A stretch of DNA of 64,000 nucleotides, from NCBI GenBank assembly GCA_016124735.1, contig WGMZ01000007.1, positions 124,001-188,000 on the forward strand. Reading direction: 5' to 3'. Shown here piece after piece: positions 1-64,000 of this stretch; positions within the stretch are counted from its first letter, which is position 1; every line of letters begins with the position of its first letter. The DNA comes from Bacteroidota bacterium. Its GTDB lineage: Bacteria > Bacteroidota > Bacteroidia > UBA8524. The notes beneath the pieces were generated by a model. The model saw only the letters and a program-made list of their open reading frames with translations. It did not search any database and had not been told where the DNA came from. A program made the position numbers and the translations under genes.

Positions 1-1913
1 CAATCCTCTTGAACAGGTTTTTTGGTCGAGGAGATGGCATGCCGGTATGCTTCAGCTCCACCAACAAGAGGAAGAGTGAGCTGGCAACCAGAAAGGTCAA
101 TTATAAGTTGTGTTCCTGGCTCTGGTCTTAAGGTAAACTCATTGTCGCTGGAGAAAATCATCAATCCAATGCGCTGTCCCTTCCTGATAACCTGATCATC
201 CGGCATTAGATTGAAAGTTACATCATAAAACTTGCCTGGAACCAAAGGCTCGCCCTGGTTTATAGATAGATGATTTTGCGGATCTGCCCAGGCTCTGGTG
301 ATGAGATTGTCGTAAATACGACTACCTTTTTCATCTTCCCAGGGAAGTGAAACTAGCCATACCGATAAATTCGCTGCGGGTTTACTGGAAGACAGGCGGA
401 TTCTTACCTGAGCAGTTCCGGATAGATGCAGGTCCTGTTTCAAAATAGGGGTGGTATACAAAAGCCGGTATGCCGAATTTTCCTTCTCCGGCATGTTTTT
501 GCCTTTCACACGGAAATCATCTTCAAGTGTATCCAAACTAATTCCATGTTCAGTCGAAAAATCAAGGGTGCCCTGGTTATTGGCCTCCGGAAGCAGGTAC
601 AGGTTCACATTAGCAGCATCGGGGTTTGGATAGGCCAGGTAAGGAGTTGAGACCCACTCCCGTTCTCTAACAATCCGCACAGGGGGGTCTTTCTCTACTC
701 CATTTTCTATTCCATGAAGGTAGCGGGTAAACCAACGGTTTGCCATAGATAAGGGTGGATTTCCTCCATGCGCACCCTGATGCATGTAAAGCTGAACAGG
801 CAATCCTTTTTCTTTGGCTGCCTGATAAAAACGAATGCTCTGGTCGGTCATTACATTCCAGTCGTTAAATGCATATGCCATCAACATGGCTGCCTTCATC
901 GTGTCAATACGCCTGAGATAATCCCTGGAGGACCAAAAATCATTGTAGTCTCCTGTGATACGGTCTTCATTTTTCACCAGGATACTGTCTCGAACCAGCC
1001 GATTGATTAGTTTTCTTTTGGATTTATCGCCCGTATTGATAAAGTCATAGAGCACATCCACATCTTCTCCAAGGTAGCCACCCGGAGAGCGAACCAATCC
1101 ATTGGAACGGTAATAATGATAGAAGGAACTCACCGGAGCAACCGGAATGATTGCTTCCAGACCTTGTACGCCAGTGGTGGCCGCTGCCAGGCATAATGTA
1201 CCATCGTAGGATGTGCCGGTCATTCCTACCTTTCCGCTGCTCCAAAAGGCTTTAACCTCTTCAGAACCTTTTCGTGTTTTGTACGCTTTTGCTCTGCCAC
1301 ATAACCAATCAATAACTGCCTTCGGAGCCAATGATTCATTTTCCCCTCCAATAGTTGGTGCCCCATCGGATAAACCTGTGCCAGGAGAAGAAGAATAAAC
1401 TGTAATGTAGCCACGGCGAACCCATGTATTGTCTGTTTCATTTGCAATGAAAGGTCGCTTGGTACGTGTATTAAAATGAGAATGCTTGTGAGGTTTTGGT
1501 GTATCTCCTAATTCCTGCCTCACATCCCAGTTCATGTTTTTCCCTGTCAAACCTAGCATTGGCCATATTTTGAGACCATAATACGGACTGCTGGTATAGA
1601 TAACAGGCAATTTCAAATTGCCTGAATCCGTTTGATACGGCCGGGTAATGAATACGTGCATGCGGTCTGGCTTCCCATCATAATCAGAATCGAACGTTGT
1701 TTCAACCCAAACCTCTTCTTTGATCCACTCAGAAGGATTATTGAATTCAGGAACGGGTTGCGCTTCACCGTTTTTGAAGATCAGGCTCGGAGGTATAGAT
1801 GTTTGCGCTTCCGATTTGGTGCTGCTAAGTAAAAGCAGTAAAGAAAGGCAACTCAACACCAGATTCATGTTGTTAAATAAGTTCAAATCATTCTGGATCT
1901 TCAGTTTTTTCAT
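1..1913 (-). CDS. CocE/NonD (X-Pro dipeptidyl-peptidase, S15-like) hydrolase, C-terminus cut by window start
   Basis: Manual minus-strand translation from ATG at 1913: MKKLKIQNDLNLF...FDSDYDGKPDRMHVFITRPYQT...VGMTGTSYDGTLCLAAATTGVQGLEAIIPVAPVSSFYHYYRSNGLV. GxSYxG nucleophile motif. Absent from the ORF track because it is open at the window edge. Confidence 0.85.
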   Translation of the reverse strand, partial: MKKLKIQNDLNLFNNMNLVLSCLSLLLLLSSTKSEAQTSIPPSLIFKNGEAQPVPEFNNPSEWIKEEVWVETTFDSDYDGKPDRMHVFITRPYQTDSGNLKLPVIYTSSPYYGLKIWPMLGLTGKNMNWDVRQELGDTPKPHKHSHFNTRTKRPFIANETDNTWVRRGYITVYSSSPGTGLSDGAPTIGGENESLAPKAVIDWLCGRAKAYKTRKGSEEVKAFWSSGKVGMTGTSYDGTLCLAAATTGVQGLEAIIPVAPVSSFYHYYRSNGLVRSPGGYLGEDVDVLYDFINTGDKSKRKLINRLVRDSILVKNEDRITGDYNDFWSSRDYLRRIDTMKAAMLMAYAFNDWNVMTDQSIRFYQAAKEKGLPVQLYMHQGAHGGNPPLSMANRWFTRYLHGIENGVEKDPPVRIVREREWVSTPYLAYPNPDAANVNLYLLPEANNQGTLDFSTEHGISLDTLEDDFRVKGKNMPEKENSAYRLLYTTPILKQDLHLSGTAQVRIRLSSSKPAANLSVWLVSLPWEDEKGSRIYDNLITRAWADPQNHLSINQGEPLVPGKFYDVTFNLMPDDQVIRKGQRIGLMIFSSDNEFTLRPEPGTQLIIDLSGCQLTLPLVGGAEAYRHAISSTKKPVQED

Positions 1914-1992
1914 AGTTCACTGGAATAGATAAAATGATAGTTCGAATTTAATCAGTCTGAATTGATAAAGTTGGTTTATTAAGAGGAGACAC

Positions 1993-2280
1993 ATGAAGGA
2001 TTTATTGGACAGAGATGGCAATTCCAGAGAATTATTGAATAGCGGTACTACTTACAATCAATACCAATACGCTGGTGTTCGGCATGTTCCCTCCTTCACA
2101 GGGATCAAACCAGCCATTTATACCCGGCATTACTTTATGCAAAACAATTTTCAGGATACTACAGTGACGGATCATTATTTTGCCAAAGGCCTGGGAATTA
2201 CCTACCAAGTAGTCGGACAATTATACCATAGCCAAATCAGAAGTGGAATCATAACAGTGCTCGACAGTATTCCCTTGTAA
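1993..2280 (+). CDS. Small hypothetical protein (95 aa), possible gene remnant
   Basis: ORF in an otherwise intergenic gap, in-frame stop at 1963; no recognisable domain. Confidence 0.35.
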   Translation: MKDLLDRDGNSRELLNSGTTYNQYQYAGVRHVPSFTGIKPAIYTRHYFMQNNFQDTTVTDHYFAKGLGITYQVVGQLYHSQIRSGIITVLDSIPL

Positions 2281-2281
2281 T

Positions 2282-4531
2282 TTAATGTAAGACCTGTACG
2301 GGCATAATCTGCGGACCTGCACTGCTCTGTATAATTAGATGATATATTCCATTAGGTAAAGTCTCGATGGAAATGACTTTTTTCGCGTCGCCAGAGGCAA
2401 GCAATTGTCCTTGTAAATTTCTCAACTCATAGGTTCCAAGTAAAAGATTATTCGGATTTAAAATTCGGATGAATTGTGCGCCTGGGTTAGGATAAACCTT
2501 CAGCATACCAAAATGAAAGGGGTCAATTCCGGTATGGTCGACCGGAGCGGGGAGTATTTCCACCTTTTTTCGTTCGCTAAAACCATAACATCCATTGGGA
2601 GTAAAGGCATTCACAATCAATAGTCCCGTGCCGTTCGTATCCCATTTTACCAGTACATCTCCGTTCAGACTATCCATCTGCAGAATATGTCCGCCAATGC
2701 AGGTCCACACCAATCCATCCCGGTAATCTTTTGGAGATTGATAGGTCTTTGTGAAAAACTCAGTACTCGTATCGCTGCCGTTAATTGCAGAGGTAACTGG
2801 CGTTCTTAAAACCTGAATATGGATGGAATCACTTCCAGAAATGCAGCTTCCAATGATTACTCTTCCGGAATACCAACCACTTTGAAGAGTGTCTTTGGCA
2901 GCAATAACAGGGAAGGCGGTGTCGCTTTGAAATCCATTCGGTCCATTCCAGTCGAAAAGAGCTCCGGTTACAGATAAACCCTGTAGAAAAAGGGTGTCGC
3001 CCTGACATAAACTGTCACCCACCATGGATTTCAGTGATGGAATTTGTGGCGGTGGATAGGTCCTGAGGGTCGTGGTATCGGTATCGGAAGTACAGAATCC
3101 ATCCTGAACAAATACCGTATAATCTCCTGCATCGGTTGTGTCGAGTGAATAAAAGACAAAACCATCGCTGCTGTCGCTGAATCCATTGGGTCCCGACCAA
3201 CGGTAGGTGATACCTGGGGATGGAGTGGAGGCTGAGAATACAACCGAATCTCCCACACATTTAGGTCCGTCGTTTGTTGCAACGGGCTTTTGAGGAGTTT
3301 GGTGAATCAAAAGCTGGGTGCTGGTATCATCCGATTGACAATTTTTATAGCTAACCCGCAAGTAATAGGGTCCAATCATACTGGTGTCCGACTGATAAAG
3401 TTTAGGGTTCTGATCACTGCTGCTAAAACTATCCGGACCAATCCATGAATAGCTTAAACCCGTAACAGTATCGGCGAACAACTGAATCGAATCGCCGCTG
3501 CAAACCGGACTGGAATTGCTCACCCCGGGAGGCAATGGACGGAATGGCACTTCTTTGCTGTTATAATCAACGCAACCGATGGTCCAGCCATACATGGTAT
3601 CACGTAAAGTCACTATATACGGCATTCGGTGCTTGAACTGATGACTGGCATTGACTGCATAGACAATCCCAGAAGTATCTCCGAAATTCCATTGCGTAGA
3701 GTATTGAGGAATCCCGTAATAAGCATAGCGGTTGTAAAACTTGTGCTGGATGATGGAGGAAGAGTTATTGGTAAACTGAATACTGGCCGTTCCTTCATTG
3801 CAACCAGTAAAGAAAAAGTCGGAGGTAATAGAATACGATACAGTGGGCATTAGGATAAAATCTGCGTTTAATGGGACGCCGCCTACGTTCACCTGATTGG
3901 ATTTGATCCAGCTGCCGTTCAGTTTTGCTCCACTGAGCCATTCCGATCTGCCGTCGCCATTGGAGTAATTGTTACAGATGACAGAAACACTGGTGCCGCT
4001 GGATGTTTCGATACTTACGATGTAGGGAACACTCAAGGTGGGCGGGTTTGAAAAACTGATGTGTTTTCTTAAATCGGATAAATATCCTCTGCCAAATGTG
4101 GTGTCGATTTGAATCGTCGCGCTTCGTATAGGACTGCCCAGTGGAAGGGAATCACTTCCGGCCAGATAGAGGTTGCAGGTAATAGTGACCACCGTGGAGC
4201 CGCCGCTGCTTTGATAAGCAAAGAAGTCAAAGCCGCTAATTTTTACTGATTGAGGAGCAGGATAATACTGAGTAAATGCACTGGCACTTGTACTGGAATT
4301 CAATGAGATGGCATAAAAACCTGTGCTTTTGTAATAAGGATAATACAAGGTGTCTTCTCCGCAGCTCCCGGATTTTCCTGTCCCCGCGTGCTGATAAAAT
4401 TGAATTTTAGGAGCCTGAATGTCATTGATTATTACATCTCGATTTTCAGACAACTGAGCATTTAGTTGGTAACTGACGCAACAAAATACAGAGAGGAAAA
4501 TGAACTTTTGTTTCATAGAGCTGGTATCCAA
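2282..4531 (-). CDS. Secreted protein with Ig/PKD-like repeats and type A T9SS C-terminal sorting domain
   Basis: Signal peptide; C-terminus LKVYPNPGAQFIRILNPN...GTYELRNLQGQLLASG...LPNGIYHLIIQSS typical of T9SS type A. Confidence 0.85.
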   Translation of the reverse strand: MDTSSMKQKFIFLSVFCCVSYQLNAQLSENRDVIINDIQAPKIQFYQHAGTGKSGSCGEDTLYYPYYKSTGFYAISLNSSTSASAFTQYYPAPQSVKISGFDFFAYQSSGGSTVVTITCNLYLAGSDSLPLGSPIRSATIQIDTTFGRGYLSDLRKHISFSNPPTLSVPYIVSIETSSGTSVSVICNNYSNGDGRSEWLSGAKLNGSWIKSNQVNVGGVPLNADFILMPTVSYSITSDFFFTGCNEGTASIQFTNNSSSIIQHKFYNRYAYYGIPQYSTQWNFGDTSGIVYAVNASHQFKHRMPYIVTLRDTMYGWTIGCVDYNSKEVPFRPLPPGVSNSSPVCSGDSIQLFADTVTGLSYSWIGPDSFSSSDQNPKLYQSDTSMIGPYYLRVSYKNCQSDDTSTQLLIHQTPQKPVATNDGPKCVGDSVVFSASTPSPGITYRWSGPNGFSDSSDGFVFYSLDTTDAGDYTVFVQDGFCTSDTDTTTLRTYPPPQIPSLKSMVGDSLCQGDTLFLQGLSVTGALFDWNGPNGFQSDTAFPVIAAKDTLQSGWYSGRVIIGSCISGSDSIHIQVLRTPVTSAINGSDTSTEFFTKTYQSPKDYRDGLVWTCIGGHILQMDSLNGDVLVKWDTNGTGLLIVNAFTPNGCYGFSERKKVEILPAPVDHTGIDPFHFGMLKVYPNPGAQFIRILNPNNLLLGTYELRNLQGQLLASGDAKKVISIETLPNGIYHLIIQSSAGPQIMPVQVLH

Positions 4532-4591
4532 GCTAGCTGAAAACTAGGAGAATAGCAAGATGAAATCGTTGAAATAAAGTCGGGATATTCT

Positions 4592-5263
4592 TTAACCCTT
4601 AGTATTTTCCAAAAGATTTTTTGCCCCTTTGAAGATGAACCAGGATGAGAGGATCAGAAAAATATGGCTGAAGTCCTTGTGGTTAAACCAAACATGAAAG
4701 TCGTAGCGGAAAGCAAAGACAAGCGCTGCAGCAATACTGAAGGCAATTCCACGCCAAATCTGAACAAAGGCATCCCTGAATATTCTTTTCCGGATCATCA
4801 TCCACGATAAACCACCCGTAACGAAAAGCAGGCCGAACGTGCTTTGAAAGGCTACCCAGACAAATTTCGGTGACCAAAAACTTAGGGTAAGGCAAGAGAG
4901 ACTGATAGCCAGGGCCAGTGAGTACAGGGCGCGGTAGAACCCGGGTTTTAAATGAGAACCAGATAAACGAATCACGGCCAACTCGAGCATGAATACGGCG
5001 ATAATGCTCAGAGCGAAGCCAGGCAATTTGCCATAAGGTCCAAATACATAAAGAAAACCATGTCCCATCACTCCACCCAAAAAAGTGGCGATGGAAAGGA
5101 ACAGAAAATGCCGAAGCAACAGTTTTCTCGTTCCAGATTCTCCATTAAGCTTTCTCAGCTGTAAATACCAATTAAATATAAAGGCCGCCAGGATGACATC
5201 CGTTAGCGTCGTCATGAATTCGTCTATCCGAAATACTCCAAAGTCTAAGCCTGGACCTTCCAT
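4592..5263 (-). CDS. Integral membrane protein (DUF6962-like)
   Basis: 223 aa, multiple TM segments. Confidence 0.6.
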   Translation of the reverse strand: MEGPGLDFGVFRIDEFMTTLTDVILAAFIFNWYLQLRKLNGESGTRKLLLRHFLFLSIATFLGGVMGHGFLYVFGPYGKLPGFALSIIAVFMLELAVIRLSGSHLKPGFYRALYSLALAISLSCLTLSFWSPKFVWVAFQSTFGLLFVTGGLSWMMIRKRIFRDAFVQIWRGIAFSIAAALVFAFRYDFHVWFNHKDFSHIFLILSSWFIFKGAKNLLENTKG

Positions 5264-5281
5264 CTTTCTGATGATTAATTA

Positions 5282-5545
5282 TTAATGTCTTTTGAATGGC
5301 TTGATAAGCACTTCTACTTTATCTATGATTTCGCGAGCCTGCTCCACCACCTTCTTTCCTTCAGCAGTCGCGGTAATCGGCTGTTTGCTTCGATCAAAAA
5401 GCGTGACGCCAAGTCGATCTTCCATGGCTTTTACTTGTTGGCTTACGGTACTTTGTTCGGCGGCGCAATGATCTGCTGCTTTGGAAAAACTGCCGGTCTC
5501 GGCAACAGCAATCACATACTGCAATTGGCGTAATGTTACGAGCAT
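5282..5545 (-). CDS. LysR-type HTH-only regulator, lacks substrate-binding domain
   Basis: MLVTLRQLQYVIAVAETGSFSKAADHCAAEQSTVSQQVKAMEDRLGVTLFDRSKQPITATAEGKKVVEQAREIID... then stop; a LysR winged HTH plus linker helix only. ORF track start is 5563. Confidence 0.75.
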   Translation of the reverse strand: MLVTLRQLQYVIAVAETGSFSKAADHCAAEQSTVSQQVKAMEDRLGVTLFDRSKQPITATAEGKKVVEQAREIIDKVEVLIKPFKRH

Positions 5546-5637
5546 GTCTCTGAAAAAGTTCAAACAAAGATGCGGTTTTTACCCTCCTTCTACAATGCTG
5601 AACAAAAGCTACCCGAAAAAAACTCAACTTGTGAAAC

Positions 5638-6759
5638 ATGAAGTTTCTCATTTTCTGTAGCATAGCCATTTTGTATTCCGGCGGTTTATCTGCTCAGGTT
5701 CCTGCATATGGTCATCCGGGTAGCCTTGATATTGCGACCTGGAATCTGGATTGGTTCGGAAGCTCGAAATATGGACCCTCCGATGATCAGTTGCAAAGCG
5801 AATCCGTAGGCAGGGTTTTACACGATTCTGAAATTGATATTTGGTGCTTTGAAGAAGTGGCTGATACCAACCAAATGAATCAGATATTGGGGCAATACGG
5901 AAATTATGGACATGTGTATGCGCGCTATTGGCAGGACCAGAAAATTGCCTGGGTATGGAAACACGAGGAATGGGAATATTTGGATGATTCCATGATCCTC
6001 ACAAATCATTCTGTTGATTTTGCACACGGTCGATTGCCTTTATATTGCGTCTTAAAGTCAAAAATGAATGGAGATACACTTCATCTGCTCGGCCTTCATT
6101 TGAAGGCAAATACTGGAGATGAGGAATCTCAACGCCTCGCCTGGGAAAGCCGCAAAGCCAGCATAAATCTACTGAACGAATGGGTGAGTGGTCATAACGA
6201 CAGTTATCTTATACTCGCAGGCGATTGGAATGATGGTTTGAAAACAAGTGTTTACCATGACACACTCAGTTCTTTAATTCAATTAAGAGCATCCGGAACC
6301 TTTCTCACAATGTCCTTGGATAGTGCCGGATTACATAGTTGGTATTATGGCGGGCATGTGATAGATCATCTATGGACATTAGGGCCTTTCCTGCAAACCT
6401 ATGAATTGATGGAATGCCGCATTCTCCCTATGGATCTTTATTTCGCGGATTACCCCAATACAGTCTCCGACCATCTGCCGGTGTTTTGTTCTTTTAATCG
6501 ACTTACAACAGCTTTAATCAATCCTGAATCGGCGGCAATTCAGGTGTATCCTAATCCGTCAAAGGGAGAATTTTATTTGTCAGGAGCGGAGTCCATTGAA
6601 AATATACAGGTTTTTTCAATTCAAGGAATCGATTGCACAAAGACCTGTAGGAGAATAGGCAGGAACCATTGGCAAACCATGCTTTCGCCCGGCATCTATC
6701 AGATTACATTTCAGGCGGGAGAACATACCCTGTGTCGACGCTTGGTTCTGAGGCCCTGA
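5638..6759 (+). CDS. Secreted endonuclease/exonuclease/phosphatase-family protein with T9SS type A sorting domain
   Basis: LDIATWNLDWFG, LLGLHLKAN, LAGDWND, SDHLPVF (EEP motifs); C-term VYPNPSKGEFYLSG...LSPGIYQITFQAG. Confidence 0.85.
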   Translation: MKFLIFCSIAILYSGGLSAQVPAYGHPGSLDIATWNLDWFGSSKYGPSDDQLQSESVGRVLHDSEIDIWCFEEVADTNQMNQILGQYGNYGHVYARYWQDQKIAWVWKHEEWEYLDDSMILTNHSVDFAHGRLPLYCVLKSKMNGDTLHLLGLHLKANTGDEESQRLAWESRKASINLLNEWVSGHNDSYLILAGDWNDGLKTSVYHDTLSSLIQLRASGTFLTMSLDSAGLHSWYYGGHVIDHLWTLGPFLQTYELMECRILPMDLYFADYPNTVSDHLPVFCSFNRLTTALINPESAAIQVYPNPSKGEFYLSGAESIENIQVFSIQGIDCTKTCRRIGRNHWQTMLSPGIYQITFQAGEHTLCRRLVLRP

Positions 6760-6765
6760 CAGACT

Positions 6766-6773
6766 TATATTTG
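6766..6773 (+). promoter_or_regulatory. Bacteroidota -7 box (TATATTTG) for efp
   Basis: Matches TAnnTTTG; TTG 21 nt upstream; ATG 14 nt downstream. Confidence 0.6.
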
Positions 6774-6787
6774 CCCAAATATTACAT

Positions 6788-7351
6788 ATGGCTACTACTT
6801 CTGACATAAACGTAGGTTCTTTCATTCGGTACAATGGAGAACTGGTACAGATTATTGAATGGCAACATCGTACTCCTGGAAATTTGCGTGCATTTTACCA
6901 GGGCAAAATGAGAAGCGTTCGTACGGGTAAATTAGTGGAAAACCGTTTCCGTTCTGGAGAGAATGTGGATCTGGCTCGTGTAGAAACCAAAGACCTCCAG
7001 TATCTATATAAAGATGGAGAAAGTCTTGTATGTATGGACGGAGAAACGTTTGATCAAATCTATGTGGAAGAGGCTCTCTTTGGAAGTGCGGCTCAATTCA
7101 TGAAAGAAGGAATGATGGTAGTGGTGGCTTTCGAATCAGAAACACCAATTTCAGCCAGTGCTCCATCAACGGTTGAATTGGAGATTACCTATACGGAACC
7201 GGGCGTAAAAGGAGATACTGCAACCAATACTTTGAAGCCGGCAACGGTTGAAACCGGTGCCACAGTGAACGTGCCTTTGTTTGTAAATATTGGTGAAGTG
7301 GTGAAAATAGACACAGCTACGGGAGCTTATCTCGAGAGAGCAAAAGGATAA
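6788..7351 (+). CDS. efp: Elongation factor P
   Basis: 187 aa, full EF-P architecture (MATTSDINVGSFIRYNGELVQIIEWQHRTPGNLRAFYQGKMRSVRTGKLVENRFRSGE...). Confidence 0.95.
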   Translation: MATTSDINVGSFIRYNGELVQIIEWQHRTPGNLRAFYQGKMRSVRTGKLVENRFRSGENVDLARVETKDLQYLYKDGESLVCMDGETFDQIYVEEALFGSAAQFMKEGMMVVVAFESETPISASAPSTVELEITYTEPGVKGDTATNTLKPATVETGATVNVPLFVNIGEVVKIDTATGAYLERAKG

Positions 7352-8241
7352 TGAAAGCACTCGGTCCTGAATCAAATTTTTTAGGGATTGAAGAACCGGC
7401 ATTGTATGAATATGAGAATGCCCGTTTTGTCATTCAATCTGCACCATACGAATTCACTTCCTCTTATTTAAGCGGTTCCGACAAAGGACCTGCTGCAATT
7501 GTAGAGGCTTCCCATTATGTTGAGTTTTACGACGAGGAGTTGGATCAGGAAACCTTCCGTCTGGGGGGGATAGCAACATTACCTGCCTTGAATTTTACCG
7601 GCAAAACGGACAAAGCAGCGGTAGATTATATTGTTTCCGAAACGGCTAAGTTATTGGACGATGATAAATTTGTGATCAGTTTGGGGGCCGAGCATACCGT
7701 TACTTTTGGCTTTGTTCAGGCTCATCTGAAAAAATACCCGAATCTAAGCGTTTTGCAGATAGATGCGCATAGTGATCTTCGTGAAGTCTATCAGGGAAAT
7801 CCATACAGTCATGCTTCTGTGATGGCACGTGTGAACGATCTCGGCGTGAGAATTTCCCAGGCAGGAATCCGAGCACAATGCAAAGAGGAAGCAGATTTGA
7901 TCAAAATCAGTCCTAATATCCGCACAGCCTATGCCCATCAGGTAAGAAGAAACCCTCACTGGATAAAGGAATTGGTGGATCATCTGAGCGACGAGGTATA
8001 CATCACTATTGATGCCGATGGATTCGATCCATCCATTATGCCAGCAGTTGGAACTGCCGAACCCAATGGCCTTTTCTGGGAAGAGACAATGGAATTGTTC
8101 CGTACCTGTGCCGCCCAAAAGAAAATTGTCGGTTTCGATATCGTCGAATGTGCACCTGCTGAGGGTAGCATATTATCTGAATTTACCCTGGCCAAAGTCC
8201 TTTACCGGCTTCTTGGCTATATAACAAAAAATACCCCATGA
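7351..8241 (+). CDS. speB: Agmatinase / ureohydrolase family
   Basis: GAEHTVTFG, DAHSDLRE, ITIDADGFDPSIMP ureohydrolase metal-binding motifs; start overlaps efp stop (TAATG). Confidence 0.88.
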   Translation: MKALGPESNFLGIEEPALYEYENARFVIQSAPYEFTSSYLSGSDKGPAAIVEASHYVEFYDEELDQETFRLGGIATLPALNFTGKTDKAAVDYIVSETAKLLDDDKFVISLGAEHTVTFGFVQAHLKKYPNLSVLQIDAHSDLREVYQGNPYSHASVMARVNDLGVRISQAGIRAQCKEEADLIKISPNIRTAYAHQVRRNPHWIKELVDHLSDEVYITIDADGFDPSIMPAVGTAEPNGLFWEETMELFRTCAAQKKIVGFDIVECAPAEGSILSEFTLAKVLYRLLGYITKNTP

Positions 8242-9389
8242 GAATTTATCTGGATAATGCCGCAACTACTCCGCTGGATCCGCAAGTTGCAGAAACCATG
8301 TTGGACGTGATGCAAAATAAATACGGGAATCCATCTTCCATCCATGCTCATGGAAGGGAAGTTCGCACTCTTGTTGAAGAAGCCCGAAAAACAGTAGCGA
8401 AACTGCTTAATGTCACTCCTTCAGAAATATTCTTTACTTCTGGAGGTACCGAAGCAGATAATATGGCTATCCGCTGCAGTGTGGAGGATTTAGGTGTGAA
8501 AAGAATCATCACTTCGCCCATTGAACACCATGCTGTTTTGCATACCATTGAAGAGATGGGCCATAAAGGTAAAGCCATCGTAGAATTTGTGAAATTAACG
8601 GCCAATGGACATATCGATCTGGACAGCCTTGAAGAATTGTTAAAGAAAGAGGAAGGCAAAACATTAGTTTCTCTGATGTACGCCAATAATGAAATAGGAA
8701 ACTTGCTGGACACCGATGCGGTTTCTGCGCTTTGCGAAAAATATGGTGCACTGTTTCATTGCGACACTGTGCAGGCCATGGGGCATTACCCATTGGATTT
8801 GCAGAAAACAAAGATTGATTTCATTGCCTGTGCTGCTCATAAATTTAACGGACCCAAGGGAGTAGGATTTATCTATATCAGCAATCGGAATCGGATCAAG
8901 CCATTGATTACCGGCGGGGCTCAGGAAAGAAATATGAGGGGAGGCACCGAGAATGTCTACGGCATCATAGGTTTGGCCAAGGCTTTGGAAATTTCCTGTG
9001 AACATATGGAAGAAAAAGCGGCCCACATATCGGGATTGAAAAATTACATGATTCGACGTCTGGAAGAAGAAATTCCAGGAATAGAGTTTAATGGAGATGC
9101 CAAAGGAAGAAGCTTGTATACTGTATTGAATGTGAGTTTTCCTCCGAGCAAGGTTTCTGATATGATGCTTTTCAAGTTGGATATCGAGGGTATTTCTGCA
9201 TCCGGTGGAAGTGCCTGTTCATCAGGATCGGACGTAGGGTCTCATGTTTTAGGTGCTCTCGGTGTGGACTCCAAAAGAGCCAATGTGCGTTTCTCATTTG
9301 GAAAATTCAACACAAAGGAAGAAATTGATTATGTGATAAGTAAGCTAAAAGAAATGCATCAGCCAGCCGAAACATCCACATTAAATTGA
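8238..9389 (+). CDS. Cysteine desulfurase (NifS/IscS-like)
   Basis: MRIYLDNAATTPLDPQV, SSIHAHGR, CAAHKFNGPKGVGF, SGGSACSSGS. Confidence 0.95.
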   Translation: MRIYLDNAATTPLDPQVAETMLDVMQNKYGNPSSIHAHGREVRTLVEEARKTVAKLLNVTPSEIFFTSGGTEADNMAIRCSVEDLGVKRIITSPIEHHAVLHTIEEMGHKGKAIVEFVKLTANGHIDLDSLEELLKKEEGKTLVSLMYANNEIGNLLDTDAVSALCEKYGALFHCDTVQAMGHYPLDLQKTKIDFIACAAHKFNGPKGVGFIYISNRNRIKPLITGGAQERNMRGGTENVYGIIGLAKALEISCEHMEEKAAHISGLKNYMIRRLEEEIPGIEFNGDAKGRSLYTVLNVSFPPSKVSDMMLFKLDIEGISASGGSACSSGSDVGSHVLGALGVDSKRANVRFSFGKFNTKEEIDYVISKLKEMHQPAETSTLN

Positions 9390-9399
9390 TTTTCCTTTC

Positions 9400-11085
9400 A
9401 TGCGTTTTATAGGTTTACTTGTTGTTCTGGTCGTTTACTCTAAAGGCTTTACGCAGGCTTATTACAAGCTGGATACTGCATTGGAAAGAGGGTATAACCT
9501 CTATTACCAGGGAAAGTACGACGAGGCCGGGCATGCCTATTTTAATGCCCTGAAACGCGCTCAGGAAACCGGGAATAAAAAAGTGGAAGCAGAGGCATAC
9601 CGCCTTTTGGGAGAGGTGAACAGAGCCTCATCTAATCGTCCATATGCAATTAAATATCTGGATAAAGCCGAAGCACTTTTTTCGTCCATTCACGACGAAT
9701 ATGGGGTGGCTTCCACCAAAAACAGAAAGGCGGCCGCCTATTTTGAGCTGGGAGACAGCCTCAATTATTCCAAATACTTAGCCAGCTCGCTGAAAATTAG
9801 CCGCGACAACGGATTTAAAGATATCGAATACAATTCGCTGACCATTTTAGGGGCAGTTCAGTTTGTTAAAGCTCTCGATTACAGGGAAGCAATTCACACA
9901 CTGCAACGCGCATTTTCCATAGCAAAAGAGCTGAATAAGGTGGAGGATTACCCTTACATCTACAATAATCTCTCTCGATTGTACCAAGAAATGGGCAATC
10001 TCGACAGTGCCGAGATTTACGGCCAGAAAGCACTAAAAATAGGAGAAGAATTCAATATTCGAACATATATATCGAGTGCCTGCGGCCGCTTATCGCTTAT
10101 TTATGCGGGCAAAAAAGAATGGGAAAAGGCATTTGAATACGAGCGTCGTTTCACGCAGTTTCGGGATACACTGGAAGATGAAGGGCGAGACAAAGTAATT
10201 GCAGAGTTGGTTGAAAACTATCAAACAGAAAAACAACAGGAAGCACTGCAAAGGCAAAAGGCTCAGATTCAATATACCTCATTGGCTTTGGCGGTCCTGC
10301 TAATTTTGTTGGTGGTTATCACAATCATGTTCTTTAATCTGAGAAAGCAAAGGAAACAGCTTCGTGATGTGAATGCACGAATCGGACAACAGAACGATAG
10401 TCTGGAAGAAATGAATGACCTGAAAGATCGATTGCTTTCGGTTCTGTCTCACGACCTTCGATCTCCCGTTGCTGCCTTGCATAGCTCTCTGGAAATATTA
10501 ACCACCGAAGAAGTTCCACAAGCAATACAGAACCAATTGCTTTCTGAACTGAGAGAACGAACCGATCAAACAGCACAATTACTGGATAACCTGCTTATAT
10601 GGATTAAGAGCCAACTGGAAGGCTTATCCCTGCACAAATCTGAAGTGAATCTCAGTCATTTGGTTTCGGAGGTTGTGAATACCATGAAGCATGACCTGGA
10701 AAGAAAACAGCTCCAATTGAAGATGGAACTGGATGAGAAAATAAAACTTGAGGCAGATCCGGAATTAGTGCGTATCATCATCCGAAATTTAGCATCCAAT
10801 GCCTACAAATACTCCAATCCGGGAACTAACATTGAAATTCGTTTGACTCAGGAGAAAAATGAGATTCTTCTGGAGATTCAGGATCATGGGGTGGGTATGT
10901 CGTCTTCTTCACTCAAAAATTTATTTAAACTGAACAAGAAAAGTAAGTCAGGAACCTCAAACGAAAAAGGTGTGGGTATTGGGATGGTATTGGTTAAAGA
11001 CCTGGTGAATAAAAGCGGAGGACGTATCACTGCAGAAAGTGAAGCAGAGATAGGAACGATAGTGCGGGTTTATTTTCCTAACTGA
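9400..11085 (+). CDS. TPR-containing sensor histidine kinase
   Basis: N-terminal TPRs, one TM segment, LLSVLSHDLRSPVAALHSSLEIL H-box, ATPase motifs NLASNAYKYSNPG, GVGIGMVLVKDLV. Confidence 0.9.
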   Translation: MRFIGLLVVLVVYSKGFTQAYYKLDTALERGYNLYYQGKYDEAGHAYFNALKRAQETGNKKVEAEAYRLLGEVNRASSNRPYAIKYLDKAEALFSSIHDEYGVASTKNRKAAAYFELGDSLNYSKYLASSLKISRDNGFKDIEYNSLTILGAVQFVKALDYREAIHTLQRAFSIAKELNKVEDYPYIYNNLSRLYQEMGNLDSAEIYGQKALKIGEEFNIRTYISSACGRLSLIYAGKKEWEKAFEYERRFTQFRDTLEDEGRDKVIAELVENYQTEKQQEALQRQKAQIQYTSLALAVLLILLVVITIMFFNLRKQRKQLRDVNARIGQQNDSLEEMNDLKDRLLSVLSHDLRSPVAALHSSLEILTTEEVPQAIQNQLLSELRERTDQTAQLLDNLLIWIKSQLEGLSLHKSEVNLSHLVSEVVNTMKHDLERKQLQLKMELDEKIKLEADPELVRIIIRNLASNAYKYSNPGTNIEIRLTQEKNEILLEIQDHGVGMSSSSLKNLFKLNKKSKSGTSNEKGVGIGMVLVKDLVNKSGGRITAESEAEIGTIVRVYFPN

Positions 11086-12593
11086 CGGGGGTCGAGGGGA
11101 CTGGCCATCCAAACATTCTCTTTTTCAACAACTACAGCGCCTGCTGGATCTCCTTTTCTTTTTCGGATGAATTTCTTTTCAGTATAAATGACCGGAGCCA
11201 AAGCTTCAGTCCTTCGTTTGGAAAACCAAAGCGCAAGTCCCGCAGCCGCCTCAATAACGGAGTCTGGGAAATTTCTTCCTGCCTGTTTCCGGATGATAAC
11301 ATGAGAGCCACTTACATCACGGGCATGTAGCCATAAATCGTCTTTTTTAGCAATTTTTAAACTCAGGATGTCATTGTCTTTGGCTTGTTTGCCAACCAAC
11401 AATTTAAATCCCGATAGTTCAAATTCATGGTAAGGAAGTCGCTGATTCGAAGCGGATTGTTTCTGCTTTTGTTTATTCCAGTTTCTTAACTCCGCCATCG
11501 ATTCAGCCTTTTCAACTTGATTCTGTTGTTGCTCAAGCTCCGCTATCTGACGCATTAACAGTTCTGTTTGGCTTTGAATCTTTTCTTCCTGAAGATGCTG
11601 ATTTTTTGCTTTTCGATAATAGCGTGTGGCATTTTCCTGGGCATTCAAAGTGCTTTTTAACGGGATTTCCAGCGGCTCATTGTTCAGATAGTCTTGGACA
11701 GAGATGGATGTGCTTTCTTTGATATACTGATGAATATGACTTAGAATCAGGTCGCCGAGATGTTTGTAGTTTTTTTGCTGTTGCAATTGTTTTGCTTCAA
11801 GTTTCAAAGCCTTGAGCCGTTTCTCTGCACTCTTTAGCTGTTGCTGATATTCCTGTAGTAACTGTTTCTTTTTTGAACTGAAATAAAAGCTGCCCAGCAC
11901 CAATTCGCTCCATGGGTCAACTACCTCCGTGAATCGATCAGATTCAGCCAATACCTTTCCGATACGCGCATCTGTATAAAGGGTGTAAGAGTCGTCCTGC
12001 GAAAGCAAATAAATGCGGCCTTCTTTCCATCTGTTGATATAATCCTGAAAATGGAGTCCCTCGAGATGAAGGTGCGTGTACTCCTTTTCTAAATCCCCCC
12101 GAAAAAAGGAGGCTTTGGAAAAACTTTCTTCATTAGAAGGCCACTCATGCACCGAATTTATAAGCTGTGCAACATATGCCGGGTCCCTTTCCAGCACTTT
12201 ACGAAAGGAGTCTGTTATCTCCTCTTCTTTGATCAGGAAAATATTCGCTAATCCGCCATGAAATCTAAAAAGAAGGCGGTTTTGTCCCAAAGCCCATTCC
12301 ATGCTTCTCTCGCCAGGAAATGAACGGATTGCATCGATTTTCTGACCAATAATATCATCAAATTGAGTGAGTCTATGCGGATGTTCTCTTTGAATAAATT
12401 CCGGAAATTGTACTGCGTTGATTTTTCCCTCAAAGCGAATCTGAATATTGAGCCAAGAAGCATTGCGGGTTTTCAGATGAAGAAAAAACTGATTTTTATT
12501 CGTTGAGAAACAGTCATGCACGAGTGCTTCACTCAGGGAGTTATTCAGCTCGGAAGCCATTCGAGCAATGGCCAATGCATGCAGCGTTTCCAT
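11070..12593 (-). CDS. NFACT/RqcH-like protein (fibronectin-binding/DUF814 family)
   Basis: Coiled coil plus NFACT-R motif LLVGKQAKDNDILSLKIAKKDDLWLHARDVSGSHVII. Confidence 0.85.
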   Translation of the reverse strand: METLHALAIARMASELNNSLSEALVHDCFSTNKNQFFLHLKTRNASWLNIQIRFEGKINAVQFPEFIQREHPHRLTQFDDIIGQKIDAIRSFPGERSMEWALGQNRLLFRFHGGLANIFLIKEEEITDSFRKVLERDPAYVAQLINSVHEWPSNEESFSKASFFRGDLEKEYTHLHLEGLHFQDYINRWKEGRIYLLSQDDSYTLYTDARIGKVLAESDRFTEVVDPWSELVLGSFYFSSKKKQLLQEYQQQLKSAEKRLKALKLEAKQLQQQKNYKHLGDLILSHIHQYIKESTSISVQDYLNNEPLEIPLKSTLNAQENATRYYRKAKNQHLQEEKIQSQTELLMRQIAELEQQQNQVEKAESMAELRNWNKQKQKQSASNQRLPYHEFELSGFKLLVGKQAKDNDILSLKIAKKDDLWLHARDVSGSHVIIRKQAGRNFPDSVIEAAAGLALWFSKRRTEALAPVIYTEKKFIRKRKGDPAGAVVVEKENVWMASPLDPRQLGK

Positions 12594-13364
12594 TTAAAAG
12601 ACCATTTCCCCGTCGATATCGGTCAGAGCGATCGGCTTGTCGCCGGTTATCAGAATGGTATGTTCAAATTGTGCCGATAACTTGCCATCAATGGTTCGTG
12701 CCGTCCAGCCATCTTTCCGGTCGATTTTAGCTCTGGCCTTGCCTGCATTAATCATGGGTTCTACCGTAAATACCATTCCTGGTTTCATTACGGGGCCAGA
12801 ATTTTTTGGGGCGATATGTGGAACCTCTGGTTCTTCATGAAATTTCAAGCCCACACCATGACCGCAGAATTCATAAACGGTACTATATCCATTGCTCACG
12901 GCCAACTTATTGATTTCATACCCAATATTCCCAAGATAATTTCCGGGAACACATTCTTTGATGCCTACATAAAGACATTGCTTGGTTACTTCAATCAACT
13001 TTTTGGCATAATCACTAACGTTGCCCACCTCATACATTTTGCAGGTGTCGCCAAAATAACCGTCTAAAATGGTCGTAACGTCGATATTCAGAATATCGCC
13101 GTCTCTCAACTCGTATTTACTCGGGATGCCATGACAAATTACTTCGTTCACCGACGTGCAACAGGATGCTGGGAAGCCATTGTAGCCTTTGGTTGCAGCA
13201 CTTGCGCCATGATCACGCACAAATTCTTCGCATTTCTGATCAATGTATCCGGTACTCACACCAGGTTGAACAAACTGTTCCAGGTATTTTAAGGTTTCAG
13301 CTGCTAAAATGGAACTTTTACGAATTCCCTCAATTTGCTCCGGTGTCTTAATTATGATGGCCAT
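12594..13364 (-). CDS. map: Type I methionyl aminopeptidase
   Basis: CTSVNEVICHGIP, ILNIDVTTILDGYFGDTCKM, CGHGVGLKFHEEPEVPH, FTVEPMI. Confidence 0.96.
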   Translation of the reverse strand: MAIIIKTPEQIEGIRKSSILAAETLKYLEQFVQPGVSTGYIDQKCEEFVRDHGASAATKGYNGFPASCCTSVNEVICHGIPSKYELRDGDILNIDVTTILDGYFGDTCKMYEVGNVSDYAKKLIEVTKQCLYVGIKECVPGNYLGNIGYEINKLAVSNGYSTVYEFCGHGVGLKFHEEPEVPHIAPKNSGPVMKPGMVFTVEPMINAGKARAKIDRKDGWTARTIDGKLSAQFEHTILITGDKPIALTDIDGEMVF

Positions 13365-13376
13365 GATAAAAGGCTA

Positions 13377-13384
13377 CGAAAATA
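13377..13384 (-). promoter_or_regulatory. Putative -7 box variant (TATTTTCG) for map
   Basis: TAnnTTCG variant of the Bacteroidota -7 element, 12 nt before ATG. Confidence 0.35.
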
Positions 13385-13389
13385 AGGAT

Positions 13390-14484
13390 TCAGACTGGCA
13401 ATTCCGACTTCTGACCCGGTATCTCCTGTATCCGAAATACATTGCCTGAAACGCGGCGAGTGGGAACCTGTTCTATTTCTTCCTCTAGAATACATTTCCA
13501 GGAGTTCGGGTCTTCAAATACTTCTTTTAAAGTGAGGATTCTTCCGGCGGGAATCCGCTGTTCTATGAGTTTTTGGAAGAGCATATCCCGGTTAAAATGG
13601 ATGGAATGTTCATTGAATAAATCCTGCAAAGCTACCCTGTTGCGGACCCGGGAGGCATTGTCGATAAAACGCGGATCATGGCTTGCTTCTTCCATATGAA
13701 GGATCTCGCAGAGATGAGCGAATTGCTTATCGTTTCCAATGGCCAGTACGATTTTTTTCTGATCGGAGGTAAGGAGGTATTCGCCATAGGGGCAAATAGA
13801 TGGATGAAGCATTCCCATGGCTTCAGGCTCCACCTGATTCATTAGCCAGGAGCTTGCCTGGTTGGTTAGTCCCGACAAAGCAGCATCGTACAAGGAGACT
13901 TCCACCACAGAGCCCTTTCCGGTCAGCATTCTTTCCATCAATGCGATGAGTAGCCCTTCTTTTAATTGATGGGCTGCCAGTTCATCTATCATGGCCACGG
14001 GCAATTTTGCATGCTGAGTTGGGGTACCACAAAGGTGGATATAGCCGGTTTCTGCCTGAAGCACAATATCAAAGGCAGTACGGTCGGATTCTTCTGAAAA
14101 ACCCGAGATACGGCCTTGAATCAGGTGTGGGAATTTTTCGGCAATCTTTTGTTTTTCCAGATGGAACTTTTTATCGTCGCCGTGCTTAAAATTTGATAGG
14201 ATTATATCAGCATCTTCCAACTCGGCATACAGAGAGGCAATATCCTCTTCATTTCCGAGATCCAGGCTTCTGATTTCTTTGCCATAATTGGCAGAAGCAA
14301 AATAGGATGAAACCCTGCTGTTTTGCCGATCACCCTCATTTTTCCAGGATCTGGTAATATCACCATTGCCCGGTTTCTCGAATTTTATCACCCGCGCTCC
14401 GGCTTCCGCAAAGAAGGTGCCCACCAGAGGACCTGCCAATACGGAGGCCAGCTCAATTATTTTTAGTTCTTTTATACTTTTCAT
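13390..14484 (-). CDS. CaiB/BaiF family CoA transferase
   Basis: IIELASVLAGPLVGTFFAEAGARVIKFEKPGNGDITRSW, SLDL, YDAALSGL. Confidence 0.9.
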   Translation of the reverse strand: MKSIKELKIIELASVLAGPLVGTFFAEAGARVIKFEKPGNGDITRSWKNEGDRQNSRVSSYFASANYGKEIRSLDLGNEEDIASLYAELEDADIILSNFKHGDDKKFHLEKQKIAEKFPHLIQGRISGFSEESDRTAFDIVLQAETGYIHLCGTPTQHAKLPVAMIDELAAHQLKEGLLIALMERMLTGKGSVVEVSLYDAALSGLTNQASSWLMNQVEPEAMGMLHPSICPYGEYLLTSDQKKIVLAIGNDKQFAHLCEILHMEEASHDPRFIDNASRVRNRVALQDLFNEHSIHFNRDMLFQKLIEQRIPAGRILTLKEVFEDPNSWKCILEEEIEQVPTRRVSGNVFRIQEIPGQKSELPV

Positions 14485-14804
14485 GCCTTCATCGCTCCAA
14501 TGCTTAAAATTTTATAGAAGTATCCAACAAATAAAATAAAACTGATAACCATGATTCCGAAAACCTGAGAGCGAATCATTTTTAACAGGGGATCCATCTG
14601 CCCTTGTGGTATGAAATATATAATTAATCCTACTGGGAAACCACCAATCACTGCCGCCCAAACAGGAAAAGTGAGATTGAGGAACCAATTGAAACCGGTA
14701 TAATTGAGGTTATTGTGTTCCATAAAGATGCTTATCATCAGATTCAGCAAGAGTATCATCAGGCCAAAGTTGAGGAAACGAGGATGAATTTGTAAGGATT
14801 TCAT
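14481..14804 (-). CDS. Small membrane protein
   Basis: 3 predicted TM segments. Start placed at ATG 14804 because a -7 box lies at 14811-14818, downstream of the computed 14822 start. Confidence 0.6.
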   Translation of the reverse strand: MKSLQIHPRFLNFGLMILLLNLMISIFMEHNNLNYTGFNWFLNLTFPVWAAVIGGFPVGLIIYFIPQGQMDPLLKMIRSQVFGIMVISFILFVGYFYKILSIGAMKA

Positions 14805-14810
14805 TAGCGA

Positions 14811-14818
14811 CAAAAGTA
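14811..14818 (-). promoter_or_regulatory. Bacteroidota -7 box (TACTTTTG)
   Basis: Exact TAnnTTTG on minus strand, 6 nt from ATG 14804. Confidence 0.55.
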
Positions 14819-14943
14819 CCAAGATTCTACTGATAAAGGAATACAGTAGCTATATGTAAAAAATGAATACCACGAAAATGACTCTCCTTTGTAATGCCGC
14901 CTTTAATTGATGAGAATAGTCCTGTTTCTTTTTTTTATTGTAT

Positions 14944-15310
14944 GTTCATTTTGTATTAATACAAAATGAACCAAAAAATCAAGGCCAAAATAAGCTTCCC
15001 CGCTCTCTGTTTTTTTCTTAACGGTCGGCCATTGCATCTGGCCTCCCTAAAAAAAACATCACGCCAACGCGCGGCCCGCATTTTGGCCAGCCCACCCGCG
15101 AGAAGCTTATCAATTTCTTACTGACTGAGATGTTAGCTTAAGCTGGCGTAAGCAATAGGCGCCTAGCTTCCGTCCCGAATTTGTCGGGAGAGTACCCGCT
15201 GCCTGACGGAGCGTGAATCCCGCACGTGCGGGATAGCAAAGGAAGGCTTAGCGGGTCATTGAGGAAGCAAGCGCGATTTTTTTCTTCCTTTTTTTCTAAA
15301 AAAAGGAAAT
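14944..15310. repeat. Palindrome-rich non-coding region (candidate dispersed intergenic repeat)
   Basis: 28-bp perfect palindrome GTTCATTTTGTATTAATACAAAATGAAC (14944-14971), 18-bp perfect palindrome ATCCCGCACGTGCGGGAT (15217-15234), hairpins at 15135-15144, 15150-15169, 15173-15189 and TTCCTTTTTTT/AAAAAAAGGAA near 15288-15311; no convincing ORF. Confidence 0.65.
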
Positions 15311-15420
15311 AGATTAAAGGAAAAATGGATCAAGAACCCTTCAATAAAAATGTTTTATGGGAAATAAACGGATACACATGGCGATGAATGATGATGACTG
15401 GACATAGTCAATTAAATCAC

Positions 15421-15428
15421 TAACTTTG
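15421..15428 (+). promoter_or_regulatory. Bacteroidota -7 box (TAACTTTG)
   Basis: Exact TAnnTTTG, 21 nt before ATG 15450; shows the computed TTG start at 15426 is not the true start. Confidence 0.6.
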
Positions 15429-15449
15429 TTACTTGTTAATATCAAAATA

Positions 15450-15914
15450 ATGGCAAGAAAAAAAGGGGCCACTGTTGCGAAAGCACCAGTACAAAAAAAA
15501 TCAATTCCAACGAATAAATCTGTTGAACAATTATACAGTCAGTTGGTAACCTTGATGAAGAAAAACAAAGTTTCTAAGCGTGAATCTGCAGAAAAACTTG
15601 GAATGAGCTATCAGGGATTTTTGAATTCTTTTAACCACCGCAATCTAAAATTAGATGCATGGTACGATTTGAGTGAATTGGTAAATAAGCCATTTGTTGC
15701 ACGTTTTGAATCCGCTAAAACAGCTGCTGCTATAGAAGCAGGAGAGCAGGAAGTTCAAACATCAGCAAGCGCTGCACATGTTCAGTCGGATGATTTTACT
15801 GCATTACGATTGAAGAATGCAGAAGAAAAAATCAGCATTTTGGAAAAACAAATTGCAGCATTGGAATCGCAGATTCAGGACAAACAAACAATCATTGAAT
15901 TGATTCGTAAGTAA
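15450..15914 (+). CDS. Small HTH-like protein with basic N-tail and C-terminal coiled coil
   Basis: MARKKGATVAKAPVQKKS...MKKNKVSKRESAEKLGMSYQGFLNSFNHR (HTH-like) ... LKNAEEKISILEKQIAALESQIQDKQTIIELIRK heptads. Confidence 0.75.
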   Translation: MARKKGATVAKAPVQKKSIPTNKSVEQLYSQLVTLMKKNKVSKRESAEKLGMSYQGFLNSFNHRNLKLDAWYDLSELVNKPFVARFESAKTAAAIEAGEQEVQTSASAAHVQSDDFTALRLKNAEEKISILEKQIAALESQIQDKQTIIELIRK

Positions 15915-15931
15915 TCCGATTCATTAAAAGA

Positions 15932-15959
15932 TCAAAACCTCGCATTCGCGGGGTTTTTT
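15932..15959 (+). terminator. Rho-independent terminator
   Basis: AACCTCGC-attc-GCGGGGTT followed by T-run. Confidence 0.8.
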
Positions 15960-16762
15960 TATGCTTTTAATTCACTTTCCAGCTGATCCAGATATGCGGA
16001 AAAGTGGAGCAGGCGACTTCCGTACCAACTAAAGGCTTCTCCGTCTACAAGCTTCAGTGTTTCTCCGGGAAAAGCCTTCTTAGAGGCCTCGAAGTGCTTT
16101 CCATGAAAGGGGAAGGGTTCGCTGCTCAGGAAAATATAATCTGGATGAAGATTGATGATCTCTTCTGTTTGTAATTCAGGGTACCGTTCCGCTGCTATGC
16201 AGTTTTCAAAGCCAGCCAATTCCAGCATACTGTGGATGAAGTTTTTCCTGCCTGCAAACATCCAGGGATCTTTCCAGATTGCATAGGCTACACGGAAACC
16301 AGCGAAACGCTTTGCCTTGCTCTCAATCTCCTTTTTAATTTTGCTTAGTTCATCGCAAATTTTTTGTCCCGTATCTTGTTTTTGCAAGATCTGACTTAGT
16401 TCCAGCATCATGGAAACAGCTGCGTCAAAATCGTTGACATCACTCATCCAAACGGGGAATTCGCTTTCTAATATTTTAATATCCTCCCGGGTATTTTCCT
16501 CTTTATTGCCAATAATTAAGTCGGGTTTAAGAGCGCGAATCTGATCCAAATGAAGGTTTTTCGTGCCGCCAATATTGGGTATTGCGGCCACTTGTTCTTT
16601 TGGGTGTATGCAAAATCGCGTGCGTCCCACCAATCGGCTGCCCAGTCCAAGTTCAATCAGAAACTCCGTCTGACTGGGTACCAGGGAAATAATACGTTCA
16701 GGAAATGAATCGATCCAAACCTCCCGCTTCATTTGGTCAATATAACGGGAATATTGCATCAA
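15959..16762 (-). CDS. Helical-backbone metal receptor / BtuF-like binding protein without signal peptide
   Basis: ERIISLVPSQTEFLIELGLGSRLVGRTRFCIHP...VAAIPNIGGTKNLHLDQIRALKPDLIIGNKEEN; 4-nt overlap with upstream CBS gene. Confidence 0.8.
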   Translation of the reverse strand: MMQYSRYIDQMKREVWIDSFPERIISLVPSQTEFLIELGLGSRLVGRTRFCIHPKEQVAAIPNIGGTKNLHLDQIRALKPDLIIGNKEENTREDIKILESEFPVWMSDVNDFDAAVSMMLELSQILQKQDTGQKICDELSKIKKEIESKAKRFAGFRVAYAIWKDPWMFAGRKNFIHSMLELAGFENCIAAERYPELQTEEIINLHPDYIFLSSEPFPFHGKHFEASKKAFPGETLKLVDGEAFSWYGSRLLHFSAYLDQLESELKA

Positions 16763-18126
16763 CTCAGAGCTTCTATGATATCGTACTTGGTAATGATGTG
16801 CCAGTTACCACCTAAATCCATCATCAAAACAGCATTGTTCTCTTTGTTGATTTTTCTGGCTACTGATTCAATGGAATCACCGTGCTTAACAATCGGGAAA
16901 GGAGGGAGCATGACAGTAGAAATGGTGTTTTCACGAAAGGCCTTGTTTTGCAGCAGCTTATGAAACAGCATACTTTCATCTATCGAACCTACAAATTCAT
17001 TGGAATCATCTACCACCGGAATTTGAGAGATCTTGTATTTGTTAAGTTTCTCGCAGGCATCAGAGATGAGCTCACTATCTCTTACCGTCACTAATTTTTG
17101 ATCTTTATGGCTCTCGATTAAATCCAGGGCTGTTTTGGGTTGTTCTGCCTGCAAAAAGCCACGGTCGCGCATCCAGTCTTCATTGAACATTTTGCCGAGA
17201 TAGCGGGTGCCATGATCGTGAAAAATTACCACCACCACATCGTCTTTTTTGAAACGATCCTTCATCTGAATCAAACCGGCAATTGCGGCGCCAGCTGAAT
17301 TGCCTACAAATATTCCCTCTTCTCTGGGGATGAGTCGTGTATAGATGGCGGCATCTTTGTCTGTTACTTTTTCAAAATGGTCGATCAAATCGAAACGCAC
17401 ATTCTGAGGAAGAAAATCCTCTCCAATTCCTTCGGTGATATAAGGATAAATCTCCTTCTTGTCGAATTCTCCGGTGTCTTTGTATTTCTTGAAAATCGAT
17501 CCAAAAGTATCGATGCCAAGAATTTGAATATTCGGGTTTTGTTCTTTCAGGTAACGGGCAGTTCCGCTGATGGTACCTCCGGTTCCTACTCCAACCACCA
17601 GATGGGTTATTTTTCCATCCGTTTGCTTCCAAATCTCGGGACCTGTTTGTTCATAATGTGCTTGAGAATTGCTCAGGTTATCGTATTGATTCGGTTTCCA
17701 TGAATTCTTGATTTCCTTTGCCAAACGGGAAGAAACGGAGTAATAGGAGCGGGGATCTTCCGGTTCAACATCCGTGGGACACACAATTACTTCCGCCCCG
17801 AAAGCCTTCAGCGCATCGACCTTTTCTTTGGATTGCTTATCGGTAGTGGTAAAGATGCATTTATAGCCTTTGATCACAGCCGCAATAGCCAATCCCATTC
17901 CGGTATTTCCGCTGGTTCCCTCAATAATAGTTCCACCGGGTTTAAGTTCTCCACTTTTTTCAGCATCTTCAATCATCTTCAAAGCCATGCGGTCTTTGAT
18001 TGAATTGCCCGGGTTGGTAGTTTCTACTTTTGCCAGCACAAGTGCGGGTATGTCGCGGGTAATTTTGTTCAGTTTTACCAATGGGGTGTTCCCGATGGTT
18101 TCTAAAATGGAATTGTAGTATTGCAT
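16759..18126 (-). CDS. Cystathionine beta-synthase (PLP-dependent with C-terminal CBS pair)
   Basis: IGNTPLVKLNKI, PGNSIKDRMA, GTSGNTGMG, VGVGTGGTISG plus CBS domains at the C-terminus. Confidence 0.93.
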   Translation of the reverse strand: MQYYNSILETIGNTPLVKLNKITRDIPALVLAKVETTNPGNSIKDRMALKMIEDAEKSGELKPGGTIIEGTSGNTGMGLAIAAVIKGYKCIFTTTDKQSKEKVDALKAFGAEVIVCPTDVEPEDPRSYYSVSSRLAKEIKNSWKPNQYDNLSNSQAHYEQTGPEIWKQTDGKITHLVVGVGTGGTISGTARYLKEQNPNIQILGIDTFGSIFKKYKDTGEFDKKEIYPYITEGIGEDFLPQNVRFDLIDHFEKVTDKDAAIYTRLIPREEGIFVGNSAGAAIAGLIQMKDRFKKDDVVVVIFHDHGTRYLGKMFNEDWMRDRGFLQAEQPKTALDLIESHKDQKLVTVRDSELISDACEKLNKYKISQIPVVDDSNEFVGSIDESMLFHKLLQNKAFRENTISTVMLPPFPIVKHGDSIESVARKINKENNAVLMMDLGGNWHIITKYDIIEALS

Positions 18127-18133
18127 GCGGCGG

Positions 18134-18141
18134 CAAAGATA
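18134..18141 (-). promoter_or_regulatory. Bacteroidota -7 box (TATCTTTG)
   Basis: Exact TAnnTTTG on minus strand, 7 nt from ATG 18126. Confidence 0.6.
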
Positions 18142-18161
18142 GGAATTCCACCTGCTTCATT

Positions 18162-21100
18162 CTAGCGCAATACGGTTATGTTTCCGGTCAGAATTCCGGA
18201 AATCTTTTCTCCATGCAGATGATATTCATAGTATACCTGTATGGCATATACATCCTGTTGCGCAGGCTGCCCTTCGAAACTTCCATCCCAACCCGGAGAA
18301 TCGATGGTTCCTTTGTACACAATTTCTCCCCATCGGTTGAAAATGGTATAATTCATTACCTCCAAATCGAATTGCACCGGAAAATACACCGGGTGCAAAT
18401 CATCTTTATTGGGCGTAAAGGCATTGGGAAGATAGATGCGACACAAATCATTGAGGAAGCTTACTGTAATGGAATCCGTTGCTGTTCCACAAAGGTTAGT
18501 CACGGAAACATAGTAGGTGCCAGGACTATTGATCCGATGATCTGCACGGGTTTCCTTGCCATTCCAGAAATAACGACTCCCCCAGAATGTAAGGTCAAAA
18601 GGTATAAATTCGTTTTTGCACAAAGTGGTATCGGGACCCAGTTCGACCTTCGGAAATGGATACACCTGGGTGGCTTGATACATGGAATCAGCGCAGCCAT
18701 TTACTTCTACCCAATACTTTACCGTGTCGTTCCATAAATTGGTCGGTACATATTGCGGGTCTACCACATTCGGACCGCTAAATACTCCGCCGGGAGTATT
18801 AGGAGTAAGCGTAACCGGATCTTCGTCGTTGCAGAAATAACTTTTTAATCCGCTGAAACCGGGATCGGGCATGGGTTTGATATATACTTTTCGCGAGGTG
18901 GTATCGTAGCATCCATCAATGCTCCTGACCCTAAGCGTCAATGTTTTTTCACCCACGCTGCTGAAATGATGCTCGAAACTGGAGTCTTTGGAAATGCTGT
19001 CGCTATCGATATTCCAATAGTACCCATTGATTCCTGTACTGTCGAAACTATTGCTTGAGCCGTGATAAAAATTGGTGCTGAGGCATTGGGCTGAATCATT
19101 GTAAAGGATGCTAGCCGTTGGTTTAGGAAAGACCCGGATGCTTTTTCGGATGGTGTCCCAGCAATTGCTGTCCGATTGGGTGAAATGAACTACCTGATAC
19201 CAACCTGGCTGGTCGAAATGGTGGGGCGTAAACTGCCCCGTTGCAGTAGTCCCGTCGTCGAAATCCCAGTGATAGGAGATGAGTCCGCCGTCATCAATAC
19301 TGCTTCTTTGAAAGAATTGAAATTCCTGGTAATTGACACACTGTGCCGAATCATTCACATCATAATTGGCCTTCGGTTTAGGATAGACATTCACTTCTTT
19401 ATCCAGTGAATCGGTGCAGGCATGATCGCTGATTAAAACCTGCCGTACAATATAGTCGCCATAGGGACTAAAATAGAAAGATGGATTGGCAGATGTGTCT
19501 TCTCCCAATGTTCCAAAACGGTAGATATAGTGCAGATTTCCATAGTCTATACTCGATTGGTCGCTAAATTCAAAGTCCTGTGTATTGACGCATTGTCCTG
19601 CATCATTGATGGAGAATCCCGGATTTGGTTTCGGGTAAACAATCATTGTATTGCTGAATGAATCACTGCAGCCATGATTGGATGTTTCCTTCAATTGCAC
19701 CAAATAGGTATTTTGGGTCGAATACACCACTACATTGTCTTTATTCAAAGATGATTGTCCATCGCCGAAAACCCACTGGTGCAGCAGTGTTCCATAAGGA
19801 ATACTACTCTGGTTGCTAAAAATAAACCGGTTTCCATTGAGACATTGGTCTGTGTCGTTTGTGCTGAAATACACATCGGGTTTAGGATAGATGATGACAA
19901 TGTGTTCACTGGTATCATAGCAACCAAGTTGGCTTTTTGCATACAAAATGACATCCACGGTATCGTGCTTGAGGTAGAAATGTATTGGTTCGAAATCTGT
20001 GCTGCTGTCTCCATCTCCAAGCATCCATTTGTAGGTCAGAGTACCTGTTGAAATACTGCTGGTATTCGTAAAGACAAAATTCTGCGTATTAAGGCATTGA
20101 GTGCTATCGTTGATTGAAAACAGGGAATGGGGTTTAGGATGAACTGTCAGGGTGTTTTGTAATGTGTCCCAGCAATTCATTTCTGTTTGAACCAGGAAGC
20201 TTACCGGATACGTACCTGGGTTCATGTAGGTTCTGGCAGTATCCAGATCGCCGCTGTCGCGTTTGTTCTCCAAATCCCAGAAATAATGGGAGATATTTCC
20301 TGAACTCAACTGTACCTGAGCATGGAATTGAAAGTCATTGGTGTTGACGCATTGGGCGGTATCGTTAATAATCCAGCTGGCAATGGGTTTGGGAAATACC
20401 ACCATGTCATGTTTCACAGAATCAACACAGCCCTCGTCGCTGGTAGCTAGCAATACCGCGCGCATGGTGTCGGAATATTGGTAAGTATGAGCTGGATTTT
20501 CCAGGCTGCTGCTGTCTCCATCACCAAAATTCCAGACAAAGGTTTGTGTTCCCTTGCTCAAGGTGCTGCTATTGCTGAATTGGAAATCATTCGTATTCAG
20601 GCATTGATCGGTGTCGTTTACACTGAAAAAGGGGAAAGGTTTCGGAAATACTTCAATGTCCAATTCCCCTGAATCCAGGCAGCCTTTATCACTTTCGAGG
20701 TAAAGATGAATGGTATAGAGTCCGGGATTTGCATAAGGGTGTGTAAAAGAGGCTAGCTCACTACTGTCGCCGTCACCCAATTTCCATTCCCTGCTGTAGT
20801 TCCCTTCTGCCAGCGTGCTGCTATCAGCCAAATCAAAACTTTGTGCATTGATGCATTGAAAGCTGTCATTCGACCAAATTTTGGTTAGTGGGTTTGGATT
20901 GATTCGAACATTCTGGTCTAAGGTGTCAGAACATTGATGGAAAGTAGTGGCAATCAATCGAACGCTATAATCTCCAAAGACCGCATACTGATGGGATATT
21001 TGGGTACTGGTATCACTTTGTCCATCTCCGAATTCCCATGTATAGAAGAGCTGCCCTTGTGCCAGCTGACTTTGATTGGCAAAATCAAACGAATGCCCGT

Positions 21101-24100
21101 TAAAACATTGCACAGTGTCGTTGATGCTGAAATGTGCCTGCGCCTGCGGATATACTTCGTAGGTACGGAATGCCGAATCCTTACAGCCGTATTCAGATTC
21201 CACATGCAATTCTGCCGGGTACACTCCGAATTGCCCATAACTGTGCAGTACCGATTGGGCGGTGTCGCTGTTTCCATCTCCGAATAACCAGAGCCGACTA
21301 TGACTTCCGTAAGGAAGAAGGGTGGAGTCTTTAAAATCGAATACATGATTCCGGAAACAAAGTAAGCTGTCGTTTATGCCAATTTTTGCATCCGGATTGG
21401 GGTATACAATCATAGTTTCCTGGAAGGTGTCGTTGCAGGCAAATGGAGTGATGGCAACCAACTGAACAGTATAAATGCCATAAGCCGAATAGCTGTGATT
21501 TACCTGAGTCGCAGTGTCCTGGTTTCCATCTCCAAAATCCCATGAATAACTCAGACTGCCTTTTCTGACCGAGCTCAGGTTCTGAAGAATGAACAAATGA
21601 TCACTTAAGCATTGGTCGCTATCGTTTACACTGAAATCGCTGCTTGCCTGTGGGTACACTGTATAGGTGCGGAAGGCTGAATCCAGGCAGCCGTGACTGG
21701 ATTCGATGCGAAGAGCGACCAGATAACTGCTGTCTGAGGAATAGTGATGTGTGCTAATGACAGATGTATCGGTGGTGGCATCGCCGAAATTCCATACCCG
21801 AACCCAGCTTCCATAAGCAATTTGGGAGGAATCGACGAACTTGAATTGATGGTTTCTGAAACAAAGATTGCTGTCCGACAAGCCAATCCAGGCTTGCGGG
21901 TTGGGGAATACCGTCATAGTATCCAAACTTGTATCCGCACATAAATGAGGAGTGTTTGCAATTAAGACGACGGTATATATGCCTGGAAGAAGGTAACTGT
22001 GACTCGGGGCTGTGGCGGTATCCGTATTGGTGTCGCCAAAACTCCATGAATAAGACAAGCTGTCCTGATGAACCGAACTTAAATTCGTTAGAAGAAACAG
22101 ATTTCCACTTTCGCATTGCTGACTATCGTTCACAGTAAAGGCACTCTGTGCCTGCGGATAGACGTAAATATCCTGGAATGCAGAATCCGCGCAGGCGTGG
22201 CTGCTCACAATTCGCAGCGCGAGGTGCCAAACACTATCCTGCGAATAGTTGTGGACTGCGAATTGATTGGTGTCCCCGGATCCTTCTCCAAGAGACCATT
22301 CACGAGTCCAGTCGCCATAAACAATTGTACTGCTATCAATAAAAGTAAATTGATTGTCGCGATAACATAAAGCGGTATCGCTAAATGAGATCCTGGCTTG
22401 GGGCATTGGGTATACTTCCAGGTTTCGTTCGCTTGTATCTTCACAGCCAAAGTTACTTTGGGTGCGGAGTTGAATTGTATAAACTCCTTCTAAAGCATAG
22501 GAGTGAGAAGGGTTCTGATTACTGCTACTGTCTCCATCGCCAAATTGCCAAAACTGACTGATGCTTCCATTTTTGATCGAGCTTGAATCATAAAAATTAA
22601 ATTGGTTGCCACTTAAACATAAGGCCGTATCACTCATACCGAAATAGGATACAGGCATAGGATAGGTAATGCTCGTATGACTTGCCGTATCCGAGCAAGC
22701 GGAATCGGATTGCACTATCAGATAGATTTGCCAGGTGGAATCCTGGCTGTATGTATGGTTTGTATCCTGTACCACTGCGCTGTCCTGATCGCCAAAATAC
22801 CAGGTCGACGTATAGTTTCCTTTGGCAACACTGCTGCTGTTGGTTAGCTGAAACAGATTGCCTGCCAGACATTGAGTGCTGTCGTTGACACTGAATGATG
22901 CACGGGGGGAGGGATTTATATATACGGTTTTCTCTAAAGTATCCCGACACCCCTGATCACTCAATTGAACCAATCGTACAACAAAACTTCCTGTGTCACT
23001 ATAAGCATGGGTATAAATGCTATCTGTGGAACTATTTCCATCTCCCGGATACCAGCTTCGGCTAATGCTTCCATTTTGCACAGTCGAAGTATCGGTAAAG
23101 GTGAAGTTATTTTCGTATTCGCATTGGAAAGGATCATCAATGGCGAAGGCAACCTCTATAGGAGCAAACACAGTCATGGTATGCAATGTCGTATCGTAGC
23201 ACGATTGATCCGATTTGACTACCAGAGAAACATTGTAATTTCCGTAGCTTGAGTAAAGGTGGACAGGAGCAATTGCGGTATCCGTGCTGCCATCTCCAAA
23301 ATTCCAGTTTCGCGTATAGCTTCCGCTCGATAGGGTGCTGAGGTCTGAGAAGGCAAAAGATTCAAAATCCTGGCACTGCATGCTGTCATTCACGCTGTAG
23401 GAGGCAGCAGGAATGGCATATACACTCACGCCGCCGATGGCGGTGTCTTTGCAGCCCCACACGCTACTTACGATTTGCGTAATAAATTTAGCACCCGGAC
23501 TACTGTACTTAAGTACCGGATTTTTCTGGGTGGATGTGTGTCCATCGGACAGACTCCAGGAATAACTCAGCGGCATTTCTGAATTGGTGCTCAGGTCGGA
23601 GAAACGAATCGTGTCGTATTGGCATTGATTGGAAACAGTAAAAGATGCCTTTGGGTAACTATGGATGCGAAGACTTCGACTTGCTGTATCCATGCAGCCG
23701 CCGATATTCGTAACAATCAAAATAATGGTATAGCTGCTGTCTCCCTGGTAATCATGGAAAGGGTCCTCCAGATTGCTGCTTCCCCCATCGCCAAAATCCC
23801 ATTGCCAGTCGTAGATGAGGTCATTGAAGGCATTGGTAGAATCTTTAAAGAGGGTAGTTGTGCCAAGACAAACCTCATTGAAACTAAACCAGGCAACAGG
23901 CTGAGGAGCGATAACAATTTCCTTTCCCAGTGTGTCTTCACATCCATGTTCACTGTAGGTATGCAGAATCACAAAATAGTGCCCGGTATCGCTGTAATAA
24001 TGAGTAGGTTCCTGCTGACTGGATGTGTCTCCATCTCCAAATTCCCACAGGAAACTAAGGATGCTGTTATTATCCGTAATGCTGGTATTGGTGAAACTGG

Positions 24101-27100
24101 CGCTCTTATTTGCACAATTGGTTGTATAACTGAAGCCGGCATTCGGGGTTTCATAAACGGAAACGAGTCGAAGGCTGTCCCATGCGGTCGAATCAGGGTA
24201 GGTAGCCTCACAGGACACGGTGATGCCATTTTGATTGAAACTGCCCTGTGCGGTCAATGTGGGTATAAAATTGCCATACAGCTCATAATCGAAATAGAAT
24301 GCGGTATCAGAGGTGGTGCTCAGTACCGTATTTCCTGAATCGTTGAATTGCCAGATATAATTGGTGGCATTGCTGCTCTCGTTTTTGAAATAAACACGCA
24401 AAGGTTCGCAGCCTATGCTGTCTGACTGAAAAGTAAAGTTAGCAATAGGTCCCACTATTACCAAGGGATGGCGGACCGAATCACTGCAGCCTGTGGTATT
24501 GGTTACTTTTAATTGTACCGAATAATCTCCTGCCGACAGGTAGCGTTCCGGGTTTTGCAAACTGCTGTTAGCCAAACCGGATCCAAAGCTCCATACCCAG
24601 GTTATCAGACTGTCATCTGGTTGCGAAGTATTTGCAGTGGAATCATACAATGAGCTTAAATCTCTGAAGGCAATGGCCTGGGGACAGAGAAAGGTGTCCT
24701 GCGAGGTACTGAATTCAGCATATACTCCAAATACGCGGACGGAATCCTGATAATTGATGGTATCCCAACAAGACATGCTATCACGGAAAGCCACGGAGAT
24801 GAGGTAGTTTTTTATCGATGAATTGTATACCCAGGGTTCTGTCCCTAAATTCTGATATCCATTTCCATCGTCAAAATTGAAGAAGAGCTCTTCTTTATTG
24901 GCAGATAACCGGCTGCTGTCTGCCCAGTAATTGTAACCATCTGTCAGGTAGAATATTTGAGGCAACACCTGGAAACTGTCGCCTACACAAAGACTCATGT
25001 CGGAAAATGACAAGGAGGCATTGACACCAATATTGATACTCATTGTATCGGAACCGGTACATCCATCTTTTGTGAAAATTTGATTGATGATCTGGTAAGA
25101 TCCCGAATTAGCAAAAGTATGTTGAATGGTATCGGTTGTATTGGTATCGGTTTGCGAACCATCTCCCCAGTCCCAAATGATTCTGTATACTGAATCCTGA
25201 TTCGCGGCATTCAGGTAAAAATCAAAGCTGCTGCCTTTGCAGTAATATGAAGAGGAATCATAGCTCGACCCAAAACGGGGATCCATAAAGTTAAAATGGA
25301 GAATATTGTGGTAATAGACTGTATCCCGGCAAACATTGCCCAGGGAATCATCTCCATTTTGAATCACCAGTCCAATCGTAACATAGCCATTGGGGTCGCA
25401 TGGAGCATTGTCGTAATCGTAATTATGTGTTTGAATAATAGCTTTCCAGTAATTATTGAAATTCCCTGTATTCGCGGCACAAGTAGAATCCCACATGATC
25501 CAGAAACTCTGTTTCCCGCATAAGGGCTGTGTTTCCGACAAGCTGACACTAATTTCTTTATCCGCCTCCGGTCCCAGACAGGTTTTACTCTGTATGGTAA
25601 AAAGGCCTTTTAAGCCCAAACTGCTGTCGGGTCCGGCAACTGGTGCTGTAAGTGAAATGTTTTCAGAAACCGTATCACTGCAACCATTGATGGTGTCGTA
25701 GGCAATTAAGCTCATATAATAGCAACCCTCATGGTTCAGGTCGTACATATGTTTGGTGTTGAAGCTATCTGTGGCATAGCGGCAATTTCCCGTAGCATTT
25801 ATACCCGCCAGATAATTCGTGGTGCAGCTGGCTGCGAAGGCATCTCCAAAATTCCAAAAGGCGCCATGCATGGTACTTCCGAAGTAATCGGAATTGTTCA
25901 CCGCGTAAACGGTATCGCTTACCTGGCACTGGAATTTATTGGTAATGGCACCTATTCTTGCATAAGGGCCTGTAATAGTTAGTGTATCCAGGTATTTAAG
26001 ACTGTCGCATCCATTGTAGCTGATTAATACGTAAGGATGATAAACCCCCGGAAATTCAAAAGAGAATGAGGTGCTGAAATTGCTTCCCGTATCGGTCGAT
26101 TGCCATACCCATTGAATCGTGGCACCGCTAATGGGTGTTTGTGAAGCATAAATACGGTTATTGCTGGAGCAGGTAGATTTGATGGAGTCGATGGATGCAT
26201 CTACCACATAATTTACGTTGGTAATATTTGAACTGCCAAAACTGCTGTCTTTGCATCCATCTGAATTTTCTGCCCAAAGTTTAACAGTAAAGCTACCGTT
26301 ACTGGTATACGTGTGTTTTACTGACGACCAATTGCTTGAATCTTTAAGTCCGTCGCCAAAATCCCAATAAAAAGAGCTGACATCTGGCGGATTCTGATTG
26401 CTGGAATTAGAAAAATCCACCTCTGTACTGAAACAGCCATTGCTTATACTTTGAGAAAAATCCGTGTCAAATTCCGGATGAATCACAACTGCTGTATCTG
26501 TACTGATACTTTGGGAGCATCCGTTTGAATCGAGCATTTGGACGGCAATATAATAGGAACCACCTGCGGGATCACTGTAGGAATAGCATACAAATGTATC
26601 TGATGGGGCGTCAGTCACATCCACATATCCGTCGTCAAAAAGAACCCTTCGGCGTTGGGTATTGCTGCTTTGATTCAAGAGATGAACACAGACTTGATTT
26701 CCTTTATAACATTGGGTATCATTGTCAATCACAAAATTGGCTCCGGGCAAAGGAAGCACCCGGATGGAGTCGTAATCGCTGACGCAATAAGTGCCGTCAA
26801 GGAAGGTGGTCTTCAGGTAATTGGAATAATTACCGGCGCCGCTGTATTGATGACTCGGAGAGGTGGAGCTGGAAGTAAATCCATCCCCAAAATTCCATTG
26901 GTAAGTTGCAATACCTGTATTCGAGCTAGATAATTGATAATCAACATTTAATCCGCGACATACGCTGTCTGCGCTGAGACTTATCTGAGGTTTTAGGTAA
27001 ATATGGGTCGATTGGGTGCTGGTGTCTATGCACCCGGATCGGGTGGTAAAAATCAGCGTAACATTGTACACACCGGTATCAGAATATGCGTGCGAAGGAT

Positions 27101-29264
27101 TGAAAGCGAAACTACTGTCGCCATCGCCAAAGCGCCAGAGATAGCTTTGAACACTGTCCTTCGAATCGAGATCGAGGCTCGGACTAAACGAAGTGGAAAG
27201 TCCCAAACAACCATTGCTGTATTGAATCGTGGCTGAAGCATCTTTGTTCACCTGCATGGTTTGAACAAGGGTATCCCGGCACCCTTGACTGTTCGTTGCC
27301 ACCAACCGGACGTGGTAAGTGCCGCTCAAGCTGAAATCATGGCTTGGATTTGCCACCGAGTCTGTGTTGCTGTTCCCTGAAAAAACATCATTGAAATACC
27401 AGGAGTAAGACACCGCACCATAGGAAGAGTCATGGAATACAAAATGATTTCCAGGATAACACTGGATTGAATCGTTCACAGAAAAGTTGGCATACAACGT
27501 AAACAAGGTAAGCGAATCGTTCCAAACAAAGGTATCGGCAGGAGAGGAGCTGAGAATGCGCAGTTTGTAATGGGTCGAGCTGGAGAGCCAACCTGGCATG
27601 GCTACCGAAAGGCTGTCTGTTCCTGTTGTCGAATCGCTAATGCTGTAGAGATTTGTCGGCGTCGCAAATTGTCCGGAACTATCGCTGAGTTGAAGTGTGT
27701 AGGTGTTTCCGTAATTCCGGGCGACCAGCTTATTAAAGCTGATTCGCAGGCTATCACCCCCACAAAATGTATGGGTATTCGGATTGTTCCAGGTTAGTTC
27801 ATAGGTAGAAAATTTAAGAAGGTAAGCGTCGTAATCGCCGGAACTGCCACCCAGACTATTTTGGTGGCCATTGTAACTGATGGCATTTGCACTGTAAGTT
27901 ACACCAGCGAAATAGATATTGCCCGCAGGATCAGTGAAAGCAGACCTTCCAAAATCCTGAGACGTTCCACCAATATAGGATGCTGTCTGACGAAGCCCGG
28001 CGCTATCAAATTTGATCCAGTATGCGTCCTGGTTCCCGCCACCATATGTATCTTGATAGCCGTTAAAACTGATATTACTGGTACTTGCCGTCGTCCCGGT
28101 AAGGTAGATATTATCCGAAAAGTCCGTAGCAATTTCCTGTCCGTCGTCTTCTCCGATTCCTCCGTAATATGTAGCCCAAATTCGGGCCCCGCTGCTATTG
28201 AATTTTACCAGGAATGCATCTTTGTCGCCACCAAAGCTGGTCTGAAATCCGTTCATGGATATGCTGCTGCTTCCGGTTTGTCCGGAGAGATATACATTGC
28301 CCGAATGGTCAGCGATGGCCATGGAGCGGTGTTCCGCTGAGCCTCCTCCATAATAGGTTCCCCATTGAAGGCTGCCGCTGCTGTCGTATTTTTCAAGAAA
28401 TGCATCCCCATTCCCACCATAACTGGTCTGGTAACCTCCACTGGCAATATTGTTATAGCTACTGGTGTATCCGGATAGGTAAACATATCCCTGGTCATCC
28501 GTGGTCACAGAAGGTCTTTCTTCGGTCGAACTTCCGCCACAATAGGTTCCCCAAATCAGGTTGCCATTACTGTCGAATTTTACCAGAAAATTATCCGAGT
28601 TTCCACCATAGCTGTTTTGGTGCCCGTTGTAACTGATTCCATTGGTGCTGTTGGTATATCCGGCTAAATAAACGCCGCCGAACCTATCGGCTGCCACCGC
28701 CCATCCGTAGTCATCGGAACTGCCACCATAATAGGTCGCCCAGATCCTGTTTCCATTGTGGTCAAATTTAACCAGGAAAGCGTCGCTTCCGCTATTCTTG
28801 CTGTTTTGGTAGCCATTGTAGCTTATCCCTGTGCTGCTGGTGGTTTGTCCAACCAGGTATACATTCCCAACCGGGTCTACTGCGATGGATTTTTCATCGC
28901 CGGCCATTCCACTGTAATAGGTGGCCCATTGCCGCACTCCGGCCGGACTAAACTTCGCAACAAATGCATAAAGGCTTCCATTACCGCTGTAAGAGTTCAG
29001 ATATCCATTATAAGCGATTGCATTGGAGCTCTTGGTGTTACCGGCTAAATAAACATAACCCGAATCATCTGTTGCAACAGTGGTTGCGTAGTCGCCCGAT
29101 GTGCCACCATAATAAGTAGCCCACAATAGGTCCTGGGCCGACACGAGAGAAATTGTACTGAACACCAGGAAGGAAAGCCAAGCCCACGCGCACCTTGAAA
29201 ATGTCGCTGCTCTGGCGAACATAAATGCAACGATGCCACAGACATTTCGGATCCTTTTCAACAT
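18162..29264 (-). CDS. Giant (3700 aa) secreted protein: N-terminal SBBP-like repeats, ~30 PKD-type domains, gliding-motility-associated (T9SS type B-like) C-terminal domain
   Basis: Seven [AG]TYYGG..D..  repeats at N-term; about 30 WxFGDGxSS..xPxHxY units; C-term RIYLPNAFTPNKDDLHPVY...MNYTIFNRWGEIVYKG...GWDGSFEGQPAQQDVYAIQVYY. Confidence 0.93.
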   Translation of the reverse strand: MLKRIRNVCGIVAFMFARAATFSRCAWAWLSFLVFSTISLVSAQDLLWATYYGGTSGDYATTVATDDSGYVYLAGNTKSSNAIAYNGYLNSYSGNGSLYAFVAKFSPAGVRQWATYYSGMAGDEKSIAVDPVGNVYLVGQTTSSTGISYNGYQNSKNSGSDAFLVKFDHNGNRIWATYYGGSSDDYGWAVAADRFGGVYLAGYTNSTNGISYNGHQNSYGGNSDNFLVKFDSNGNLIWGTYCGGSSTEERPSVTTDDQGYVYLSGYTSSYNNIASGGYQTSYGGNGDAFLEKYDSSGSLQWGTYYGGGSAEHRSMAIADHSGNVYLSGQTGSSSISMNGFQTSFGGDKDAFLVKFNSSGARIWATYYGGIGEDDGQEIATDFSDNIYLTGTTASTSNISFNGYQDTYGGGNQDAYWIKFDSAGLRQTASYIGGTSQDFGRSAFTDPAGNIYFAGVTYSANAISYNGHQNSLGGSSGDYDAYLLKFSTYELTWNNPNTHTFCGGDSLRISFNKLVARNYGNTYTLQLSDSSGQFATPTNLYSISDSTTGTDSLSVAMPGWLSSSTHYKLRILSSSPADTFVWNDSLTLFTLYANFSVNDSIQCYPGNHFVFHDSSYGAVSYSWYFNDVFSGNSNTDSVANPSHDFSLSGTYHVRLVATNSQGCRDTLVQTMQVNKDASATIQYSNGCLGLSTSFSPSLDLDSKDSVQSYLWRFGDGDSSFAFNPSHAYSDTGVYNVTLIFTTRSGCIDTSTQSTHIYLKPQISLSADSVCRGLNVDYQLSSSNTGIATYQWNFGDGFTSSSTSPSHQYSGAGNYSNYLKTTFLDGTYCVSDYDSIRVLPLPGANFVIDNDTQCYKGNQVCVHLLNQSSNTQRRRVLFDDGYVDVTDAPSDTFVCYSYSDPAGGSYYIAVQMLDSNGCSQSISTDTAVVIHPEFDTDFSQSISNGCFSTEVDFSNSSNQNPPDVSSFYWDFGDGLKDSSNWSSVKHTYTSNGSFTVKLWAENSDGCKDSSFGSSNITNVNYVVDASIDSIKSTCSSNNRIYASQTPISGATIQWVWQSTDTGSNFSTSFSFEFPGVYHPYVLISYNGCDSLKYLDTLTITGPYARIGAITNKFQCQVSDTVYAVNNSDYFGSTMHGAFWNFGDAFAASCTTNYLAGINATGNCRYATDSFNTKHMYDLNHEGCYYMSLIAYDTINGCSDTVSENISLTAPVAGPDSSLGLKGLFTIQSKTCLGPEADKEISVSLSETQPLCGKQSFWIMWDSTCAANTGNFNNYWKAIIQTHNYDYDNAPCDPNGYVTIGLVIQNGDDSLGNVCRDTVYYHNILHFNFMDPRFGSSYDSSSYYCKGSSFDFYLNAANQDSVYRIIWDWGDGSQTDTNTTDTIQHTFANSGSYQIINQIFTKDGCTGSDTMSINIGVNASLSFSDMSLCVGDSFQVLPQIFYLTDGYNYWADSSRLSANKEELFFNFDDGNGYQNLGTEPWVYNSSIKNYLISVAFRDSMSCWDTINYQDSVRVFGVYAEFSTSQDTFLCPQAIAFRDLSSLYDSTANTSQPDDSLITWVWSFGSGLANSSLQNPERYLSAGDYSVQLKVTNTTGCSDSVRHPLVIVGPIANFTFQSDSIGCEPLRVYFKNESSNATNYIWQFNDSGNTVLSTTSDTAFYFDYELYGNFIPTLTAQGSFNQNGITVSCEATYPDSTAWDSLRLVSVYETPNAGFSYTTNCANKSASFTNTSITDNNSILSFLWEFGDGDTSSQQEPTHYYSDTGHYFVILHTYSEHGCEDTLGKEIVIAPQPVAWFSFNEVCLGTTTLFKDSTNAFNDLIYDWQWDFGDGGSSNLEDPFHDYQGDSSYTIILIVTNIGGCMDTASRSLRIHSYPKASFTVSNQCQYDTIRFSDLSTNSEMPLSYSWSLSDGHTSTQKNPVLKYSSPGAKFITQIVSSVWGCKDTAIGGVSVYAIPAASYSVNDSMQCQDFESFAFSDLSTLSSGSYTRNWNFGDGSTDTAIAPVHLYSSYGNYNVSLVVKSDQSCYDTTLHTMTVFAPIEVAFAIDDPFQCEYENNFTFTDTSTVQNGSISRSWYPGDGNSSTDSIYTHAYSDTGSFVVRLVQLSDQGCRDTLEKTVYINPSPRASFSVNDSTQCLAGNLFQLTNSSSVAKGNYTSTWYFGDQDSAVVQDTNHTYSQDSTWQIYLIVQSDSACSDTASHTSITYPMPVSYFGMSDTALCLSGNQFNFYDSSSIKNGSISQFWQFGDGDSSSNQNPSHSYALEGVYTIQLRTQSNFGCEDTSERNLEVYPMPQARISFSDTALCYRDNQFTFIDSSTIVYGDWTREWSLGEGSGDTNQFAVHNYSQDSVWHLALRIVSSHACADSAFQDIYVYPQAQSAFTVNDSQQCESGNLFLLTNLSSVHQDSLSYSWSFGDTNTDTATAPSHSYLLPGIYTVVLIANTPHLCADTSLDTMTVFPNPQAWIGLSDSNLCFRNHQFKFVDSSQIAYGSWVRVWNFGDATTDTSVISTHHYSSDSSYLVALRIESSHGCLDSAFRTYTVYPQASSDFSVNDSDQCLSDHLFILQNLSSVRKGSLSYSWDFGDGNQDTATQVNHSYSAYGIYTVQLVAITPFACNDTFQETMIVYPNPDAKIGINDSLLCFRNHVFDFKDSTLLPYGSHSRLWLFGDGNSDTAQSVLHSYGQFGVYPAELHVESEYGCKDSAFRTYEVYPQAQAHFSINDTVQCFNGHSFDFANQSQLAQGQLFYTWEFGDGQSDTSTQISHQYAVFGDYSVRLIATTFHQCSDTLDQNVRINPNPLTKIWSNDSFQCINAQSFDLADSSTLAEGNYSREWKLGDGDSSELASFTHPYANPGLYTIHLYLESDKGCLDSGELDIEVFPKPFPFFSVNDTDQCLNTNDFQFSNSSTLSKGTQTFVWNFGDGDSSSLENPAHTYQYSDTMRAVLLATSDEGCVDSVKHDMVVFPKPIASWIINDTAQCVNTNDFQFHAQVQLSSGNISHYFWDLENKRDSGDLDTARTYMNPGTYPVSFLVQTEMNCWDTLQNTLTVHPKPHSLFSINDSTQCLNTQNFVFTNTSSISTGTLTYKWMLGDGDSSTDFEPIHFYLKHDTVDVILYAKSQLGCYDTSEHIVIIYPKPDVYFSTNDTDQCLNGNRFIFSNQSSIPYGTLLHQWVFGDGQSSLNKDNVVVYSTQNTYLVQLKETSNHGCSDSFSNTMIVYPKPNPGFSINDAGQCVNTQDFEFSDQSSIDYGNLHYIYRFGTLGEDTSANPSFYFSPYGDYIVRQVLISDHACTDSLDKEVNVYPKPKANYDVNDSAQCVNYQEFQFFQRSSIDDGGLISYHWDFDDGTTATGQFTPHHFDQPGWYQVVHFTQSDSNCWDTIRKSIRVFPKPTASILYNDSAQCLSTNFYHGSSNSFDSTGINGYYWNIDSDSISKDSSFEHHFSSVGEKTLTLRVRSIDGCYDTTSRKVYIKPMPDPGFSGLKSYFCNDEDPVTLTPNTPGGVFSGPNVVDPQYVPTNLWNDTVKYWVEVNGCADSMYQATQVYPFPKVELGPDTTLCKNEFIPFDLTFWGSRYFWNGKETRADHRINSPGTYYVSVTNLCGTATDSITVSFLNDLCRIYLPNAFTPNKDDLHPVYFPVQFDLEVMNYTIFNRWGEIVYKGTIDSPGWDGSFEGQPAQQDVYAIQVYYEYHLHGEKISGILTGNITVLR
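20890..22410 (-). repeat. Higher-order (two-domain) tandem repeat block within the giant PKD gene
   Basis: Six consecutive ~250-nt PKD units alternate between type A (IGxxDSxLCFRNHxFxFxDS...YGxxxRxW...SSHGCLDSAFRTYTVYPQA) and type B (FSVNDSxQCxxxxLFxLxNLSSV...GxLSYSW...CxDTxxxTMxVxPNP). Confidence 0.8.
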
Positions 29265-29337
29265 GCAATTTCCCAGGCAAGATAGATAAAATTGCAGCGT
29301 ATTTCAGCCTAAGGTATTGGGCAGAAAAGGAATAAGG

Positions 29338-30084
29338 CTATTGCCTTCGACGAATATCGTAGGCCTTGCTATATTTCACATATGGATAGATGCTGGAAAA
29401 AACCGACCAGCATAAACCCGCGTATCCGTTCATGAAATTCAATTGCAGGAGGTAGAATTTCAGAAAGTTAATAGGGATTAAGAAAAAATTAATAAGAGGC
29501 AGTCGGTTTTTACCCCTATTTACGAGATCCTCTGCAGCAAGGCTGGTATAACGGTTAAATTTACCTAAATAATTATCGATACTGTCGAAGCTGTAATGAG
29601 CCACCTTTCCTGGTAAAACTCCGGTCCTTGCCTTGGTTTCCACTTTTTCATGGACTGCAGGGGTTGTCCATTGGGCATGTTTTCGATGGAAGAATCGTAA
29701 TTGGAAATCCTTGGATTCCTTGCCAAAACGAAACGCCCTTCCCATGAATACCAAATAACGTTTTAAATACCAGGCCATGAACGGAATATCCTCTTCGTTT
29801 TGATCCTCCAGAAATTTCCATAAGGCTGGGTCGGGAACTTCATCTGCATCCAAACTGAGAATCCACTCATTTTTCGCTTCATCTACTCCAAACTGTTTTT
29901 GCTGACCGAATCCTTCGAAGTCGTGCTGTATCACCCGTGCTCCAAATGATTTGGCAATTTCTGAGGTGCGGTCACTGCTGTTGGAGTCTACCACCAAAAT
30001 TTCATCGGCACCCTGTATGCTACTCAAAAGCTTTTCAATTCTTTTGGATTCGTTAAAAGCGATGATGACCACAGAATATTTCAT
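29338..30084 (-). CDS. Glycosyltransferase family 2
   Basis: KYSVVIIAFNESKRIEKLLSSIQGADEILVVDSNSSDRTSEIAKSFGARVIQHDF...SLDADEVPDP. Confidence 0.93.
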   Translation of the reverse strand: MKYSVVIIAFNESKRIEKLLSSIQGADEILVVDSNSSDRTSEIAKSFGARVIQHDFEGFGQQKQFGVDEAKNEWILSLDADEVPDPALWKFLEDQNEEDIPFMAWYLKRYLVFMGRAFRFGKESKDFQLRFFHRKHAQWTTPAVHEKVETKARTGVLPGKVAHYSFDSIDNYLGKFNRYTSLAAEDLVNRGKNRLPLINFFLIPINFLKFYLLQLNFMNGYAGLCWSVFSSIYPYVKYSKAYDIRRRQ

Positions 30085-31343
30085 TGTTCCGGTGCCTTGG
30101 GTTCTCCCATTTCGTTAACAAAGAGCAGGAAGAAAGGAAATAAGCATATACCCAGCTGCGTTTGCAAGATAGACTCAAAGCACAAAGCGACCAAAAAGCA
30201 GGAATAGATTGCCAGTTTAAGCAAACGGGGCTTTCGCCAATAATCCAGGATTCCTCCAATCAATAAAGAAAGTAGAAGCAGGGCATTGGGCCAGCCGGAA
30301 GCAATGGCAATTTCCAGGTATTGATTATGAGGTGGAATACGGTTTTCAAGCCATAACATGCTCTCATCTTCATTGTATTGCTGTGCCATGGCTTGGTCTG
30401 CGTCGCCCAATCCAACGCCCATCGGATGTTTCTTCAAAATATGCCAGGCCGTTTTCCATGCTTCCACCCGCATGGCCAGACTTCGGTGATTGATGCTGCG
30501 GTCGCCATGAATTGCCTGAAGATCTTCCATCGAATTTTTAACCTTATTGCGCACCGCCTCGAAACTGAAATAGCTGACCAAAGGAATGATCAGACAGAAA
30601 CCCAAACCGATCCAAACATATTTATTGCTTTTACTGCGCCGCCAATGCCAAAGCATAAGTATCAGCAAGCCGAAATAGAGTCCAATGATACCTGTTCTGG
30701 CCAGAAACCAGTGAATGGTTATAAGATGAATTATTCCTAAAACAAGCCAAATAGCCTTCTTGCTTTTGCTCCAGGCAAATCCGCAATAAAACAGAGCTAC
30801 AGCCTGAATCAAGCTAAAATAAATATGATTGATTCCTGATTCCTGAAACTTGCTGGAGCTGATTGCGGTAAGGTGCCAGGGCCAACTTTTCCCATCCCAG
30901 ATGGGAATGGCTCCCGACTCCAACAATGCGAGATCAATGTTGTTTTTATAAAGCAGGTAGCGAAATAGTGAGATGATTGCAAATACAGCGGCCAAACTGA
31001 TCCAATACAAATGAGCCTTTTTGAAAAAAGAATTTCCTGTTTTATCAGGTGGGTTCAGCGCCGCAAGGGGAATCAAAATCAATGCGAGTTGCCGAACTAT
31101 CACCTGCAACCAGTCATGGATATTTTCGCTCCATAAACCACTGAGCAAATTCATAACCCAGATGAGTAAGATGATCCAGGCATAGCGATTTGCTCTGAAA
31201 TGGTAGGGAGGGAGCAGCGACGACAAACCCAGTAGAATACTGCCAACACTAAGAAAAAAGGGAGTTACCTGCTGATACATAAAGCCGGTTCCCAACAGGA
31301 GGATTCCTGTTCGAAAAAAGGGAAGCTTCAGCTTTTGCAGCAT
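30081..31343 (-). CDS. O-antigen ligase family (Wzy/WaaL-like) membrane protein
   Basis: Multi-TM; WKTAWHILKKHPMGVGLGDADQAMAQQYNEDE...PHNQYLEIAIASGWPNALLL. Confidence 0.88.
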   Translation of the reverse strand: MLQKLKLPFFRTGILLLGTGFMYQQVTPFFLSVGSILLGLSSLLPPYHFRANRYAWIILLIWVMNLLSGLWSENIHDWLQVIVRQLALILIPLAALNPPDKTGNSFFKKAHLYWISLAAVFAIISLFRYLLYKNNIDLALLESGAIPIWDGKSWPWHLTAISSSKFQESGINHIYFSLIQAVALFYCGFAWSKSKKAIWLVLGIIHLITIHWFLARTGIIGLYFGLLILMLWHWRRSKSNKYVWIGLGFCLIIPLVSYFSFEAVRNKVKNSMEDLQAIHGDRSINHRSLAMRVEAWKTAWHILKKHPMGVGLGDADQAMAQQYNEDESMLWLENRIPPHNQYLEIAIASGWPNALLLLSLLIGGILDYWRKPRLLKLAIYSCFLVALCFESILQTQLGICLFPFFLLFVNEMGEPKAPEQ

Positions 31344-31344
31344 A

Positions 31345-32175
31345 TTAACGGGTATAATTCAATCGTACATTTACCCGGTCGTTGTTGTCAACACCAAGTC
31401 TTTTGCCAGCTGCCTCGCTTAGTTTTATCACTACTTGATTCTCCAGTTTATCAGGTTTCCCTACTACACGAACAAATACAGATTTATTTGTACTAAGGTT
31501 GGTGACCATGATAATTGTGCCTACCTCAGCAGTTGGGTGTAAGCAAAAGCTGCGGGATTGATTCATGGTTTCATTCATGGCAACTACGGCAAAACCTTCT
31601 TCTTTCACCTCTCCTGTTACGCTGTTGTATTCGTAACTTCCTTTTGGATTCTCCGGAAGCTTGGGAGTGGTATTTTCTTTCGGAGTTTGTGGTTTTTCCT
31701 CGCCTCCATAATTTTCGTGATGCTCCTTATTCTGAGGCTTTTCTCCCTGGATAATCAATTCCTGTCCCACATCCAGGCTATTGGAGCTTAGTTTATTCTT
31801 CGTTTTTATCTGATCCACACTTACATTGTATAGCTTTGAAATAGCATACAATGTTTCTCCACTTTTAACGATATGGACGATATATTCTTCCTGTGGGACT
31901 GCTTTTTGAGATTCAGGGTTTGGAATCGGAACCAGAATTATTTGTCCAATTTGCAACCCGTTTGCTCCTTCGGGATTTGCCTTTTTAATCTCATTTACAT
32001 CGGCATTGTAACGCCTTGCAATGGCATAAAGTCCTTCTCCCTTTTCCACCCGATGCATGATATAGTATTGGCCATTGACCACTTTCACTCCAAGTGAATC
32101 CAAGGGAGAGGTGGCATGGTGAGCCAGGGTAGGAATACTGAACAAAATACCGAGAAGTAAAAGCAGATTTTTCAT
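31345..32175 (-). CDS. LysM-domain exported protein with RlpA/septal-ring-like C-terminus
   Basis: Two LysM (HRVEKGEGLYAIARRYNADVNEIKKANP; HIVKSGETLYAISKLYNVSVDQIKTKN); start set at MKNLLLLLG because the -7 box is at 32197-32204. Confidence 0.87.
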   Translation of the reverse strand: MKNLLLLLGILFSIPTLAHHATSPLDSLGVKVVNGQYYIMHRVEKGEGLYAIARRYNADVNEIKKANPEGANGLQIGQIILVPIPNPESQKAVPQEEYIVHIVKSGETLYAISKLYNVSVDQIKTKNKLSSNSLDVGQELIIQGEKPQNKEHHENYGGEEKPQTPKENTTPKLPENPKGSYEYNSVTGEVKEEGFAVVAMNETMNQSRSFCLHPTAEVGTIIMVTNLSTNKSVFVRVVGKPDKLENQVVIKLSEAAGKRLGVDNNDRVNVRLNYTR

Positions 32176-32196
32176 GCGCGAAAGGAATATACCAAA

Positions 32197-32204
32197 CAAA
32201 GGTA
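32197..32204 (-). promoter_or_regulatory. Bacteroidota -7 box (TACCTTTG)
   Basis: Exact TAnnTTTG upstream of the LysM gene. Confidence 0.55.
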
Positions 32205-32238
32205 ATCACTTGCATGCTTTTCACTTAATTTCGTAAGC

Positions 32239-33585
32239 ATGAGGATTGCTTCATTTATCATCACTGTGCTGTTAATAATTAGCGGACTGCATGCACAAAA
32301 TCGTACCGATTCTGTATTTGGGAGCCACAAACGCATCTATGAGTTCAGGATTTTTGAGGAAATAGCGCCTGCTGCCACCCGAAAAACGAGTCGGGCCATT
32401 GATGAAGCAAACGCCATGAATGCTGACCTCATTATTCTACACCTGAACACCTACGGCGGACTTGTGAGTGATGCCGATTCAATTCGCACACGTATTTTGA
32501 ATTCGAAAATTCCAGTCTATGTGTTTATCGAAAACAATGCAGCTTCGGCCGGAGCGCTCATTTCCATTGCATGTAACCGGATTTTTATGAAGGAAGGGGC
32601 AACCATTGGTGCAGCAACGGTGGTGGAGGGGAGCGGAGCTGCCGCGCCGGATAAATACCAAAGCTACATGCGCTCTAAAATGCGGGCCACTGCCACTGCC
32701 AGAGGAAGAAGTCCTGAAATTGCTGAAGCCATGGTAGATGGAGACAAAGTCGTACCCGGATTGAATGACACCGGGGATGTGGTTACCCTCACAACAGATG
32801 AAGCGATTCAATGGGGTTTTTGCGATGGAAAATATGCCAGTATAGAAGACATGCTGAAAGCCTATGGAATTGTCGATTATCGAATGATCGTTCAGGAAGT
32901 GGGGTGGATTGATAACGCGATTGGTTTTCTGATATCTCCAGGAGTGAGTGGTGTTTTGGTATTAATAATCCTGGGAGGATTGTACTATGAAATTCGTACA
33001 CCAGGCATTGGTTTTCCTTTGCTTGCCTCAGTTGTGGCGGCATTGCTGTATTTCGCTCCTCTTTATTTGGAAGGATTGGCTGACAATTGGGAAATCCTCA
33101 TTTTTATCCTCGGACTGGTCTTGCTTGGACTCGAAATTTTTGTAATACCGGGATGGGGATTTGCCGGAATATCTGGATTGGTTTTGATGTTCGGATCCTT
33201 GGTATTGGCGGCTGTCAATAATATTGTATTCGACTTCAGCGCATCCAATCCTGAGCAGATTCATAGTGCCTTATTGCGCGTCGTTTATGGAGTGTTGGGC
33301 TTTATTGTATTTGCTATTCTTTCAGCCCGCTTCTTTGTGGATAGTCCGCTATTCAAAAAAATCGGATTGGAAGCTACGCTTCAAAAAGCTGAAGATCCGG
33401 TTTCTGTTGACTTGGTTGGAAAGGATGGAATCAGCGTTACCGATTTAAAGCCTTCTGGCTACGTGGAAGTAGATGGGAAAGAATACGAAGCGAGATCCCT
33501 GGACGGTTACCTCCCAAAAGGACAGAAAGTAAAAATTAAAAAGAAAGAAGCCTGGACCTTGTTGGTGGAAGCTTACAATGCGTAG
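32239..33585 (+). CDS. NfeD family protein (ClpP-like serine protease fused to NfeD membrane and OB domains)
   Basis: NAASAGALISIACNRIFMKEGATIGAATVV and YQSYMRSKMRATA catalytic regions; TM cluster; GYVEVDGKEYEARSLDGYLPKGQKVKI OB fold. Confidence 0.9.
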   Translation: MRIASFIITVLLIISGLHAQNRTDSVFGSHKRIYEFRIFEEIAPAATRKTSRAIDEANAMNADLIILHLNTYGGLVSDADSIRTRILNSKIPVYVFIENNAASAGALISIACNRIFMKEGATIGAATVVEGSGAAAPDKYQSYMRSKMRATATARGRSPEIAEAMVDGDKVVPGLNDTGDVVTLTTDEAIQWGFCDGKYASIEDMLKAYGIVDYRMIVQEVGWIDNAIGFLISPGVSGVLVLIILGGLYYEIRTPGIGFPLLASVVAALLYFAPLYLEGLADNWEILIFILGLVLLGLEIFVIPGWGFAGISGLVLMFGSLVLAAVNNIVFDFSASNPEQIHSALLRVVYGVLGFIVFAILSARFFVDSPLFKKIGLEATLQKAEDPVSVDLVGKDGISVTDLKPSGYVEVDGKEYEARSLDGYLPKGQKVKIKKKEAWTLLVEAYNA

Positions 33586-35009
33586 GCGCCCAATAAACGA
33601 ACCATCAGTAAAATCCAGACCACACTGATCAGATTCAGCACTAAACCGCTGCGAATCATCTCGCGCATTGGAATATTTCCGGATCCATATACAATTGCAT
33701 TCGGCGGAGTGCTGATGGGCAACATGAATGCAAAACTGGAAGCCAAGCCCACGCTTACCGCGAAATTTAGACTGCTGTAGTGGTAGCTTTCCGCAATTCC
33801 AATGACCACCGGAATAAAAATGCTAGCCAATGCTATATTGCTCATAACCTCTGTAAGCAAGAGCATAACCAGGGTTAAAAAGGCAAGTAATACCCATTCG
33901 CTGCTATGCATTTGTTTGAACGCATCGCCAATCAGTTCCATGAGCTGTGTCTCTCTCAAGCCATGAGCCAAAGACAGACCGCCACCAAAAAGAAGGAGAA
34001 TATCCCAGGGGAGCTGACGTGCATCTTCCCAACTTAAAATCATCTTATTAAAATGCCGGTTCACCGGAATGGTGAACATCAGTGAGCCTCCGAAAATAGC
34101 AATCAGGGTATCATCCAAAAGTTTAGTATCGAAAAGGGAATTGATGCTGGGAGCGCTGATCCACAACGATGCAGTAAGGCCGAAAATTCCCGCTGCAAGT
34201 CGCTCATTCCTCGACATTTTTCCCAATGCGTCCCATTTCGATTCAATCAGCAGTTTACTGCCTGGAATTTCCTTCATGGATATCGGATAACGGAATCTGG
34301 TGAGATAGTAATAGGAAATGATCAACAAGCCAAAACTCAAGGGTACTCCGAGTAACATCCATTTCCCAAAACTGAGGTCAGTATGGAGTAGATTGCTGAT
34401 ATATCCTTTCATAACAATATTTGGAGGGGTGCCGATCAAGGTTGCTACACCTCCAATATTGGCACTATATGCAATGCCGAGCATGATCAATAATGCGAAA
34501 TAGCGGCTGTCGTTTGTGTCTGATGACGACTCAAAACCTTCCTTCAATAATACAATAACCGATCGTGCCATTGGCAGCATCATCAGGGCAGTTGCCGTAT
34601 TGCTTACCCACATACTGATAAACCAGGTCGCCAGGAAAAAACCAAAGATCAATCCATTGGTATTTTTTCCAAATAGTCGGATAATAAAGAGGGCTATTCG
34701 CTCATGTAATCCGGTTTTTTCAATCCCTATTGCCAGCATGAATCCTCCAAGAAATAAATACAGGGTGGGATTGGCAAAATTTGCAATGGTGTCTGCCGTG
34801 TCAGATATTTTCAGCAAAGGAAACAGGACCACAGGAATCAAAGCGGTAATGCCCATGGGAATAATTTCACTTATCCACCAAAGAATCATCCAGAAAGCCA
34901 CCCCGCAAACAGCTGATTGTTCGCGGTTTAATCCGGATATCTCCGGAAGTAGTATAAATGCCAGCAAAAAGAGCAGGGGACCGGTCAACCAAAAGAGCAT
35001 GCGCTTCAT
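33573..35009 (-). CDS. SLC13/DASS-family anion:sodium symporter
   Basis: Multi-TM with ANIGGVATLIGTPPNIV and SFAFMLPISTPPNAIVYGSG motifs; start at MKRMLFWLTGPLLF. Confidence 0.9.
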   Translation of the reverse strand: MKRMLFWLTGPLLFLLAFILLPEISGLNREQSAVCGVAFWMILWWISEIIPMGITALIPVVLFPLLKISDTADTIANFANPTLYLFLGGFMLAIGIEKTGLHERIALFIIRLFGKNTNGLIFGFFLATWFISMWVSNTATALMMLPMARSVIVLLKEGFESSSDTNDSRYFALLIMLGIAYSANIGGVATLIGTPPNIVMKGYISNLLHTDLSFGKWMLLGVPLSFGLLIISYYYLTRFRYPISMKEIPGSKLLIESKWDALGKMSRNERLAAGIFGLTASLWISAPSINSLFDTKLLDDTLIAIFGGSLMFTIPVNRHFNKMILSWEDARQLPWDILLLFGGGLSLAHGLRETQLMELIGDAFKQMHSSEWVLLAFLTLVMLLLTEVMSNIALASIFIPVVIGIAESYHYSSLNFAVSVGLASSFAFMLPISTPPNAIVYGSGNIPMREMIRSGLVLNLISVVWILLMVRLLGAYAL

Positions 35010-35111
35010 CTGTACAAAGAAAAAACATTCCCACACATCGCAAAACACCGGTAGAAGACTCTTCATTTTTGCCTGATTTTCCTGATATTGCGGGGCGATA
35101 AAAAAGCAGAG

Positions 35112-36164
35112 ATGAAGAAAGCACACCTGATATCCGGCGCATGCGGTTTTGTTGGAAGAAACCTGGTGAAGCGTCTGTTGAAAGTGACCAACGATGTTTT
35201 ATTTGTGGTAGATGATTTGTCAACAGGCACGATGCCGGAAACCTGGCTCTTTGAAGAAGGACAAGACTTAGGCAATAATCTGAGAAGCTATCAAGATGGT
35301 CGTCTGCTTTTTTGGAAAGGAGATTTTCGTCGTTTTCTAACGGCAATAACCGATGATCATAATCATGTGAACAATGCATTTGGACTTGATCTTCCAAACT
35401 TTTCAGATATTTACCATTTTGCCGCCATTGTAGGGGGCAGAGCGAAGATTGATGGCGATCCAATGATGGTGGCACTTGATCTGAGCATTGATGCTGAATT
35501 CTTTTACTGGGTATGCCGCTACAAGCCCGAACGCGTTATTTACCCTAGTTCATCTGCGGCATATCCAATCGATAAACAAAGCACCGATTACGCCATTGCT
35601 TTGTCGGAAAACGAAATTCGCTTCGATGCGAACCTGGGACAACCGGATATGACCTATGGCTGGTCTAAATTGACCGGTGAATACCTGGCACAGATTGCGG
35701 CCCAATATTACAATATTTCAGTCGCCTGTATTCGTCCCTTTTCGGGTTATGGAGAAGATCAGGATCTGACCTATCCAATTCCTGCCATTGCAGCCAGAGC
35801 GGCTAAAAAAGAAGATCCATTTGAAGTATGGGGAAGTGGAAAGCAGGGACGGGATTTTGTGCATATAGATGATTGCATCGACTGCATTTTAATGGCTATT
35901 GAGAATATCAGCGATGGCACTGCAATAAATATTGGCTCGGGTAAATTAACTTCCTTCCTGGAAATCATTGAGCTGTTCACGGAATTTGCCGGCTATAAAC
36001 CACAAATAAAACCTCTGCTCGACAAGCCGGTGGGAGTACACTCGCGCTATGCCAACATGGATTATGTGAGCGAACGCTTTAATTGGAAGCCCAAAATCTC
36101 TCTGAGAGAGGGAATGCGCCGGGTGTACGATGCTGCGGTGAAACGCGTGGAAGATGGACAGTAA
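35112..36164 (+). CDS. NAD-dependent epimerase/dehydratase
   Basis: MKKAHLISGACGFVGRNLVKRLL; DMTYGWSKLTGEYLAQ (YxxxK-like); VHIDDCIDCI. Confidence 0.9.
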   Translation: MKKAHLISGACGFVGRNLVKRLLKVTNDVLFVVDDLSTGTMPETWLFEEGQDLGNNLRSYQDGRLLFWKGDFRRFLTAITDDHNHVNNAFGLDLPNFSDIYHFAAIVGGRAKIDGDPMMVALDLSIDAEFFYWVCRYKPERVIYPSSSAAYPIDKQSTDYAIALSENEIRFDANLGQPDMTYGWSKLTGEYLAQIAAQYYNISVACIRPFSGYGEDQDLTYPIPAIAARAAKKEDPFEVWGSGKQGRDFVHIDDCIDCILMAIENISDGTAINIGSGKLTSFLEIIELFTEFAGYKPQIKPLLDKPVGVHSRYANMDYVSERFNWKPKISLREGMRRVYDAAVKRVEDGQ

Positions 36165-37422
36165 AAGAAAAGTCGTTTTATTCGGTCCTGGACCTCAATT
36201 CAAAGGAGGTATTTCCAATTACAATACCTCGCTGGCAAAAGCAATGGATGCACTGGGTATCGAAGTGCATATTTTATCCTGGACCCAACAGTATCCGGCA
36301 ATTATTCCCAGAGACTTTATTGACCGAAGCAGCAAAAGCAGTCTGATTGAGGGAACCCGGATTCAGGTGCAATACCTTACCAATTACAATAATCCCATTA
36401 GTTGGGCGAAAACAATTAAGGCAATCCGGCGTATACAGCCAGAAATGGTCATTTTTCAATGGGCAATAGCATTACAGGGATTGCCAATGGGATGGATGGC
36501 GAGAAGATTAAGGAAATCCGGGATTGAAGTAATCTTCGACCTGCACCTGGTGGTTCAGAAAGAAGCCAGCTCGCTGGATAGATTTTTTACCCGCTATGGT
36601 TTGAAAACTCCCGGAACCTTTATTACCCACGCGTATAAAACGGTAGATGAATTAAAAGAAACTTTCCCGGACACCCATTTTAGCGTAAATGAAACAGGGG
36701 AGCGGGACGATAAGAACAAGACAGTCATTAAACTCTATCACCCGATCTACGATCTCTACCAACCAGACCCCACATTCGATGTGGAGGTAGAGAAACGTAA
36801 AATGGGACTTAAAGAACATGTCTTCCTGTATTTTGGATTTATTCGAAAGTACAAGGGATTACACCAGGCCCTGGAAGCTTTTGAAGCACTGAGAAAAGAA
36901 CGGGATGATGTTTCCTTTTTGGTGGTGGGGGAATCTTTTTGGAAGACCCTGGATCAGAAAAAACTGAGAACGAAAATAAAAAGTCGCCTGTTTCAAATAG
37001 CGAAGAAGCTGGTTTTGAGAAATTCGGACAACGAACAAGAATACAATGCATTGCAGGCATTGGATGAGCGGGACATTCCGGATGTGAAGGTTTATAATGA
37101 ATTCGTTCCGAATGAAGAAGTACATCGTTATTTTCAGGTATCCGACTGTATCGTTTTGTTTTATTTAACGGCTACCCCGAGCGGAGTGGAAAGTTTATCC
37201 TACAACTTCAAGCTACCCGTTCTCGCAACCCGGGTAGGACATTTTCCTGAAACAATTCAGGATGGATTTAACGGATACCTTGCCAATGACCGCGACATTG
37301 CGGATATGACAGAATGCATGCGCAGGTTTTTGAAAAATCCTATACCTTCGGAAAATGTGGCCGTCACAGCCTCCCGGATGAGTTGGGAAAATTATGCGAA
37401 AACGATTCTTCAGATTTCTTAA
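36154..37422 (+). CDS. Glycosyltransferase family 4/1
   Basis: FGPGPQFKGGISNYNTSLAKAM... FLYFGFIRKYKGLHQALEAF ... VEIHRYFQVSD-like region, GVESLSYNFKLPVLATRVGHFPETI. Confidence 0.85.
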   Translation: MDSKRKVVLFGPGPQFKGGISNYNTSLAKAMDALGIEVHILSWTQQYPAIIPRDFIDRSSKSSLIEGTRIQVQYLTNYNNPISWAKTIKAIRRIQPEMVIFQWAIALQGLPMGWMARRLRKSGIEVIFDLHLVVQKEASSLDRFFTRYGLKTPGTFITHAYKTVDELKETFPDTHFSVNETGERDDKNKTVIKLYHPIYDLYQPDPTFDVEVEKRKMGLKEHVFLYFGFIRKYKGLHQALEAFEALRKERDDVSFLVVGESFWKTLDQKKLRTKIKSRLFQIAKKLVLRNSDNEQEYNALQALDERDIPDVKVYNEFVPNEEVHRYFQVSDCIVLFYLTATPSGVESLSYNFKLPVLATRVGHFPETIQDGFNGYLANDRDIADMTECMRRFLKNPIPSENVAVTASRMSWENYAKTILQIS

Positions 37423-38113
37423 AATTGGATTAATTGTGCTACCCATTTGGGTAAATGCACAGGATAATCCCGACGACGAACGGGAAGAGGACAGAAGCAG
37501 TTTTCTTGCTTATAAGTTTGGGATCAATTTCCCGGGTAAAGCTTTCAATGAATCAAATTATTCCAGCCCTCAGGTGGCATCAGGTATTGGAATGGGATTG
37601 GAAGGACTCTGGCTTGTCCGCCGTCATTTTGGATTTAAAGTAGCCTGGCAATACCAGCAAATGAGTCGAGCCAGTATCGATCCATTTCAGGTTCCTAATT
37701 ATATAAGTGGTCAGGCACCAAAGTCTTGGAATTCGAATTTATTTCTTGGCGGACTAGGGTTTTCTAAACCTTTTGGTAATTGGGATTTAGAGGCCCACGC
37801 ATTGGCAGGTCCTGGTATAACTTCCGAATTCAGGCGTTTCTTCGATCGTTTTGACAGCAAATACAGTCAACGTTTTGTTTATTCAGGAAATGCATTATGG
37901 TATCAGGCCGGGGTATCGGCCCGTTTTGATCAAAAGCCAGGTTGGAGTGTATCTATAAACTACGATTGGAATTTCGCGCCGTTTCATCCGTATCAAAGTG
38001 TTGAAAATTATAGTGGAACTGCCGGAGGAACTCTTGTATCAAATGGTTCGAAGGCTTTGCAAATTTCCTTGTTCTCTTTTTCGGTATTATATTCCATTCC
38101 ACACTATAAATAA
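37394..38113 (+). CDS. Outer-membrane beta-barrel-like hypothetical protein
   Basis: Signal peptide, aromatic alternating strands, C-terminal strand ending FSVLYSIPHYK. Confidence 0.6.
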   Translation: MRKRFFRFLKIGLIVLPIWVNAQDNPDDEREEDRSSFLAYKFGINFPGKAFNESNYSSPQVASGIGMGLEGLWLVRRHFGFKVAWQYQQMSRASIDPFQVPNYISGQAPKSWNSNLFLGGLGFSKPFGNWDLEAHALAGPGITSEFRRFFDRFDSKYSQRFVYSGNALWYQAGVSARFDQKPGWSVSINYDWNFAPFHPYQSVENYSGTAGGTLVSNGSKALQISLFSFSVLYSIPHYK

Positions 38114-38115
38114 AA

Positions 38116-38145
38116 AAAGCCGCTCCTTACGAAGCGGCTTTCCTT
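38116..38145. terminator. Bidirectional-type hairpin terminator
   Basis: AAAGCCGCT-ccttacga-AGCGGCTTT. Confidence 0.8.
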
Positions 38146-38162
38146 TGGTTACAGGGTTTGTG

Positions 38163-40286
38163 TTATTGCTGTTGAATCAACATGAGCTTGCGGGTATATG
38201 ATTGTCCGTTGGCTGACAAGCGAACGAAGTATATACCATTGCTCAGATTGCTTTCAGGAATGAATTGAAATTCACGGTCGCCGCTGGCAGATACACCATT
38301 GTGCAATACTTTTACGGTTCTTCCATACATATCCAAAACTTCCAGAGTTACGTTTTGCCCTTGTGGCATATTCACACGGATATTCGTGGTACCCGCACTT
38401 GGGTTAGGATAAACGGTGAAGTTATTTTCTTGCGTGAAATCAGCAAGTCCGGTGCTGAATCCAATATTTATATTGTCAACAAAGAAGTTATGTCCGCCGT
38501 TCGAGCTATATCTGAAACGTACTTTCACATTTTCATAACTGCTTAATCCGGTAATAGGCATGTCCACTTTCTTCCACTGACTTGCCCCCGAAGGAATGAA
38601 ATTGACTGAAATCATAGGAGCGCCACCCGTAGTAGAAAGGCTGCCTGCTGGTACAATTCCGATTCGCTTCCAGGTACGACCACAGTCGGTTGAAGCTTGC
38701 ACTTCAAAGGCATCAGCTGTTGTGTTAACTCCAACCCGACGTTGAGTTCCGGCATAATAGAAAGACAAAACCGGGTTGCTTACGGCCGACAGGTTAACAC
38801 TCGGCGATTCCAGATAAAATTTAGCACCATTTTCAATACCTGTATTGTAAATATAGCAGGCATGCGTTCCACCAATACTTCCTTCTCCTGTAGCGATGCG
38901 CTCAAAATTAACAGAGCTCGTGCTATACGTGGTCCAGTCGTTCACTGGGAAGGTCTCGAATTCAAAGCCTTCGGTCAATCCGGCTCCGTAGTCACTGTTT
39001 TTATTGATAACCTGGATGTATTTCTCAATGACAAAGGTATCCGAACCATTATTATTGTAAGCAATCAGTTTTGCTTTGTACCATCCCGGGGTGTTGTAGC
39101 AAACAGTTACGGTAGGTGTTTTATCAGTAGAAGTAGCGGGTGTACCTCCCTCAAATTCCCATTGATAAGAAATACCATTGGTTACTGCATTATAGGTGTT
39201 GTTTGTGAACTGGATGCATCCACTTTCACAGACGCTGGTAGTGGTGGCATAAAAAGAAGCCTGCGGTGCGCATGCCCTGGTCGCTACGTAAGGGTCGGCA
39301 GTGCCGGTTGCCACAAGGTTGGATGGTTGCCACAATCTCTTTCTCCAGTTGAGTAAAGAACCGAACATTCTGGCTTTCTGTCCGATAGTAAAGAGGCCCA
39401 TGCAGTTACCGTTGGTATAATCCATGTAATTTTCAATCATGTCCGGAAGATCCGGATCATCATTGTGACAGGAATTAATTCCGATATGACATCCAAAATT
39501 AGGGGCTTCTACCGGAGGGGTATCATCCACCTGATCTCCACCAAGACAGCTGTCCTGAAAGGTATGCAGAAGTCCGAGCCAGTGACCGCACTCGTGCACC
39601 AGTGTGGAACCATCGTTACCATTTCCGGTTGCAGTTCCAATACTTCCAATATAATCGTGACGCATTACCACACCATCGGTTTGAGCTCCTCCCACCCAGG
39701 GGAATTGAGCATAACCCAGCACAGTACCACCACCTTCGTATGAAATGTTGATGTTTTTTACCACCCAAACATTGAAATACTTATCCGTTGGCCAGGCACT
39801 CTTGTATTTGATATGGTCGGTGGCATTCTCGGTTTCAGGATTGTAAACACGAACAATTCCATCGGTACAATTTCCTTCCGGATCGATGGTTGCCAATCGA
39901 AATTCAATTTCACAATCGGCACCTATACCCCAGAACATGCGGCGAACCTTCTCGAATTTAATACCGTTGTACGCACGGTTCATGGTGTCGAGCTGATTTA
40001 AAATTTGTGCACGGCTAATGTTTTCAGATCCACCAGTATGGTAAACGTGAAACACGACCGGAATAATGAATTTTTGAGGGGCTTTGTGCTGCTCGGCTTT
40101 AAATACCGGTAAATATTCCTGGTATTCGACTTCAAATTCAGCCGCCCGCTGCAAAATGGTCGGGTCGTTTTTAATAAGCTCCTGGTAGTACGCATCCGAA
40201 CCACACTTAGGTTGGTTCTGCGAATCCTGACCGAAGGCCAGTGATGCCGTTAAGAGGCATCCTAAGAGGTAAACTTTTCTCTTCAT
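38163..40286 (-). CDS. M43-type zinc metalloprotease with PKD domain and T9SS type A sorting domain
   Basis: LVHECGHWLGLLHTF (HExxHxxGxxH); PKD YQWEFEGGTPATS; C-term FTVYPNPSAGTTNIRV...SNGIYFVRLSANGQSYTRKLMLIQ. Confidence 0.92.
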   Translation of the reverse strand: MKRKVYLLGCLLTASLAFGQDSQNQPKCGSDAYYQELIKNDPTILQRAAEFEVEYQEYLPVFKAEQHKAPQKFIIPVVFHVYHTGGSENISRAQILNQLDTMNRAYNGIKFEKVRRMFWGIGADCEIEFRLATIDPEGNCTDGIVRVYNPETENATDHIKYKSAWPTDKYFNVWVVKNINISYEGGGTVLGYAQFPWVGGAQTDGVVMRHDYIGSIGTATGNGNDGSTLVHECGHWLGLLHTFQDSCLGGDQVDDTPPVEAPNFGCHIGINSCHNDDPDLPDMIENYMDYTNGNCMGLFTIGQKARMFGSLLNWRKRLWQPSNLVATGTADPYVATRACAPQASFYATTTSVCESGCIQFTNNTYNAVTNGISYQWEFEGGTPATSTDKTPTVTVCYNTPGWYKAKLIAYNNNGSDTFVIEKYIQVINKNSDYGAGLTEGFEFETFPVNDWTTYSTSSVNFERIATGEGSIGGTHACYIYNTGIENGAKFYLESPSVNLSAVSNPVLSFYYAGTQRRVGVNTTADAFEVQASTDCGRTWKRIGIVPAGSLSTTGGAPMISVNFIPSGASQWKKVDMPITGLSSYENVKVRFRYSSNGGHNFFVDNINIGFSTGLADFTQENNFTVYPNPSAGTTNIRVNMPQGQNVTLEVLDMYGRTVKVLHNGVSASGDREFQFIPESNLSNGIYFVRLSANGQSYTRKLMLIQQQ

Positions 40287-40482
40287 ACTGTGGTACTTGC
40301 GATTCGTAAAGTATTTTTCCATTTGAAACTTCAAGTTTAACGGTTTTTCACCAATTGTTAACTATTTCTTCACCCCCAAAAACTGAGGAATGTTTGTTTT
40401 TAAAGACAGAGCTATAACGTCAACTGTGGTGCTGGGGTTTAAACTCTTAGTATAAAAAATTTAAACCATTGAAAAACAACTC

Positions 40483-40953
40483 TTAAGATTCAACTATTAT
40501 TTGGATTATTTGATTGAGTGCCGGACATATCGCCGAATTGGGTTCAATTAAATCGAGCACGGCATGCATGTTCTTGCGCCTGGAATGTGGATAATCGCGG
40601 CAGGCCTCCGGGCGTGATGCGTAAATTTTACAGCGATTGTCTTCTTGTAACATCGGACAAGGCGTCGATTTGAAGACGAAATCACCGTCTTCATCCATAG
40701 TTAAATAAGTAGTGATTAAAACACTTCTTGAAATATTTAAAGCCCGGGCCATCCCATCCATGTCTTCTTGTTCAATTATCGGGGATGCTGTTTTGCAGCA
40801 ATTGGCGCAGCTCAGGCAATCAAATTCGGAGAAAATTGCGTCATGCGCCTTTTCAAAAGCGGTGTCTAACTTCTCGCCTGGAAGAGATTCCAGATAGGGA
40901 AGGGCATCCAGACTTTTCTGACGTTCTTCTGCAGGGATGGGGAACTTTTTCAT
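40483..40953 (-). CDS. YkgJ family cysteine cluster protein
   Basis: DCLSCANCCKTASPIIEQEDM ... TPCPMLQEDNRCKIYASRPEACRDYPH. Confidence 0.88.
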   Translation of the reverse strand: MKKFPIPAEERQKSLDALPYLESLPGEKLDTAFEKAHDAIFSEFDCLSCANCCKTASPIIEQEDMDGMARALNISRSVLITTYLTMDEDGDFVFKSTPCPMLQEDNRCKIYASRPEACRDYPHSRRKNMHAVLDLIEPNSAICPALNQIIQIIVES

Positions 40954-40954
40954 C

Positions 40955-42265
40955 CTACCAGCTTTGGATTTCCCCATTTTCCAACATTCGAAGTACTTCT
41001 GATGGGCGGACTCCTTTTTTTACCAGCTTGTTTTTTTTGCCCAGTAAGAAGCCAAAGGGAACCTGTTCTATCTGGTAACGCTGAATCAATGTTTTGGTTG
41101 CTACCCCACATACATAATAAACGTGATTCACCTCCACATACGAATGCATGGTTTTGGGGTTATCTCCATAATTCATGGCTATAATCTTGATCATCGGACA
41201 GAATTTTTCCTGAATCATCCTTAATGCAGCGGTATCTTCTTCAAAGCCTTCAGCCTCCCGGTTCCAGAAATAAACATATACAGGTTTATTCTGGTACCAC
41301 CGTAATTTTTGCTTATTGCCATTGGCATCCGTGAATTTGATATTGGGAACCCGCCAGCCTTCCAGCAGTTGCCTGTTGGCCTGTTTTGCCGGGTCGTATT
41401 TGAATTGAATTTCTTCTCCGAAAGAATCAATTCGAATCACTTCGTAGCTTTTGAAATTTCTTTCGAAATAGGTGATGCTCTTCTTTTTATTGATTGGAAA
41501 AGCGTAATCTGTGCTGATTACCTCATCTTTATACGCACTGAGCAGAATACGGTCAATACCCGGGTCATTGTAAAGTCCGTTGTAGTTTACATCTTCCAGG
41601 GCCAGAGTAAAAGAGTCCCCGTTAACCACACAATTGACTTTACGAATATTGAAACGTTGCTCGTGGAAACTGTATGTCGTGCCAACAAATTTCTTTGTGC
41701 CTGAAAAGCGATTGAAGAGCTGATCGGCCATGCGCTTGAATTGAAAGTCTTTTAAAAAGTCAAACCGGCTTAACCGGAAGACTACCTTTTGTTTCGGATT
41801 GTCCGGATTTTTAATGGCGATATCCAGATACTGTAAATTAAGATAAAAGGTATCGGGTCTGCCATCATCTGTGAAGTCGAAGTTATTGTTGTGGTCCACA
41901 TATAGGATGGCAGGTAAAGATCTGCGGCTATAGTTTGCAACCAATACAGCAGTATACCCATTCAAAGCTTTCTTACTCACTTTCGAATACAGAAAAGTAT
42001 AACCTGTATCGTTAATGGACTCAAATTTTGGAAGCTTTACCGGAAATTTGGGTAAAGGTCCTTTTGGTTCCACACCAAAACCCTGATACGATTCAATGCT
42101 GTCGCCCTGAATCTTGAAAACAGGAGCAATCAGTTTGGATGTATTGAAGAATCTGTCCATTCCGAATTGCTGAATGGGAAAGGTGTATACCTTTTGGGCT
42201 TCAGTGTGTTGTGCGCAGAGAAAGCATAGAAGGATAAGTAATTTTGTCCGGATTTGATACGCCAC
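40955..42265 (-). CDS. Exported protein with C-terminal thioredoxin-like domain
   Basis: Signal peptide; C-term KPVYVYFWNREAEGFEEDTAALRMIQEKFCPMIKIIAMNYGD...VPFGFLLGKKNKLVKKGVRPSEVLRML. Confidence 0.65.
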   Translation of the reverse strand: MAYQIRTKLLILLCFLCAQHTEAQKVYTFPIQQFGMDRFFNTSKLIAPVFKIQGDSIESYQGFGVEPKGPLPKFPVKLPKFESINDTGYTFLYSKVSKKALNGYTAVLVANYSRRSLPAILYVDHNNNFDFTDDGRPDTFYLNLQYLDIAIKNPDNPKQKVVFRLSRFDFLKDFQFKRMADQLFNRFSGTKKFVGTTYSFHEQRFNIRKVNCVVNGDSFTLALEDVNYNGLYNDPGIDRILLSAYKDEVISTDYAFPINKKKSITYFERNFKSYEVIRIDSFGEEIQFKYDPAKQANRQLLEGWRVPNIKFTDANGNKQKLRWYQNKPVYVYFWNREAEGFEEDTAALRMIQEKFCPMIKIIAMNYGDNPKTMHSYVEVNHVYYVCGVATKTLIQRYQIEQVPFGFLLGKKNKLVKKGVRPSEVLRMLENGEIQSW

Positions 42266-42268
42266 TTT

Positions 42269-42439
42269 TTATTTAAAATAAATGCGGTAGATCAGAATGC
42301 ACATGGCAATCAGGAAGATGAGGATTGAGAGCTTGTTGATTCCGTGCATCATCTTTAAATAAATGCTCTTGGGCCCATCTTCGGGGTCCGGCTGTTTCTT
42401 CCAGAACAAGATATACGAAAGTATTTTTTTCCAAATCAT
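42269..42439 (-). CDS. DUF6728-like small membrane protein (56 aa), not in the ORF track
   Basis: Manual translation MIWKKILSYILFWKKQPDPEDGPKSIYLKMMHGINKLSILIFLIAMCILIYRIYFK*; one TM helix; exact -7 box 13 nt upstream. Confidence 0.82.
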   Translation of the reverse strand: MIWKKILSYILFWKKQPDPEDGPKSIYLKMMHGINKLSILIFLIAMCILIYRIYFK

Positions 42440-42452
42440 AAGTTTCGTCTGA

Positions 42453-42460
42453 CAAATTTA
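42453..42460 (-). promoter_or_regulatory. Bacteroidota -7 box (TAAATTTG)
   Basis: Exact TAnnTTTG on minus strand, upstream of ATG 42439. Confidence 0.6.
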
Positions 42461-42525
42461 ACATTTGACTGCTTTTATTTGGTATTTCCTTTAATTGAAG
42501 AAAATTTGAAGTAAGCAATTTGTTC

Positions 42526-44664
42526 ATGAAAACACTGAGAATAATTTACCGCATCACTTACATTGCGGCATTGGCACTGCTTTTACCGGCATGTGGACCA
42601 GAAAAGAAGAAAATGGAGAAAATGAATTATCCTGAAACCCGAAGGGGCGATCAGGTCGATGTCTATTACAACGACAGCGTAGCCGACCCTTACCGTTGGT
42701 TAGAAGACGACAGAAGCGAGGAAACAGCCGATTGGGTGAAGCGCGAAAATCAGTTTACCAATGCCTATCTCAAACAAATTCCTTACCGCGACAGCCTGAG
42801 AAAAAGGCTGGAGGAATTGTATAATTACGAGCGGGTAGGTGCACCCTTTCATGAAGGTGATAATTACTACTATTTCAGAAACGACGGACTTCAAAACCAG
42901 TCGGTCATGTACCGGGTAAACCCGGACGGAGATGACGAAGTGTTCTTTGACCCTAATAAATTAAGCGATGATGGAACAGTGGCCTTGTCAGGATTTGAAT
43001 TTAGTGAGGATGGTTCTCTGATGGCCTATAGCATTAGCAGAGGGGGTGCCGATTGGCAGGAAATCTATGTGATGCGGGTGGCAGACAAGAGTCTTTTAGA
43101 TGATAAAGTGATGGATGTCAAATTCAGTGGCACAGAATGGCTGGGCAATGAGGGATTTTTCTATTCTACTTACAAAGATCAATCGGGAAGCAAACTGTCA
43201 TCTAAAACTGAAAATCACAAGGTGTTTTACCATAAAGTAGGCACATCATCTTCTGATGATCTTTTGGTTTTTGGAGATGATGCAGATCCAAAAAGATACG
43301 TGGGGGTTCAGGTCACAAAAAACAAGAGATATTTAGTCGTTCAGGCAGCCATGAGCACCAGTGGCAATCAATTGTATCTGATTGACCTGAGTAAGAAAGG
43401 CTACAACCCATTTCCGGTGGTTTCTACTTTCGATAACGACATTGAATACATCACCAGCAAGGAGGATAAAATATTTCTTTTAACGAATCGGAATGCATCC
43501 AACAGAAAACTGGTGGTAATGGATGCGAGCAATCCGATGCCGGAAAATTGGAAGGATATTATTCCCGAAACAGAGAATGTACTGTCTGTAAGCAAAGGAG
43601 CAGGCTACCTTTTTGCGGAATACCAAAAAGATGTGCTCAGTCAGGTGATTCAATACAATTATAACGGAGTGCCGGTTCGAGAGATACAACTACCGGGTCA
43701 GGGCACAGTAGGGGGCTTCGGCGGCAAGTCGAACGATGAGGTGATTTACTACACATTTACCAACTACGTGTATCCAAGCACGGTATTCTCTTATGACCCG
43801 AAAACGGGTAAATCGGAATTGTTCAGACAGCCTAAAATCGACTTTAACCCTACTGAATATGAATCGAGACAAGTCTTTTTTCAATCCGGCGATGGTACCC
43901 TGATTCCGATGATGATAACGCATAAGAAAGGCCTGGAATTGAACGGAAAAAACCCAACCATGCTTTATGGCTACGGCGGTTTCAATATCAGCTTGCAGCC
44001 CAACTTCAATACCTCGGTTTTGGTACTTCTTGAACAGGGAGGAGTGTATGCAGTGGCGAACCTGAGAGGAGGAGGAGAATATGGTGAGGAATGGCACAAT
44101 GCAGGAACGAAATTGCACAAGCAAAATGTGTTCAATGATTTTATTGCGGCAGCCGAATTCCTGATCAAGGAAAAGTATTGTACTTCAGATTACCTGGCTA
44201 TTTCGGGTGGTTCGAATGGAGGCTTGCTGGTAGGTGCTACCCTGACCCAGCGCCCTGATTTAATGAAAGTGGCATTCCCGGCAGTCGGTGTTTTGGATAT
44301 GTTGCGTTACAATAAATTCACGGCAGGAGCGGGCTGGGCCAGCGATTATGGAACAGCAGAAGACAGCCCGGAAATGTTCAAATACCTCTACAAATACAGC
44401 CCCTTACACAATGTGAAAGACGGCACGGTTTATCCGGCAACCATGATAACAACCGGTGATCACGACGACCGTGTGGTTCCGGCCCATAGTTTTAAGTTTG
44501 CCGCAACCCTGCAAAGGGCTCAGGCCGGAGCGGCACCAATTCTTATTCGAATTGACGTCAATGCCGGACATGGAGCGGGTAAGCCGACTTCTAAAATACT
44601 GGATGAGCAAGCGGACAAATGGGCTTTTATGTTCTGGAACATGGGGTATGAGAAATTAAAATAG
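42526..44664 (+). CDS. Prolyl oligopeptidase family (S9A) lipoprotein
   Basis: LLLPACG lipobox; NYPETRRGDQVDVYYNDSVADPYRWLEDD; ISGGSNGGLLVGA; DHDDRVVPAHSFK; VNAGHGAGKPTSK. Confidence 0.95.
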   Translation: MKTLRIIYRITYIAALALLLPACGPEKKKMEKMNYPETRRGDQVDVYYNDSVADPYRWLEDDRSEETADWVKRENQFTNAYLKQIPYRDSLRKRLEELYNYERVGAPFHEGDNYYYFRNDGLQNQSVMYRVNPDGDDEVFFDPNKLSDDGTVALSGFEFSEDGSLMAYSISRGGADWQEIYVMRVADKSLLDDKVMDVKFSGTEWLGNEGFFYSTYKDQSGSKLSSKTENHKVFYHKVGTSSSDDLLVFGDDADPKRYVGVQVTKNKRYLVVQAAMSTSGNQLYLIDLSKKGYNPFPVVSTFDNDIEYITSKEDKIFLLTNRNASNRKLVVMDASNPMPENWKDIIPETENVLSVSKGAGYLFAEYQKDVLSQVIQYNYNGVPVREIQLPGQGTVGGFGGKSNDEVIYYTFTNYVYPSTVFSYDPKTGKSELFRQPKIDFNPTEYESRQVFFQSGDGTLIPMMITHKKGLELNGKNPTMLYGYGGFNISLQPNFNTSVLVLLEQGGVYAVANLRGGGEYGEEWHNAGTKLHKQNVFNDFIAAAEFLIKEKYCTSDYLAISGGSNGGLLVGATLTQRPDLMKVAFPAVGVLDMLRYNKFTAGAGWASDYGTAEDSPEMFKYLYKYSPLHNVKDGTVYPATMITTGDHDDRVVPAHSFKFAATLQRAQAGAAPILIRIDVNAGHGAGKPTSKILDEQADKWAFMFWNMGYEKLK

Positions 44665-44683
44665 GAAGATATTACTCTAAAAG

Positions 44684-44710
44684 AAAGCGGCGATAAGCCG
44701 CTTTTTTTGT
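44684..44710 (+). terminator. Rho-independent terminator
   Basis: AAAGCGGC-gataa-GCCGCTTTTTTTG. Confidence 0.85.
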
Positions 44711-44764
44711 TATTTAGTAGATTCAATTACCCATAATTTAGTACCATTACTTCAACAAGAGCAC

Positions 44765-46102
44765 ATGCTTTTTGCCACGCTAACTACCATCCTCGCATCC
44801 TTTACCTGGCTCTTCCTTTTTCGGGTCATTGACTTTTTTCACAGAGAACCCTGGAAAGCACTTTTGACATTTTTCGCATCGGGTGCATTGGCAGTTCTGG
44901 TGCCGTACTACCTGCCTGTAATCTTTGATTTTGGTTCCGGAAAAGGTGGGATATTTCTGGATGCATTGATCAATGTTTCATTGGTGGAAGAGGGAGCGAA
45001 GCTTTTGTTTTTCTTTTTGGCCTTCCTGATTTTTAGAAAAGAATTGGACGATGGGCCGGATTGGCTGGTGTACGGGGCGGCAGTGGGACTAGGCTTTGGT
45101 GCAGTGGAGAATGTGTTGTATGCCTGGAAATATGGAGACCTGGTTTTGCATTTTAGGGAAATTATCACACTTTCCGGACATGCTTTTGATACCGGTATTC
45201 TTTTGTTTGGCGTATGGTCTGTCAAACAGAAAAAACTCAACGAAGGGATTCTGTGGATTGCAACTGGTATTTTCTCGCACGCACTCTACGATGCATTGTT
45301 GATTATGGGGCAGGACGAACCCATATATACTCCGATGGCTTTCGGTGTTTATCTGGTAAGCATAGAACTTTATTGTTTAATGATCAACAATGCTTTGAAT
45401 CATTCCCGCTATTTTGATTCTAAAATTGCAATGCCTGCCAGAGCAGTGAGGGCAATCATGACTTCTATCTTTTTATTTTTGGGTCTGCTTTTCTTGCTCA
45501 CCTATATCCGGGAATATGGAGCAGATGGAATTGGTGTTTTTCTCTTTTACAGCGCACCACTATTGGTGATTATATATGTCACCGTCAATCGCATCACCTC
45601 ACTCGTACTGGTGGAGAAAAAATCCTTTCCAATAATTCCAATCTTTCCGTTCCAATATATTGGAATGGATTTAGGTCCCAGCTCTACGATGAATCGATTT
45701 GTAATACGAGGAATACCTTACGATGAATTGGATTTTGTATCGTATATCGGTGAAACAACCGAAATCAGACCCGTCAATCGAAACTTTGACTATTTTGGCG
45801 ATACCGCTGAAATAGAGTTTACGGGGAAAGTTTATGCCAAAAGCCAGATTCTTTTTTATCCGGTCCGGTTTGTCAGAAGTGATGATCCTATTCACGATGA
45901 TCGCCATTTTTACGTTGTGCCCAAGTTTATCGGGAACAAAGAACAAGGGAACTATGTCATCGCAGGTTTGGTTTCCAGAGACCATGAAATTAACAACGAT
46001 TCGGGCGATACGGTTGGCGGAGGATTTTGTTGCTGGATACTCCTCCGGAAGAAGGAGAGACCCGGTATCTGGAAAGATTTTGTTCATCTGATGAATATAT
46101 AG
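44765..46102 (+). CDS. PrsW family intramembrane metalloprotease with C-terminal extension
   Basis: LVEEGAKLLFFF, GFGAVENVLYA, GHAFDTGILLFG, SHALYDALL. Confidence 0.85.
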   Translation: MLFATLTTILASFTWLFLFRVIDFFHREPWKALLTFFASGALAVLVPYYLPVIFDFGSGKGGIFLDALINVSLVEEGAKLLFFFLAFLIFRKELDDGPDWLVYGAAVGLGFGAVENVLYAWKYGDLVLHFREIITLSGHAFDTGILLFGVWSVKQKKLNEGILWIATGIFSHALYDALLIMGQDEPIYTPMAFGVYLVSIELYCLMINNALNHSRYFDSKIAMPARAVRAIMTSIFLFLGLLFLLTYIREYGADGIGVFLFYSAPLLVIIYVTVNRITSLVLVEKKSFPIIPIFPFQYIGMDLGPSSTMNRFVIRGIPYDELDFVSYIGETTEIRPVNRNFDYFGDTAEIEFTGKVYAKSQILFYPVRFVRSDDPIHDDRHFYVVPKFIGNKEQGNYVIAGLVSRDHEINNDSGDTVGGGFCCWILLRKKERPGIWKDFVHLMNI

Positions 46103-46221
46103 CTCCCTTCATATTTTTTAATACCCTGATTATGGTATTTGTTCTTCAAATTTTAGTAGCATTACACTTGTCTCGATCCCTTCACCGCCCACTTTAGTGT
46201 ATTTATCCATACTTTCTATAA

Positions 46222-46241
46222 ATAAATGAACATTCATTTAT
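46222..46241. promoter_or_regulatory. Candidate TetR operator
   Basis: Inverted repeat ATAAATGAA-CA-TTCATTTAT immediately upstream of the TetR gene. Confidence 0.65.
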
Positions 46242-46254
46242 ATTTACCTCCGAA

Positions 46255-46845
46255 ATGCGATTGAGAGATATTCAGAAGGAGGAAAGTATCAGCGCAATGG
46301 CGGTTCAGATTGCAGTAGAAGAGGGTCTTGATGGCCTGACTATGAACAAGTTGGCCAAAGCAGCAGGTGTTTCGCCTGCAACAATTTATATCTACTTCAA
46401 AGACCGCGATGATATGCTGCTTCAGGTAGCTATTCGGGAAGAACAAAAAATGTTCAGTGAAACATTGGAAGGTTTTGATCCGGAAATGTCGTTTGAAGAT
46501 GGATTGCGGCATCAATGGGAGAAAAGGGCGGCATATTTTATGGCGGATCCTTATCGATTGCGGTTCATGGAGCAATTAAAAAACACTCGCTTTCATGAGG
46601 AGGTGAGAAAATGTGGGCAGAGCTATTCGTCCGTATTGAAGCAATTCATGTTAAATGCCATCGCCAATAAACAATTGCGACCCTTAACATTGGAAGTATA
46701 CTGGGCATTGGCTTATGCTCCTTTATACCGACTGATCAAATTTCATCTGAATAAAAAAGGAATGATGGGCCGAACCTTTCAACTGAATAAGGCAGATTTT
46801 GAAGAAGCCCTTTCCATCGTACTTAAAGGTTTACGTCCCGATTAA
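46255..46845 (+). CDS. TetR/AcrR family regulator
   Basis: MAVQIAVEEGLDGLTMNKLAKAAGVSPATIYIYFKDRDDML. Confidence 0.93.
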   Translation: MRLRDIQKEESISAMAVQIAVEEGLDGLTMNKLAKAAGVSPATIYIYFKDRDDMLLQVAIREEQKMFSETLEGFDPEMSFEDGLRHQWEKRAAYFMADPYRLRFMEQLKNTRFHEEVRKCGQSYSSVLKQFMLNAIANKQLRPLTLEVYWALAYAPLYRLIKFHLNKKGMMGRTFQLNKADFEEALSIVLKGLRPD

Positions 46846-46853
46846 TACTATTC

Positions 46854-48233
46854 ATGCAAGAGATAAAAAGAAAAAAACAGGCCTTTGGCAAATATGAGAT
46901 ATTTGTTATCGCGCTTTTGGCTTTCCTCCAGTTTACGGTGGTTCTCGACTTTATGGTGCTTTCACCCTTGTCGGCCATTTTATTGGATGAATTAAAAATC
47001 AGTACCTCTCAATTCGGACTGGTTGTATCGGCCTATGCGTTTAGCGCAGGAGCGTCGGGCTTTTTGAGCTCTGGCTTTGCCGACCGCTTCGACCGAAAAA
47101 AAATACTTCTTTTTTTTTATACCGGCTTTATCGCGGGCACTCTGTTCTGCGGACTTGCCCCGAATTACTATGCACTGCTTGCAGCGCGGGTTGTAACAGG
47201 CTTGTTTGGCGGGGTGATGAGCTCGATTAGTTTTGCAATCGTTACCGATCTTTTCTCCTTTGAAAGGAGAGGGCGTGTCATGGGATTTGTACAAATGGCC
47301 TTTTCTGTGAGCCAGATTATGGGAATTCCGGTAGGCCTATACCTGGCCAATGAATTGGGCTGGCATGCACCATTTTTACTTATTGTCGCGATCAGTGTGA
47401 TTGTTTGGTTCATGGTAGTAACCCGACTGAAGCCGATTGACGAACATTTGAAGGAGAAGTCGGAAAAGAATGCCTTCCAGCATATGTTGCATACCTTATC
47501 GAATCGGGATTACTTAAGAGGTTTTTCAGTGACAACCTTATTGGCTACAGGTGGTTTCATGCTTATGCCTTTTGGTGCTGCATTCAGCGTACATAATTTG
47601 GGGATTGATATTAAGATTCTCCCGGTCGTTTACATGGTTACCGGAGCATTCAGTATTGTAATGGGACCGCTTGCCGGAATGCTGGCCGATAAGATTGGAA
47701 AATTTAAATTGTTTGTAGGCGGTTCACTGATTGCAGCCACTGTGATCCTCTATTACTGTAACCTGGGAATCACTCCTTTGGTTATGGTCATGGCGTTGAA
47801 TGTGCTTATGTTCGTTGGAATTACCTCCCGTATGGTGGCGAATCAGTCGCTGATTACTGCCGTACCGGAACCCAAGGACAGGGGGGCTTTTATGGGAATC
47901 AACTCCTCGGTTATGCAACTTAGCGGGGGCATAGCCTCGCTTATAGCTGGTATGATTGTCGTTCAAAACGATTCCGGCTATCTGGAACATTACAATATTT
48001 TGGGCTATGTGGTAACCGGAACCATTTTAATAACCATTCTTCTTATGCGCAGAATTGATGTAATGGTGCGAAATAAACAGAGAGCAAAGGTAGAGTTAAG
48101 TACCAAGGCGAGCGAGCTCCTGGATGCAGAAATTGATTTTGCCGGAGGACGCCAGCAAGGCGTCGGTTTTGTATCTTCGTCCAATGCAGAGCACACCGCT
48201 GGCGGAACGAATGAGGCCCCGAAGCCTCTCTGA
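46854..48233 (+). CDS. MFS transporter
   Basis: 12-TM-like; LSAILLDELKISTSQFGLVVSAYAFSAG, GFADRFDRKKILL. Confidence 0.92.
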   Translation: MQEIKRKKQAFGKYEIFVIALLAFLQFTVVLDFMVLSPLSAILLDELKISTSQFGLVVSAYAFSAGASGFLSSGFADRFDRKKILLFFYTGFIAGTLFCGLAPNYYALLAARVVTGLFGGVMSSISFAIVTDLFSFERRGRVMGFVQMAFSVSQIMGIPVGLYLANELGWHAPFLLIVAISVIVWFMVVTRLKPIDEHLKEKSEKNAFQHMLHTLSNRDYLRGFSVTTLLATGGFMLMPFGAAFSVHNLGIDIKILPVVYMVTGAFSIVMGPLAGMLADKIGKFKLFVGGSLIAATVILYYCNLGITPLVMVMALNVLMFVGITSRMVANQSLITAVPEPKDRGAFMGINSSVMQLSGGIASLIAGMIVVQNDSGYLEHYNILGYVVTGTILITILLMRRIDVMVRNKQRAKVELSTKASELLDAEIDFAGGRQQGVGFVSSSNAEHTAGGTNEAPKPL

Positions 48234-49443
48234 GTATATCGGACAAAAACATTTGGTCGGTGAGGAAGGGGTTATAACCCGATTCCTCGATTCAGGGAAT
48301 ATTCCCAGTATTATATTATGGGGACCTCCCGGTGTGGGAAAAACGACCCTTGCCGAACTTATTGCTCGTCAATTAAAAAGACCATTTCATGTGCTGAGTG
48401 CGATATCCTCGGGCGTGAAAGATGTAAGAGAAGTTATCAATTCGGGAGGTGGATTGTTTCCACCTTTGCTCTTTATTGATGAAATTCATCGGTTTAGCAA
48501 GTCGCAGCAAGACGCCCTGTTGGGTGCCGTAGAACGGGGAAAAATCACATTGATTGGAGCCACTACTGAAAATCCTTCTTTTGAAGTGATTTCCGCGCTA
48601 TTATCACGTTGCCAGGTCTATCATCTTGAAAACCACAGCGGGGAAGATTTGATGGAAATGCTCGAACGGGCGATTCACACCGATGAAGTATTGAAGACCA
48701 AATCCATCACCATCCACGAAAAGGAAGCATTACTGCTGTTATCAGGTGGAGACGCCCGTCGTTTGCTCAATCTTTTTGAAATGGTGGTCCTGCAATCGGC
48801 AAGTCGGGAGGTATCGGTGACCAATGACTTGGTTAAAAAGGTGGCCAAAGAGCAGGTGGCACGATACGATAAAAATGGCGAGACCCATTATGACATCATC
48901 TCGGCATTTATCAAATCGATGCGTGGCAGCGACCCAAACGCCACTCTGTACTATCTGGCAAGAATGGTGAAAGCCGGCGAAGACCCGCTCTTTATCGCCC
49001 GGCGCATGCTTATTTTTGCATCAGAAGATATTGGATTGGCTGATACCAATGCGCTGGTGATGGCCAATGCCTGTTTTCAGGCGGTGAATGTGATTGGGTA
49101 TCCGGAAGCTCGAATCATCCTTTCCGAAGCAGCAGTATACCTGGCCACCGCCCCAAAAAGCAATTCAACCTACAAGGCTATCGGTGCGGCACTGAAACGG
49201 GTTTCTGAAACCGGAGATTTAGATGTACCGCTTTCTCTGCGCAATGCACCCACTTCATTGATGGAAGAGATGGGCTACGGGAAAGACTACAAATATGCGC
49301 ATGATTATTCCGGAAATTTTATTGAACAGGAATTCATGCCTGGCCCTGTGAAAGGACATACTTTTTATAAACCAGGAGACAACCCAGAAGAAGAAAAAAT
49401 AGCCGAGCGGATGAAAAATTGGTGGAAGAATAAATATGAGTGA
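48184..49443 (+). CDS. rarA: Replication-associated recombination protein A (MgsA/RarA)
   Basis: [67 protein letters not shown]. Confidence 0.94.
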
Positions 49444-49608
49444 AGTATCTGGCATCAGGTATCAGTGAAATAAGCTTAATCTGAAATACCCACAGCAATT
49501 TCAAAAGTCAGTTCAGTTTATCTCTGCTTAGCTTGTCGAAGCATCCGAACTGCTGCTACCCAGATAAATGAACCCTCACCAGGGCGATTCTCAACAAACA
49601 TTAAGTGA

Positions 49609-51516
49609 TTAGATATCAGCCCCAAATTCATTCAACTCCAGCCAACGCATTTCAGCTTCGTCCAGCTGATCAAGCAGTACTTCCATTTCTTTCCCGAGCA
49701 TGGTCAGTTTCTCGTGATCGGCAGAATAGGCGAGAAGGTCTGATTCTAACCGCTTTTTCCTTGCTTCTAATTCAGGAATACGTTGATTCAACTCCTCGAG
49801 TTCCCGGCTTTCCTTATAGCTTAACTTTCGCCTGCCATCGCTCCCTTCACTCTTCTCATTTCTGACATCCGGATCGTTTTGACGGATTGAAGCACTTTCC
49901 ACTTTTTTAAGATTGTCTTCAATCTCTCTCAACATCCGGTAATCGCCGTAATTACCAATAAATCCGCGAATTCTCCCATCGCCTTCAAAAACAAAGAGCT
50001 GATCGGTCAGTCTGTCCATGAAATAGCGGTCGTGAGAAACAATTATCAAACAACCCGGGAAATTGGAGAGGAAATCTTCCAACACTCCCAAGGTCATTAA
50101 GTCCAGGTCATTGGTTGGCTCATCCAGAATCAAAAAATTCGGATTTTCCATCAGAATGGTTAAAAGAAACAGGCGTTTGCGTTCGCCTCCGCTCAATTTG
50201 CTTACGAAGCCATGCTGAACATCCGGAGGAAATTGAAACATTTTAAGCAATTGAACGGCATTCAGAACAGATCCGTCTTTCATGGGAATTCCGTTACCAA
50301 TTTCCTTGACCACATCAATTACCCGCATATCCTCCGGCAAACTCAGTCCCTCCTGGGAATAATAGCCAACAACCAGGGTCTCGCCATGAATAACCTTTCC
50401 GGCATCAACCTTTTCATTTCCGGTCAGGATATTTAGCAAAGTAGATTTCCCCACACCATTTTTGCCGACCACTCCAATGCGTTCTCCTTTTTTGAATACG
50501 TGACTGAAATCGCTTATTATCTTCTTTTCGCCGTATGCTTTGTGGATATGATGCAATTCAATCACTTTTCCACCCAGGCGATTCATCTTAAAATTCAGCT
50601 CCAGTTCTTCCTGTCTTTTGCCAGACTTTACTTTTTCTTTTAGCAGGTCAAAGTCTTGCAGCCGACTCTTCGATTTGGTGCCTCGTGCTTTCGGTTGCCG
50701 CCGCACCCATTCCAGTTCTTTCTTGAACAGGTTTTTGGCTTTGTCTGTTTCACGCTCTTCATTGAACTCGCGTTCTGCCTTTTTTTCCAGGTAATATTCG
50801 TAATTGCCTTTGTAGCGAAAGAGTTGAAAGCGATCCAGTTCTAATATATCCGTACAGACCTGATCTAAAAAGTGGCGGTCGTGGGTAACTAGAAGTAAAC
50901 TAATATCATTTCGTTCAAAATAAGCCTCCAGCCATTCAATCATCTCAATATCTAAATGGTTAGTAGGCTCATCCAGTATCAGTAGTTGTGGATTTTCAAT
51001 GAGCAATCGGGCCAGAGCCACACGCTTTTTTTGACCACCTGAAAGGGTAGACGCGTCCTGGTCTAAATCGTTAATATTTAAGCGACCCAGGATTTGTCTG
51101 ATTTGTGATTCAAAATCCCAAGCTTGCTCTTCATCCACGTACTGCATGGCTTCCTGTAAGGCCAATTGCGAATCATGGTCCTGCTTTCTCTCATACCGAT
51201 CCAGAGCAAGTTCGTACGCCTGAATGGCTTGCAACTGAGGTGAATCGGAGCGGAACAAGGAATCGTACACGGAATCACCGGGTACAAAAGTGGGATCCTG
51301 CTCGAGGAAACCTACGCGTAAGTCTTTTCCGAATACGACTTCCCCGCTATCCGGAATCTCTTTTCCCTGCAAAATCCGAAGTAAGGTTGTTTTTCCTGCT
51401 CCGTTTCGGGCAATCAGAGCTACTTTCTGCCCTTGCTCGATGCCAAAACTTAAATCACGAAAAAGCTCTTTGCTTCCGAAACTTTTACTCAAATGTTCTA
51501 TGGAAAGCAGGTTCAT
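49609..51516 (-). CDS. ABC-F family ATPase (Uup-like)
   Basis: Two ABC cassettes (ARNGAGKTTLLRIL, LSGGQKKRVALARLL; GKNGVGKSTLLNIL, LSGGERKRLFLL), ABC-F linker, C-terminal coiled coil. Confidence 0.93.
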   Translation of the reverse strand: MNLLSIEHLSKSFGSKELFRDLSFGIEQGQKVALIARNGAGKTTLLRILQGKEIPDSGEVVFGKDLRVGFLEQDPTFVPGDSVYDSLFRSDSPQLQAIQAYELALDRYERKQDHDSQLALQEAMQYVDEEQAWDFESQIRQILGRLNINDLDQDASTLSGGQKKRVALARLLIENPQLLILDEPTNHLDIEMIEWLEAYFERNDISLLLVTHDRHFLDQVCTDILELDRFQLFRYKGNYEYYLEKKAEREFNEERETDKAKNLFKKELEWVRRQPKARGTKSKSRLQDFDLLKEKVKSGKRQEELELNFKMNRLGGKVIELHHIHKAYGEKKIISDFSHVFKKGERIGVVGKNGVGKSTLLNILTGNEKVDAGKVIHGETLVVGYYSQEGLSLPEDMRVIDVVKEIGNGIPMKDGSVLNAVQLLKMFQFPPDVQHGFVSKLSGGERKRLFLLTILMENPNFLILDEPTNDLDLMTLGVLEDFLSNFPGCLIIVSHDRYFMDRLTDQLFVFEGDGRIRGFIGNYGDYRMLREIEDNLKKVESASIRQNDPDVRNEKSEGSDGRRKLSYKESRELEELNQRIPELEARKKRLESDLLAYSADHEKLTMLGKEMEVLLDQLDEAEMRWLELNEFGADI

Positions 51517-51965
51517 TAAAAAACTTCCTCGATTAAAATAGATTGACCGTTGAATTCGATTTCCTCACCAGATGATTTGTTCAGTAATAACTTACCCAAT
51601 GGTGAACTGGGTGAGAGCAAAACGCAATGCTGTCCTGAAAACTCAATCTTCCCCAAGCCAATGGAAATGAAGTAAAATGTGTTTTTACTCCGGATTCCTG
51701 CGCCTAACACCGATTTATTCTTGTGACTGATATCAAGTTTTTCAAGAAACCTCAACTCTTGCAGGGCTTTGTCGAGTTGATGCGCATTCATATCGCGTTC
51801 AATCTGACTCATTGCTCTGGCCGTTTCATATTTATCTCCTGCAGAGCTTTTTTCTTCTCCCTGGGTAGCTTCTTCCGCTTGTTTCATTGCTTTCTCGGCG
51901 GTTTTAATGCGGTCTTGAAGAACCTGAATAGCCGCCTGAAGCCAATTCTCTTTCAATGTTTTCAT
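51516..51965 (-). CDS. GreA/GreB C-terminal-domain-like protein
   Basis: Coiled coil then SPSSPLGKLLLNKSSGEEIEFNGQSILIEEVF, resembling the Gre C-terminal fold. Confidence 0.65.
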   Translation of the reverse strand: MKTLKENWLQAAIQVLQDRIKTAEKAMKQAEEATQGEEKSSAGDKYETARAMSQIERDMNAHQLDKALQELRFLEKLDISHKNKSVLGAGIRSKNTFYFISIGLGKIEFSGQHCVLLSPSSPLGKLLLNKSSGEEIEFNGQSILIEEVF

Positions 51966-52693
51966 GATTGTAAACGGGCTTTCATCAATGCTCTTACTAT
52001 TTCCAAACCTTCCGGCGTATCCACGGCCGGTGCTTGTTCGTTCACTTCTTCGAGTTGAATTTCATACCCGTTTTCGAGCCAGCGCAATTGTTCCAGGCTT
52101 TCAGCCATTTCCAGTTTGCCGGGTTCTAATTCACAGAGTTCTTTCAGTATCTCTGTTTTAAATGCATAAAGCCCGATATGTCCATAGTAATCAATAGATG
52201 ATTGTGTTCTGTTGTAAGGCACGACTGACCGGGAGAAATACATCGCCCTTTTGTTTTTGTCCAGCACTACTTTTACAATGGATGGATCCATGACTTCTTC
52301 CTCCTTCTTGAGATTTCGGTAGGCAGAGGCAATGGTACATTTACCATCGAGTATTTGTGTGATTTGCAATAAATCATCTGGATTGATTAAGGGTTCATCT
52401 CCCTGAACGTTGAGGATGTAATCAAAGCCGGCATTTCGTTCTGCAACCTCTGAGCAGCGGGAGGTTCCGTTTAAATGCGACTCCTTGGTCATTTCGCAAT
52501 GACCCCCAAAATTAACTACCGCGTCGTATATTCTTTGATCGTCGGTAGCAACAATAACTTCTGCAATATCCCTGCATCCTGTGACTGCCTCATAGACCCA
52601 TTGAATCATGGGCTTGCCCAGAATATCGGCCAGGGGTTTTCCCGGCAATCGGGTGGAAGCATAGCGGGCTGGAATGACGGCGAGAATTTTCAC
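51962..52693 (-). CDS. kdsB: 3-deoxy-manno-octulosonate cytidylyltransferase
   Basis: ILAVIPARYASTRLPGKPLADILGKPMIQWVYE; NVQGDEPLINP. Confidence 0.95.
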   Translation of the reverse strand: MKILAVIPARYASTRLPGKPLADILGKPMIQWVYEAVTGCRDIAEVIVATDDQRIYDAVVNFGGHCEMTKESHLNGTSRCSEVAERNAGFDYILNVQGDEPLINPDDLLQITQILDGKCTIASAYRNLKKEEEVMDPSIVKVVLDKNKRAMYFSRSVVPYNRTQSSIDYYGHIGLYAFKTEILKELCELEPGKLEMAESLEQLRWLENGYEIQLEEVNEQAPAVDTPEGLEIVRALMKARLQS

Positions 52694-52730
52694 AACTCAA
52701 ATAACGGGATTCAATACGATTATTAAAAAG

Positions 52731-52759
52731 CCATAAAAAAAGCACCCCGAAGGGTGCTT
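52731..52759 (-). terminator. Rho-independent terminator of leucine dehydrogenase gene
   Basis: Minus strand AAGCACCC-ttcg-GGGTGCTTTTTTT. Confidence 0.85.
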
Positions 52760-52778
52760 GTATGATATTGAAATATGT

Positions 52779-53876
52779 TTAAAAGGTTGAACGCACTTTC
52801 ATCATATCCATTACACGCTGCTCCGCCATTTGGGTTGCAGCTTGCTGTGTCGGAATATTTTCAGCAGCAGCTTTTTTGTAAATTTCAATGGTTGTATCGA
52901 AGATTTTCTCGGTTGCTGTAAGGGCACGTTCGCGATTGTATCCAATATATTCGCTGTATACGTTGATCAAACCACCTGCATTGATCAGGAAGTCTGGTGC
53001 ATAATAAATACCCCTCTCAATCAACATTTTACCGTGTTCTTTTTCTTCTGCCAATTGGTTGTTGGCGGCGCCTGCAATTACTTGTGCTTTCAGACGGTTG
53101 ATTACTTCTGTATTCAATACGGCACCCAGAGCACAAGGGGAGAAGATATCGACATTCAAATCGAATATGTCTTCAGAACCGACTACAATTGCTCCGAATT
53201 GATCAGCAGCAGCCTTCAGAGCGCCTTCATTGATATCGGTTACATAAAGTTTAGCTCCTTCTTTATGCAGGTATTCGCAGAGGTGAAATCCAACTTTTCC
53301 GATTCCCTGAACTGCGACAGTTTTACCGGCAAGGCTGTCATTTCCGTAGGCCATTTTGGCGGATGCCTTCATTCCCATATATGTGCCATAAGCAGTCACA
53401 GGAGAAGGATCGCCACCACCACCCATTGACTCAGGAAGTCCAACCACATGATCGGTCTCCATAGCCACATATTCCATGTCTTTGGTCGTGGTGTTCACGT
53501 CCTCTGCAGTGATGTATTTTCCATTGAGGTTTTCAACAAAACGGCCGAATTTTCTAAAAAATGCCTCCGACTTAATCTTGCTGGCATCGCCAATGATTAC
53601 GGCCTTCGCTCCACCCAGATTTAATCCGGAAATGGAGGCTTTGTAAGTCATTCCACGACTCAGACGTAAAACATCATTAATCGCATCCGCTTCGTTTTTA
53701 TAATTCCAAATCCTCGTCCCCCCAAGGCCTGGTCCAAGAACCGTATTATGAATTGCGATAATAGCCTTCAGTCCGGTTGCATTGTCCTGACACATCACGA
53801 TTTGTTCGTGGTCATTTTGCGACAATTGGTTGAAAAGGTCGAATGAAGTAGAGGATATTTCTTTAACTTCCATCAT
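52779..53876 (-). CDS. Leucine/Glu/Phe/Val-type dehydrogenase
   Basis: GPGLGGTRIWNYKNEADAINDVLRLSRGMTYKASISGLNLGGAKAVI; AVQGIGKVGFHLCEYLHKEGAKLYVTD. Start at MMEVKE: -7 box TACTTTTG at 53908-53915. Confidence 0.94.
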   Translation of the reverse strand: MMEVKEISSTSFDLFNQLSQNDHEQIVMCQDNATGLKAIIAIHNTVLGPGLGGTRIWNYKNEADAINDVLRLSRGMTYKASISGLNLGGAKAVIIGDASKIKSEAFFRKFGRFVENLNGKYITAEDVNTTTKDMEYVAMETDHVVGLPESMGGGGDPSPVTAYGTYMGMKASAKMAYGNDSLAGKTVAVQGIGKVGFHLCEYLHKEGAKLYVTDINEGALKAAADQFGAIVVGSEDIFDLNVDIFSPCALGAVLNTEVINRLKAQVIAGAANNQLAEEKEHGKMLIERGIYYAPDFLINAGGLINVYSEYIGYNRERALTATEKIFDTTIEIYKKAAAENIPTQQAATQMAEQRVMDMMKVRSTF

Positions 53877-53907
53877 AAGAGTATCTGTATGTTTGCAAAA
53901 AGTGGCA

Positions 53908-53915
53908 CAAAAGTA
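53908..53915 (-). promoter_or_regulatory. Bacteroidota -7 box (TACTTTTG)
   Basis: Exact TAnnTTTG on minus strand, 31 nt before ATG 53876. Confidence 0.55.
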
Positions 53916-53955
53916 GCCAAGAAATTGAAAATTCAATTCATTTTTACCAACACCT

Positions 53956-55746
53956 TTGAAATCACTCTCCGCCATCAATAAGTACTTCTGGAAGTACAAA
54001 GTCCGTTTATCACTCGGGGTCATCTTTGTGGTGATATCGACCTATTTCAGTGTTTTACAACCTGGTTTCGTGAAGGATGCCATCAACGTGGTAGCCGATA
54101 AAATCTCAGAGAATCACGGGCAATTCGACGAGGGTATCCGAAATGAATTGCTGCATGAAACTTTTATTATTGGCTTGATGATTTTAGGTGCAGCGATTCT
54201 TAAAGGAGTCTTTTTGTTTCTGATGCGGCAAACCATCATTGTGATGTCGCGCCATATTGAATACGATCTCAAGAACGAGATTTTTATCCAATATCAGCGC
54301 CTTAGCATGGCCTTCTACCGGCAAAACAATACTGGCGATCTGATGAATCGCATCAGTGAGGATGTAAGCCGCGTTCGCATGTATATCGGTCCGGCCATAA
54401 TGTATACGCTCACCTTGATTACCACCTTTGTTTTAGTCATCTACAAAATGGTAAGTGTGAGTCCCAGCCTGACTTTATGGGTACTTTTACCGCTCCCGGT
54501 ATTATCTGTTTCCATCTATCTGGTGAACAACACCATCTACAAACGAAGCGACCGGATTCAACAAAAACTTTCCGATCTGACAACATTTGTACAGGAAGCG
54601 TTTTCGGGAATCCGTGTACTAAAAGCTTTTGGCGTTGGAAGAGATTCCTGGATTGAATTTGAAAAAGAAAACGAAAACTACCGGCAAAGAGCCTTGTCTC
54701 TTGCAAAATTCGATGCACTATTTTTCCCACTAATGATGCTGCTTATTGGTATGAGCAACCTCCTGGTAATTTATATCGGCGGACAACAAGTTATTGAGGG
54801 TACACTTCGTTTCGGAAATATAGCAGAGTTTGTTATTTATGTGAATATGCTTACATGGCCGGTGGCTTCATTGGGTTGGGTAACTTCCATTATCCAGCGT
54901 GCGGCTGCTTCTCAGGCACGAATCAATGAATTTTTGGCGGTGGAGCCTGAAATTGTGAATCAAAACAAGGGTGCTTTTCATTTTGAGAAATCCATCGTCT
55001 TTGATCAGGTAACCTTTGGTTATGGAGAGCGTCACCCGGCATTGAGTGATATCAGTTTTACCCTTAAAAAAGGGGAAATTATAGGAGTTATTGGCGCCAC
55101 AGGTTCAGGAAAATCCACCCTGGCAGGATTGCTTCTCCGATTGCAGGACCCTGTAAAAGGGAAAATCACCATCGACGGCGAAAGCATCGAGAATATCAAT
55201 CTGGACGAATATAGGGAGCATATTGGCTATGTGCCTCAGGAGGTATTCCTTTTCAGCGATTCCATCCAGGAGAATATTGCATTTGGATTGAAATCAGGAG
55301 AATACACCAGAGAGGAGATTGAATCCGCCGCAAGAGCAGCAGCGGTCTACGACAATATAGTGGAGTTTACCAACGGTTTTGAAACCATGTTGGGGGAACG
55401 CGGAATTAGTTTATCTGGAGGACAAAAACAACGCGTAGCAATTGCAAGAGCTCTGGTGAAGAATCCGGATTTATTGATTTTGGATGATTGTCTTTCTGCT
55501 GTTGATACACGTACCGAATCGGAAATCCTCCAAAATTTCCGAAGATACTTCAAAGACAGAACGGCCCTGATAATTTCTCACCGGGTTAGTTCGGTTATCC
55601 ACGCAGATCAGATCCTCGTTTTGGACGAAGGACGCATTGCAGAGAGAGGAACACATCACGAGCTCATGGCAATAGGAGGGATTTATGCCAAACTACACGA
55701 GAAACAAAGTCTTCAGGAAGAAACAGATACAGCAGTTTCCGAATAA
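53956..55746 (+). CDS. ABC transporter, fused permease/ATPase
   Basis: TM domain plus GATGSGKSTLAGLLL, LSGGQKQRVAIARALVKNPDLLILDDCLSAVD. Confidence 0.94.
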   Translation: MKSLSAINKYFWKYKVRLSLGVIFVVISTYFSVLQPGFVKDAINVVADKISENHGQFDEGIRNELLHETFIIGLMILGAAILKGVFLFLMRQTIIVMSRHIEYDLKNEIFIQYQRLSMAFYRQNNTGDLMNRISEDVSRVRMYIGPAIMYTLTLITTFVLVIYKMVSVSPSLTLWVLLPLPVLSVSIYLVNNTIYKRSDRIQQKLSDLTTFVQEAFSGIRVLKAFGVGRDSWIEFEKENENYRQRALSLAKFDALFFPLMMLLIGMSNLLVIYIGGQQVIEGTLRFGNIAEFVIYVNMLTWPVASLGWVTSIIQRAAASQARINEFLAVEPEIVNQNKGAFHFEKSIVFDQVTFGYGERHPALSDISFTLKKGEIIGVIGATGSGKSTLAGLLLRLQDPVKGKITIDGESIENINLDEYREHIGYVPQEVFLFSDSIQENIAFGLKSGEYTREEIESAARAAAVYDNIVEFTNGFETMLGERGISLSGGQKQRVAIARALVKNPDLLILDDCLSAVDTRTESEILQNFRRYFKDRTALIISHRVSSVIHADQILVLDEGRIAERGTHHELMAIGGIYAKLHEKQSLQEETDTAVSE

Positions 55747-55825
55747 TATCTCAGTGAGAATCGCGAAGTCCTATTTGCTGTATTCAGGAAAATAATATAG
55801 TTTTCCGCAGGAATTACGTGAATCA

Positions 55826-56140
55826 ATGGAGGACTATAAGAACAACGACAGAGAAGAAATCTTTTCGAAGAAGATTCGTGCAGGAAAACGGACCTATTTT
55901 TTTGATGTAAAATCAACCCGAGCCAACGACTTTTACATTACCATAACAGAATCCAAGAAAAAAATGGATTCAGGTATGTATGTGAAACACAAAATCTTTT
56001 TGTACAAAGAGGATTTTAACAAATTCATGGATGCTTTGAACGAAACCGTATCACATGTGAAAACAGAGCTTATGCCAGAATACGATTTCGAAGAATTCAG
56101 CCGTTCAAACGAGTCGGAAGAATACGGCAGCGACGATTAA
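55826..56140 (+). CDS. PUR-domain (DUF3276) DNA/RNA-binding protein
   Basis: EEIFSKKIRAGKRTYFFDVKSTRANDFYITITESKKK...KHKIFLYKEDFNKFMDAL. Confidence 0.9.
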   Translation: MEDYKNNDREEIFSKKIRAGKRTYFFDVKSTRANDFYITITESKKKMDSGMYVKHKIFLYKEDFNKFMDALNETVSHVKTELMPEYDFEEFSRSNESEEYGSDD

Positions 56141-56167
56141 TCTGCATCATCCGAAAAAGATACTTGC

Positions 56168-56205
56168 AACCTTTGCTCTTTGGGCAAAGGTTTTTTTGTT
56201 TTTTT
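56168..56205 (+). terminator. Rho-independent terminator
   Basis: AACCTTTGC-tctttgg-GCAAAGGTT then T-rich. Confidence 0.85.
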
Positions 56206-56210
56206 GCAGC

Positions 56211-56822
56211 ATGAAAACCCTGTTTAAATGGGCGGCAATTTTTACTCTGCCCAGTGTTGTTGCATTCCTGTATATGATGCGAACCTTTCCTGATACCACT
56301 CCGGAGGTTCAGGCCGCATTCATCACGATCCATTACATGTCCGCCGGTGTGGCAGCCTTTTTCGTGTTACGGGAACTGAACAGGAGTGAGAAGAAGTCGG
56401 AAGAAAAGTTTGGCATTTTGCGGTACATGATTACGGGAATCCTGACGGTGGTAGCGCAAGGGATGATCTTCGGCTTGTTTTCGGCAACCTATTTCAATGT
56501 GATCAATCCGGATCTGAAAGAAGCCTATATCCAGGAAGAGCTTATCCCGGGTTTTGTGCGGGGAAAGGACAGCACAGCCAATAATCTGGAAGAATACTAT
56601 TCCCACCTGATGCAAGGCGCTGATTCGGCCGTCCTTCTGCCGGAACGATACCAGGAAATTAAACAGGCGGCAGAGGATTCGGTGCTGACCATTCAGAATT
56701 TGGTAATCAAAGTAGAACACCAGAATTTTTCATACTACGGAACGTTGATTCGTTTTGTTGGCATGGCGCCCATATTTGGAATCTTGTTTTCTGTCATTAT
56801 AGTGGTATACCTGAAAAGATGA
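56211..56822 (+). CDS. DUF4199-like membrane protein
   Basis: MKTLFKWAAIFTLPSVVAFLYMM..., four TM segments and FGLFSATYFNVINPDLKEAYIQ. Confidence 0.7.
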   Translation: MKTLFKWAAIFTLPSVVAFLYMMRTFPDTTPEVQAAFITIHYMSAGVAAFFVLRELNRSEKKSEEKFGILRYMITGILTVVAQGMIFGLFSATYFNVINPDLKEAYIQEELIPGFVRGKDSTANNLEEYYSHLMQGADSAVLLPERYQEIKQAAEDSVLTIQNLVIKVEHQNFSYYGTLIRFVGMAPIFGILFSVIIVVYLKR

Positions 56823-57220
56823 CCCGGATAGAAAGCGACACTGTACAAATTCAGAAACCGGGAAAGGAGGTATATGCCTTTCTTAGTAACCTGAACAATC
56901 ATCAGATGATTATGCCGGAGCAGGTGACTGACTGGAAATCCGAAGAAGATACATGCGAATACACCATAATAGGTACCGGTGCGGTTCATTTAAAAGTGAA
57001 GGTCCGGAGGGAAAATCATCTGGTTTCTTTGGAACCGAACGGACGAATCCCATTCCCTTTTGAGGTATTTTGGCATATCTCGCCACATCATGCGCATTGT
57101 GAAGTGAAAGTGGAAATTCATGCAGATTTGAATCCCATTTTGCGAATGATGGCAATGAATCCTTTGAAAAGTTTTATTAATCAGCAGGTTCATAACCTGC
57201 AAAAACGCCTGGATGGCTAA
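56819..57220 (+). CDS. SRPBCC-family protein
   Basis: IESDTVQIQKPGKEVYAFLSNLNNHQMIMPEQVTDWKSEEDTCEYTI. Confidence 0.75.
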   Translation: MTRIESDTVQIQKPGKEVYAFLSNLNNHQMIMPEQVTDWKSEEDTCEYTIIGTGAVHLKVKVRRENHLVSLEPNGRIPFPFEVFWHISPHHAHCEVKVEIHADLNPILRMMAMNPLKSFINQQVHNLQKRLDG

Positions 57221-57968
57221 AATAAACATATATCCGAAATGGTTTGGGTTTATATGGGCCCTCTGGCTGGCATTGCATTTTTTGCTTTTTTTTCTGCTGG
57301 CTTACCCCTTATTCTATTTCCTGTTATCCAATAAGAAAAGATATCCTGCTGCACATCAGCTGCGGAAAGCATGGGGAAACTATATTCTTTTTATGGCTTG
57401 TATTCGCACCAAAGTCACTTACGAGGAACCTCTTGATAAAAAGAAGACCTACGTTTATGCTCCCAACCATTCCAGCTACCTTGATATTCCATCTATTGCG
57501 GTAATGCTTCCGGGTTATCTGGTTTATTTGGCAAAAGCAGAATTGGCAAAAGTGCCGTTGTTTAAAATTTTCTTTACGACCATAGATATCGCGGTGGATA
57601 GAAAAAGTGCCCTTAAAGCACATAAAGCCTTTGTTGAAGCTGGAGAAAGACTAAAAGAAGGGGCCAACCTGATTGTTTTCCCGGAAGGTACGATTCCTGC
57701 CGATGCACCCAGACTCGGAAAATTTAAAGATGGACCATTTCGTTTGGCAGTGGAAAATCAGATAGAATTGGTTCCCGTAACCTTGCCCGACAATTGGAAA
57801 AGGATGCCCGACAAAGGTGGCTTTTATGTGTACCCGGGTATCATGCGTATGCACGTTCATCGCCCCATTTCTGTCCTCGGTCTAAATACGGAAGACATAC
57901 CGAAATTGAAACAAGAGGTTTGTTGTATCATTGAATCTAAATTAGCAGAATATGCGAATCACGAATGA
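57213..57968 (+). CDS. plsC: 1-acyl-sn-glycerol-3-phosphate acyltransferase
   Basis: APNHSSYLDIPSI (NHxxxxD), LIVFPEGTIP. Confidence 0.92.
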   Translation: MAKINIYPKWFGFIWALWLALHFLLFFLLAYPLFYFLLSNKKRYPAAHQLRKAWGNYILFMACIRTKVTYEEPLDKKKTYVYAPNHSSYLDIPSIAVMLPGYLVYLAKAELAKVPLFKIFFTTIDIAVDRKSALKAHKAFVEAGERLKEGANLIVFPEGTIPADAPRLGKFKDGPFRLAVENQIELVPVTLPDNWKRMPDKGGFYVYPGIMRMHVHRPISVLGLNTEDIPKLKQEVCCIIESKLAEYANHE

Positions 57969-58242
57969 AACAGTCGATAAACTAGCCCATTTGGCTCGAC
58001 TCGAATTTGCAGAAAATGAAAAGGAGCAGGTTCGGGCCGATCTTGAAAAAGTACTGGGTTTTTGTGAGCAACTGAATGAATTGGATACAGAGAATGTAGA
58101 ACCAATGGTATTCATGACAGATGATCGCAACGTTTTACGGGAAGATGAAGTGGAACATCCTATTACCCACGAAGAGGCCATGAAAAACGCGCCAAAAAGC
58201 GATTCAGACTATTTCCGTGTACCGAAGGTAATCAATAAGTAA
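57952..58242 (+). CDS. gatC: Asp/Glu-tRNA amidotransferase subunit C
   Basis: [50 protein letters not shown]...YFRVPKVI. Confidence 0.95.
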
Positions 58243-58243
58243 G

Positions 58244-58918
58244 ATGTCACTTATTGAATTGCGCGACATCAAGAAAATCTACAAAGTAGGCGATATAGAA
58301 TTGGCTGCGCTCAATGGGGTAAATCTGAACATTGAAAAAGGGGAGTATGTCGCATTGATGGGACCATCAGGCTCCGGTAAATCCACCTTAATGAATATAT
58401 TGGGCTGTCTGGATACCCCAAGCAGCGGTTCCTATAAACTCAATGAGCAATACGTTTCCGATCTCAGTGAAAAAGAACTGGCAAATATTCGGAACAAAGA
58501 AATAGGTTTTGTATTTCAAAGTTTTAACCTCCTGCCACGGCAAACTGCCTTGGAAAACGTTCAACTTCCGCTGGTGTATGCGGGTATTAAAAAAGAGGAA
58601 CGGATGCATCGCGGAGAAGAAGTGTTGGCTCAGGTTGGCTTAAGCGATCGTCAAACACATAAACCAAATGAACTCAGTGGTGGCCAGCGGCAACGCGTAG
58701 CAGTGGCCCGGGCATTGGTCAATAACCCATCCATTATTCTTGCAGATGAGCCGACTGGTAATCTGGATACTAAAACATCCTTGGAAATAATGGAGCTTTT
58801 TGAAGCCATTCATCAGGCCGGAAATACGATTATCCTGGTTACGCACGAAGAAGAAATCGCACGCAGGGCGAGAAGAATTGTTCGTTTACGCGACGGACTC
58901 ATCGAATCAGACGAATAA
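58244..58918 (+). CDS. LolD/MacB-type ABC transporter ATP-binding protein
   Basis: [55 protein letters not shown]. Confidence 0.94.
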
Positions 58919-59095
58919 GTCTTCGGTTATGAAAGATAGTTGTATCAATATGATAGACTTTTCATCTTATTCAGTTCCGTGTAAATTGGTATATTTATTT
59001 TATTAAATATTGATATTCATTTAGTTGTAAACTTTTCTACATCAGTTTCTATTTCTGGCAAGGCTTTCGAATCATCTAGAGCGAACAAGCAATAG

Positions 59096-59884
59096 ATGAT
59101 CATGAAAAAAGTAAATAGTTATGTAGTTGGCTCACTTTGTTTCCTGATTTCTGGATTCTTTCTTTCTGCTTGCAGTGAGAATAATGGAGACGGTATGGGC
59201 AATTCGAGCATGAATGTCCATATGACCGATGCTCCTGGTCCTTATGATGAAGTAAATGTAGATGTGAAGGGTTTAGAGGTGCACTCGGATGTGAACGGAT
59301 GGCAGACAATTCCGTTGAATAATCCTGGTGTGTATGACTTGCTTAAGTTAACCAATGGACTCGATACCCTGTTAGGTTCGGTTACCGTACCTTCCGGTAC
59401 TATATCGCAGTTCAGGCTCACGCTTGGACCGAATAATACCGTGAAGGTTAACGGGACCGTATTTGATTTAACCACCCCAAGTGGACAGCAAAGTGGAATT
59501 AAAATTCAGGTTCATGAGAACCTGCTTCCAGGCATCACATACGATTTTACCTTAGATTTTGATGCAGGTAAAAGTATTGTTCATACGGGCAATGACCGCT
59601 ACATCCTTAAGCCGGTAATCCGTGCCGTTACCGCAGCCAATAATGGAATCATTTCCGGTCAGCTGAATCCGGTTATGGTGGCACAAGTACAAGCCATCAG
59701 CAATACAGGAGATACCACCGGAACCTATTCCGACTCAACCGGAGCCTTCCAGGTAATCGGTTTGCCTGCCGGCACCTATCAGGTGGATATTCTCCCTCCT
59801 TCACCTTATTCAGACACAACGTTTAGCGGAGTCAATGTGGTGAACGGACAAATCACTCCTATGGGAGCATTGAATATACAATAA
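59096..59884 (+). CDS. DUF4382-like lipoprotein
   Basis: LSACSENN lipobox; MNVHMTDAPGPYDEVNVDVKGLEVHSD...; C-terminal carboxypeptidase-regulatory-like GTYSDSTGAFQVIGLPAGTYQVDI. Confidence 0.85.
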   Translation: MIMKKVNSYVVGSLCFLISGFFLSACSENNGDGMGNSSMNVHMTDAPGPYDEVNVDVKGLEVHSDVNGWQTIPLNNPGVYDLLKLTNGLDTLLGSVTVPSGTISQFRLTLGPNNTVKVNGTVFDLTTPSGQQSGIKIQVHENLLPGITYDFTLDFDAGKSIVHTGNDRYILKPVIRAVTAANNGIISGQLNPVMVAQVQAISNTGDTTGTYSDSTGAFQVIGLPAGTYQVDILPPSPYSDTTFSGVNVVNGQITPMGALNIQ

Positions 59885-59906
59885 GAGCTTCTTTTAGCGT
59901 GTGGGT

Positions 59907-59945
59907 GAGGCAGTGCTTCTTTTTAGAAGGGCTGCCTCTTTTTTT
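59907..59945 (+). terminator. Rho-independent terminator
   Basis: GAGGCAG..CTTCT-tttt-AGAAG..CTGCCTC then T-run. Confidence 0.85.
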
Positions 59946-59967
59946 CTTTAAACATGTACTTTCGTAG

Positions 59968-60519
59968 ATGATGAAAATCTACACGAAAACCGGAGACAAA
60001 GGAGAGACGTCATTGATTGGCGGTGTAAGGGTGGTCAAATATCATCCTCGTATTGAAGCCTATGGAACCATAGATGAGTTAAATTCTTATCTGGGCTATG
60101 TGCAGCTTTCGGTTGCTGAAGAGAAAGATCAAAAATTAATTCGGGAAATACAGGATCGGCTATTTACCATCGGATCTTTGTTGGCTTCGGCTCCGGGATC
60201 AAAAATGATCCTTCCTGATTTAAAACAGACGGACATAGAGGCGCTTGAATCGCGTATGGATGAGCTGGATGCACAACTTCCCGAATTGAAGAACTTCGTT
60301 CTTCCGGGCGGAAGTAAGGATGCTGCTATGGCACATGTGGCGCGCTGTGTGTGTCGCAGAGCCGAGCGATTAATTATCGAGGTGTCAGAAAAAGAAACGG
60401 TTGATGCGCTGGTTATCCCTTACATCAACCGTCTCAGTGATTATTTATTCGTTGTGGCCCGAAAACTGGTTTTGGAAGCAGAGGCAGAGGAAATTCCCTG
60501 GCGTCCCCGAAATGCCTAA
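59968..60519 (+). CDS. Cob(I)yrinic acid a,c-diamide adenosyltransferase, PduO type
   Basis: MKIYTKTGDKGETSLIGGVRVVK...YGTIDELNSYLGY; RCVCRRAERLI; NRLSDYLFVVARK. Confidence 0.95.
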   Translation: MMKIYTKTGDKGETSLIGGVRVVKYHPRIEAYGTIDELNSYLGYVQLSVAEEKDQKLIREIQDRLFTIGSLLASAPGSKMILPDLKQTDIEALESRMDELDAQLPELKNFVLPGGSKDAAMAHVARCVCRRAERLIIEVSEKETVDALVIPYINRLSDYLFVVARKLVLEAEAEEIPWRPRNA

Positions 60520-61226
60520 TGTATTTCTAAAAGTGTACTGGCGGCAAGATCATATCGCGGTTCCAGAGCCAATGCCTTTTGAATATGCTTGATTGCTGCC
60601 TGCTTCTTTCCTTCAGAATATTCCAATTGTCCCAATGAAAAATAAGCCAAAGCAGTCAGTGAAACCATCTGGGTCTTATTTGGAACAGAAGGCATCATTT
60701 GTTCTACTTTAATGGTGTCGGCAACCGTCTTGTGATCGATTACAAACATCACTTCTTCATATGCGGATTTGAAGTCCTGCATTTCAAAATGAACAGTAGC
60801 CATCTGCATTTTTATACGCAAATCGCCGGTAATGGAAAACATGCGGTCCTGAAGCATCAGGGCTTTTTGATAGTCTTGCAGGGAGATTAAACCTGCAATG
60901 GTTGGTTCGAGGTATTCGATATTGTTCGGTTGCGTTTTCAGCAGAACTTCACCTACATCAGCTAATCCAGCAGGATTTTGCATTTCATAGTAAACCTGAA
61001 ACAAAGTGTCATAAAGACCGGTGCGGCTGCTATCTTTTTCTAAAATAGTATTAGCCATTACCAGGGTAGTAGCTACATCTGTACGTTTTAATGCTTGTTG
61101 AAGCATGGCATCTTCCATCGAGGTGTCTACGCTTTTTCCTTCTGATTCTGTTGCAGCCGGATTGGAGCATGACATGATTCCGCTCAACAATACAGCACTC
61201 ATCAATATGTATTTCATGATTTTCAA
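60516..61226 (-). CDS. TPR-like lipoprotein, hypothetical
   Basis: MKYILMSAVLLSGIMSCSNPA lipobox; C-terminal TPR; convergent 4-nt overlap with PduO-type gene. Confidence 0.75.
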   Translation of the reverse strand: MKIMKYILMSAVLLSGIMSCSNPAATESEGKSVDTSMEDAMLQQALKRTDVATTLVMANTILEKDSSRTGLYDTLFQVYYEMQNPAGLADVGEVLLKTQPNNIEYLEPTIAGLISLQDYQKALMLQDRMFSITGDLRIKMQMATVHFEMQDFKSAYEEVMFVIDHKTVADTIKVEQMMPSVPNKTQMVSLTALAYFSLGQLEYSEGKKQAAIKHIQKALALEPRYDLAASTLLEIH

Positions 61227-61233
61227 GTACCCG

Positions 61234-61241
61234 CAAAAATA
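61234..61241 (-). promoter_or_regulatory. Bacteroidota -7 box (TATTTTTG)
   Basis: Exact TAnnTTTG just upstream of the TPR lipoprotein gene. Confidence 0.5.
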
Positions 61242-61266
61242 GCGGAATCACCAAGGTTTCAAAATA

Positions 61267-61680
61267 CTATGCTAAGTATTGTTTTTTCTCTGATTCTGTG
61301 GGGATTGTGCATTTTTCCTTTTTACCGAACCAGGCGTAGCGATTTCTGGCCACCCAGTCATAAAAGATATTCCGAACACTGGCAGGGATAATCAACAATA
61401 CAGCGAAGAAAGACCAAATGGTACACATGTCCCATGCAACCAACAAGGCAGCGGTACTCTTGAAATAGGTTTTTCCATTTCGCATATATACGATCGATTC
61501 AGGAATTGTTCCTTCAGATATATTTAATTGTAGAGAAGCCGTTTCTCCCTGCAGTGGAGCGAAATAGATGCGCTTGCGCCAATCAAAATACTGCACAAAA
61601 CGCACGCTTCCATGGCAAAAATGACAATAGCCATCAAAGAATAAGATAAGCGGTGGATGCACTGGTAGTTCGCTGTTCAT
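61267..61680 (-). CDS. DCC-family (DUF393) thiol-disulfide oxidoreductase-like protein
   Basis: LILFFDGYCHFCHGSVRFVQYFDWRKRIYFAPLQG. Confidence 0.9.
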   Translation of the reverse strand: MNSELPVHPPLILFFDGYCHFCHGSVRFVQYFDWRKRIYFAPLQGETASLQLNISEGTIPESIVYMRNGKTYFKSTAALLVAWDMCTIWSFFAVLLIIPASVRNIFYDWVARNRYAWFGKKEKCTIPTESEKKQYLA

Positions 61681-61684
61681 TTGT

Positions 61685-61692
61685 TAACTTTG
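61685..61692 (+). promoter_or_regulatory. Bacteroidota -7 box (TAACTTTG) for ffh
   Basis: Exact TAnnTTTG, 25 nt before ATG. Confidence 0.6.
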
Positions 61693-61717
61693 CGTCCCAA
61701 AAATAACACCATTCATC

Positions 61718-63049
61718 ATGTTTGAAAATCTTAGTTCACGACTTGAACGTGCATTTAAAAGTATCAAAGGCCAGGGTAAAATTACTGAGCTGAATATTGC
61801 GGAAACCATCAAAGAGATCCGCAAAGCACTCGTAGATGCCGACGTGAATTACAAGATAGCCAAATCATTTACCGATCGGGTAAAAGATAAGGCAATGGGA
61901 CAAAATGTGTTGACATCAGTATCTCCGGGTCAGTTGATGATTAAAATTGTTAACGACGAATTGAAGGAGTTGCTTGGTGGCACAACTGAAGAATTGCAAA
62001 TTCAGGGGAATCCGGCAATCATCTTAATTGCGGGATTGCAGGGTTCTGGTAAAACTACTTTTTCAGGAAAGTTGGCGCGCCACATCAAGGGCAAAGGGAG
62101 AAACCCATTGCTGGTAGCGGGCGATGTCTACCGCCCGGCAGCAATCGAACAGCTAAAAGTTCTGGGTGAACAGGTAGAGGTATCGGTTTATACCGAAGAA
62201 GGAAATAAAAACCCGGTTGAAATTGCAAACAATGCCATCCGCTATGCCAAACAAAACGGAAACAACGTAGTCATCATCGATACGGCCGGACGTCTGAGTG
62301 TGGATGAAGAGATGATGAATGAGATTGCCCGGGTAAAAGCCGCGGTGAAGCCCCAGGAAATTCTTTTTGTAGTGGATGCCATGACCGGACAAGACGCGGT
62401 GAATACAGCTCAGGTCTTCAATGAGCGTCTTGATTTTAATGGGGTGGTTCTGACAAAAATGGACGGCGATACCAGAGGGGGGGCTGCCTTATCAATCAAG
62501 TCGGTGGTAAACAAACCGATTAAGTTTGTCAGCATGGGAGAGAAGATGGATGCGCTCGACGTATTTCATCCGGATCGGATGGCTTCCCGTATTCTGGGTA
62601 TGGGAGATATTGTTTCCCTCGTAGAAAGAGCTCAACAGGTTTTTGATGAGGAAGAAGCGGATCGCTTACAAAAGAAAATCCGAGGCAACGATTTCGACTT
62701 CGACGACTTTTTCAAACAGCTCCAACAAATTAAAAAGATGGGGAATATCAAGGATTTGATGGGAATGATTCCGGGAGTTGGTAAAGCTATAAAAGATGTG
62801 GATATCAACGACGACTCCTTTAAAAATGTGGAATCCATCATTCAGTCCATGACCCCATTCGAGAGGAAAAATCCCGATAGTCTGAATGGTTCGCGTAAAA
62901 AGCGAATAGCAACGGGAGCGGGGCGCGACATCACCGAAGTCAATAAATTGGTCAAACAATTCGAAGACATGCGGAAAATGATGAAATCGATGAATAAGAT
63001 GCAGGGAGGAATGGGTGGTCGCATGCCAAAAATGCCTTTCCGACGCTAA
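61718..63049 (+). CDS. ffh: Signal recognition particle protein Ffh
   Basis: GLQGSGKTTFSGKLA, DTAGRLSVDEEMM, TKMDGDTRGGAALS, C-terminal Met-rich MMKSMNKMQGGMGGRMPKMPF. Confidence 0.97.
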   Translation: MFENLSSRLERAFKSIKGQGKITELNIAETIKEIRKALVDADVNYKIAKSFTDRVKDKAMGQNVLTSVSPGQLMIKIVNDELKELLGGTTEELQIQGNPAIILIAGLQGSGKTTFSGKLARHIKGKGRNPLLVAGDVYRPAAIEQLKVLGEQVEVSVYTEEGNKNPVEIANNAIRYAKQNGNNVVIIDTAGRLSVDEEMMNEIARVKAAVKPQEILFVVDAMTGQDAVNTAQVFNERLDFNGVVLTKMDGDTRGGAALSIKSVVNKPIKFVSMGEKMDALDVFHPDRMASRILGMGDIVSLVERAQQVFDEEEADRLQKKIRGNDFDFDDFFKQLQQIKKMGNIKDLMGMIPGVGKAIKDVDINDDSFKNVESIIQSMTPFERKNPDSLNGSRKKRIATGAGRDITEVNKLVKQFEDMRKMMKSMNKMQGGMGGRMPKMPFRR

Positions 63050-63549
63050 GGGTTCACTTGGTTTTTTAGTCTTTTCAGGTATTGATTCCGAAGGTAATAA
63101 TCTTTGATTTCCTGAAGCAAATCTTCCGCATGACCGGCATCGTATTGCCTGCATGTCTGTTCCCATTCTACCATTAGATTGCTGTGAACCTGATCTATCT
63201 CGTCAAGTGCCTGCAGGATTCTGTTTTCATCTCCATCCATCTTTGCATCCATCAGGTTCTCGTTCACGTCCATCATCTCCATCAAAAAACCCGGTGAAAC
63301 GGATTCTTTATCTCCATCTTTTAACACACCTTTTACCTGAAGTAAATAACGAACCCGTGCTTCAAAATTTTGAAGGATTTTATAGGCTTCATTCACCTGA
63401 CTACTCATTTCGAGGGCCCGAATCGATTCTGACTCACTATCCTGTAAATCAGGGTGGTAATGGCGACTTAAGCGGTAATAATTTTGGCGAACCTGCTGGA
63501 GATCCGGAAAGAATGAGAGCGGTATTTCAAAGAGTTCGAAATGATTCAT
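63046..63549 (-). CDS. hscB: Fe-S assembly co-chaperone HscB
   Basis: J-domain NHFELFEIPLSFFPDLQQVRQNYYRLSRHYHPDL and HscB C-terminal helices. Confidence 0.9.
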   Translation of the reverse strand: MNHFELFEIPLSFFPDLQQVRQNYYRLSRHYHPDLQDSESESIRALEMSSQVNEAYKILQNFEARVRYLLQVKGVLKDGDKESVSPGFLMEMMDVNENLMDAKMDGDENRILQALDEIDQVHSNLMVEWEQTCRQYDAGHAEDLLQEIKDYYLRNQYLKRLKNQVNP

Positions 63550-63986
63550 TTTTGAAGGTAAAGATGTCTGAAAAGTAAATCGCTTATCTGTCCGAAATTC
63601 TCTTTTACAATCACTTGTATATTGTTTTCATTGCTGTTATAAGGCAATGTAATGACGTCGCCACCTACACGTTTTCCGTCTTTGCTGTATACCGAATAGT
63701 GCAACTTGATTTCCCTGTAGTAATTGCGCATTTGCAAATCGATACAGTTTTCGTAATCTGTTTTTATTTCGAACTGGTTAAAGAAGATGACGTAATCTAC
63801 CTCGTATTTGCTGCTAATGTACTCAATGAGTCGTCTATCGTCGAAACCGATATCCATATAGGTTTCGGGGTCTTTTATCTTTTTAGGAGCCGGGTTTTTT
63901 TCCGGATTCAAATGCCCTTTTAATTGCTGAATTCTGCTTTTCTTCTCAGGTTCGGGAGAGGGAATCGCCTTGGGTTGGTAATGCAC
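63546..63986 (-). CDS. Hypothetical protein (146 aa)
   Basis: Complete ORF, 4-nt overlap with hscB; no recognised domain. Confidence 0.6.
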   Translation of the reverse strand: MHYQPKAIPSPEPEKKSRIQQLKGHLNPEKNPAPKKIKDPETYMDIGFDDRRLIEYISSKYEVDYVIFFNQFEIKTDYENCIDLQMRNYYREIKLHYSVYSKDGKRVGGDVITLPYNSNENNIQVIVKENFGQISDLLFRHLYLQK

Positions 63987-64000
63987 TGAACCATAAATGA

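Follow-up and report, generated by a model that had tools for sequence, protein, structure and literature searches.

The palindrome-rich gap between positions 14805 and 15449 of the window, by which we mean the whole 64,000-nucleotide stretch of DNA that was analyzed, very probably holds one copy of a ~500-bp non-autonomous IS1595-family MITE, whose interior carries a cargo of structured repeats. The element is assigned to the IS1595 type because of its copies, its ends, the 8-bp duplications, the resident IS and an empty site. A first, sequence-only reading of this DNA had guessed at a dispersed repeat between 14944 and 15311, either a non-autonomous MITE/REP-like element or a structured RNA. 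The MITE part of the guess is supported, as the element is multicopy, has terminal inverted repeats (TIRs), 8-bp duplications and an autonomous IS1595 partner, and is missing from an orthologous site. The limits lay inside the element but were too narrow. The element and its surroundings can be described as follows:

14481 to 14804, minus strand: flanking gene for a small membrane-like protein, with an orthologue in the congener G001
14869 to 14876, no strand: left 8-bp duplication remnant, ACCACGAA, matching the right remnant at 5 of 8 positions and weak when taken alone
14877 to 15380, no strand: the whole MITE copy, 504 bp, from the comparison of near-full copies and the TIR scan
14877 to 14900, plus strand: left TIR, degenerate, AATGACTCTCCTTTGTAATGCCGC, by its family consensus CATGAGTCTCCGCTTCAATACCAC
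15357 to 15380, minus strand: right TIR, read on the minus strand as CATGTGTATCCGTTTATTTCCCAT, from end comparison and scan
15381 to 15388, no strand: right 8-bp duplication remnant, GCGATGAA, paired with the left remnant
15421 to 15428, plus strand: candidate -7 box in the promoter of the downstream gene, TAACTTTG, from sequence only
15450 to 15914, plus strand: flanking gene of 154 amino acids, with an orthologue in G001

A similarity search of the host genome (G000; 3.11 Mb in 53 contigs; query 14930-15320), which the first reading had proposed, found the element at about 40 dispersed loci among the matches listed, where some matches at contig ends may be two halves of one copy and the draft assembly may divide copies between contig ends. 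Besides the window copy, 19 near-full-length copies with 80-95% identity are present among these matches. The element ends were fixed by comparing ~19 near-full copies and by scanning for TIRs. Similarity in the flanks extends past the earlier limits, reaching CATGAGTCTCCGCTTCAATACCAC on the left side and GTGGGAAATAAACGGATACACATG on the right side, and the copies are bounded by imperfect inverted repeats of ~24 bp (CATGAGTCTCCG... / ...CGGATACACATG). Scanning G000 with the end pattern at up to 3 mismatches gave 49 sites versus a single site for the reversed control. No transposase ORF is found within the MITE. Two further loci of ~600 bp (L043, C34:123457-124060; L044, C43:57956-58554) have IS1595-like ends on both sides and an interior that is akin to the MITE chiefly in the left half, and are probably a second MITE subtype.

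Target-site duplications, which had also been proposed as something to look for, are present as A/T-rich direct repeats, exactly 8 bp long, that flank the copies. The flanking repeats match at 77.5% for length 8 and at ~31-43% for the other lengths between 2 and 14. The mean duplication match is 6.2 of 8 as against 2.9 of 8 for shuffled flank partners (maximum 3.6 in 2000 shuffles), in a test of 35 end pairs in which several elements were counted on both strands. Perfect duplications of 8/8 were found in younger sister copies (ACTTTTGT, AAGTAATA, TTTATTTT, ATAAAAAA, AGGATTTT and AAATTTCA). A/T-rich 8-bp duplications were reported for another IS1595-family IS, in Actinobacillus (PMC12561309).

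An autonomous IS of 1004 bp is located in the same genome (C12:22144-23147), bracketed by the end pattern of the MITE and by a perfect 8/8 duplication (AAATCCAT). Its 311 amino acid ORF is an IS1595-family transposase (PF12762, 2e-16; PF12760; NF033547, 1.4e-44). A second multicopy IS1595, with the end and TIR CATGACTGTCC, is found as fragments at eight contig ends of G000, where it breaks the assembly (at the starts of C7, C8, C20, C24, C53 and C14 and at the ends of C32 and C42). The left end of the MITE is closest to the left end of the C12 element (score 19, shuffle maximum 13, over 24-25 bp) and its right end is closest to the left end of the second IS (score 16, shuffle maximum 12), while some of the end cross-comparisons stay within the shuffle maximum. 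As the two MITE ends resemble different IS1595 subgroups, the exact IS partner is uncertain.

The congener G001 has both neighbor orthologues in identical order, with a gap of 118 bp and no element. The gap in G000 is 645 bp; after subtraction of the 504-bp element and one 8-bp duplication (512 bp) there remain 133 bp, versus the 118 bp in G001. Neither the transposase nor the MITE is found in G001, G002 and G003, and G004 has a transposase that is 56% identical together with a partial interior match. With so few genomes, this pattern of co-presence of transposase and MITE is only suggestive.

The copy in the window is old, since its own duplication matches at only 5 of 8 positions and its left TIR is degenerate, and for the same reasons the argument for a MITE leans on the sister copies. 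The sequence at the locus gives no sign that this copy alters a neighboring gene. Between the element and the downstream gene a TAnnTTTG-like box has stayed intact; we take TAnnTTTG to be the Bacteroidota -7 consensus, and TAACTTTG is a candidate only. Elsewhere in the window (18162-29264, minus strand) there is an ORF of 3700 amino acids which, by eye, contains many PKD-like repeats and whose C-terminal end resembles gliding-motility-type proteins.

The question that follows concerns the interior of the element. The left interior of the MITE consists of a hairpin followed by CCAAAAAATCAAGGCC, and distant Bacteroidota were matched by it too. A covariance model of this signature was built (R1; 45 nt, in the orientation GCCTTGAT-YTTTT-hairpin, with a cut-off of E <= 0.01). 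The modules in the window copy are:

14941 to 14985, minus strand as the inferred functional strand: core 1, the phylum-wide signature of hairpin and CCTTGAT tract (R1 65.5 bits, E 1.1e-10)
14944 to 14971, no strand: 28-bp perfect palindrome, which is the core 1 hairpin (sequence and sister alignment)
14983 to 15088, minus strand: body of core 1, with GGCCAAAAT/ATTTTGGCC closing it (inverted repeat I21)
15150 to 15311, plus strand: core 2, an inverted second module with a terminal hairpin-like A/T stem (architecture and sister modules)
15173 to 15189, no strand: TCCCGA/TCGGGA hairpin, absent from 4 of 13 aligned copies
15217 to 15234, no strand: 18-bp palindromic hairpin module (sister alignment)

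Core 1 carries the hairpin plus an upstream CCTTGAT-YTTTT tract. The perfect 28-bp palindrome was correctly located by the sequence-only reading; by arithmetic with equal base use, ~2e-4 such palindromes are expected by chance per 64 kb. It can be explained by a mutated loop: the loop is ATTAAT in the window copy and CTTGAT in most sister copies, and this change turned the hairpin into a perfect palindrome. The mutated loop (ATTAAT, not ATCAAG/CTTGAT) is not complementary to the upstream tract, a complementarity that is intact in most sisters. In the core 1 body the pairs are kept in 12-13 of 13 copies and nearly all are invariant.

Core 2 scores only marginally with R1 (20.5 bits, E 0.049). 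The right half of the window copy ends in GATTTTTTT and an A/T hairpin, and sister copies have a CTGTTTGAG...GCGAGTTT module where the window copy has ATCCCGCACGTGCGGGAT. Clear inverted pairs of the element are present in another genome, G401. Judged from its architecture, core 2 is probably the same kind of module as the phylum-wide family, placed head-to-head with core 1. In place of the palindrome at 15217-15234, other copies carry an unrelated hairpin of ~50 nt (TATTTTCTTCCCTGTTTGAGCGAA...GAAGCGAGTTTGAAGAAAATAG).

The smaller structures that had been read from the letters are also real. The AGCTTAAGCT motif (15135-15144), the hairpin AAGCAATAGGC/GCCTAGCTT (15150-15169), TCCCGA/TCGGGA nested in TCCGTC/GACGGA (15169-15210), the 18-bp palindrome and ACCCGCT/AGCGGGT (15194-15256) were all found in place, and the last hairpin, which had been put at ~15288-15311, exists about 3 bases further left (arms 15285-15295 and 15298-15308). 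It had also been claimed that there is no convincing ORF, and the longest one inside is indeed 52 amino acids. The folding z-score of the palindrome-rich stretch is -4.25, with none of 100 dinucleotide shuffles equally stable.

The signature is widespread. R1 matches were found in 104 of 396 Bacteroidota genomes and in 51 of 172 genera, often with at least 15 matches per genome. A 41-nt pattern scanned over named genomes gave 84 stretches, nearly all of them in Bacteroidota in the broad sense (Parabacteroides, Tannerella forsythia, Zunongwangia, Pedobacter, Balneolaceae, Salinibacter and Ignavibacteriales), and one Negativicutes MAG that is possibly mis-binned. The window-specific sequence, used as a pattern over the named genomes, had no match. 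The 41-nt signature was not found in viral contigs, and an association with viruses was dropped, as the matches of the 18-bp palindrome in viral contigs stood in unrelated contexts. Full elements are ~165-220 nt long with sharp boundaries at GGCC and at the hairpin, and outside the G000 lineage they are found without recognizable IS1595 ends or visible duplication.

Orientation relative to the neighboring genes is random (25/19/15/12), with only 1 of 72 scored contexts within an ORF. A search for a recurrent neighbor protein that may act as mobilizer gave none that is shared, the neighbors being ordinary host genes. Several arrangements of copies were seen: short tandem arrays of three with a 453-bp period in Pedobacter helvus (L217, 6796-7742), of three ~385 bp apart in G134 (L128, 1596-2406) and of two with a spacing of 395 bp in Pedobacter ureilyticus (L251, 4046-4481), and six within ~31 kb in one orientation with unrelated flanks (L125/L126, G325:C1:595-631 kb). 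In related Balneolaceae (L101, L182 and L212) the signature lies beside what is seemingly one mscL-like gene, and some Balneolaceae copies may have been inherited vertically at orthologous positions.

The fold of the phylum-wide element is supported by covariation, in rows that were gathered by model-based search. The hairpin together with the pairing of its loop to the upstream tract is 99.3% paired over 64 distinct sequences and shows 104 double-change cells versus 19.5 in shuffles (0/500), and sliding the pairing by one column reduces it to ~45% paired. Taken alone, the loop-upstream helix shows 11 double-change cells versus 1.1 in shuffles, and exists in three compensated versions (CTTGAT:ATCAAG, CTTGAC:GTCAAG and CTTGAA:TTCAAG). 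This pairing may be alternative or intermolecular, since no linker remains once the six loop bases are paired. In 10 full elements, several of them from one genome, 31 of 53 predicted pairs show compensatory changes. Covariation thus supports the hairpin, the loop-upstream pairing of pseudoknot type and the long irregular stem. By eye, internal-loop motifs of one type (CTGTTTGAG/GACGAGTT and CGTTAAG/TTTTAGC) and of another (ACCGGT/GGACCAT) can be seen. At one helix position 15 sequences have a G-U pair on the modeled strand, where the opposite strand would give A-C; such wobbles on one strand suggest a function as RNA or single-stranded DNA, though building R1 on the modeled strand gives the strand call a mild bias.

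A covariance check had been proposed as well, and its outcome is divided: covariation is found in distant relatives but is weak among the copies of G000 (RNAalifold term +2.6; 5 double-change pairs, mostly in the swapped hairpin). The view that the leading motif is a dispersed Bacteroidota repeat holds, in that it is part of a covarying element found across the phylum and is carried here as cargo. The sequence is therefore neither single-copy nor lacking in homologues or covariation.

How did such an element come to be in this gap? Most likely, a resident IS1595 transposase acting in trans would insert the MITE into A/T-rich intergenic sites, and the MITE would spread passively. As for the interior, the phylum-wide element is most simply read as structured RNA or ssDNA that is mobile. 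We propose, tentatively and at slightly less than even odds for the whole chain, that it belongs to an undescribed Bacteroidota-wide structured class (170-220 nt, with a pseudoknotted 3' hairpin and a long stem whose internal-loop motifs are conserved), that this class functions as RNA or ssDNA and is spread by a yet unknown mechanism, and that in the G000 lineage an inverted pair of it came to lie between IS1595 ends and was then re-amplified as a MITE.

One other option is that a structured RNA or ssDNA repeat moves by its own means and that the IS1595-like ends are incidental, acquired once in the G000 lineage. The sharply bounded elements without such ends in the 104 genomes fit this option, yet in G000 the 8-bp duplications sit exactly outside the IS1595-like ends and these ends match the resident IS, so that we regard it as unlikely.

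Another option, which we find very improbable, is a REP/BIME-type repeat mobilized by a Bacteroidota TnpA_REP (RAYT, subclass 2.6). The element is palindromic, intergenic and multicopy, with inverted pairs resembling REPINs, and subclass 2.6 is mostly found in Bacteroidetes and is reported to be flanked by atypical secondary structures (PMC6006769). However, 30 Y1-transposase loci in element-bearing genomes gave one strong signature match, ~1 kb from the gene, the genes of subclass 2.6 type have other flanking palindromes, no Y1 match is present in G422, a genome rich in the element, and TIRs with 8-bp duplications are foreign to REPs. The element was rejected as a REP of a RAYT, as its copies do not flank a RAYT gene at the loci tested. 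REP hairpins carry a GT[AG]G foot, or one specific to their subclass, at the base; the aligned signature hairpins mostly start with GTTC, GTTA, GTAC or GTCC. Genes of the YIHxNP-type Y1 group (L159, L163, L166, L171, L173 and L174) have their own palindromic flanking repeats, which differ per gene and are fitting for RAYT/REP pairs. An ordinary, immobile regulatory region or terminator whose palindromes arose by chance would account for hairpins between two genes, but can be practically dismissed given the ~40 copies elsewhere among the matches listed, the empty orthologous gap of G001 and the folding z-score.

The preferred reading, an IS1595-family MITE with structured cargo, can be compared to known systems. 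IS1595-family MITEs (ISXO2-like, Zn-ribbon plus DDE transposase) likewise have TIRs common with a resident IS, 8-bp A/T-rich duplications, no transposase gene and tens of intergenic copies. Unlike them, the interior here consists of structured repeat modules with exchangeable hairpins and not of a deleted IS, and the ends are an apparent mix of two IS1595 subgroups. REP, BIME and REPIN repeats are also palindromic, intergenic and of high copy number, with inverted pairs in some genomes, whereas here there is no association with Y1 genes at the tested loci, the fold is a multi-motif one of 170-220 nt, and the element in G000 has TIRs and 8-bp duplications. The BrickBuilt MITE of Porphyromonas gingivalis is likewise a MITE in Bacteroidota, and by its description is built around a minisatellite, unlike the element here (PMC4596501).

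With the structured RNAs of Rfam the element shares covarying helices, pseudoknot-type pairing, internal-loop motifs and one-strand G-U wobbles; it differs in that no family matched, its orientation to genes is random and it is known here from sequence alone. None of the 4227 Rfam families reaches its gathering threshold, and relaxed thresholds gave merely chance miRNA-type matches for A/T hairpins. An IS110 bridge-RNA reading was dropped, since no conserved target is apparent in the flanks. In the open literature the element was not found described and its sequence strings led to unrelated papers; it may already be named in the subscription literature, ISfinder or preprints, which lay outside the search.

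The MITE is thus new but of known mechanism, and its cargo is a widespread repeat that is undescribed in Rfam and in the searched open papers. In mechanism the MITE is ordinary, though it offers a clear case of the IS1595 type from a draft genome of Bacteroidota. Of greater importance is the cargo, a covarying structure with a single-strand bias that is present in roughly one quarter of the Bacteroidota genomes sampled. As its hosts include cultured Parabacteroides, Tannerella, Zunongwangia and Pedobacter, its transcription and spread are directly testable.
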